Part shown: positions 1-31,769 of the stretch, piece after piece
Layout of the letters: the number at the start of each line of letters is the position of its first letter
How positions within the stretch are numbered: position 1 is the stretch's first letter
DNA from: a virus
DNA: 31,769 nucleotides
Virus record (IMG/VR): IMGVR_UViG_3300009506_000789
Coordinates: 1-31,769 of that record
Reading direction: 5' to 3' (one strand)
The notes under the pieces: model-generated
Databases searched by the model: none
The model's input: only the letters and a program-made list of their open reading frames with translations
What the model was told of the DNA's origin: nothing
Program-made: the position numbers and the translations under genes

Positions 1-1951
1 GAACGCCTACTTGCTCGCCAATCTCCGATGGAGGAGCTGCCCCGCCTTTGAGTAGCACCCACGCGGCAAAAGTGAATCCCGGTTGATCCATCCACTCCGG
101 CATGTCGTATGTCAACGGGAGTACTATTGTGCCGTTTTGTACGGTCCCGCTGGCAACCGGTGATCCCCAGAAATCTGCGGGATCTCTGGCCTCCCACGGA
201 TCGCCATCATTGGCCCACGTTGACACGTCGACGGTGCAAGTCGTTTGACTCTGGAAGGCAAATCCGCCGAAATGTGCACGATTTGAATCGTATTTGGACG
301 GATTGAACAAATAGACGGGGACGGTCGGATGCTGAATGAGCGGATATCCGATCGGGTGGGGTTCCAAATATCCATAGCCACCGAGAGTGTAGCCGGATTC
401 CCTCCATTGAAAGTTGTAATCTGCTGCAGAACTTCCCACATAAAACCCGAAGACTTCAACCGCTGAAATGCGGCAGACCTGTGCATCATGCGTGTCGACA
501 CGGTTATACGTGGTCCGAAACTTGATCCTCGCACCATCCCAGTCTGCTTTTGTCGCAGATTGCACTCCGGTAAAAGCGGCGCCGTATGTTTTCCACGCAC
601 TGGCGCTGTTAAGCGTTGCCACCAGCATTTCGTTCGTGAGTGCTGTCGATCCGTCGGACTTCACAATCTGCACATACAGATTGGTGCTATCATCCCCGGC
701 GCCGAAATTGTTTGCGCGAATCGTGTAATTTAGGGCTGACATGCTGACGAAATCTGACGGCATGTCGATCAAGCCATATTGGGCTGTCGATTCGGCATCG
801 GCTCCGACATTCTGCACGTAATCCGCATCACAGGCTGTCCCATAATCCGGATTGTCATCAATACTCGTATAGCTCCCGCTCCAGTTTTGCCAGGATGGCG
901 AGACTTCATCGCTGACCGGAGGACGATGATATAGGTAGGGTGGACATTCAAGATCTGGACACTCGGTGAATTTGATGTGTGAAAATGCAAGCTTATTCCG
1001 CTTCACGCGCCAGTGATTTCCGGCCGCCGTGTAGCCAAAACCGATCGCATGAACTACGGCTAGATTATCGTGGAACTCATAGTAGAGATTTGAGTTGGGG
1101 TTTTGGCTTCCGATGACGCACTGGCGACCAGATGGCGTGCGATAAGGCTCCTTGAAATACTCAGGCGCAGGAACGTCCGCTCCCCACCAGATCAAATTTC
1201 GGCGCATATCGAAACGCCGCGATTCCGCCGTTTCACTCCCATAAGCGGCGATCACCGATGGCCCATAGCCGCCAAACATCATGTTGTTTTCGATATAGCG
1301 CCAGGTCCCATCCAGGCCCGTATTCTGTTCGTAAGTTGAGTGGCCATGCCATCGATCCGGTGCCATGTAGCCATTATCGTAGATCAAACATCCATAGATT
1401 TCGGTCCCGTCGGTGCACTTGCTCCACACACCAGACCCCTGACCATTCCCGTGTGAAATCAGGTGGATGAATTTAAGACCGACGCCTCCAGGGAAATCGA
1501 ATCCGCCCCAGGGGAAGTTTTGATCCGGTCCAACGTATTCGGTTGACGTCGCCCAGTCTGTCGTTCTGGGCGTTCCATGATTGAGGCAGACAGAGTCGAT
1601 CATTTCCTGGACGATCAACTCCAAATACATCAGCCAAACATATCTTGGGTAGGCAGATTCCGAGACGCTGTAGGCAGAAACGCCTCCGTCCAAAATGACG
1701 CGCGCCGTCAATTGATCAGGATAGGGACGGACCTTGATTGGCTGATTGTATGTCCCATAAAGCCTGACCTGATATCCCTTCGCATTCTGGCTCCGATCTG
1801 GATGCACATAGGTTCCCGCTGCAATCCAGATGGTGTCACCCGGCTGCACGATTAGATATTTTTGAAGCAGCGCCGAGTAGAGATCCCAGGGCTCCGCCAG
1901 GGTGCCGGGATTTGTCGATTGCCCCGTTGTGCTGACATACCAATCCGACAT
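1..1951 (-). CDS. Partial surface/fibre protein with beta-helix-type N-terminus (runs off left edge)
   Basis: I translated this frame by hand: it starts at an ATG (1951-1949) and stays open for 650 codons to base 1, so the C-terminus lies outside the window. The N-terminus, MSDWYVSTTGQSTNPGTLAE followed by PWDLYSALL and later VQPGDTIWIAAGTYV, is the usual opening of right-handed parallel beta-helix proteins of phage tails and secreted polysaccharide-binding proteins (YVSxxGxxxNPGTxxxPW, then GDTIxIxAGTY). The rest is rich in Gly, Asn, aromatic residues and short beta stretches. No catalytic motif is recognised. The start lies 5 bases beyond the stop of the upstream gene, without a clear Shine-Dalgarno (SD) sequence; a stop sits five codons upstream in this frame, so no longer start exists. 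A role in receptor or glycan binding at the tail tip is inference from fold and position. Confidence 0.8.
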   Translation of the reverse strand, partial: MSDWYVSTTGQSTNPGTLAEPWDLYSALLQKYLIVQPGDTIWIAAGTYVHPDRSQNAKGYQVRLYGTYNQPIKVRPYPDQLTARVILDGGVSAYSVSESAYPRYVWLMYLELIVQEMIDSVCLNHGTPRTTDWATSTEYVGPDQNFPWGGFDFPGGVGLKFIHLISHGNGQGSGVWSKCTDGTEIYGCLIYDNGYMAPDRWHGHSTYEQNTGLDGTWRYIENNMMFGGYGPSVIAAYGSETAESRRFDMRRNLIWWGADVPAPEYFKEPYRTPSGRQCVIGSQNPNSNLYYEFHDNLAVVHAIGFGYTAAGNHWRVKRNKLAFSHIKFTECPDLECPPYLYHRPPVSDEVSPSWQNWSGSYTSIDDNPDYGTACDADYVQNVGADAESTAQYGLIDMPSDFVSMSALNYTIRANNFGAGDDSTNLYVQIVKSDGSTALTNEMLVATLNSASAWKTYGAAFTGVQSATKADWDGARIKFRTTYNRVDTHDAQVCRISAVEVFGFYVGSSAADYNFQWRESGYTLGGYGYLEPHPIGYPLIQHPTVPVYLFNPSKYDSNRAHFGGFAFQSQTTCTVDVSTWANDGDPWEARDPADFWGSPVASGTVQNGTIVLPLTYDMPEWMDQPGFTFAAWVLLKGGAAPPSEIGEQVGV

Positions 1952-1955
1952 TGCA

Positions 1956-3299
1956 TCACGGAGTCAAACTCATATCTGGACAGATCCACAGGTTTGTACT
2001 GGCGGCGGCGAGCCAGGGCCTGACCGTAACCCAGCCGGGCTCCTTTGGCGCGATCCCACCAACGGAAAATTTGTAGACATAATAGCCGCCTCCCCCATAC
2101 CAGCTGCTGCCGTCGGATTTTAGATACGTGCTCGTATCCTTCACCGCCCCCAGATAGCCCGGCTGAGTTGTCAGGAATTCCCCGGTTCCATAGGCTGGAT
2201 TGGCTGAATCTTGATACGAGACGTCAACACCAAACATGTCATCCGTCATGGAACCGTTGTCACAAAGGACAAACACGCTGAGCGTTTTCGATGCGCTGGC
2301 ATCGTGCCAAATCAACATTCCGCCTTCAAGTGGCAAGAACTCACGTCGATGCAATCCGCAATTGGCATTGGAGATCATTTGGTAAGCCCAATTGCGGCTG
2401 CCATCGTATCCTGTCCTGTAAATCGTCGGCTGGGCAAGAGCATTTGTGAGCCCGAGAGTAACCCCGAAATTCAGGGACATTGGGGTGTCAGAAACACTTC
2501 CCTGTGCGCAATACTCTGCAATGAATCGATCACCTGGACCGGGCGAAGTCGTGAAGGCCTGAAGTGTAGCGTGCAGATCACATCTTCTAGCAAGAACATC
2601 AAATCCCAGCGTTCCAGGTCCCGCTGCGATGTATTTGAATTTTGAGATATCACTGTCCTCAACCAGTATCCTCTCAATTCCATATGGGGAGGAGAATACG
2701 CTAAACAAAGGCGCATCACTCGAAAGCGCATTAGGGAATGAACAGGCGCGGAATACATTCGAACTAACGGCGCCTCCCAGCAGGATCTTGCCATTGGCGG
2801 AATTCGGCAGATAAAAATCACAATTTTGCCAGAGGAACGAGCCCTTGTTTGTGGATCCGATCCGAACTCCAGAATCCGCCGAAGTGTCTGCATCAACATC
2901 GCAATCGATAAATTCAATTCGCCCGCGGTAGATCGGCTGCACTACGCAATTCTGTGAGGTTCCGCTATCGGATCCGATCACGATCCCTTTGTAGACAACA
3001 GTCACGTCATGCGCGCCCAGCGCAATGGCGCCACTGCCACTGCTCACGCATTCGTTCGCACCTTTTTGATACACCTCGGTTGTTCGATTGACAGAGATGC
3101 AGCGAATCGACTTGATATGCGAAACAGTTGGACCACCGGAATAGGCGGCGTTGTGATCATGCGCTAACAGCAACACATCACCGTCGTTCAGCACGCCTTC
3201 CGCGATCGCGTCAGCAATGTCGGTAAACGCGTTGTCCTCGAAATCATCCCAAGGAGTGCCTGGCGCACTGCTTCCGTGATATACCTTATAGATCGCCAT
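1956..3299 (-). CDS. Beta-helix-like phage surface protein, 447 aa
   Basis: The chosen start is the ATG at 3299 (MAIYKVYHGSSAPGTPWDDF); an AAGGA lies about 10 bases upstream, and the longer TTG/GTG-type extension overlaps the previous gene. The sequence has the N-cap pattern of parallel beta-helix proteins (AFTDIADAIAEGVLNDGDVLLL, read in two parts), followed by short rungs such as RGRIEFIDCDVDAD, GSFLWQNCDFYLP and SNVFRACSFPNAL, each with an N/D-C turn. The C-terminal third (roughly residues 300-447) departs from the rung pattern, is aromatic and Gly rich (SSWYGGGGYYVYKF), and could be a binding or trimerisation head. No catalytic acid cluster is evident, so glycan hydrolysis cannot be claimed. 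It sits next to another beta-helix gene and below several small virion-type genes, which suggests a host-binding or decoration fibre. Confidence 0.75.
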   Translation of the reverse strand: MAIYKVYHGSSAPGTPWDDFEDNAFTDIADAIAEGVLNDGDVLLLAHDHNAAYSGGPTVSHIKSIRCISVNRTTEVYQKGANECVSSGSGAIALGAHDVTVVYKGIVIGSDSGTSQNCVVQPIYRGRIEFIDCDVDADTSADSGVRIGSTNKGSFLWQNCDFYLPNSANGKILLGGAVSSNVFRACSFPNALSSDAPLFSVFSSPYGIERILVEDSDISKFKYIAAGPGTLGFDVLARRCDLHATLQAFTTSPGPGDRFIAEYCAQGSVSDTPMSLNFGVTLGLTNALAQPTIYRTGYDGSRNWAYQMISNANCGLHRREFLPLEGGMLIWHDASASKTLSVFVLCDNGSMTDDMFGVDVSYQDSANPAYGTGEFLTTQPGYLGAVKDTSTYLKSDGSSWYGGGGYYVYKFSVGGIAPKEPGWVTVRPWLAAASTNLWICPDMSLTP

Positions 3300-3319
3300 G
3301 CTCTGATTTCCTTTTCTTT

Positions 3320-3715
3320 CTACGCCTGCGTGGGATGCTGAAACGCCCACGAAACGACTGTCACGTCCACTGCCGTATCAATCGTCGTTGTGTCCAGAAT
3401 CATCTGGGCGCCGGATCCAGAAAGACCGCACGATCCCCGCCATAGTTCGCCGCCGCCAGAGTCCTTCACGACGTAATGATGCGCAGTTCCATTGGCGACC
3501 GGCGTTTCAGTCATTCCACTTAAGTCGGCATACGCTCTCGCCTTGGGTGGCGAGCCGCCATCGGTAGCGCTGTCTCCGAAAGCTGGAGTATTGAGCGAGT
3601 AAGAGACGAGCACCGTTTCAGATACATCTCTTACCTCCAAGTCGCCACCGTCAGCCAGATCAACAATCGCATCATTGGCCGCGATTGCGACTCCAATTGA
3701 CAAAGTAATTGCCAT
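3320..3715 (-). CDS. Small phage structural protein, 131 aa, unknown
   Basis: ATG at 3715 with GAGGGA close upstream. The protein (MAITLSIGVAIAANDAIVDL at its start) is almost entirely short beta strands with Gly/Asp/Thr turns, with no signal peptide or membrane segment. The segment TAHHYVVKDSGGGELWRGSC resembles small beta-sandwich phage proteins that sit next to fibre genes. It lies 11 bases downstream of another small beta protein and 20 bases upstream of a beta-helix protein, so a virion decoration or fibre-adaptor role is likely by context only. I do not recognise a named family. Confidence 0.7.
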   Translation of the reverse strand: MAITLSIGVAIAANDAIVDLADGGDLEVRDVSETVLVSYSLNTPAFGDSATDGGSPPKARAYADLSGMTETPVANGTAHHYVVKDSGGGELWRGSCGLSGSGAQMILDTTTIDTAVDVTVVSWAFQHPTQA

Positions 3716-3726
3716 CGCTTCCCTCT

Positions 3727-4002
3727 TTATTCATTCCGAACCAAGAGCCGCGCCGTCCATTGTTTGTAGCGCCCACCCAGGGTAGTCATGCGGCATGGGA
3801 TGTCATATGTCTGCCCCAGAGTTCCGCCAGAAATCTTTAGCGTTGCCGTCTTGGTCGTATTGTGCTGGGATTCCTTGGTCAGTCCGACCGGGACGTCAAA
3901 CGTTGCGGAACTGATGACGTCATTTCCGCGAAGTGCCAACCATCTTGACCAATTCCATCGCCAATCGACGATGTCGATCGGGTCCTTGTAAATTCTGAAC
4001 AT
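3727..4002 (-). CDS. Small phage structural protein, 91 aa, unknown
   Basis: ATG at 4002, 3 bases after the stop of the upstream gene, with GGATGAG as a possible SD. The N-terminal motif YKDPIDIVDWRWNWSRWLA followed by a Thr/Ser beta region is typical of a small protein often seen beside tail-fibre genes in phages of Gram-negative bacteria (a WxWxWSxWL motif then a predicted beta sandwich). No enzymatic motif. Likely a virion accessory protein. Function is not known from sequence. Confidence 0.7.
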   Translation of the reverse strand: MFRIYKDPIDIVDWRWNWSRWLALRGNDVISSATFDVPVGLTKESQHNTTKTATLKISGGTLGQTYDIPCRMTTLGGRYKQWTARLLVRNE

Positions 4003-4005
4003 AGC

Positions 4006-4386
4006 TCATCCGATGCTGATATCGATTTCTCCGATGGCAAAGTTCAGATCGTCTCCGCTGCTGACCGTTTTCGATGCGGTCAGCGATGCATAACCGAGGC
4101 AGTTTCCGCTCGTCGCGGCATCAAAGATAGAAACATGCGTGATCGTTTCGCCTCCAGAAGCATTCGAGAAAAGGACTGCAGCGTTGTTCGAGAGTGTCTT
4201 TCCGCTGGCCGAGGTCCAGTCCGTACACTGAACCCTCGAAGAAAAAGCGGTGGATTCGCTGCCGACTCCATCATCGCCTGGGTCAGCGGTGTGGAGCTGG
4301 ACGTACCAGGCCGATGGCTGGGCAAGCGCTTGAGAATTGAACAGGTAATCAAGAACGCCGTTTGCGACCCAAGCTGATGCTGGCAT
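4006..4386 (-). CDS. Phage fibre-associated protein of the LHTADPG type, 126 aa
   Basis: ATG at 4386 preceded by a good SD (GGAGG, 8 bases upstream). The pattern WYVQLHTADPGDDGVGSEST, then FSSR, NNAAVLF, ETITHVSIFDA, TASKTVSSGDDLNFAIGEID matches a widespread small phage protein usually written as YVALHTADPG...ITHFGIFDA...TVxxGDxLxFxxGxL. Members are encoded beside tail-fibre or neck genes and are thought to be virion components. The full motif string is present, so the protein looks intact. It follows the repeat protein with 21 bases between genes. Confidence 0.75.
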   Translation of the reverse strand: MPASAWVANGVLDYLFNSQALAQPSAWYVQLHTADPGDDGVGSESTAFSSRVQCTDWTSASGKTLSNNAAVLFSNASGGETITHVSIFDAATSGNCLGYASLTASKTVSSGDDLNFAIGEIDISIG

Positions 4387-4407
4387 TTTTCAAGCCTCCG
4401 TAGGGCC

Positions 4408-6321
4408 TTAATCCATGACGAGTAGATCGTACTGGCCCTGCGGTACGTCCAACTCGAATTCTCCTTCAGGTACTTCCAAATCGAATTCTCCGTCGTTGAC
4501 AACGAAGGCCGGATAGACAATGAATGTTGCGGCTTTAATATCCGCATTGGCAAGCATCGTCCAGCTAATTGACAGATCGACTGATGCCAGATGAACCTGG
4601 ATCGATGAAGCCGAAATAGCCTCTGTCATTGACAGCTGAGCGTTTCCGTTTTTCGTAAGCTGTGCATCAGCGCTCATCGTCACCGAATACTGCACATCAG
4701 CAGATCCGTTGTGTCGCCTAGCCGCGATGGCTCCGACCGTTTGACTCATCGAAATCGCAGCCGACGCTTCGATCGGAGGTGCACTGACAATTTCCGCAGT
4801 TGCAGTGATCGTCATCGTCATGACGACCGATGCTGCGGCCTGATGTGTCTGAGTTGCTGATGCCGAAACATCAACATTGATCGAGCAGGGCGCCGCTGCA
4901 CTGTGTATTCTGGTTGCCGCTGCAGCAATGGTTTCGCTGAATATTAAGTCTGCAGTGCACTGATGAATCTGCGCCGCAGTAACGGATACCGTTTGGATTG
5001 CGGAGATTGCGGATGATGCCTCATGGATCTGACTTGCAGCCGCTGCTACTGTTTCGGTCAGAGTGATCGTAGCCGCTGCGGCCTGTACCGTTTTCTCGAT
5101 GACGAGCACGGTGATCATGGCACCGGGAATGCCGAACTCGCCAGACTTATTCAGATCGATTTCCGAGCCAGGCGTTCCGATCTGTCGCTGCGTCAATGCG
5201 ATTTCAGCGGCAGCACCGACCGTTTGCGCGATGCTAATTGCAGCCGAGATTTGATGTTTCTGCGTGGTTGTTGCCGCGATCGTTTGGTTGATCACAACAG
5301 CTGCCGAAGCCTCGATTGGCGGAATGACCGCGGTGGCTTCAATCACGAAAGTAAACGACAAGTCCACCGCTGCGGCATAAGTCTGGCTGGCTACCGCAGT
5401 CAGCTGCATATCAATTGATAATGAAGTCGCGCCATTTAGTTGGCGAGTGCCAACCGCCGCGACAGTTTCAGAGAACACACAAGAGGTTGCGGCTGCGTAA
5501 ATCTGTTGAGCAGTGGCATCGACCGTTTCGACAATGTCAATGGACGTGGAGGCAGATTTGAAAACTGCGCCCGTCGCGGAAATTGTGTTGGCAAGCGCAA
5601 TTTCGGCCGAAAGATGCTGAAGATAAGTTGCCGCTGCCACCACTGTTTCTGTAATGGCAATCGCAGCAGCAGCTTGCCAAGTCGTACTGGTACCAGGTCG
5701 GACTGCAACCGTATTGGCTACCCACCCTTCGGCATCGGAAATCGTGAATGCGCCTGGATTCTGGGAAGTGCCCGTCAGCTCATCGGAACAAATCGCCAAC
5801 ATCGCTCCGTGGACCGATTGCGAATACCCATCAGCCAATTGATTGTCCGCGTATGCGTAGGCACTACAACTCGAATCGGAATCATTGCCATATGCGGCCA
5901 CCCAGAGCGTATCGTCACTTCCCCAGCTTGGTGACAATGACGGCGGATCCGGCGAAGTACTTTGACCCGTGGCGGCAGTTCCAGCTTCTGGTGGAGTGCC
6001 TGAATCATGGCCCGTGATTCGATAGCAGCACCAACCAGCACCCTGGGACGCGGAGGTATCAACGCCGAGATCCGTCTCGGTACCAGCCGCTATCTTGTAG
6101 AAGCATGTCAATCTGCAATCGTCGGAAGTATTCTCCGTCGAAAACAGAGAAGTCCATGCCTCATATCCCGTCGCCAACGTCGCGGTTGAGGTACCATCAT
6201 TGACGAAGAAGACGAGCAGCAGGTTTCCGGCGCTCACCCCAGAGGGCAGTGTGATCGTGTGACTACTGGAGTTACCGCCAGAGTTTCCAGTGCTCGTCGC
6301 TGCTACTTGAGGAAACGCCAT
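4408..6321 (-). CDS. Repeat-containing phage surface protein, 637 aa
   Basis: ATG at 6321 overlaps the upstream stop (TAATG). Residues 1-210 form a beta-rich globular domain (TITLPSGVSAGNLLLVFFVN, then SWGSDDTLWVAAYG, then AEGWVANTVAVRP) of a type common in phage minor structural proteins. Residues about 215-597 are some 17 tandem copies of a 20-residue unit with consensus A-A-x-I-x-I-x-x-T-V-x-A-x-A-x-x-x-H, Ala and Thr rich, with one copy interrupted by an insert of about 35 residues containing GTPGSEIDLN. Residues 611-637 hold three short copies of a (G)EF-x-L-x-V-P-x-G unit. There is no signal peptide or membrane segment. The architecture fits an extended fibre or whisker with a globular head. 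No enzymatic role is visible. Confidence 0.8.
   Translation of the reverse strand: MAFPQVAATSTGNSGGNSSSHTITLPSGVSAGNLLLVFFVNDGTSTATLATGYEAWTSLFSTENTSDDCRLTCFYKIAAGTETDLGVDTSASQGAGWCCYRITGHDSGTPPEAGTAATGQSTSPDPPSLSPSWGSDDTLWVAAYGNDSDSSCSAYAYADNQLADGYSQSVHGAMLAICSDELTGTSQNPGAFTISDAEGWVANTVAVRPGTSTTWQAAAAIAITETVVAAATYLQHLSAEIALANTISATGAVFKSASTSIDIVETVDATAQQIYAAATSCVFSETVAAVGTRQLNGATSLSIDMQLTAVASQTYAAAVDLSFTFVIEATAVIPPIEASAAVVINQTIAATTTQKHQISAAISIAQTVGAAAEIALTQRQIGTPGSEIDLNKSGEFGIPGAMITVLVIEKTVQAAAATITLTETVAAAASQIHEASSAISAIQTVSVTAAQIHQCTADLIFSETIAAAATRIHSAAAPCSINVDVSASATQTHQAAASVVMTMTITATAEIVSAPPIEASAAISMSQTVGAIAARRHNGSADVQYSVTMSADAQLTKNGNAQLSMTEAISASSIQVHLASVDLSISWTMLANADIKAATFIVYPAFVVNDGEFDLEVPEGEFELDVPQGQYDLLVMD
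4531..5679 (-). repeat. About 17 tandem 20-residue (60-nt) coding repeats
   Basis: Inside the 637-residue protein, segments such as HEASSAISAIQTVSVTAAQI, HQCTADLIFSETIAAAATRI, HSAAAPCSINVDVSASATQT and EASAAISMSQTVGAIAARR align end to end with a 20-residue period. Two copies end in a PPIEAS junction (IPPIEASAAV and APPIEASAAI), pointing to a larger duplicated block of about seven units. The DNA copies are well diverged, so the array is old or under selection for protein shape rather than a recent slippage product. Edges were set by eye. Confidence 0.8.
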
Positions 6322-6851
6322 TAAATACTAGATCCCAGCATGGCGATGTCGTATTGAATCCCCTGAACTGCATCAGGAGCCCTGATTCGCAGAATGTCCG
6401 AAGAATCAGCCGTCACCGGGTAGCCGGCCGCACTTGGTGCGACAAACAGGACGATGCCCTCTGGTTCGATTAGGACGGCATCATCAGAACCCTTTAGCCA
6501 ACCGGCCCAGGGATTGGCCGCAGCGCCTCCGACCTCCGCCGTCGCGTCTGGATCTGTGGACAAGAGTTGGATGGCAAACGCGCGGATCCTTGCCACGATA
6601 AACTGTCCACCAAAGATGTCTTCGAGAACACCTGAAGTCAGATCCAAGTCATCATTGCTCGCCGCGGCCACTGTCCGACGATCGTGGAACAACTTGTCAA
6701 ACTGGCCCTTTCCCGTCCCGTCCGTGAACCGCATGACCAGCGCCAGTGCGTTGGAATCCCGCGCCGATCGGTCGGAGTCACCGTCGATCTTGTAGTGGTT
6801 CCAGCCGAAGCTGATCCCGATTTCCGCACTCAGTTCATACGTGAAACTCAT
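6321..6851 (-). CDS. Phage structural-type protein, 176 aa, unknown
   Basis: ATG at 6851 with a G-rich stretch (GGGGGAA) about 8 bases upstream. The protein begins with a beta pattern (SFTYELSAEIGISFGWNHYK) and ends GIQYDIAMLGSSI. It is mixed alpha/beta, acidic, with no signal peptide or membrane segment. The C-terminal part GIVLFVAPSAAGYPVTADSS then ILRIRAPDAVQGIQYDIAML resembles small beta-sandwich virion proteins. Its stop overlaps the start of the long repeat protein (TAATG), so the two are probably translated together and may act together, for example as an anchor and its fibre. I cannot name a family. Confidence 0.7.
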   Translation of the reverse strand: MSFTYELSAEIGISFGWNHYKIDGDSDRSARDSNALALVMRFTDGTGKGQFDKLFHDRRTVAAASNDDLDLTSGVLEDIFGGQFIVARIRAFAIQLLSTDPDATAEVGGAAANPWAGWLKGSDDAVLIEPEGIVLFVAPSAAGYPVTADSSDILRIRAPDAVQGIQYDIAMLGSSI

Positions 6852-6888
6852 CTATCGTTCCCCCAAACTGGGTTCAGTCGCAATCGAC

Positions 6889-7404
6889 TCACTGGCTGAC
6901 AAACGGCACCCCCGTAGACATCGGCTGCGGAGAGAAAAACGGCGTGGACCGAGTGACGGACTTGGCCCGCCAGTCTGATGGGGAGATGCGTTCGCCAGAC
7001 TGCCAGAGGCCGATCTGGCGGCTCTCGGCCCACGCCTGATGCCGCACGAGGCGGCTGGTGGTGGATTCTGTCTGTGCGGCCCACGCCCATCCTAGCCGCA
7101 CCATTGCCTCCGAGGCGTCCATTCCGGCCCAGCTTAGGCTCCCAGTCCATCGATTGCCCCCGAGCCTCCTGAGGCCTTCCAGGCGGCACACGCGACCCTC
7201 GCAGAGCACCCGTAACCACCCCCTGGCCTGCGGTCCCCACTGCTGATCCATCTCGGGAGCGTCGATCCCGGCCAGGTCCAGCTCCCGGCCGTCGGCCAAC
7301 GTCACGGTGTCGCCGTCAACCACGCGCACGACGACGATGTCCTGCGCCGCCGCGGCCGTGCAACAGGACATCAGGAGCCAGAGTGTAAGGACAAAATCAC
7401 GCAA
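6889..7404 (-). CDS. Secreted staphylococcal-nuclease-fold protein, 171 aa, one catalytic Arg replaced
   Basis: The start chosen is a TTG at 7404, 6 bases after a GGAG and overlapping the peptidase stop by 8 bases; longer starts lie inside the peptidase gene. Residues 1-20 are a signal peptide (RDFVLTLWLLMSCCTAAAA). The rest is a thermonuclease (SNase) domain: VVDGDTVTL, GIDAPEMD, then GNRWTGSL and IGLW. By alignment with staphylococcal nuclease the Ca-binding Asp (D32, D48), the catalytic Glu (E51) and the second Arg (R85) are present, but the first catalytic Arg (R35 of the classical enzyme) is Asp (D43, in ELDLAGIDAPE). Export of a nuclease from a phage operon suggests degradation of external DNA or a surface role. 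Activity is uncertain because of the missing Arg. A Cys pair near the signal peptide end is not a good lipobox. Confidence 0.8.
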   Translation of the reverse strand: MRDFVLTLWLLMSCCTAAAAQDIVVVRVVDGDTVTLADGRELDLAGIDAPEMDQQWGPQARGWLRVLCEGRVCRLEGLRRLGGNRWTGSLSWAGMDASEAMVRLGWAWAAQTESTTSRLVRHQAWAESRQIGLWQSGERISPSDWRAKSVTRSTPFFSPQPMSTGVPFVSQ

Positions 7405-9319
7405 AGTAATTCTCCGGCTTAGCCCGTTCGGACGGCCAACCGTCAAACAGGCTGTATGCGAACACCTCGGTATCCGAGCTGGCAACCTCCCGCTCCAACG
7501 ATTCGCACGTCACCCAGCCGCCGCCGTCTGGTCCGTCGAGCTGCTTCCCATGAGCACGGCCCCACTGGTTGCGACGATACAGGCACCACTCAGGCTGCGT
7601 GTCGAATGACAGAAAAGACATCTGGTGTGGCCATTGATCCGTTCCCTGGAACCAACTCTTTCCGCGGTCATCCTTAAGGGCCATCGAATAACCCCGCATG
7701 GAAGCGATGGTCACAAAGTAGCCGTTGCAGACTGCATCGACGATGGACTGAACGTCCCGCAACCTGGCAGTTCGTTTGATGAGGTGTTCCGCCGACTCAG
7801 TGAAGAACGGGGAGAGGTTGGATTTTGAATATCCCCAGCCATCGGCTACGGTTCCAGAGTATGCCGGAACTCCTTGGTAGTCTCTCCGAAGGACCCCGTA
7901 CTTGACCACGGTGTCCGCCATCCAAACACCCAGGCTACCGGCCTCTCGCCCCAATCGACCGTTGCCACCTTCCGGCATCAACCGAGAGATGCCATAGAGC
8001 CACGGAGGAAATGGAACCTTGAACCCTTCTATCTGTCGACAGCGCACGATCTCCCATGCCGCGACGGCCGCGATTGCGATGGCGGCACCGAACGATACGC
8101 AATTATGGACGATGTGACCATTGGCCACAAATGCATGATCTTTGTGAGCCACTCCGATGTCGTAAACTTCGTGCGGACCTTCGATGTACTTTACTTCGGC
8201 CACTCGCTTGCAGATGAACGAATCGTCTCTCCAAATCTCTCCGCGTCGTGTCTTGAACCAGGTGACCCGATAAAGTGGTTTTGCATTTGGGTACGTTCCG
8301 TTTGACCGAAACATTTCAGAGATTCTCGGTTCATAACCAGCGTGAATCAAACTGATGTTGACGCCCCTGACGAGACTGAGGCTCGTCGAGTCGAAATAAT
8401 TCCTGCCGTTTGCCTTGAATCCGTCAGCTGCTAGCAATCCGTTCACGAAATTTAGGTCGCCAATGTATTGCTCCGGAAACTTCTTCGATCCGTCCTCAGA
8501 ATAGAACCACTTCCTGAGGACATCTGCAAGACTTTTGGAATGGACGCGAACTCTGAGGCAATCCCTATCTGACACATAGCCAGTCGTGCGCGGGCGGTAT
8601 CCGGCATTCTGAAAGGCTGCTTCGAGCCACCTGGCGACATCATCAGTCGGCGTAGCGATTTCCACGGATCCATTGGCTGCGTAACCATTTCCCGCAAAAT
8701 AACCGAGCAAAAAGTGGTCGAGACCCAAATCAACTCCGTCCCTCTTGGGTAACGCATAGTGAGCTGGTTCCAGCACCAGATCACCAGGCCGCAATTCTCC
8801 CGCAGTTGTCCACTGAGCATGTCGAGTCTCGAATGCCGCAGCTACTTTCGTTGAATGCGACTGTTCATACCTGGCGCGCGTGACTGTCTTCCCTTCGACA
8901 GTAGGAATCCTGTAGACCAGAAAACAATGGTCCTCCGTCGTTTTGATCGGCAATCCACCGCGGACCTTCACTTCCACAAGTGGCTTTGATACTTTTTTGA
9001 CCGCCGTGCTGATCACGGTGGTCTGAGTGCCATCCGATGCTGTGACACTGTCACCAACTTTGATATCACAAATTCGCTTTGGCTGTGGCCCATCCACGAT
9101 CGTGTCAGCAGCCAAGCAATCGCCCGTCTGCTGCTCGTAGAGGATTGACTGATTGATATCGAAGCCGAGCGTCTTCCAAGCATCCCACGCGCATGTGCGA
9201 GTCGGAGTGACCGTCGGTCCAGTCAACGCGAACGGCTGAAACCGATGGCGCATCAAGGCCCAGGCCTGTCGAGCCTCCGCTGGGCCACGCCAACCGAACT
9301 TTCGATCACCGCTGGGCAT
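7397..9319 (-). CDS. Papain-like (C1) cysteine peptidase interrupted at the active-site Cys by an intein
   Basis: ATG at 9319 is chosen because GAGGGA lies about 8 bases upstream; a longer TTG start is less likely. The precursor is 640 residues: N-extein 1-67, intein 68-406, C-extein 407-640, giving a 301-residue spliced protein. Joining the exteins gives YEQQTGD-CVSFGAAIA, the active-site block of C1 peptidases (oxyanion Gln then Cys followed by x-S-F). The catalytic His is H565 (QWPHQMSF) and the Asn is N584 in YRRNQWG, the counterpart of NSWG in papain. Family members cleave peptide bonds. No signal peptide is seen, so the peptidase acts inside the cell, in the virion, or is released by lysis. 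It overlaps both neighbours (the secreted PDPDP protein and the secreted nuclease), so it belongs to one module. Its substrate is unknown. Confidence 0.9.
   Translation of the reverse strand: MPSGDRKFGWRGPAEARQAWALMRHRFQPFALTGPTVTPTRTCAWDAWKTLGFDINQSILYEQQTGDCLAADTIVDGPQPKRICDIKVGDSVTASDGTQTTVISTAVKKVSKPLVEVKVRGGLPIKTTEDHCFLVYRIPTVEGKTVTRARYEQSHSTKVAAAFETRHAQWTTAGELRPGDLVLEPAHYALPKRDGVDLGLDHFLLGYFAGNGYAANGSVEIATPTDDVARWLEAAFQNAGYRPRTTGYVSDRDCLRVRVHSKSLADVLRKWFYSEDGSKKFPEQYIGDLNFVNGLLAADGFKANGRNYFDSTSLSLVRGVNISLIHAGYEPRISEMFRSNGTYPNAKPLYRVTWFKTRRGEIWRDDSFICKRVAEVKYIEGPHEVYDIGVAHKDHAFVANGHIVHNCVSFGAAIAIAAVAAWEIVRCRQIEGFKVPFPPWLYGISRLMPEGGNGRLGREAGSLGVWMADTVVKYGVLRRDYQGVPAYSGTVADGWGYSKSNLSPFFTESAEHLIKRTARLRDVQSIVDAVCNGYFVTIASMRGYSMALKDDRGKSWFQGTDQWPHQMSFLSFDTQPEWCLYRRNQWGRAHGKQLDGPDGGGWVTCESLEREVASSDTEVFAYSLFDGWPSERAKPENYFA
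8102..9118 (-). other. Intein, 339 aa, with LAGLIDADG endonuclease domain
   Basis: The element starts at Cys (codon 9118-9116; CLAADTIVDG) and ends at His-Asn (HN; Asn codon 8104-8102) followed by Cys+1. Splicing blocks are all visible: block A CLAADTIVDG with the KVGDSV turn, block B LPIKTTEDHCFLV with its T-x-x-H, block F HEVYDIGVAHKDHAFV, block G NGHIVHN-C. All residues needed for class 1 splicing (Cys1, block B His, penultimate His, terminal Asn, Cys+1) are present. Between B and F lies a homing endonuclease with two LAGLIDADG motifs: LLGYFAGNG (precursor residues 204-212) and VNGLLAADG (292-300). The first has Asn (N211) where the metal-binding Asp is expected; the second keeps Asp (D299). 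Splicing is therefore likely intact while endonuclease activity may be reduced or lost. Confidence 0.93.
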
Positions 9320-9965
9320 TGGAGAGTCCCTCGCCAATCTCACGCAGCACAACGCCGTATTGCTTCACCGTCGTCACCTTTCCGTCTTTGATCAACTGGT
9401 CTACCGCATCCCCGACATCGTAGAGGAACGGTCGCCACGCGACCTCGAGCGCCCCGAGATCCGTGCGGTTTTTCTGCGTGACTTGTTCCCTGGCCGCCTC
9501 GATTGTCTTGATGCTGCCGGATGCCACCGCTGATGCCGTCGAAGTGAAGTTGCCGCCGATCTTTGCCATCAGTTGTCGGCCATTGGCTTCAATCCACCGA
9601 CTCGCCTCACGCGAGACCTCGACCATACCGAACGAACCTGGATCAGGATCTGGGTCAGGATCCGGCCCGGGTGTTGCCAGGATCTCAAAGACAAACTGGA
9701 ACGGCTGATCGTTTTCGATGCCATAGATCAGATAACTCCCAGGCGGCCCGTTGAACACCAGCCATCGTTCGCTGCTTTGGCCGGTGAATGTCTGAGCATA
9801 GACGTTGACAAATTTCCCGTTCACCATGCCGATGACCCAGCAGGCGCCGGAATGTTTGACCGTGACAAACTGATCACGGGGCGACTGACGAGGCGGAACG
9901 ACCTCTGCGCCCCATGACCAGGCCACGGATGAGCAAACCAGCATCAGGCAAAACAAACGAGTCAT
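9306..9965 (-). CDS. Secreted protein with PDPDPDPDP linker, 219 aa
   Basis: I place the start at the ATG at 9965, whose ATGA overlaps the stop of the small membrane ORF; an ATG three codons earlier is the alternative. Residues 1-20 form a signal peptide (MTRLFCLMLVCSSVAWSWGA). Residues about 30-96 are a small beta domain (RDQFVTVKHSGACWVIGM, then WLVFNGPPGSYLIYGI), followed by a Pro-Asp linker (PGPDPDPDPDPG, residues 99-110) and an alpha-helical C-terminal domain (about 115-219). I do not recognise either domain. The linker is typical of exported, multi-domain proteins. It is encoded directly upstream of the intein-bearing peptidase, overlapping it by 14 bases, so the two are likely made together and could act together at the cell envelope. 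Confidence 0.78.
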   Translation of the reverse strand: MTRLFCLMLVCSSVAWSWGAEVVPPRQSPRDQFVTVKHSGACWVIGMVNGKFVNVYAQTFTGQSSERWLVFNGPPGSYLIYGIENDQPFQFVFEILATPGPDPDPDPDPGSFGMVEVSREASRWIEANGRQLMAKIGGNFTSTASAVASGSIKTIEAAREQVTQKNRTDLGALEVAWRPFLYDVGDAVDQLIKDGKVTTVKQYGVVLREIGEGLSNAQR

Positions 9966-10066
9966 CTGAAACATTGAATCAGCAACCCAATCGCCGTTGT
10001 CAGTAACACAATCAACAACCAGCGTCGGACCAACTCCTTGTCGTTCCTAGCTCCCAAGAATCCCAT
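9962..10066 (-). CDS. Small single-pass membrane peptide, 34 aa
   Basis: This short frame reads ATG GGA TTC at 10066 and ends in TGA at 9964-9962. It encodes a charged N-terminus (GARNDKELVRR) followed by one hydrophobic segment (WLLIVLLTTAIGLLIQCF) and a terminal Arg. It fills the otherwise empty 81-base gap between two genes, overlaps the upstream gene by 20 bases, and its stop forms an ATGA overlap with the start of the secreted protein, the same junction type used elsewhere in this operon. No clear SD precedes the ATG; translation may be coupled to the upstream stop. The topology (R-R before the segment) suggests a cytoplasmic N-terminus. A holin-like or accessory membrane role is possible from its location beside a peptidase and secreted proteins, but this is inference. 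Confidence 0.6.
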   Translation of the reverse strand: MGFLGARNDKELVRRWLLIVLLTTAIGLLIQCFR

Positions 10067-10454
10067 TCAGCCATTCACGCAACTTGATTTCTAGCTGCTG
10101 CAGGTCGACGTTCGACACGCGATTGATCAGGAGAGCAATCAGCTTCTCCGCCAAGACTCGCAGCACCCAGTCAGGCACGCCGAGCGATTCCGCGTAGGCT
10201 GGCGATTCCTGACCGTCGATCGCCAGCACCAGCCGGTGCGACTGCTCGAAAAGCTCACGCCATTCTGGACTTTCGCCGTAAACGTTGGGCGGATCGATGT
10301 CCTTCTTCTGGTCGAGCCAGCCGACAATCCAGCCAGCGGTCCACAGACCGATCGATGCCGTTCCCAGGTCCAGCGCCTCCCCGCTGGTGAATCGTTCATA
10401 CAATTCCTTCACTTCCGCAATCGGCGGCACAGTGAAATCGTAAGGCGTGGCCAT
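10047..10454 (-). CDS. Hypothetical phage protein, 135 aa
   Basis: The second ATG (10454, MATPYDFTV) is chosen because AAGGAG lies 7 bases upstream; the ATG two codons earlier is too close to it. The protein is mostly alpha helical, with a Trp-rich stretch (LWTAGWIVGWLDQKKD) at about residue 37-52 and an amphipathic C-terminus (VLRVLAEKLIALLINRV then LREWLNGILGS). No signal peptide or clear membrane span. It directly follows the large beta-helix fibre gene (18 bases) and precedes the membrane peptide. Possibilities include a chaperone for the fibre or part of the following module. Function not recognised. Confidence 0.7.
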   Translation of the reverse strand: MATPYDFTVPPIAEVKELYERFTSGEALDLGTASIGLWTAGWIVGWLDQKKDIDPPNVYGESPEWRELFEQSHRLVLAIDGQESPAYAESLGVPDWVLRVLAEKLIALLINRVSNVDLQQLEIKLREWLNGILGS

Positions 10455-10472
10455 TTCCATTCTCCTTCTGTC

Positions 10473-13400
10473 TCAACTTTCGATGGTCGTTTCGTACTTC
10501 CATGTGGGTGTCAGGCCTCCCGTCACGACGACATAGGCCCCGTTGTCCCCCGCGTCTGCATCTAGATCCAGCCAACGATCCCCTTTGTTCCAGGTGACGG
10601 TCGTCGTACTCGGCGGTGTTCCAGTTCCCGCGTACACTTTCCGCGAGCTGCCGTGATTCTTCGTGAGATGCAATTGATCTGCATTGCTGACGGCAACCAC
10701 CGATCCCGCACCCTGCAAGTCGGTCTGATTGTCCGCGTAGACTAACAGACCGCTGCTTTTGATCCAGCTGGCCATTACGTAAAGCGTCGACGCGCCTTCG
10801 TTCACAAATCGATTGTTCTCGACATTCCAACGCGCCGTTGACGGGATAGAGGTAAAGTAAATGAACGTGGACAGATTGTTCGACAACCTGCAATCCTGGA
10901 CGACGAGCCGCTCAGCGGTTGAATAGAGATGGATGGAGTAATTGTCGGAGGCATCCTTGCCGATGCGCGAATTTCGGACGTCGAACAGTTCCAGGAGCCC
11001 GTACACGTAGCTTGTCCCGCTGCCGACGGAAGACAACGCCTTGGCCGATCCGCCGTATGTTTCGCTGATCTGCAAGTCCGCACCGCTGGGATTGCGGACA
11101 AAGTAGATTGTCTCTGGATTGATTCCGGTGGGCAGATTGGCAGGCGTGCTGTTGTAGAAAATGCACTTGCGATTCGCCGCCATGCCGTGACTGCCACTGC
11201 AGGTGATGACGTCCGTCGGATCGTCGATGGAAACCAGATCACGATTCCGTGGCACATACAGCACATTGCCACTCAACTCGCAGCCGTCGATAATCACCCG
11301 ATCGCAATCTTGATAGAGTCCGATGGACGGCTCATCGTTGGTGCCGTTCGTCGGATGGTAAATCCTGGAGTCTCGAACAATGGTTTCGACGACGTTCCAT
11401 AGTTCCAAGGCTCCGCTGCTGGCCGGCAAGTCGAAGTTAGGCAGATCCATCACCAGCTGGTCAATCGAGAGCCGATCCAGATATCCTGGACTTCCTGTGT
11501 TGTATATCCGAATTCGCCCATAGGCTGCGGTAGATGCGTAGACGTACTGATCCGTGATGCTCAGTGACTTTGTGCTACTCGCAAAATTGCCGTAAATGGA
11601 AATGATGTCGTCGAACGATCGACAGCTGTTCAAAACACAGTCATCGCCAGTGACGCGTACAGCTGCATAGCAATCATGATTGTTTCTCGTGACGCACCGA
11701 TGCGCCCGAGCACGATTTCCTGCGAGCGTCAGGCCAAAACAATTGCTTGTCGATGCTGTAGTATAAGCGTTCTCGAAAATGCAGTCTTCGATCTCAGCAT
11801 CATCTCCGACGATGCTGACGAGCTGCCCATACTCTGTATTCGTCCCGCTGGCGACTCCGTCAAAGTCGATGTTTTCAACCCGGAATCTATCGCCGTCGAT
11901 GTAGAGTAGATATCTCGTGTTGGCGGTGTCTGATCCTCGGTAGATCCTCGGTTTGACTCCTGCACCGCGCACGGTGATGTCATCCAGAGAGATCGTGACG
12001 TATGACGTCAGCCCGCAGCCACCCTTGGGAATGATGATTGTGTCGCCAGCAGAGGCAGCAGCTACGGCAGCCGCGAGAGTGTCGTAAGATGAAAGAATGC
12101 CATCAGATTCCAGCACAACCTTGTAATCATCGTCTCCCGTCTGAACATAGCCATCGTCCGTCAGGTTGTGATTGGCATAGGCCGCCCAAAAGGCCGCGGA
12201 TTCCCCATAGGCATCGTCGAAGATTGACGTTCCTGATCCGTAGCCCCTAGCCGTGTTTCCGGCGATCTCGACGTCTGATACATCAGCGCCGATGACCGCG
12301 ATCGCAGAGCTGTTTGTTCCCTTCGGAAGTCGATTGTTTGTGACTTGAATGCCGGAACCCGGAAGATGATAACCTTCAACGTAGTTCGTCCCGCCAGTTG
12401 TGGTGAAAGTGATCGGCGTGCCATTCTTTGCCGCCGACACCTTCATCTGTGTGGTCGACGGCACGGCGACGACCCAGTAATGAGTCCCAGGCGTGATTTG
12501 TGCTGGCAGGCCAGTATTCTCGCGGAAGCGGACTCGGCAGGTGACTTTCATGCCATGCGCTGCGCTGGTCGTAAGCGTATCTCCGGTGAAATCCGTTACC
12601 GTGCTGGTGGAAATGGCTCCCAACTGAATCGCCGTGGCTCGACGATGTGGCGATGTGCCACTTTCTTTTCCGCAATCAATGACGTCGTTGTCGTCGATCA
12701 CGTTGTTTGACCCGGCCAGCAGAATCCCAGCATATCGGCAATCGCGGATCACGTTTCTACGAACTTGGCAATTGTTGGTGTAGACTTCGTAATCCTGCCA
12801 ATCAGTTCGCCCGGAGCCATTTGATCCGCGAATTCCAACGGCAACGCGTTCGATGTAGTTCCCCTCAACGCATGTATTTGAGCCGCTGAGAATGATGCCG
12901 TCGCTGCTGACTGGTTTCCCATCGCTTCCCTTATATCCACCCAGAATCGTGTTTCTGATGACTCGCGCGTCCTTACAGCGAATCTGAATCCCAACGTTAT
13001 TTGTCGTGCCGGTCAAGAGGATCAGGTTGTTGGAATACTCCAATCCACAGTCCCCCTCCGCGTGCGTGTCCAGAATCACTCGCTCATCCCAGTCTGGGGG
13101 ATTTCCTGGATCTGGCTCCAGATTGACCGTTGGTGCGAAACAGACATTGCCGTCAATCTTCACATTCAACACGGATCCGCGACGATCATAGCTGCCGACA
13201 TTCTCGCCGATCGTCGTCACCGCGTGGCGGCTGCCGCAGAGGTAGCTTCCGCGAATTTTGCCGCCGTTGACGGTGTTCAATGTGATCCCGTAGGTGCCAT
13301 CATAACCGTCTGCGGTGTTGGTTTGTCCGAGCAACCCGTAGCAATCCACGTCGATATCGGCACAATACCTAAAGGCGAGAGAACCGACCCCCTGTCTCGA

Positions 13401-14108
13401 TGTTCTGACGTTGTAAACCCGCGGCTGCAGCGCACCGCAGATGTAGAACATGGTCTTGTAATTTCCTGGCAGGGATCCGCTGTCCCATTCCACGGCGATG
13501 TTGGAGATCATGATTCCGTCATATAACGACAAGACCGCCATCAGTGGCGAGGTCGTCATGTATTCGATGACGGGATCAGAGACATGCCCGTATCCGCCGT
13601 TTCCGTCCCATTCATAGACTTGGTGGATCTCCATCGGGTACTGATAGGCATCCCAGCCATTGTGAGCCGCGAGTCCCTGCTTGCCGTCGCTGGACCATAG
13701 CGCCACCCAATCACCGTCTGCTAACGTGACTCCGCTAGGTGCAAAGCGATCCGCATAGGCTGATTCCATCGAGAATGAATAGGTGGTTCCACCGGCTGGA
13801 GAAAAGCTGTAATTCCAGACGATCGGGAACGGACTGGCAGTGCATCGGCAGAGGATCCTGGCGCTGGGAGTCAGTCCCATCAGCTGCTGGTTTCCGACAA
13901 AGGAAAGCTGCGTCGTCTGGATGACATCACCATCCAGAATCAGCCGTCCAGTTCCCCAACTGTTCAACTGAGTGAGTGCCGCCTGCAGCAAATCGTCATC
14001 CGTATCCCATGCACCCGTGCCGCGGACGACAATGTCCTTGTCGCCGTATCCCAACCGATCCGGCCGCCAGTGCTTCGCGTTCGTCAGTGCTACCCACGGC
14101 TCTGCCAT
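10473..14108 (-). CDS. Large double beta-helix tail spike/fibre protein, 1211 aa
   Basis: ATG at 14108 overlaps the upstream stop (TGATG). Two right-handed parallel beta-helix units are visible. The first begins near residue 25 (VRGTGAWDTDDDLLQAALTQ, then GRLILDGDV) and its rungs run to about 625 (for example CVEGNYIERV, QVRRNVIRDC, NVIDDNDVID). The second begins near residue 665 (YDTLAAAVAAASAGDTIIIP) and runs to about 1105 (AEIEDCIFEN, RLVVQDCRLS, RWNVENNRF). Each helix is interrupted by a related insert (about residues 503-580 and 960-1037) with the pattern D-x-I/L-T-x-S-x-x-HGM...LP-x-x-I-x-P-x-T-x-Y-x-V. The C-terminal 50 residues (GTGTPPSTTTVTWNKGDRWL then PTWKY) look like the short end domain seen on trimeric phage fibres. 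Folds of this kind bind or cleave surface glycans; catalysis cannot be shown here. Confidence 0.88.
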   Translation of the reverse strand: MAEPWVALTNAKHWRPDRLGYGDKDIVVRGTGAWDTDDDLLQAALTQLNSWGTGRLILDGDVIQTTQLSFVGNQQLMGLTPSARILCRCTASPFPIVWNYSFSPAGGTTYSFSMESAYADRFAPSGVTLADGDWVALWSSDGKQGLAAHNGWDAYQYPMEIHQVYEWDGNGGYGHVSDPVIEYMTTSPLMAVLSLYDGIMISNIAVEWDSGSLPGNYKTMFYICGALQPRVYNVRTSRQGVGSLAFRYCADIDVDCYGLLGQTNTADGYDGTYGITLNTVNGGKIRGSYLCGSRHAVTTIGENVGSYDRRGSVLNVKIDGNVCFAPTVNLEPDPGNPPDWDERVILDTHAEGDCGLEYSNNLILLTGTTNNVGIQIRCKDARVIRNTILGGYKGSDGKPVSSDGIILSGSNTCVEGNYIERVAVGIRGSNGSGRTDWQDYEVYTNNCQVRRNVIRDCRYAGILLAGSNNVIDDNDVIDCGKESGTSPHRRATAIQLGAISTSTVTDFTGDTLTTSAAHGMKVTCRVRFRENTGLPAQITPGTHYWVVAVPSTTQMKVSAAKNGTPITFTTTGGTNYVEGYHLPGSGIQVTNNRLPKGTNSSAIAVIGADVSDVEIAGNTARGYGSGTSIFDDAYGESAAFWAAYANHNLTDDGYVQTGDDDYKVVLESDGILSSYDTLAAAVAAASAGDTIIIPKGGCGLTSYVTISLDDITVRGAGVKPRIYRGSDTANTRYLLYIDGDRFRVENIDFDGVASGTNTEYGQLVSIVGDDAEIEDCIFENAYTTASTSNCFGLTLAGNRARAHRCVTRNNHDCYAAVRVTGDDCVLNSCRSFDDIISIYGNFASSTKSLSITDQYVYASTAAYGRIRIYNTGSPGYLDRLSIDQLVMDLPNFDLPASSGALELWNVVETIVRDSRIYHPTNGTNDEPSIGLYQDCDRVIIDGCELSGNVLYVPRNRDLVSIDDPTDVITCSGSHGMAANRKCIFYNSTPANLPTGINPETIYFVRNPSGADLQISETYGGSAKALSSVGSGTSYVYGLLELFDVRNSRIGKDASDNYSIHLYSTAERLVVQDCRLSNNLSTFIYFTSIPSTARWNVENNRFVNEGASTLYVMASWIKSSGLLVYADNQTDLQGAGSVVAVSNADQLHLTKNHGSSRKVYAGTGTPPSTTTVTWNKGDRWLDLDADAGDNGAYVVVTGGLTPTWKYETTIES

Positions 14109-14428
14109 CAGATTCCGTCCTCTTCAAATTGCGTCAACGCGTAAGTCTTCACACCGTTAGAAAAGTAGAGCCCGCGACTGGTCCCGCTCTGTACGTAGTG
14201 GAATCCGACGGACAGCGGTTCCGCTGGCAATGAACTCGCGTGCGTGGTGAACGCTGTGGCCGTCACTCCAGCGATCAGATCGGCAATGTCGACACGCACC
14301 GTCTCATGTGGATCGACATTGTCATCCTCGACCGGAACCCACGCCAAAGACTTGTCCGCCAGCTCCGACATCAGCCGTGCGTCCAAATCGAGAATCCCTG
14401 CGCCTTCCAGTTCGATCGGATCGGCCAT
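14108..14428 (-). CDS. Small phage protein, 106 aa, unknown
   Basis: ATG at 14428, shortly after the upstream stop. The N-terminal half (ELEGAGILDLDARLMSELAD then VRVDIADLIAGVTATAF) is helical and acidic; the C-terminal half (VGFHYVQSGTSRGLYFSNG) is a beta hairpin region of a kind seen in proteins that attach to fibre N-termini. Its stop overlaps the start of the 1211-residue fibre, so an adaptor or co-translated partner of the fibre is a reasonable inference. No named family recognised. Confidence 0.7.
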   Translation of the reverse strand: MADPIELEGAGILDLDARLMSELADKSLAWVPVEDDNVDPHETVRVDIADLIAGVTATAFTTHASSLPAEPLSVGFHYVQSGTSRGLYFSNGVKTYALTQFEEDGI

Positions 14429-14431
14429 GCA

Positions 14432-15304
14432 TCACCCAAAGTTCAAACGTCGGAAATTGATCCACAAATGTGTACACGTCGCGTAGTCTGCAAATGAAGG
14501 GTGGTTGTTTCCGCAGGTCACATCCATTCCGATGCATCGCGTCTGCGTAAATCGGTGGTAAGACTGTCGAGATCCAGAATTGATGATGTCCTCGCGCGGA
14601 GCAAAAATGCTGAAGTAACTACCATCAATCATCTGCCATTCGTCATCGTCGTCCCACGGTGCGGGACGTTCGTACAGTCGGGTCACTATTGAGTTGATCT
14701 CGTCCGTCCACAGTTCCCGCGGTTCGTACAGATCCCGCTCGCTCTGTGCAAACCCAGACATGCCTCGGGTGATCAGCCATTCGTGGGCCGCCAAAACAAA
14801 TACGTGATGTTCTTCATCCCACGTGCATCCATCAGCCGATCCCCAAATGCGCTCATGATTCCAAGGTGGCCATCGCTGCTCATGGTGAAAAATGTCGGTC
14901 AGCTCGCTGGTAAACGATTGCTGAATTCCCTTGATCTCGTCCGTCGACGGTGTGCTCTCACCGCCACCTTCCGTGTACCACGTCCACCAGCGGCGAGCGT
15001 GGCGGAATGCCCACACGTATTTGTCCTGCGGGATCTTCTCATCAGCTAGGTTGCAAATCACATCCTTCGCCGTCTGCTGCCGCTCCCGCCAGGTTACGTC
15101 GTGATCGCCGGCATACTCGGGGAACGTACCATCGACGAAGACGACATCAAAAACGTTGTCGTCATCCCCAGGATCGTTGGTGATCTTGGCGATACGCAGT
15201 GGACAATCGCCGAACGAAGTGGCGACACGCGCGGTCTGACGCAGATCGGCCTGCAATGAGGCCATCTGTCGTTCAGCGGCGGCGATTCGCTCGACGGTAT
15301 TCAA
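14432..15304 (-). CDS. Tail-region protein, paralogue B, 290 aa
   Basis: The start is a TTG at 15304 (TTGA overlap with the upstream stop). The choice is supported by alignment of the first residues with the neighbouring paralogue: MNTVERIAAAERQMASLQAD here against MNEQERVAVIERQLAAMTAD there. Both begin with a short coiled coil (residues 1-25). Shared landmarks are VFDVVFVDGTF, VICNLADEKIP, RRWWTWYTEGG, WGSADGCTWDEE and PAPWDDDDEW, in the same order. The C-terminal part (TCIGMDVTCGNN-like region) is specific to this copy. The Trp-rich, acidic beta composition and its site between tail-tip and fibre genes suggest a distal tail or baseplate component. Family not recognised. Confidence 0.78.
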   Translation of the reverse strand: MNTVERIAAAERQMASLQADLRQTARVATSFGDCPLRIAKITNDPGDDDNVFDVVFVDGTFPEYAGDHDVTWRERQQTAKDVICNLADEKIPQDKYVWAFRHARRWWTWYTEGGGESTPSTDEIKGIQQSFTSELTDIFHHEQRWPPWNHERIWGSADGCTWDEEHHVFVLAAHEWLITRGMSGFAQSERDLYEPRELWTDEINSIVTRLYERPAPWDDDDEWQMIDGSYFSIFAPREDIINSGSRQSYHRFTQTRCIGMDVTCGNNHPSFADYATCTHLWINFRRLNFG

Positions 15305-16215
15305 AACGACAGCTCCTGGATCGACCAGAACACCCGAAACGATTCGATTTCGTCTGAGTAAAACTGATTGCTTTTCGGACCGGATTGCTGGGCACCGACT
15401 ACCACCCGCGCAATGCGATTGTTCTGTGGATGCCAGTAGAACTCCCTACCGCTTTCGTCGTCGATCCCAGACGTCGGTGCGAATAAATTCAATCTGCTTT
15501 CCGACAAGTCTTCCCATTCGTCCTCGTCATCCCACGGCGAAGGCCGATGTTGGATCTTGACATATCCGCCGTTAAATGTCGTCGTCAGAATGTGACCAGG
15601 CTCCGGCGGAAAAGCGATCGCTCGTGCTCCCCAGCGGATCCCCAGCCAGAACAAATGCTTTCCTGCGCTTACCTCCCAGCGGTGTTCATCATCGTCCCAT
15701 GTCAGCCCATCAGCCGATCCCCAGTGCTCTTCTCCGGGTGGATTGAAATGAACGTGGCGATCTTCGTTGTGACTTACATCTTCCAAATGGTCATCAGGAT
15801 GCGTCGGATTCGACGCTCTATAAAACACGCCATCGAGTCCCTCGATCTGATCATAACTCGGCGGTGCTTCTCCTCCCTCGGTGTACCAAGTCCACCAGCG
15901 ACGACCGAAACGGATGGCAGGAACCCTCGTATCGGCTGGCACCTTTTCGTCCGCTACGTTGCAAACCACGACTCCTGAGGCGACCTGTCTGGCCCGATAG
16001 GTTACCTCCTGTTCGCCGGCTTCCTCGGTGAACTTTCCATCCTGAAACTGAATATCAAAGGCGTTGTCGTCTGACTGCGGATCTCCCTGGATCTGAGCAA
16101 TCCGCATGAGCTGAGATTGTGGAGATTGAGCAACACGAGCGCACGTCATCTGCACGTCCGCCGTCATGGCGGCCAATTGTCGCTCGATTACTGCGACTCG
16201 CTCTTGTTCGTTCAC
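15301..16215 (-). CDS. Tail-region protein, paralogue A, 304 aa
   Basis: GTG start at 16215, overlapping the upstream stop as GTGA. The protein opens with a short coiled coil (NEQERVAVIERQLAAMTADV), followed by beta-rich segments with AFDIQFQDGKF, VVCNVADEKVP, RRWWTWYTEGG, WGSADGLTWDDDE and PSPWDDEDEW. The same landmarks in the same order occur in the next gene, so the pair came from a tandem duplication followed by strong divergence. No enzyme motif is visible. Acidic Trp-containing beta repeats are common in proteins of the tail tip that hold fibres. Function is inferred only from position. Confidence 0.78.
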   Translation of the reverse strand: MNEQERVAVIERQLAAMTADVQMTCARVAQSPQSQLMRIAQIQGDPQSDDNAFDIQFQDGKFTEEAGEQEVTYRARQVASGVVVCNVADEKVPADTRVPAIRFGRRWWTWYTEGGEAPPSYDQIEGLDGVFYRASNPTHPDDHLEDVSHNEDRHVHFNPPGEEHWGSADGLTWDDDEHRWEVSAGKHLFWLGIRWGARAIAFPPEPGHILTTTFNGGYVKIQHRPSPWDDEDEWEDLSESRLNLFAPTSGIDDESGREFYWHPQNNRIARVVVGAQQSGPKSNQFYSDEIESFRVFWSIQELSF

Positions 16216-18611
16216 ACTGACACCGTTTCAAAGTCCACTTGGGAATGATCAGTCGCCATCGTCGTTACCTGCCCAATGACGTCGATATCCACTGAGGTGA
16301 TGACCGAGTTGATGATGCGGTTCATCTGTCCCGATCGTCTGGCCGGTACTCCGTTGAACAGCAGTACACCGGCGTCGGCGGTCATCAAATACACGTTGCC
16401 ATAGATCACCATCGACACCATGTCACCAAGCCTGAATTGATTGGTGACGTGGTGGACGCCCATTTGAATTGCCTTCCTCGGCGTCGAATACCAGACGTAA
16501 GCCCTAGCCGCCAGGTCCAGCATCTCCGGACGGTCGTCCCTGGCGAACATCGGCACCGTCGTTCTTAAAATGGATCCTCCAGAAATCTCGGTGATCGTGT
16601 TGGGAATCACCAAGTCCAGCCGCATCCGATCGCCCACGCGAAGCACCAGGATGTTGTCGATATGAGCGACCGAGTCAGGCACCGCAGGATAGGCCGCCTG
16701 CACTCGGTGATCGCATCTGGCGTAGACGGTAAAGATCACGTCCGTCTGATAATCGACGATTCCCTGCTCCAGATGACTAACCGGATTCGCGTAGCCATCA
16801 AACTCGACCGGCCAGGCCAAAACGTGCGGCAATCCGTGGGGACGGATCGTCAGGCCGAGCTGCTGCGGGTGCATCGAGAGCGAGCAGCCGACTCCTTTGG
16901 CCGCCTCGGGCCGCATCTCGTCTTCTGCGGTGACGGACGAGGCGGCATCGGCATATACCCAGAAGGATTGGCCCTGTTTGTTCTTGATCTTGATCCCGGC
17001 GAACGGCCTGCGAAATTCGGCCAATGACCCATCCTGTGTCTCGTCGGATGGATTGTACGTGTCTACCTGAAAATTCCACTGTTCTTTCAGCGGCAAGTAG
17101 TCCTCGAATCGTAGGCCAGCTTGCCAGACATCGTGGGGTGGAGTCGACGCGGCCCATCCTCCAGTTGCACCGAGGGCCGGAAAGACGTAGTTCTGTGGGC
17201 CTCCCGTCCCGTTGCCTGCTTTCATGTCCCAGTCTAACGGCACTCGATAACGGCACAGGACATGCCGCAGTTTGTCACTCATGCGCACGCTGTCGTTGCG
17301 CGTCATCTGCTCGGTGATATCTAGCTGGTCGTAGGTCGGTGACGAGCTAATGCCTGCGTTGTAGGCGTTCTCATCGGCCATCGTCCAGTCGGGTTCCAGC
17401 GTTCCATCCATAACGCTGACGGTGAAGACTGCTCCCTGAAAGCCACCCTCCACGATCACTTGCGAATACTGCCGAAGCACGTCCGACGTCTCGCTGAAGG
17501 ATCCCATGTCCGCGACGCTCATAATGTTGATGGTCCGCCGGTTGGTATTGGCCGGGACCTCGGCACCGCCTGGCAGCACCGTACCGTAAGGCTCCATCGA
17601 TGCAATCTGAATCTCGACGCCTGAATCGTCGACGTCTAACCACCAGATCATTCCGCTGGTCTTGCTGATGAGATCGTTGAAGATCGACCAGAGTGTGCGC
17701 CCCTCTACCTCCAGATTTACCGGAATGTGACCGTCCAACCAGTCGCCGGCACCAGTGGAGATCGACCAGGGGGGACCATTGGCATCGTTCGGTTGGAAGT
17801 AATACAACAGATATTGGATAATGTCTTTCGCCGTCCACAGCACGGCGCTGTCCAGCTGCTTGGCAAATGCCCCGATTCCCGACACATTCTCATACTGGGA
17901 TTTGTTCTCGAACTGATACTCCCCCATCTGCCGGTGACCGCGCTGGGCATTGAATGGCACTCCCCGGTCGATGGCGATTGTCGATGTAATTAGGCCCCCT
18001 CCGACGGTATCCACGATTCTTGATTGACGAATCTGTTTGCGAGTGAGCAGTACCTCCAAGCCCAAGGCTTCGATGTAGAGATCGCCTGCTTCACCGAGCA
18101 CCTCGCCGCCCAGTGCCTCTCGCCGCACATTGGTGATCAATCCGTACCACGTCAAGCTGCGCGGCGTGTTATGAACGTACCACGTCGAGTGCGGCTGATC
18201 CCACCGATAAACCGTCTGATTGTCGACTTGAAAGACGATCGCACCATCCAGCAGAATCGATTGCAATGCCGTTCGCTCTCCGGCATTGGCGACCGTCAGA
18301 ATGTTCGGTGTGATCTGGACCTTGACGTACTTCCACAGCAATTCAGAGGCCGGTTCAAACGATCGGTAAAGCCGATATTTCTCAGCGATTCCAGCAACGT
18401 AGGATTCCTTGATCAACCCGTATCGCTGGCGAAAAACGACGCTGTCAATCTGCGTGTTCGTCCCGAGGTTCAATCTCTGCGGTTCCAGGCCGAGCCAGGT
18501 CACCCAGCAATCCGGATCCCAGACGGCCGTCGGGTCTTTGAGCCAGACTTGCCAGGTCGCTGCGCCGCGCAGGCGTCGCTTGTCGTCGAGATAGATCGGG
18601 ATGACTGCCAT
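16212..18611 (-). CDS. Large tail-tip/baseplate hub-type protein, 799 aa
   Basis: ATG at 18611 overlaps the upstream stop (TGATG). At 799 residues it is the largest protein between the tape measure and the fibre genes, where siphophages encode the central tail-tip protein (gpJ or Tal position). The sequence is beta rich throughout with few helices: an N-terminal region with VWLKDPTAVWDPDCWVTWLG, a middle region with TLWSIFNDLISKTSGMIWWL (a pattern found in hub-like domains where a helix precedes a WWLD strand), and a C-terminal region with FRLGDMVSMVIYGNVYLMTA. No lysozyme, peptidase or metal-binding motif is evident. I infer a tail-tip hub from length, position and the TSGMIWWLDVDDSG segment; this is not proven. 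Confidence 0.72.
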   Translation of the reverse strand: MAVIPIYLDDKRRLRGAATWQVWLKDPTAVWDPDCWVTWLGLEPQRLNLGTNTQIDSVVFRQRYGLIKESYVAGIAEKYRLYRSFEPASELLWKYVKVQITPNILTVANAGERTALQSILLDGAIVFQVDNQTVYRWDQPHSTWYVHNTPRSLTWYGLITNVRREALGGEVLGEAGDLYIEALGLEVLLTRKQIRQSRIVDTVGGGLITSTIAIDRGVPFNAQRGHRQMGEYQFENKSQYENVSGIGAFAKQLDSAVLWTAKDIIQYLLYYFQPNDANGPPWSISTGAGDWLDGHIPVNLEVEGRTLWSIFNDLISKTSGMIWWLDVDDSGVEIQIASMEPYGTVLPGGAEVPANTNRRTINIMSVADMGSFSETSDVLRQYSQVIVEGGFQGAVFTVSVMDGTLEPDWTMADENAYNAGISSSPTYDQLDITEQMTRNDSVRMSDKLRHVLCRYRVPLDWDMKAGNGTGGPQNYVFPALGATGGWAASTPPHDVWQAGLRFEDYLPLKEQWNFQVDTYNPSDETQDGSLAEFRRPFAGIKIKNKQGQSFWVYADAASSVTAEDEMRPEAAKGVGCSLSMHPQQLGLTIRPHGLPHVLAWPVEFDGYANPVSHLEQGIVDYQTDVIFTVYARCDHRVQAAYPAVPDSVAHIDNILVLRVGDRMRLDLVIPNTITEISGGSILRTTVPMFARDDRPEMLDLAARAYVWYSTPRKAIQMGVHHVTNQFRLGDMVSMVIYGNVYLMTADAGVLLFNGVPARRSGQMNRIINSVITSVDIDVIGQVTTMATDHSQVDFETVSV

Positions 18612-19021
18612 CAGAGATTCGTGAACAAAAGGGTCCAGCTCACTCGAAGATCGAACATATTCCCAAGGACTAACGGATTTGCAATCGCTAAGTTTCTTCT
18701 CAGGTACACCACTTCGCAGCCGAGCACGATCACGCGGACGTTCTCGAAATCAAAGTCGTAGCTACTCCACACGAGCCGCACGCTCCCTAGTCCTAGCAAC
18801 GATGTGTAGGACGCATACAGTTGCCTTCCCAGTGCCACGCTCGGCACATCGATGATTGACTCCCGCTGGAACGTCGGCGAACGCAGGCCAATGATTCGCA
18901 CCGCGTGGTAATTCACTCCAGGCCTCGTGAACACCTCCGTCCCGTATTGCTGTCGACTCGGCATATCACCAAGCCAATGACGGAACCGATAAGGACCGAG
19001 CATGTCGAGCGTGGTGATCAC
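18611..19021 (-). CDS. Minor tail protein, 136 aa, unknown
   Basis: GTG start at 19021, overlapping the tape-measure stop as GTGA, with GGAG 8 bases upstream. The protein is beta rich with hydrophobic strands (ENVRVIVLGCEVVYLRRNLA, FDLRVSWTLLFTN). Its site, directly after the tape measure, is where siphophages encode the distal tail (Dit or gpM/gpL position) proteins, so a tail-tip adaptor is plausible. No motif confirms it. Confidence 0.7.
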   Translation of the reverse strand: MITTLDMLGPYRFRHWLGDMPSRQQYGTEVFTRPGVNYHAVRIIGLRSPTFQRESIIDVPSVALGRQLYASYTSLLGLGSVRLVWSSYDFDFENVRVIVLGCEVVYLRRNLAIANPLVLGNMFDLRVSWTLLFTNL

Positions 19022-20595
19022 TGCGCCGGCTCCGGTACGCGGGGACGAGTGACCTTGCGCGTGTTCTGCTCAATCTTCTCCATCGCATCCCTGGTGCGGA
19101 GATCAGCCGCGCCAAACGCCTCTTGAAACATCTGAGTGCGAGTGGGTACGTTTCCCGCACCAAAGCTTGGGCTTGGACCGCCGCGAGCCGTCATGATGCG
19201 AGTCAATCCAAGTCGCGCCCAGTTCACGTTTCCTTCTTCGTCATACAGATTCATCCCGAACGGACCTTGGGTCAGTCCCCTTCTGGCCAGTTCGGAAACG
19301 ATCATGCGCTGCCGAACCTCGGTTTTCATCGCCTCGGCATCGAACGACCTCGCTTCCTTAAATGCGCTTTTCTCCTCCTCAATCACTCTCGTCAGCGCCA
19401 TTTCAGGAATCTCGCGCTCGATCTTCGATCGCTTCTCTCGAATCAGGTTTTCATCGGCCATGCCTTTAGCCGCCGCGTCCTGCAAACGCAAAACCTCACC
19501 GTATTGACGAACGAGAGTCAGCAACGCCTCCCTCTGCCTGATCTCGGTGAATCCCACCTGCGTCAGTTTTTCCAGCGAATCGATGTTGGCATCCCGCAGT
19601 TTCTTCAGCCGCTCTTGCTGCGATGCGTCCTCCGCGAGTCCCTGACCTCGGAACCACTGAGCACCAGGACTGACCGCCGACAATGCGATTCCCGCCTGGC
19701 GTGTATAAACTTCAGTTTCTGCGCCCTTCGTCGGTGACAAAGCCGCGGCCACGCCGAGGCCGAATGCCTTGTCCGCAAACGACTGCAGCGCAGGAGCAGC
19801 TGGCGCGATCTCTTTGGCACTCCGACCGGATGCCTCCCCGGCCGCGAAGACGCCTCGGAGCAGGACCTCCGGCACCATACCCTGGCCGGTCGCCTGGATG
19901 CCGATCTCTTTTCCCAACTCAGCTGGGATGCCAACCTCGGTGGCCTCGAAGATGTTCCGCGTAGCCTCCAGCCCGCGCTCGAAACTTCCCAAAGAGGATT
20001 GCATTGCCTGGGCCAGGTCGAAAGCCTCTGCGAATGGTGCCTTGCCTCTCGATACCTCCAGCACGCGGAGTGCTCGCTCCCTCGTGGTGCCTTCCTCTTG
20101 CAACGCCGCGAAAGCCACCATCTCTTTCATCGTCTGCTGTGTCTGCTTGGAAATCTCCTTCTGACTCTGCAGCCAGTTCTCGTGTCCCTTGACAATCACA
20201 CCCACGGCACCGCTGATGGAAGTCAATGGCCCGAGGATTCCGATCAATGCCGTTTTGCCGACGGTGCCGAGCTTCTGCATGGTGCCCTGCAGTTGCCCGG
20301 TCTGCACGGTCATTCGCTGTTTTTCATTTCTGGCCGAGACCAAGCCAGCCTTGTACTCGTCCAGACTGATGCGGTTTTCCTTATAGGCCCGCTTCATCTG
20401 TTCAATGTTGCGCCGGTAGCGTTCCAGAGGCTGCAACTGCTCCTCGAAGGCCCGCTTGGCCATTTGGGCGCCGCGTCGCGTTTCCGCCGCCATCTCCTTG
20501 TACTGATCGTTCAGCTCTCGCGCACCATCTCTGGCCTTCGCCATTGCCTTGAGAAGGTCTTGCGGATCACCGGTCATGGTGATGGTAACGCTCAT
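19018..20595 (-). CDS. Tail tape measure protein, short, 525 aa
   Basis: ATG at 20595. Residues about 25-100 form a long charged helix or coiled coil (LNDQYKEMAAETRRGAQMAK and following), then a hydrophobic patch (TVGKTALIGILGPLTSISGA then VGVIVKG, 112-136), then mostly helical Ala/Glu/Arg-rich sequence to the end. This is the layout of tape measure proteins, which set tail length and carry a membrane-active segment. At 525 residues it is short. At about 0.15 nm per residue the tail would be near 80 nm, an estimate only. The gene follows the chaperone-type gene and precedes the tail-tip genes, the usual place. No peptidase or lysozyme domain is seen. Confidence 0.85.
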   Translation of the reverse strand: MSVTITMTGDPQDLLKAMAKARDGARELNDQYKEMAAETRRGAQMAKRAFEEQLQPLERYRRNIEQMKRAYKENRISLDEYKAGLVSARNEKQRMTVQTGQLQGTMQKLGTVGKTALIGILGPLTSISGAVGVIVKGHENWLQSQKEISKQTQQTMKEMVAFAALQEEGTTRERALRVLEVSRGKAPFAEAFDLAQAMQSSLGSFERGLEATRNIFEATEVGIPAELGKEIGIQATGQGMVPEVLLRGVFAAGEASGRSAKEIAPAAPALQSFADKAFGLGVAAALSPTKGAETEVYTRQAGIALSAVSPGAQWFRGQGLAEDASQQERLKKLRDANIDSLEKLTQVGFTEIRQREALLTLVRQYGEVLRLQDAAAKGMADENLIREKRSKIEREIPEMALTRVIEEEKSAFKEARSFDAEAMKTEVRQRMIVSELARRGLTQGPFGMNLYDEEGNVNWARLGLTRIMTARGGPSPSFGAGNVPTRTQMFQEAFGAADLRTRDAMEKIEQNTRKVTRPRVPEPAQ

Positions 20596-20599
20596 CGAT

Positions 20600-21436
20600 T
20601 CAGTCCGACGGTTGCAACGTCCGCGATAGAGGGGTTATATCCGGGGTTAAGTCCGGCACGCCAACGGGAGAACTCCAGCTCCCTGAAATCATTTCCGTTT
20701 TTTTTTCCGGCTCCTCCGAGTCACTTGGTGAGGTTCGTTGCCACCAGGTCTCCAAGTCCACCACGGCGTTCAGGATCTCGGCGCGGGTTAAATCGTTCAG
20801 AAGATCGAGTAGCCAGACCTCGACGGCGGAGACACGATAATTTGCCTGCAGGGCAGTCACGCACCAGTCGGCCGCCTCCGACTTCGTTAGTTCGATTGTG
20901 TCTCCCTCCTGGGCATCCGTGCGCCGGAAGGAATCCATCAGGAAATCCCACCACTGCTGCGCCACACGGAACAACGGCTCGTAGGGCGACATCACTTCGC
21001 CGTCGATCCACTTCCCCGTCGCTGGATCCAGCGCCATGCGTCTGGGCAGATTAATGAACGGGATCAGTTGACCGCTCGGCATCGCGTGACAGACCCGAGC
21101 AATGGGAACGTGCCAGTGCTTCCCGTCACCCAACTGAACGTCCTTGCCATCCAGCACGCTCTTGCGGACCAAATCAGAGGGTAACGGCTGATGATCGACA
21201 TACCAGCCGATCCAAAGGTTGGACGCTGGGCGCTGACGCCACTGTTGCCGGTCGTGGCACATTCGCACCAGGGCGGTCTGCTGAAGATATCCGCCACCGG
21301 CAATCAAGAGGCCGTCGCCTTTGTCAGGTCCGTTTTGGATCACGTCGGCGTAAATCGCCGGACCCTCAAAGGCGTAGAGCAGTTCCCGCGGAATCTCCCG
21401 CTTGTGCGTGGCCGGCACGTAGTGGATGAACTCCAC
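20600..21436 (-). CDS. Tail assembly chaperone-position protein, 278 aa, with possible frameshift at its end
   Basis: ATG at 21436 (MEFIHYVPATHKREIPRELL). It lies between the tail-tube-like gene and the tape measure, the place of the lambda G/GT tail assembly chaperones. Residues about 70-100 (NLWIGWYVDHQPLPSDLVRK) and 150-240 (helical, SEAADWCVTALQANYRVSAV) contain no motif I can name. The final 35 codons contain an A9 run at 20698-20706 (GAA AAA AAA ACG). A -1 shift there would replace the last 32 residues by 35 others and give a 281-residue product ending at 20592, whose TGA overlaps the tape-measure ATG as ATGA. Normal reading stops 4 bases before that ATG. Assignment to the chaperone class rests on position and this slippery site. 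Confidence 0.7.
   Translation of the reverse strand: MEFIHYVPATHKREIPRELLYAFEGPAIYADVIQNGPDKGDGLLIAGGGYLQQTALVRMCHDRQQWRQRPASNLWIGWYVDHQPLPSDLVRKSVLDGKDVQLGDGKHWHVPIARVCHAMPSGQLIPFINLPRRMALDPATGKWIDGEVMSPYEPLFRVAQQWWDFLMDSFRRTDAQEGDTIELTKSEAADWCVTALQANYRVSAVEVWLLDLLNDLTRAEILNAVVDLETWWQRTSPSDSEEPEKKTEMISGSWSSPVGVPDLTPDITPLSRTLQPSD
20666..20717 (-). promoter_or_regulatory. Putative programmed -1 frameshift site (SD-like, A9 run, hairpin)
   Basis: Reading the minus strand: GGAGGAG (20717-20711), CCGG, nine A (20706-20698), then 14 bases and a 5-bp hairpin (GGGAG 20683-20679, loop of 8, CTCCC 20670-20666). Codons in the normal frame are GAA AAA AAA ACG, giving the A-AAA-AAA heptamer used by dnaX and several tail-chaperone genes. 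An SD-like sequence just upstream stimulates such slips in known cases. The spacing here is shorter than in dnaX and the hairpin is weak, so efficiency cannot be judged from sequence. Confidence 0.5.
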
Positions 21437-21457
21437 GGGTTGAATCCTCCCTCCGCG

Positions 21458-22402
21458 TCATGACAGGGTCTGGCCGGTGCTCACCAGAATCGGAGCGTTT
21501 GTGCCGTCATAGACAGACTCAACGACGAGAACGGCCTCGCCTGGCCCGTCCAATCCGGCGCTGAATAGCGTGTCCATGTAAACCAAGCCTGCCAATGTGA
21601 TTGTGATGTGCGCCGCAACGTTCAGCGCGATGCCACGCTTCCTCAGCTCCAATGTCGTATTGGCGTGGGTGACAGAGCCACCGGCGAGGCCCGTGACCGT
21701 ACTCCACCATTTCGGATCTACCCCACGCACGGTCATTCGCGGTTTGAGTTCCGACAATGTCGCCACCGTGGGGTATGGATCGGAATCCCCGCTCTCATGT
21801 GTCACAACAGCACCAAAATCGATGCTCACGTTTCGCTTGCCAGTGACGGACACCGCGCCGATCGTCAGTCCACGCATCGTCCAGCGGCCCTGGGGTGGCG
21901 TGGGCCAAGTCTCGGCGGGATATGTCGGCAGCGTGCCCGTGTCACTCTTCTGGATTGGATCATTGGTTCCGTCCCACGCCGCATAGGCTTCATAAACCAA
22001 TTGGGCCGAGTTCATGTGGTCCACGGTCAACGATCGCGGGACGATCAGCCCCAGACCGATGTTCAGCTTCCGATGAACGGCGCCGCTGAGCACTCCGGCA
22101 CACGTCTGCTTCTGGCAATAGACATCCAGGCCCGGTTTTCCAACATCGTTGGTGATGCATTTCCCGAGTAGTCCGAGCGCCGTGATAGCATCCTCCAGGC
22201 CAACGGTAGTAAAGGCGATCATCGGTTTGGTCTGGCTGTGTGCGACGGAATCCGGGTAAACGGATCCACTCGCCTTTTCCTGGGCTACCTCCGGATTGGC
22301 CGAGGCGTTGATGTTCGTGATTCCATAGACGTACTCGGGACTTCCCATGCTGGCATCTTGAAACGCCACGTGCCCGGCTCTGTAATCCTCAGACCATGCC
22401 AT
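21458..22402 (-). CDS. Tail tube-like major tail protein, 314 aa
   Basis: ATG at 22402 with AGGGGG about 6 bases upstream, a strong signal suited to an abundant product. The protein is beta rich and Gly/Thr rich throughout (GSPEYVYGITNINASANPEV, RGLTIGAVSVTGKRNVSIDF, TLELRKRGIALNVAAHITIT), with no catalytic motif. The position, after the neck and tail-completion genes and before the chaperone and tape measure genes, is that of the major tail tube protein in siphophages. No sheath gene precedes it. The assignment is by position and composition; homology to a named tube family is not visible by eye. Confidence 0.72.
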   Translation of the reverse strand: MAWSEDYRAGHVAFQDASMGSPEYVYGITNINASANPEVAQEKASGSVYPDSVAHSQTKPMIAFTTVGLEDAITALGLLGKCITNDVGKPGLDVYCQKQTCAGVLSGAVHRKLNIGLGLIVPRSLTVDHMNSAQLVYEAYAAWDGTNDPIQKSDTGTLPTYPAETWPTPPQGRWTMRGLTIGAVSVTGKRNVSIDFGAVVTHESGDSDPYPTVATLSELKPRMTVRGVDPKWWSTVTGLAGGSVTHANTTLELRKRGIALNVAAHITITLAGLVYMDTLFSAGLDGPGEAVLVVESVYDGTNAPILVSTGQTLS

Positions 22403-22413
22403 CGCTCGCCCCC

Positions 22414-22893
22414 TTATGTCGTGACGGTTTGCCTTCCAGCAAACGATTGCAGTCGTTTTTCAATGAACGCTTGTTGGCGGTCGTTCATGTCCTTGAATTC
22501 GTCAGATGTGATGGCCCGAAATTCAGATAGCATATCCGGCGTTTTCTTGCCGCGTGACTTCGGTCGGAAGTTGAACGCACGCACCGGCATCCGGACGTGA
22601 ACGCTCTTGAATGTCGCCTGGATAGTGCGATTGGCCGAGAGCTGCTCCGACCGGCCGGACAACACCAACGGCCTGTCGTGACCGAAGACCTTTTTCTTGC
22701 GGAAGGTGTAGCTACGGGATCGCTCGGTGTACCCATAACGGCTGATCGCAGTCCGTTTGAAGTGATGAGGGCGGAGCTGCTTGTGCCAGTATTCTCCGCG
22801 AGCGGTGAACGAGTCTTTCAGCACCGCCTTGACGTCGCTCTGCTTCATGCCAAGGAACCCGCCCCAACTGATGACCGCCTTAATTCCGATCAT
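22414..22893 (-). CDS. Head-tail or tail-completion protein, 159 aa, unknown
   Basis: The ATG at 22893 is chosen: it overlaps the upstream stop as ATGA and has GAGGTG 5 bases upstream. The protein is strongly basic (YGYTERSRSYTFRKKKVFGH, FNFRPKSRGKKT), which is typical of gpZ-like and HK97 gp10-like tail-completion or neck proteins. N-terminal part IGIKAVISWGGFLGMKQSDV fits a small alpha/beta fold. It lies in the head-to-tail junction cluster. A specific family is not assigned. Confidence 0.72.
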   Translation of the reverse strand: MIGIKAVISWGGFLGMKQSDVKAVLKDSFTARGEYWHKQLRPHHFKRTAISRYGYTERSRSYTFRKKKVFGHDRPLVLSGRSEQLSANRTIQATFKSVHVRMPVRAFNFRPKSRGKKTPDMLSEFRAITSDEFKDMNDRQQAFIEKRLQSFAGRQTVTT

Positions 22894-23423
22894 GCGTTCA
22901 CCTCGTTGGTTACGAGCCACGTCCAGAACTGCACGACCGGAAACGGCTTCTCCTCCAGCGAAATGGCCGGCGCGCCGACGGGGGAGGCCTCACCCACAGA
23001 GAAGCATCCGTCCAACTCGGAGAGAAACGCAACCTCCTCCATGATCCCGATGACGATGTCCTTAAACTCGCGGCGCGCCGACGGTTCATCCAGATCCGTT
23101 GGCAGTAGACGCTCAAATCGAACCGCTAGGCGGACGTTCGCTAAATGCTCCCACGTCAGGCCACTGGCAGTATGCCGGAAAGTGACCTCGGCCTGATCGT
23201 CAGGTGGATGAATTAGTGCGAGCGGATAAAATGCCTTCCAAGTATCTTCATCGAATGCGTCAGAATCGGTCGGTCGCGTCACCTCGTCGACAAAGACCCT
23301 GTCCGCCGCCTCAGCTTGATCTAACGCTCCAACCAACGTCTGAAACACGGGTGACGACGAAATGGAGAAGATCAAGCGATCTTCCGCCCGTGTCAGCGAC
23401 GTCGTTCCCGTGGGCAGGGGCAT
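22890..23423 (-). CDS. Tail terminator/neck-position protein, 177 aa
   Basis: The ATG at 23423 is chosen; a TTG two codons upstream that would overlap the previous stop (TTGA) is the alternative. The sequence is mixed alpha/beta: LTRAEDRLIFSISSSPVFQT, an acidic middle region (FVDEVTRPTDSDAFDEDTWK) and a C-terminus with FPVVQFWTWLVTNEVNA. It is encoded between two connector-type genes, so it could be the tail terminator (gpU position) or a neck protein. No motif settles this. Confidence 0.68.
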   Translation of the reverse strand: MPLPTGTTSLTRAEDRLIFSISSSPVFQTLVGALDQAEAADRVFVDEVTRPTDSDAFDEDTWKAFYPLALIHPPDDQAEVTFRHTASGLTWEHLANVRLAVRFERLLPTDLDEPSARREFKDIVIGIMEEVAFLSELDGCFSVGEASPVGAPAISLEEKPFPVVQFWTWLVTNEVNA

Positions 23424-23425
23424 GA

Positions 23426-23845
23426 TCAATACCGTCTCAGTTGTGGTCCGACTTTCGCCGCGGCCTCGTTGCGCCGCAGGCCAATGATGGCCAGGCCCGT
23501 TGTCAACCTCCGCACTCCAGCGCCGGTCGTCGGATCGACGCTGTACTCCGTTTCCGTTCCGTCCTGCTCCTCAAATGTGAAGGACGCTCCGAGCTGCGGA
23601 TCCTCCACGCCGCCCCACGGCGATCCAGGATTGGTGGAGATCCAAATCTCTCGGAATCGCGGCTTGAGAATGTCGCCGAACTCCAGATCCCGAAAGTCCG
23701 TCGACTCCGCCCGGATGACGGCTCGCAGGCGGATCGGTTCTTCCGCGCCGAATCGGTAGACAACGGCAACGCCTTTATCTGCAAATAGCTGGAAAAGCGG
23801 TGTGATTGCGTGTCTTGCGAAGACGGCGCGGAAGAACGACGACAT
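23426..23845 (-). CDS. Head-tail connector/completion protein, 139 aa
   Basis: ATG at 23845, 15 bases after the capsid stop. A helical N-terminus (FFRAVFARHAITPLFQLFAD) is followed by a beta barrel-like region (VAVVYRFGAEEPIRLRAVIR, GDILKPRFREIWIST, GASFTFEEQDGTETEYSVDP). A short helix then small beta barrel directly after the capsid gene is the usual shape and place of head-tail connector proteins (FII-type position in lambda). The assignment is by fold impression and position. Confidence 0.7.
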   Translation of the reverse strand: MSSFFRAVFARHAITPLFQLFADKGVAVVYRFGAEEPIRLRAVIRAESTDFRDLEFGDILKPRFREIWISTNPGSPWGGVEDPQLGASFTFEEQDGTETEYSVDPTTGAGVRRLTTGLAIIGLRRNEAAAKVGPQLRRY

Positions 23846-23860
23846 GACCGACTCCCGCGA

Positions 23861-24835
23861 TCAGCTGTAGACGGTCGTGATCATGAACCCACATTCTGTG
23901 TGTAACAGCTTCTCGTCCGTATCGTGACGCACGCGGACGATGTCACTGCGAGTGGCTTCGTCGTAGTACGATTCGACCGTACCTAGAAAGCTGCTGCCAT
24001 CTTCCGCCCAGTGCATCGTGCGACCGATGCACGGCTCGCGCATATCCTGCGTTTCGGCTACCTTCAATAGCATGGCGTAATCGCCCCAGATGTGGCTGAT
24101 CGTTGCCGCAGCACCGAATGCAGCGGTATTCTGAGGAGCGCCAGCCACAAGGACCTGATCGACCCCAACCGCTTGCGCGAACTGAGATTCTGTCAGCTGC
24201 GAAGTCTTGATGGAATCGCCGGCTCCAGCGGATGCGATCGTGTTGGTGATGTCCGCTTCCAGACGCGCTGCCTCAAAAACCTTTCGATTCATGATCAGCG
24301 TGTTTGGATACATCCCCGTGTTGGCGAAGAAGTCTTGCCTAGCCAATCGAATGTCTGCGCGAATCGTAGCGGAGCCGCCATTCCAGGGCGCAGCTGCGGC
24401 ATTCGACAATGCAGCGTCCCCGCTGTAGGTTGTCGAAAACAAAATCGCCGCAACTCGGCGCTCGAAATCCTCCAGGATCGTGTGAACAGCCCGCTCCATC
24501 GCGAACTCTTCAGCGTTGATGTAATCTCGATACATCGCCGCCTCACGACGATCTACCGGCTCCTCCACGCCGCGTTCCTCGGTCGCATAGGTGTCCTTCG
24601 TGAACTGCGTCACAGATCGCCAATATCCCGACCCCGGCGCACGCCGAAGATCGATGGCTTTGCGGAGCATTTCTTCCAGCACGATCTTCCCGAAGGTGCT
24701 GGATTGTTTGGCCACTTCAATGACAGGGAAGAGCATTCTGGCAATGTAGCCTGACGCAATCGACGGCAAACGCAACTCAAGATAAGTCGCCAGGTCCGTT
24801 CTCAGCGTCGCAAGAGTGGTCGCTGGTGAAGGCAT
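23861..24835 (-). CDS. Major capsid protein, 324 aa
   Basis: ATG at 24835 with AAGGAA about 7 bases upstream. The protein has an N-terminal helical arm (PSPATTLATLRTDLATYLEL), a long helix near residues 100-130 (AEEFAMERAVHTILEDFERR), a region with FFANTGMYPNTLIMNRKVFE that is typical of HK97-fold capsid proteins of the lambda gpE / P2-like group, and a C-terminal beta part (DYAMLLKVAETQDMREPCIG). The position after portal, protease and decoration genes agrees. The gene has its own SD and a leader that may raise its translation. Confidence is high for capsid, less for the exact family. Confidence 0.85.
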   Translation of the reverse strand: MPSPATTLATLRTDLATYLELRLPSIASGYIARMLFPVIEVAKQSSTFGKIVLEEMLRKAIDLRRAPGSGYWRSVTQFTKDTYATEERGVEEPVDRREAAMYRDYINAEEFAMERAVHTILEDFERRVAAILFSTTYSGDAALSNAAAAPWNGGSATIRADIRLARQDFFANTGMYPNTLIMNRKVFEAARLEADITNTIASAGAGDSIKTSQLTESQFAQAVGVDQVLVAGAPQNTAAFGAAATISHIWGDYAMLLKVAETQDMREPCIGRTMHWAEDGSSFLGTVESYYDEATRSDIVRVRHDTDEKLLHTECGFMITTVYS

Positions 24836-24860
24836 TTTTTGATTCCTTGTGAAGATTCAT
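24777..24860 (-). CDS. Possible 27-codon leader ORF overlapping the capsid start
   Basis: In the 69-base gap before the capsid gene, GGAGG stands 6 bases before an ATG (24860) that opens a 27-codon frame (MNLHKESKNAFTSDHSCDAE and seven more residues) and ends in TGA inside the capsid gene, out of frame with it. Its SD is stronger than that of the capsid gene. It could be a leader that couples or tunes capsid translation, or simply a remnant. No homology is suggested. Confidence 0.35.
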   Translation of the reverse strand: MNLHKESKNAFTSDHSCDAENGPGDLS

Positions 24861-24904
24861 GCGTTTCCTCCGGTTCACAAGGACATCTAGACGTTTGCTC
24901 ACCA

Positions 24905-25294
24905 TCAGGTGGTTGCGTTCAATGCTCCTTCGATTGCTAGGATGATGATGATGTCATCCTGCGCACTTGCAGCAGTCAATGCGATTCCGACCGTAACACC
25001 GCCGGTGGGGTTGACATCATCGACTCGGCCCGCGGCCTGGGAATAAAGCGCCGCACCGATAGCCAACGATGAATGGGCGCGGCCAAACCACATTGCCGGT
25101 ACTCTTGCGGCGCGAACGGAACACGCTTCACCACTCACGGCCCCTCGTTCCGTCAGATAGCCAATCGCCAAACCGTCGGCGGCAGCGGCTTGCACTTCGC
25201 CGCTCGAATCGATCGTGACCCTTGTGCCAGCAGAAAGCGTGGCGCCGGCCGGGAGAGAAATCACAGGGCCATCCTGTAACATTGGGAAACTCAT
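24905..25294 (-). CDS. Head decoration / DUF2190-like protein, 129 aa
   Basis: ATG at 25294 with AAAGGA 8 bases upstream. The sequence (FPMLQDGPVISLPAGATLSA, GTRVTIDSSGEVQAAAADGL, then GVTVGIALTAASAQDDIIII) is a small beta protein of the kind encoded between prohead protease and major capsid genes; these bind the capsid surface after expansion (gpD position), and the Gly-rich pattern resembles the DUF2190 capsid accessory group. It has its own strong initiation signal after a hairpin, in line with stoichiometric production with the capsid protein. Confidence 0.78.
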   Translation of the reverse strand: MSFPMLQDGPVISLPAGATLSAGTRVTIDSSGEVQAAAADGLAIGYLTERGAVSGEACSVRAARVPAMWFGRAHSSLAIGAALYSQAAGRVDDVNPTGGVTVGIALTAASAQDDIIIILAIEGALNATT

Positions 25295-25329
25295 TTCGGT
25301 TATCCTTTCACGGTTTTTTGTTTCAAAAG

Positions 25330-25356
25330 CCCGCCCGGTCAGTTAGTCCGGGCGGG
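25330..25356 (-). terminator. Hairpin between protease/scaffold and decoration genes
   Basis: On the minus strand a perfect 9-bp stem (CCCGCCCGG and CCGGGCGGG) with a 9-base loop is followed by CTTTTGAAACAAAAAACC. A second hairpin (CGGTGC / GCACCG, 3-base loop, 25364-25378) stands just before it. This has the shape of an intrinsic terminator or attenuator with a short U tract. Because the operon continues, partial readthrough or mRNA processing at this point is likely. It may set the ratio between protease/scaffold and the decoration and capsid genes, or protect the 3' end of the upstream message. Confidence 0.6.
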
Positions 25357-25389
25357 GATGTCCCGGTGCTGCGCACCGAAACCGGAGGG

Positions 25390-25884
25390 TCAGGCGTTCA
25401 TCGCGTCGGCGATGCCCGGGAACTCCTTCAGTACGAGATTGAATGCTTGATGAACGGGGATGCCGCGCGCGGTACTAACTTCTCGCGCCTTCTGTTTGGC
25501 AAACGCCACGGGATCTTTTCCCCACGGCTGATCCGGCACGGTGTCCTTCGGCGGCCCAGCGTGATCCAGCGGCGGAGCACCTGGAGCCTTGGCCGGCTGA
25601 TCTGCGGCCGCATCCACTGGTGATTGCGGTGGAGGCTCTTTCGCCAGTCCGCCACCTTCCGCCGGCTTCTGCGACTGCTGCGTTTCCAGCTGCGTGATGC
25701 GTGCCGTTGCCTGAGCTAGCTGTCCAGCGAGCTGGTCGACAAGCGCAATCATGGCCTCCTCCAGTGTGGTGTTAGCCTCAAGTTGCGCGATAACGAAATC
25801 GCTGGTGGCACCCTTGAGCGCCTTCAGTTGCTGCAGCGTGGCGGGAATTCGATCGTCGCCAGCGCTTGCGTTGCCCTCTGACAT
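25390..25884 (-). CDS. Nested in-frame scaffold (Nu3-like) product, 164 aa
   Basis: Within the protease gene an in-frame ATG at 25884 (MSEGNASAGDDRIPATLQQL) follows AGGAG by 8 bases, a better initiation signal than chance would place there, exactly at the junction between the protease domain and the scaffold-like region. The product would consist of the coiled coil (residues about 40-72) and the Pro-rich tail with LVLKEFPGIADAMNA at its end. In lambda the scaffold protein Nu3 is made in this way from the 3' part of gene C. The match in location and signal is strong; expression is not shown. Confidence 0.65.
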   Translation of the reverse strand: MSEGNASAGDDRIPATLQQLKALKGATSDFVIAQLEANTTLEEAMIALVDQLAGQLAQATARITQLETQQSQKPAEGGGLAKEPPPQSPVDAAADQPAKAPGAPPLDHAGPPKDTVPDQPWGKDPVAFAKQKAREVSTARGIPVHQAFNLVLKEFPGIADAMNA

Positions 25885-26538
25885 GTTTTTTGCTCCTGTC
25901 TTCTGGGACAAAACGGATAACTTGTCTTGCACATGCACTGGCACGTTCAAGAATTCAGGGATGGGTGCGCGAGCCGCCACGGCCTTTGCCCCCGTGAGTT
26001 CATCTGCGAAACCTTTGTCGATCGCTTCATCGGCCGACATCCAGGTTTCGGCGTCCATCAGTTCGACAAGATCGTCCTCCTCCATGTCCGTCTTGTTCTT
26101 GTAGGCGGAAACGATCGAGTCGCGCAGTTTGGAGAGCATCGTGACGTAGGAGGCGATTTCCTCCGCACTCCCAGCCACAGCACCACGCGGATTGTGAATC
26201 ATGATCAGTGCGTTGTCGGCCATGTAGACCGTGTCGCCGGACATTGCGATCACGCTCGCAATCGAAAGAGCCATGCCGTCGATGTAGACGTTGACCGTCG
26301 CGGAGTGTTCACGGAGTGCGTTGTAAATGGCCAAACCATCAAACACGCTGCCGCCAGGCGAGTTGATCCGGACGTTGATCGTTTTCACCTTCCCGGCCTT
26401 GCGCAAGTCCAGCGCGAAGCTCTTGGCCGTAATCCCCTCCGACCAGAATCCGTCCCCGATTTGGTCGTACAGCAGAATTTCCGCCGTTTGCCCACCCGCC
26501 TTATTGATTACGTATGGCTTGCGTGCCTTGCTGGCCAT
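25390..26538 (-). CDS. ClpP/S49-like prohead maturation protease with C-terminal scaffold region, 382 aa
   Basis: The start is the ATG at 26538, 8 bases after GGAGGG; a longer frame has no ribosome site. Residues 1-185 are a ClpP-fold phage prohead protease: INSPGGSVFDGLAIYNAL, then DGMALSIASVIAMSG with the likely nucleophile S92, MIHNPRG with H115, and DEAIDKGFAD with the probable third residue D179. Residues about 210-382 are a different kind of sequence: a coiled coil (EEAMIALVDQLAGQLAQATA) and a Pro/Gln/Gly-rich tail, as in lambda gpC, where the C-terminal part is the scaffold. It cleaves scaffold and possibly portal or itself during head assembly. The gene overlaps the portal gene by 38 bases. 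Confidence 0.88.
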   Translation of the reverse strand: MASKARKPYVINKAGGQTAEILLYDQIGDGFWSEGITAKSFALDLRKAGKVKTINVRINSPGGSVFDGLAIYNALREHSATVNVYIDGMALSIASVIAMSGDTVYMADNALIMIHNPRGAVAGSAEEIASYVTMLSKLRDSIVSAYKNKTDMEEDDLVELMDAETWMSADEAIDKGFADELTGAKAVAARAPIPEFLNVPVHVQDKLSVLSQKTGAKNMSEGNASAGDDRIPATLQQLKALKGATSDFVIAQLEANTTLEEAMIALVDQLAGQLAQATARITQLETQQSQKPAEGGGLAKEPPPQSPVDAAADQPAKAPGAPPLDHAGPPKDTVPDQPWGKDPVAFAKQKAREVSTARGIPVHQAFNLVLKEFPGIADAMNA

Positions 26539-28171
26539 TCGCCTGACCCTCCAATGCGAGTTGTAGCACTTGATCAAGTCCCATCTGACTGCCTTGCGGC
26601 ATCGGCAGACGCGCCAACTCCCGCCAGTCAACATGCGGTTGATCCGCAAACTGCGTGTTGAATTGCTCCGCCGCCTCAGCCGCCAGCGTGATGATGTAAA
26701 GGAAGTCCTCTACGATCTCAGCCGCCACCGTCTGCCACTCCTGACCGCGCTTGCCATGCAGCCTCCGCGGTGATGTCAGACCGTTGGCGATCTCCAGAAG
26801 ATCGGCCGTTGCATCCTTCAGTGGCTCGATGTACGGCCAGGTGGGAAACAGCCAACTATGCGAGAACAACGGAACACCGCGCTGCCGCATCGCCACCAAG
26901 AGATCGTTTGATTGCGATGTGCCAGGCGTCGACCATTGGCGAATCTTCCAGCGGTACACTTCACTGTGGAACACGGAAGCAAACCACATCTGGAACTGGC
27001 GAAACATGATCTTGGCCTGTTCCATCGCGCCACGCCAACCGCTGAAGTTTGTCTCGCTCGCGTCCAGCAGAAAGACGATCAACGGGAGGTCAAGATTGAT
27101 CGCCATGATCTGCTGGATCTGCTTGGCATGGTCGAAGAACGTCGGATTCGGCACGTTCGATGAGAAGGCGGAGATTTGCTCCCCTGGCAGCCCGGTGTAC
27201 CACATCCCCGCACTGAGATTCGCCATCGGCCGCATTTCACCTGGCCGGCAGGGATCGGCCTCATATGTGTATGGCTCCTCGTATCCCTCAGGTGGTTCCC
27301 AGCCCTGCGGACGTTGCCGTGCCATCGCAAAGACGGACACCACCTGCTGCTGGACCAACTTGGCAAACTGCACGTCGTCGTGCATCGCGGCCGGGTGCGC
27401 AATCGGACACAGCCGACTGACCCCGCGCGTCTGCGTCGTGCGCTTCGGGTAGAACAGGTGATACAGCAGTCGATTGCCGCGATCGTCAAATGCTGGATAC
27501 GCCACGGCCGATGAAGTATCCGGCCGCTCGCCCGCAGGAATGTCATCCTTGGCCAACCAGTACCGGACACGCTGGCGATACTGATTCAACTCGACGCCGT
27601 GGATCGTCTTTTTGAGATCAACCCCAGCGCCGCGAGGAGTCCGCAGCCGATGATTCTCCACGATCTGCAACCCACCGGTATCGGTAGGCAAAACGACCGT
27701 GTCACCGTCCACGATGATGTGCCGCAGAATGAGTCGCTCCATGTCCTGGAACGTCTTCTCACGCTCAAAGTCGGCTTCCGTTCGGCTGTCGCACCACTCC
27801 GACCACAGGAACCGCAGCAGCTTGTCGGCGCCGTTGTTGCCCGTCTGCGGATCGAGCCGGAACCCGTTCTGCACGATGTTGCCGATGGCCCGGCTAATCC
27901 CCTGGCCGATCAGCACGTCATCGCGGTCCAGTGCCCTGGCCAACTCGACGATGCGGAAATACTGGTATTCCGAATCGTAGTGGTAATCGGCGGAGATGCC
28001 GCCGGTCGATACATCGGTGCGTTTTGTCTCAGAGCGTGATGGCTGCGATGCCCGATAGTAGGCTTCAGCGTTGAATCCCTTCCGCGTCTTCCATTGCTTG
28101 CACGCCTCATCAAAGCAAGCGCTGATGGCTCCGACGTTCTCGTATTGGCGCTGTCCGTTTCGCCTGCTCAT
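26501..28171 (-). CDS. Lambda-type portal protein, 556 aa
   Basis: ATG at 28171 overlaps the upstream stop (ATGA). The sequence carries the landmarks of lambda-family portals: an N-terminal arm with NGQRQYENVGAISACFDEAC, RALDRDDVLIGQGISRAIGN followed by GFRLDP, LILRHIIVDGDTVVLPTDTG (the strand-loop-strand before the stem), HGVELNQYRQRVRYWLA, LYHLFYPKRTTQTRGVSRLC and FAKLVQQQVVSVFAMA, then FLLDASETNFSGWRGAMEQA. The dodecameric portal forms the DNA channel of the prohead and docks the terminase. Length is usual for the family and no domain is missing. It stands between the gpW-position gene and the protease, as in lambda. Confidence 0.93.
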   Translation of the reverse strand: MSRRNGQRQYENVGAISACFDEACKQWKTRKGFNAEAYYRASQPSRSETKRTDVSTGGISADYHYDSEYQYFRIVELARALDRDDVLIGQGISRAIGNIVQNGFRLDPQTGNNGADKLLRFLWSEWCDSRTEADFEREKTFQDMERLILRHIIVDGDTVVLPTDTGGLQIVENHRLRTPRGAGVDLKKTIHGVELNQYRQRVRYWLAKDDIPAGERPDTSSAVAYPAFDDRGNRLLYHLFYPKRTTQTRGVSRLCPIAHPAAMHDDVQFAKLVQQQVVSVFAMARQRPQGWEPPEGYEEPYTYEADPCRPGEMRPMANLSAGMWYTGLPGEQISAFSSNVPNPTFFDHAKQIQQIMAINLDLPLIVFLLDASETNFSGWRGAMEQAKIMFRQFQMWFASVFHSEVYRWKIRQWSTPGTSQSNDLLVAMRQRGVPLFSHSWLFPTWPYIEPLKDATADLLEIANGLTSPRRLHGKRGQEWQTVAAEIVEDFLYIITLAAEAAEQFNTQFADQPHVDWRELARLPMPQGSQMGLDQVLQLALEGQANGQQGTQAIRNQ

Positions 28172-28473
28172 TCGCGCATGCCCTCCAGATTCGCGTAAGC
28201 GAAGAGAGCGTGCGAGCTGCTGCGCTTCGACGTGATGAACTCCTGGGCGGACTTGCGAACAGTCAAGAGTGACTGCGAATTGAACCGGGCATTCTCGCCA
28301 CCGACGCCGCCAAGTCCCATCTGCTCGGGACGGAATCCCAGGAAGAAGTCAACCGCTTCGATCAGCAAAGTCGCCTTGTCGGAGGAGTCCTCGCGGCGAT
28401 AGTCGAGGTTCTCGGCGTACTGCCGACAGAAGCGGTCGTAGAGCAGCGTAGCGTCGGTTTCGATGGCGGCCAT
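28168..28473 (-). CDS. gpW-position head-tail joining or hypothetical protein, 101 aa
   Basis: ATG at 28473 lies immediately after a TGA in another frame and is followed by an ATGA overlap with the portal gene. A helical N-terminus (ATLLYDRFCRQYAENLDYRR) is followed by a Gly-rich loop (FRPEQMGLGGVGGENARFNS) and another helix. In lambda the small gene W, a head-tail joining protein, sits between terminase and portal; this protein is longer (101 against 68 residues) and shows no clear signature, so the link is by position. Confidence 0.65.
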   Translation of the reverse strand: MAAIETDATLLYDRFCRQYAENLDYRREDSSDKATLLIEAVDFFLGFRPEQMGLGGVGGENARFNSQSLLTVRKSAQEFITSKRSSSHALFAYANLEGMRE

Positions 28474-28593
28474 TCACTCTGCATAGCCACGGCAGAAAAA
28501 AATGGCCAGATGAAAAACGCCTTGGATCTCGTGGATCTTAAGATCCAGAAGATCCACGAGATCCAGAAGATCCACATGGATCTCAAGATCCAC
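28474..28593 (-). CDS. Possible 39-codon repeat peptide ORF
   Basis: One frame is open across the whole gap between two genes: it begins with a GTG that overlaps the upstream stop (TAGTG) and ends in a TGA directly followed by the ATG of the next gene. It encodes a Leu/Asp repeat (VDLLDLVDLLDLKIHEIQG) then a hydrophobic stretch (VFHLAIFFCRGYAE). A second frame is open as well and no clear SD precedes the GTG, so the exact fit may be chance. If real it would couple translation of its neighbours. Confidence 0.25.
   Translation of the reverse strand: MDLEIHVDLLDLVDLLDLKIHEIQGVFHLAIFFCRGYAE
28523..28593 (-). repeat. GATC-rich 18-nt tandem plus inverted repeats
   Basis: Between two genes the minus strand reads GTGGATCTTGAGATCCAT, GTGGATCTTCTGGATCTC, GTGGATCTTCTGGATCTT (28593-28540), then a partly inverted copy, AAGATCCACGAGATCC. 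Eight GATC sites fall within about 70 bases, all in GGATC or GATCC form. A 12-bp perfect stem (28528-28539 with 28549-28560, 9-base loop) and an 8-bp stem (28558-28565 with 28577-28584) can form on either strand. Nothing similar is seen elsewhere in the window. Confidence 0.85.
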
Positions 28594-29135
28594 TACGCTT
28601 CTGCGACCGCCAAATCTGCTTCAGACGCGGATTCCGTAGGCATTTCTTCGGCGATTTGCTCCAGGATCCACAGTAGCGCAGTCGTCGGCCCATCCACCGC
28701 CGCACCCGATTCGAGCCTGGCGTTCATCTGCTGGGCCGCCCGTTGGACGCCGATCAGGGCCTGCGTTTGTCGCAGAGAGAGCCTCGGATTCACACGGATT
28801 GTCTGCTTGCGATCGTAGGCTGTGGCTGCCGCAATCTTCAGCGACAGTCGATGCACGATAAACGTCCGCTGCCGCTCCGCCTGCTCTTGCAGTTCGAGAT
28901 GAATCTGCAATGCATCTCGCGCTTGCTGCTCCGTCTCATACGGTTGATGCGCCACATGCGGATCCCAGTTGTTGCGCCCGCCGAATAGCTTTCTGCCGGA
29001 GGGCAGCTGCCGCACGATGCACCAGCCAAGGCTGACATCCTTCGGCCCATCGCGGAACATGCGTTGGCCGATCACTTCCTGAATGCTGTACTCAGGCGGG
29101 ACGTTGTCCGTTGTCGTCTTTTTCATCTTCGTCAT
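28593..29135 (-). CDS. Hypothetical protein between terminase and portal, 180 aa
   Basis: ATG at 29135 with AAGGA 8 bases upstream (the ATG three codons later is too far). The first half is mixed (YSIQEVIGQRMFRDGPKDVS, then GWCIVRQLPSGRKLFGGRNN); the second half is helical with charged heptads (ARDALQIHLELQEQAERQRT, SLRQTQALIGVQRAAQQMNA). No enzymatic motif is seen. It occupies a position where some lambda-like phages carry small head-assembly or DNA-binding proteins. Not recognised. Confidence 0.7.
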   Translation of the reverse strand: MTKMKKTTTDNVPPEYSIQEVIGQRMFRDGPKDVSLGWCIVRQLPSGRKLFGGRNNWDPHVAHQPYETEQQARDALQIHLELQEQAERQRTFIVHRLSLKIAAATAYDRKQTIRVNPRLSLRQTQALIGVQRAAQQMNARLESGAAVDGPTTALLWILEQIAEEMPTESASEADLAVAEA

Positions 29136-29147
29136 TCCGTTGGTTCC

Positions 29148-31214
29148 TTATCGCCATTGCGGATTCTGAAACGTGTACGCAGGCTGGCCAACCGGCGCAC
29201 TGCCTGACATCGGCTGCGAAGATCGAGGCTTGACCGCAGTCCGATTCCCAAAATTCAATCGATGGCCGGCAACGCAGGCGATATACGTCGCATCCAGCCA
29301 GTGATTCTGCCGACGCACCGGCTCCCAGACTTTCTGATAGCCGCGGGTGGGAAACTTCTTCTCGACTTGTCGCTCCGCAGTCAGATGTCTGGCAAACTCG
29401 AAATGCTCCTCGGGTTGGATCGACGCGAACAGCGTGAGCCGTCCGGCGCCGCCATCGTCGCCTTCACCGATTGACAGCCGGTGATGAAGCCACGTCTTCC
29501 AGTGGTTCGCGTCTGCAATCACAAATCGTTGCTTGTGAATGTCGAGATATTCCTCGTATGCACCATCGCCTAGCCACCACTTATCACCGGTCTGTTTCTT
29601 CGGCTGATGGAATCCGGAACCGACCTGTCCAATGCCCAATCCCATCAGGGCCATCCACCGCTTGTCCTGAAGTCGCCTGATCGCTTTCGCGACTGCCGAC
29701 GTTGACCATCGCGCATCGATCAGCACCAGGTGATAATCCGCCTTCGTCCAGGTGGACCCGATACGTTCATGCAAACGATGCAGTGCCTCAAAGATGGCAA
29801 CGTCCAACACCTCCGGAGGAAGGGCCTTGTACGGTTCATCCGCAATTCGGCATTGTTCTTTGGCCGCATCCACTTCGGCTTTCCTGACGACTCCAGTCTT
29901 GCCATAGTCGATGATGTGACCCGTCTTGTCCGGCTTCCAGGCAATCGCCGTCCAGTGAGCGACGAGCTGATTGATGTCGATTCCCAGCGTCACCAACTCG
30001 AAGCCGTCCGGAACCTGTCCACGGCCGAAACCCAGCTGCCGACGTTGAACCGATTCCGTCGTCAAATCGTCCAGATCCACGCCAGTAGGTTCAAACGGAA
30101 CGGCCCAGACAAACTGCGACATGCGACGTTGCTCGCTGTCCTCGTCCGTTGCCCGAGCTGCCCGCCACTCATCCAACCCGATGTCACCGGCCGTCAGCAG
30201 CAGATTGTGGACGGCCGACCACCGAAAGCCGAGAGTAAGCGTGTCCGGCATGTCGCCGCTAATCTCACCATCCTGATCGATCGTCTGTCCGCGGTGCACC
30301 AGTCGCGCCTCTCGATTCGCCGCGCGCCGTTCCTCCTCAGACCACAGCTCACCACAGATCCGACACGCGAACGTCGCACCATCCAATGCCGCTTTCTCAC
30401 TCTCTGCATCCTTCCAGCCGACGAGATCATCCCGCCCAGGCAGCACCCACCCGCCGCAGTGCGGACACCGAAGATAGATTTCAGTGCCGCTCCCAGCTAT
30501 AAACCGCTCCCACGTGTGGCCATGCTTTGTCGTCAGCGTACACTCTTTGTAGATCCGCTGGAACATCGTCGAGTAGCTACGCACACGAGCCTCAATCTGT
30601 GCGATCTTGTTGGCCTCTTCGCTTGTTGATGTCCTGCGATCAAACCCGTCCGTCTCCGTCATGCAAACCACACGCGACGTGAAAGACGCGCGGCTCTTGT
30701 CGCTCCCACCGGCCGTCATCCACTTCAGAATCGGACCATGCCGAAACTGAATCGCCGACGCACTGCCGCCCTTAGATCCCTTTCCAGACGTCGGCAGATA
30801 CTCAGCAAACCTCGTCCGCATCAGTACAGGCTCAATCGCCTGATTCCACCGATCCCTCGCAATGTCATCGTCCGGCGCTGCGGCGATCACTGTCTCGTTC
30901 CGCTCAAACAAGTGATACAAAATCGGAATCACGAATCCCACCAACGACTTTCCCGACTGACTCGGCCCGGTGATCACAAACTCGGTGTACCTTCCAGAGT
31001 CAATCTCGTCGTACAGCAGCCGAGTGTATGGCTGCCGATCCAACTTGAACCGCAAGTCCTGATATTTGCCAGACGGGATGATAACCTCCTGCTCGGCAAA
31101 CTCCGCCATCGTCCGACACCTGATCCCCTCCTTCGTCTTCGCATTGATCGTGACTCGCCGCTCGTCGACCAGCTCTATCCCAACCGGACCAGAAGTCGCC
31201 ACCGCCATCGTCAC
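29148..31214 (-). CDS. terL: Terminase large subunit, GpA family, 688 aa
   Basis: GTG at 31214 overlaps the small subunit stop (GTGA), with AAGGAG 5 bases upstream; an ATG two codons later is the alternative. The ATPase Walker A-like motif is GPSQSGKS (residues 83-90), followed by a hydrophobic strand and acidic segment RVVCMTETDGF (181-191) for Walker B. A zinc-binding insert typical of GpA terminases is visible: CPHCGG (C250, C253) and CRICG (C284, C287). The nuclease domain starts near GIDINQLVAHWTAIAW (D413) with LIDARWSTSAVAKAIRR further on. The enzyme packages DNA into the prohead through the portal, using ATP, and cuts concatemers; GpA-type terminases usually make cohesive ends. Length is close to lambda gpA. 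Confidence 0.95.
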   Translation of the reverse strand: MTMAVATSGPVGIELVDERRVTINAKTKEGIRCRTMAEFAEQEVIIPSGKYQDLRFKLDRQPYTRLLYDEIDSGRYTEFVITGPSQSGKSLVGFVIPILYHLFERNETVIAAAPDDDIARDRWNQAIEPVLMRTRFAEYLPTSGKGSKGGSASAIQFRHGPILKWMTAGGSDKSRASFTSRVVCMTETDGFDRRTSTSEEANKIAQIEARVRSYSTMFQRIYKECTLTTKHGHTWERFIAGSGTEIYLRCPHCGGWVLPGRDDLVGWKDAESEKAALDGATFACRICGELWSEEERRAANREARLVHRGQTIDQDGEISGDMPDTLTLGFRWSAVHNLLLTAGDIGLDEWRAARATDEDSEQRRMSQFVWAVPFEPTGVDLDDLTTESVQRRQLGFGRGQVPDGFELVTLGIDINQLVAHWTAIAWKPDKTGHIIDYGKTGVVRKAEVDAAKEQCRIADEPYKALPPEVLDVAIFEALHRLHERIGSTWTKADYHLVLIDARWSTSAVAKAIRRLQDKRWMALMGLGIGQVGSGFHQPKKQTGDKWWLGDGAYEEYLDIHKQRFVIADANHWKTWLHHRLSIGEGDDGGAGRLTLFASIQPEEHFEFARHLTAERQVEKKFPTRGYQKVWEPVRRQNHWLDATYIACVAGHRLNFGNRTAVKPRSSQPMSGSAPVGQPAYTFQNPQWR

Positions 31215-31708
31215 CGCCGCTCCTTGTACTCCTTCAAAAACTTAGCCAACCGTGCGTCGATCTCGTCCATCGCCTCCTCGTACAGCTCCGCCACGTCATT
31301 GCCAAACTGGACGCTCAATCGATGCGAAATCGTCCTCAACTGGTTGACCAACTCCTCCAGGAAGTCGTCCATCAGCTGGACATCAACCACCCGCCGCAGC
31401 CTCTCGGCCAGCTCCAGCTTGGCGATCTCCGTCTTGATCGACCGCAGTGACTCCAGCGACTGCGACCCACTGGCGGACAGCTGAACCGGCGCCGCCTTCC
31501 CGCCTCGGCCGTCCTCCACCACCGGAACCTTCCGCTGCCGCACCACCCAGCGGCACATCTGCTGCACGTCGTACCCCGTCGGATCCCCAGGACAGCCCCG
31601 CTCACGCCACGCCTCGATCGTTTTCTTGCTGACAGCGAACCACCGAGCCACTCCCGTCTGCGTTCCCAGCGTCCATTTTCCCGATTTCTCGCCGTCAGAT
31701 TTACCCAT
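31211..31708 (-). CDS. terS: Terminase small subunit, Nu1-like, 165 aa
   Basis: The ATG at 31708 is chosen, preceded closely by AGGGA; a TTG 18 bases upstream is the alternative. Residues about 12-55 contain a helix-turn-helix like that of lambda Nu1 (TGVARWFAVSKKTIEAWRER, then GCPGDPTGYDVQQMCRWVV), a loop rich in Gly (VEDGRGGKAAPVQL) and a long C-terminal helical region (ESLRSIKTEIAKLELAERLR, then HRLSVQFGNDVAELYEEAMD) for assembly with the large subunit. The protein recognises the packaging start site on DNA. It is the first gene of the morphogenesis operon in this window; only 61 bases lie between it and the right edge. Confidence 0.9.
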   Translation of the reverse strand: MGKSDGEKSGKWTLGTQTGVARWFAVSKKTIEAWRERGCPGDPTGYDVQQMCRWVVRQRKVPVVEDGRGGKAAPVQLSASGSQSLESLRSIKTEIAKLELAERLRRVVDVQLMDDFLEELVNQLRTISHRLSVQFGNDVAELYEEAMDEIDARLAKFLKEYKERR

Positions 31709-31769
31709 ATCCCTATGGCATTTCAACTTACGTTCTGTGAAAAATCAGTTCGACCACTGGCTGGAAGCC

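Follow-up and report, generated by a model that had tools for sequence, protein, structure and literature searches.

A class-1 intein of the LAGLIDADG type has very probably invaded the catalytic-cysteine codon of a phage papain-like (C1-type) cysteine peptidase. The gene lies in the window, the whole stretch of 31,769 nucleotides analysed here (IMG/VR record IMGVR_UViG_3300009506_000789). The source of the window is a tailed phage, as genes for a terminase, a portal, a major head protein and a tail tape-measure-like protein were recognised. In the proposed mechanism, Cys1 of the intein would make the N-terminal thioester, and the peptidase cysteine, as the +1 residue, would take over the acyl group. 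Cyclisation of Asn339 would then join GD to CVSFG and create the active site. The intein may sit at GD/CV (the slash marks the insertion point) because these codons belong to the best-conserved DNA of the gene, which would let homing inteins recognise the site across numerous phages, and because imprecise loss of the intein would destroy the enzyme.

The precursor is encoded within a minus-strand open reading frame at 7397-9352 (Table 1). Among the candidate start codons, the in-frame ATG that overlaps the upstream gene, which ends at 9306, was chosen as the probable start. The joined exteins form a peptidase of 301 aa with a computed mass of 33.8 kDa, in agreement with the spliced product of about 33 kDa given in the original prediction. 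The G+C content is 51% in the intein and 58-61% in the exteins, which is consistent with a foreign origin of the intein.

Table 1. Features of the intein-containing peptidase gene and its upstream neighbour (window positions).
Feature	Position	Strand	Basis or remark
Upstream gene, 222 aa, N-terminal signal-like segment	9306..9974	-	C-terminal domain conserved beside the peptidase in diverged phages
Precursor gene, papain-like peptidase plus intein	7397..9319	-	640 aa from ATG at 9319; 71.5 kDa
N-extein, 67 aa, C-terminal end YEQQTGD	9119..9319	-	
Invariant Gln, five residues N-terminal of Cys	9131..9133	-	75/75 homologues; candidate oxyanion-hole Gln
Intein, 339 aa, class 1, LAGLIDADG domain	8102..9118	-	Pfam PF14890 and PF14528; AlphaFold model
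Block A, Cys1 (CLAADTIVDG)	9089..9118	-	Same-site intein alignments, Cys1 invariant
Block B, TxxH (TEDH)	8918..8953	-	T and H invariant among same-site inteins
Endonuclease block C, LLGYFAGNGY, Asn replaces catalytic acid	8681..8710	-	Aligned with IYAAEG/LYLAEG of other same-site inteins
Endonuclease block E, VNGLLAADGF, catalytic Asp retained	8417..8446	-	Pfam and same-site alignments
Block F, VYDIGVAHKDHAFV, Asp and His	8126..8167	-	Same-site alignments
Block G, ANGHIVHN, penultimate His and terminal Asn	8102..8125	-	Same-site alignments
Cys+1 codon, predicted catalytic nucleophile of the peptidase	8099..8101	-	Cys in 75/75 distinct homologues
C-extein, 234 aa plus stop	7397..8101	-	
Catalytic His, WPHQM	7625..7627	-	75/75 homologues; aligned with cathepsin H catalytic His
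Triad Asn, RRNQWG	7568..7570	-	Asn in 57, Gln in 17 of 74; aligned with KNSWG of cathepsin H

The intein runs from CLAAD to HIVHN between GD and CVSFG of the peptidase. Pfam assigns it Intein_splicing (PF14890) with 41.8 bits (cut-off 35.8) and LAGLIDADG_3 (PF14528) with 24.1 bits (cut-off 22.5). As in class 1 inteins, Cys1 in block A and TxxH are followed by VYDIGVAHKDHAFV...HIVHN and then the +1 Cys, and the insertion is precise and in frame at a point where L041, the closest homologue, and other homologues are uninterrupted. Motifs, Pfam scores and the empty-site homologue agree with one another; they confirm the element as a class-1 LAGLIDADG-type intein by sequence and bear out exactly the boundaries originally assigned to it. 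This copy is expected to splice. In the AlphaFold model, the splicing domain is confident and the endonuclease domain is of low confidence; the best matches among solved structures are the inteins TliVMA (7qsu), PhoVMA and PI-SceI.

An active LAGLIDADG endonuclease carries an acid in both block C and block E. In the window intein block C has Asn, whereas block C of the other same-site inteins keeps Glu (AEG). The endonuclease is thus probably dead through a D/E to N exchange of a catalytic residue, and because Asn stands for the catalytic acid in block C, the copy is probably unable to home any longer. The loss could be ordinary decay or a first step to domestication. The VMA-type LAGLIDADG inteins (TliVMA 7qsu, PhoVMA 7qst and PI-SceI 1vde), the top sequence and fold matches, likewise consist of a Hint domain with an inserted LAGLIDADG endonuclease. 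They differ from the window intein, whose host is a phage papain-like peptidase, and sequence identity is low. In PhoVMA, loss of the endonuclease catalytic residues marks a degenerate endonuclease (PMC8966425); the window intein shares such a loss, although in it only block C is altered.

L041 lacks an intein and is 61% identical to the window peptidase over 296 aa. Its DNA aligns straight across the empty site, where it encodes YEQQIGD-CVSFG against YEQQTGD-CVSFG in the joined window exteins; the DNA across the junction is CAGCAGACGGGCGAT/TGCGTATCGTTCGGT in the window, and the corresponding L041 sequence is CAGCAGATCGGCGACTGTGTTTCATTCGGT. Neither the joined extein nor the intein alone retrieved a relative from viral contigs or phages in strict single-sequence searches, and a single-sequence search of the PDB with the joined extein was equally negative. 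The family was found with a degenerate DNA pattern for Q-x-GDCV-x-FG. The residue at -4 (E, K or A for Q) was considered as a mark of intein-positive alleles and rejected, since intein-less relatives also have E, K or A. HNCVxFG[A/H] patterns added only three matches, all chance matches to known loci.

The +1 residue is very likely the papain-type catalytic cysteine, judging by family alignments and a predicted fold. All 75 distinct homologues retain the Cys and one His; at the triad Asn position, 57 of 74 have Asn and 17 have Gln, in line with the original proposal that the +1 Cys is the predicted nucleophile of the peptidase. No intein-less homologue has a different residue at this point. 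The first DNA pattern used for homologues required the Cys. However, 32 of the 75 homologues lack Gln at -4 and entered through a second pattern or the intein scan; they cannot derive from the Cys-bearing pattern, and the Cys is kept in all 32. Replacement of the triad Asn by Gln (QSWG) is found in a large subfamily, e.g., L014, L038, L127 and L129.

The predicted fold of the intein-less L041 (pTM 0.83) has xylellain as its top PDB match (E 3.4e-9), followed by procathepsins and Legionella Lpg2622 among 209 matches at E<=0.001. The family profile matches cathepsin H (E 0.003), with His and NSWG aligned to the catalytic His and KNSWG, respectively. One relative matches Pfam Peptidase_C1 at E 1.3e-4, and PHROG 16701, annotated as 'peptidase', matches four family members. 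The window peptidase itself has no match to Pfam C1 (PF00112), for which relatives scanned singly reach 19.2 bits against a cut-off of 20.7, and neither Pfam nor PHROG gives a match for its joined flanks alone. Because its own Pfam C1 match is absent, its papain nature rests on the relatives and the predicted fold. Family C1 membership is thus indicated by the predicted papain fold of L041 and by Cys, His and Asn occurring in this order in the window. The initial report of all three catalytic residues stands as far as their presence is concerned, with the qualification that the window peptidase is not itself recognised as C1. The C1A peptidases xylellain and cathepsin share the papain fold and the Cys-His-Asn order with the phage family; they differ in that identity to it is about 14%, most phage members have no Pfam C1 match, and some carry Gln for Asn.

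We infer that the host protein is a proteolytic peptidase. A papain fold without protease activity, serving a binding, structural or amidase-like role in which the Cys would not be a protease nucleophile, is unlikely, and would be compatible with the intein reading. The weak C1 link, with E 1.3e-4 for the best member and E 0.003 for the cathepsin H profile, and the Gln in place of the triad Asn in 17 of 74 homologues speak for such a protein. It is opposed by the invariant Cys and His, the Gln-Cys-His-Asn pattern, the papain fold and the PHROG 'peptidase' matches, as well as by a same-site intein in a canonical C1A protease described below.

A thioredoxin-like domain is found at the C-terminus of some family members (e.g., L102:3767-5530). 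Two large phage contigs, IMGVR_UViG_3300024358_000009 (L069/L078) and 3300024509_000007 (L075/L079), each contain two diverged peptidase copies. In cellular genomes, the family occurs mostly in Planctomycetota records, with 13 of 392 sampled Planctomycetota genomes being positive, hinting at planctomycetes as phage hosts. None of these 13 has an intein-sized frame.

The secreted-protein gene directly upstream of the peptidase is common to the window and L041. In blastp searches, its product matches the upstream genes of L045 (3258-4022), L047 (3205-3984) and L072 (3156-3950) with E values of 6e-18 to 1e-9. A C-terminal domain of about 100 aa is conserved in the secreted proteins encoded at this position in diverged phages, suggesting that the upstream protein and the peptidase may form a functional pair. 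The downstream gene (window 6889-7485) codes for a homologue of staphylococcal nuclease whose N-terminus is signal-like.

In 14 further IMG/VR viral contigs (L087-L091, L119-L121, L123, L148, L149, L150, L155 and L157), an intein likewise sits immediately N-terminal of the catalytic Cys; at least seven diverged versions are represented besides that of the window. The catalytic-Cys site is a recurrent intein target. In L157 (2821-4641), the intein lies in a canonical C1A protease (NQGTTPM/CVAYTSAS; Pfam C1 E 2e-9), so that intein insertion is directed at the papain nucleophile rather than at a single gene family only. In the intein tree, the eight closest same-site inteins form one clade with support 97/98, and the L157 intein, like that of the window, is long or unplaced. 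A common origin is neither shown nor firmly excluded, with p-AU values of 0.048 for the window intein joining the core and 0.165 when the same-site inteins are all placed in a single clade.

The relatives show the behaviour of a homing element. The intein-bearing L088 and the intein-less L047/L048 are collinear, with 93% nucleotide identity over 2.9 kb on the upstream side and 94%, then 90%, on the downstream side, and differ by a clean insertion of about 1.08 kb. Eight changes of the intein label are required on the extein tree, of which at least six are forced by supported branches, and the sisters of intein-positive genes are typically intein-less. The endonuclease domain of L087, L088 and L090 is under strong purifying selection (dN/dS 0.05-0.09). 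Synonymous sites in these three have diverged less in the endonuclease than in the C-extein (0.16 vs 0.54 in one pair), which would be the result of transfer of the intein between phages later than the divergence of the host genes. This pattern of presence and absence, together with the selection, is homing-element behaviour. The mobility holds for the relatives and not for the window copy, because the window intein is a long branch that does not clearly fall in the same-site clade.

The inactivity of the peptidase before splicing follows from the position of the intein, as was pointed out originally. The precursor is formally a zymogen because splicing is needed for activity; this is true of any active-site intein. 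The further proposal of a timed activation switch fared poorly. In such a system, a domesticated, non-homing intein would act as a zymogen lock that borrows the nucleophile of the enzyme itself and releases it at a particular stage, a scenario to which we assign little likelihood. Splicing held until a redox, metal or lysis signal, upon which the protease is turned on, is accordingly considered very improbable. The precursor cannot be an active protease, and an endonuclease that looks dead beside intact splice motifs would suit an intein that has been retained without being mobile; other inteins have been documented to splice conditionally (PMC10663303). However, the homing cycle normally also passes through a stage with a dead endonuclease and intact splicing, and splicing would be retained because an intein that fails to splice kills the enzyme. 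A switch would be kept across relatives, whereas the intein is absent from most of them, including the closest homologues and a close intein-less phage; its presence changes repeatedly on the extein tree (eight changes), and homing-type selection and transfer are seen in one lineage. No sequence feature showing signal-dependent or delayed splicing was found.

It is likewise highly doubtful that the element no longer fully splices, cleaving at one or both junctions or lying inert, with the peptidase left as two fragments or not made in active form. The degenerate block C shows that decay of the intein has begun, but none of the splice-junction or catalytic residues is missing, the frame is uninterrupted and the C-extein retains its catalytic residues.

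The invasion of a nucleophile codon by an intein has parallels in other phage enzymes. P1 Dmt (L187) carries an intein at GGTP/CQAFS and the thymidylate synthase ThyA of Aeromonas phage PS1 (L186) carries one at LTP/CHFSF; in both, by the established roles of these motifs, the +1 Cys is the catalytic nucleophile of the enzyme. The annotation of the P1 dmt and PS1 thymidylate synthase records does not name the inteins. Dmt, a C5 methyltransferase, and ThyA are different enzymes from the papain-like peptidase. Native intein sites lie at a mean distance of 8.3 Å from active-site residues (PMC3359363), and sites near active sites are also described in PMC5050341 and in PMC7765530. The original view that this insertion site is unusual was overstated, given this distance and the two phage enzymes. 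In the available part of the mycobacteriophage survey (PMC5050341), phage inteins at active centres (terminase, primase, methyltransferase and others) similarly occupy conserved functional motifs and are patchy and mobile; the hosts there are mostly nucleic-acid enzymes, and this kind of peptidase was not found among them. ClpP and Lon with inteins (PMC5784728) are likewise proteases as intein hosts, but they are not cysteine proteases. A natural intein in a papain-like peptidase was not found in the open-access literature searched. The pairing of an intein with this papain-like peptidase host is new and the insertion site is a recurrent hot spot; the way in which the element works is a known one.

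These results add a widespread phage papain-like peptidase family to the hosts of inteins. The recurrent target is a protease nucleophile, so that the same thiol must serve first splicing and then proteolysis. Pairs of phages with and without the intein that are about 93% identical offer a clean test of whether it has a cost, a regulatory role or no effect on the phage.

Follow-up and report, generated by a model that had tools for sequence, protein, structure and literature searches.

The likely tail assembly chaperone gene of the phage analyzed here very probably carries a programmed −1 frame change, whichever machine slips. The assignment of this site to the lambda G/GT kind, in a protein family matched by no Pfam or PHROG model, is well supported. 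The window, i.e. the whole stretch of DNA analyzed, is the entire virus record IMGVR_UViG_3300009506_000789, a metagenome contig of 31,769 bases. The initial annotation had proposed a programmed −1 frameshift that gives the gene two C-termini, and the proposal is supported by a conserved A-run together with a conserved −1 extension.

The slippery run of nine A's lies near the end of the chaperone gene at 20706..20698 on the minus strand, in the 0-frame codons GAA AAA AAA ACG, and contains the in-frame heptamer A_AAA_AAA (20705..20699, minus strand). It is the sole A or T run of at least 8 in the 31.8-kb window, where a first-order Markov sequence would be expected to hold about 0.1 A/T runs of at least 9. 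Past the slip site the 0 frame encodes the tail TEMISGSW...QPSD and its stop (20600..20697, minus strand), and this normal stop, the TGA at 20602..20600, is 4 bases ahead of the tape measure ATG at 20595. The same DNA, read after a −1 slip, gives an extension of 35 codons (NGNDFRELEFSRWRAGLNPGYNPSIADVATVGLNR; 20592..20699 with its stop, minus strand), identified by a leave-one-out profile and by conservation, whose TGA at 20594..20592 overlaps the tape measure ATG (20595..20593) as ATGA. The +1 frame closes fast, at a stop about 2 codons further on. The run, the alternative end with its overlapping stop, the spacing of the normal stop and the rapid closure of the +1 frame are all as the initial annotation had described them. 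The predicted −1 fusion product is 281 aa long, compared with 278 aa for the normal product.

The genes around it are on the minus strand. In listed order there stand a terminase of the gpA type (PF05876), the portal (PF05136), a protease-like and then a decoration-like gene whose roles are suggested by their order, the major head protein (phrog_1005) with small genes next to it, and, just before the chaperone gene, a probable tube gene, so named from gene order. The chaperone gene itself (20600..21436, minus strand), recognized from its open frame, position, model and homologues, has a GTG start preceded by the SD-like GGAGGGAGG and encodes the 0-frame product of 278 aa. It stands directly before the tape measure gene (19018..20595, minus strand), the next gene being identified by a match to phrog_1272 (E=8.6e-5). 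In most relatives, a gene of 450–700 aa begins within about 20 bases of the −1 stop, and the genes after the chaperone gave a tape measure PHROG match in 2 of the 10 tested.

Three further genes of the window, all on the minus strand, deserve mention in their own right. A 651-aa protein (7397..9352) contains an intein at about 9118..8102 (PF14890, E=1.2e-10, with a LAGLIDADG-like domain, PF14528), which sits at QQTGDC/CVSFGAA in what looks like a cysteine peptidase active-site region. A 1211-aa protein (10473..14108) has a weak match to a right-handed beta helix (PF13229, E=6.7e-6) and is perhaps a tail spike or fiber. A 130-aa open frame (6848..7240), rich in Arg, Gly and Pro and lying between better genes, is without a family match and may be spurious or a shifted frame.

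Comparison of the chaperone gene of the window with Pfam and PHROGs gave no family match, and none of 12 homologues compared with the same collections gave a convincing one. In an AlphaFold model built from a 13-member alignment, the body is predicted with confidence (mean pLDDT 82.2) and the normal-frame tail with low confidence, pLDDT being below 50 at residues 246–276; it fits these values that the normal-frame tail may be mainly an image of the extension's coding in another frame. A fold search of the PDB with the model returned no matching solved structure. Compared with the predicted viral proteins of BFVD, the model has tail assembly chaperones as its three highest-ranking structural matches; the first of them has E=6.6e-4 and is partial (TM-score by query length 0.27). 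The BFVD matches of the predicted model and the position before the tape measure gene suggest that the gene is likely, although not proven, to encode a tail assembly chaperone.

Relatives were not found by searches with the chaperone gene alone or the portal alone, nor did a scan of genome contigs find a relative. Alignment of the terminase led to related phages, three of which have distant chaperone homologues. All three carry a homologue of the window's extension, set −1 relative to the body, and their junctions hold runs of A9, A8 and A9. Two profile scans then gave 35 non-redundant members with the extension, i.e. the window and 34 others. The 34 others come from contigs of uncultivated phages, and most members are known from such contigs alone. 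Identity reaches 68% in the closest pair among the 35 and 53% in the next. Because the scan patterns were built from the body, members were not selected for the extension. One further homologue, L114, is cut off, and three others (L094, L106 and L121) lack an A-run and gave no detectable extension, which is therefore dispensable in some lineages. In these three, the next gene starts directly past the normal stop; they may represent losses, or the extension may be supplied elsewhere.

In a profile search that took no account of frame, the extension falls in the −1 frame in every member with a significant match, a few loci having been anchored separately so that their −1 frame is read by construction. 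When the window does not contribute to the profile, its own extension is still recovered at E=1e-9, and the next of the 861 frame fragments of the window scores E=0.4. The extension is mostly 33–50 residues long in the family and has the common motif (F/Y)xRWRxGLxPxYxPTxADL, approximately. Conservation in relatives, a check that the initial annotation had suggested, was confirmed for the alternative end: the protein encoded by the −1 extension is conserved and always in that frame. The normal end is conserved neither in sequence nor in length, which varies from 1 to 43 codons past the site, with no conservation between members in the 0-frame tail after the slip site. In L087 (3837) and L103 (3810) the normal frame runs beyond the −1 stop, and the fusion there is not longer than the normal product.

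The A-run, whose persistence in relatives had likewise been put forward as a check, is retained at the junction by all members but one (34 of 35), with lengths of A7 (one member, L096), A8 (three), A9 (22) and A10 (eight). The runs start at codon position 1, 2 or 3 in 11, 14 and 9 members, respectively, and an in-frame A_AAA_AAA is present in every one of the 34 (permutation p=0.07). The only extension-bearing member without an A-run, L093, has G_GGA_AAC (3462..3468) at the same junction, so that all 35 have an in-frame slippery heptamer of the form X_XXY_YYZ towards the end of their first reading frame, A_AAA_AAA in 34 and G_GGA_AAC in one. The extension of L093 is longer, at about 65 residues. 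Lysine codons within the runs are 81 AAA to 2 AAG, compared with 57 to 98 elsewhere in the same genes.

On this evidence the slippage is probably mainly ribosomal. The alternative is that RNA polymerase slips on the A9 run, so that part of the mRNA gains one A and ordinary translation gives the same fusion; that RNA polymerase is mainly or partly responsible we consider unlikely. Nine, the modal run length in the family, is a known length for RNA polymerase slippage, which keeps this rival in play. Set against a homopolymer length of about nine or more, the 34 runs include 30 of A9 or A10, three of A8 and one of A7, and one member has no run. In codon phases 2 and 3 it is also common for a run to exceed what the heptamer requires. 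Against this, the direction is −1 in all extension-bearing members, whereas families with confirmed transcriptional slippage have both frame directions, a single direction being the ribosomal criterion of Antonov and colleagues (PMC3711429). In addition, L093 uses G_GGA_AAC, the run of L096 is only A7, and every run holds the in-frame heptamer, short runs being found only where the heptamer is still in frame. A stronger form of the alternative, in which the ratio of the chaperone forms is set by RNA polymerase, alone or together with the ribosome, and the family keeps A9 or A10 for this, seems to us a little more doubtful still. If it were true, a tail assembly system would be tuned by transcriptional slippage, and L093 would have switched to a purely ribosomal site.

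Two other explanations have very little to recommend them. In a metagenome contig such as the window, where homopolymers are prone to error, a sequencing or assembly error might have removed one A from a gene that truly has a single frame. Random errors, however, would not leave the extension in the −1 frame in independent contigs with four run lengths (A7, A8, A9 and A10) and three codon phases, and L093 lacks a homopolymer altogether; we therefore rejected this very improbable reading. It is just as improbable that the extension belongs to no fusion and is translated independently, as a small gene that has a start of its own. An ATG or GTG does occur within the first 18 extension codons in 6 of the 35 members, but ATG, GTG and TTG are all absent there in 25, the window among them, and a separate gene would leave the A-run unexplained; as the window's extension has no start among its first 18 codons, we rejected this reading. 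A chance A-run beside a chance open frame without function is the least probable of all, for although a 35-codon open frame is unremarkable by itself, the conservation of extension and run across very diverged members refutes it.

The initial annotation had also pointed to two possible stimulators of the frameshift. Both are present in the window on the minus strand: the SD-like GGAGGAG at 20717..20711, 4 bases upstream of the run with CCGG between, and a hairpin 14 bases 3′ of the run (20666..20683), formed by GGGAG and CTCCC at 20683..20679 and 20670..20666. An SD that stimulates −1 frameshifting is usually spaced by 10–14 nt, and GGAGGAG is nearer, at 5–7 nt before the heptamer. SD strength across the family was not significantly higher than at local controls (p=0.09), so the motif is not supported as a shared stimulator. 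The fold downstream of the run in the window is weaker than its shuffles (z +0.7) and also weaker than that of control places within the gene. Averaged over the family, the downstream fold exceeds that of single-base shuffles by a small margin (z −0.55, p=0.02), which is too weak to claim. No clear conserved stimulator was found across the family, and neither GGAGGAG nor the hairpin is supported as a part of the mechanism or should be cited as one.

For the ribosomal reading, which we prefer, we propose the following scheme. Most ribosomes would stay in frame across the A9 run and so produce the 278-aa protein. Some would change frame there, most likely by tandem slippage of two tRNA-Lys on A_AAA_AAA, where the pair would re-pair perfectly one base back. 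The frame-changed reading would give the 281-aa fusion with its conserved, basic and aromatic 35-residue tail, and its translation would terminate at the start codon of the tape measure gene. As in lambda, the tape measure protein may be bound by many copies of the short form, and the extension of the few long forms may bring in the tube protein. The site, its −1 frame and the conservation of extension and run are read directly from the aligned sequences; we infer that slippage occurs, its rate and its mainly ribosomal nature, and the analogy suggests that both products would be made, in what ratio and for what role.

Tail chaperone genes are well known to use frameshifting (PMC5009743; PMC10885494), and the −1 frameshift of lambda gpG/gpGT and its counterparts in long-tailed phages are described in work cited in PMC5009743 (Levin 1993; Xu, Hendrix and Duda 2004, 2013, 2014). 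In the lambda scheme the major short product binds the tape measure protein and the extension of the minor fusion brings in the tube protein (PMC5009743). As with gpG/gpGT, the gene described here stands before the tape measure gene, has its slippery site shortly before the first frame ends, is predicted to give a short form and a fusion, and has a −1 extension that finishes at the tape measure start. Unlike gpG/gpGT, the present family is not matched by Pfam or PHROGs, and its first product is larger (about 210–290 aa) and its extension short. The lambda slip site is G_GGA_AAG, whereas the present family has, with few exceptions, eight to ten consecutive A's there. The HK97-type cluster of tail assembly chaperones, for which frameshifting of 6–7% has been measured (PMC3711429), is likewise a case of a phage tail chaperone with a programmed frameshift, here a predicted one. 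Thermus thermophilus dnaX, where transcriptional slippage takes place on nine A's (PMC1088944, PMC3711429), resembles the present gene in having nine A's within a coding sequence and two products (here predicted). It is, however, a cellular polymerase gene in which slippage shortens the product; the frame change described here has the opposite effect on length and goes in the −1 direction throughout.

A separate observation concerns a terminase relative, L002 (10604..11352), in which the chaperone position is taken by a different gene of 138 aa. This gene has A_AAA_AAC near its end, and its −1 frame runs on without a stop into a Cys-rich, zinc-finger-like region, which closes as TAATG on a tape-measure-like next gene. 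This is likely a second, unrelated frameshift.

Frameshifted tail chaperones were already known. The novelty lies in the protein family, in how broad it is and in how regular its site is. Relatives with A7, A8, A9, A10 and G_GGA_AAC seem to do the same job, and so offer a clean test between ribosome and RNA polymerase. The site, an A9 in genes that otherwise avoid A-runs, is regular enough to be used in annotation, and the finding extends the known users of frameshifting by a wide family of chaperone genes that Pfam and PHROG models do not match.
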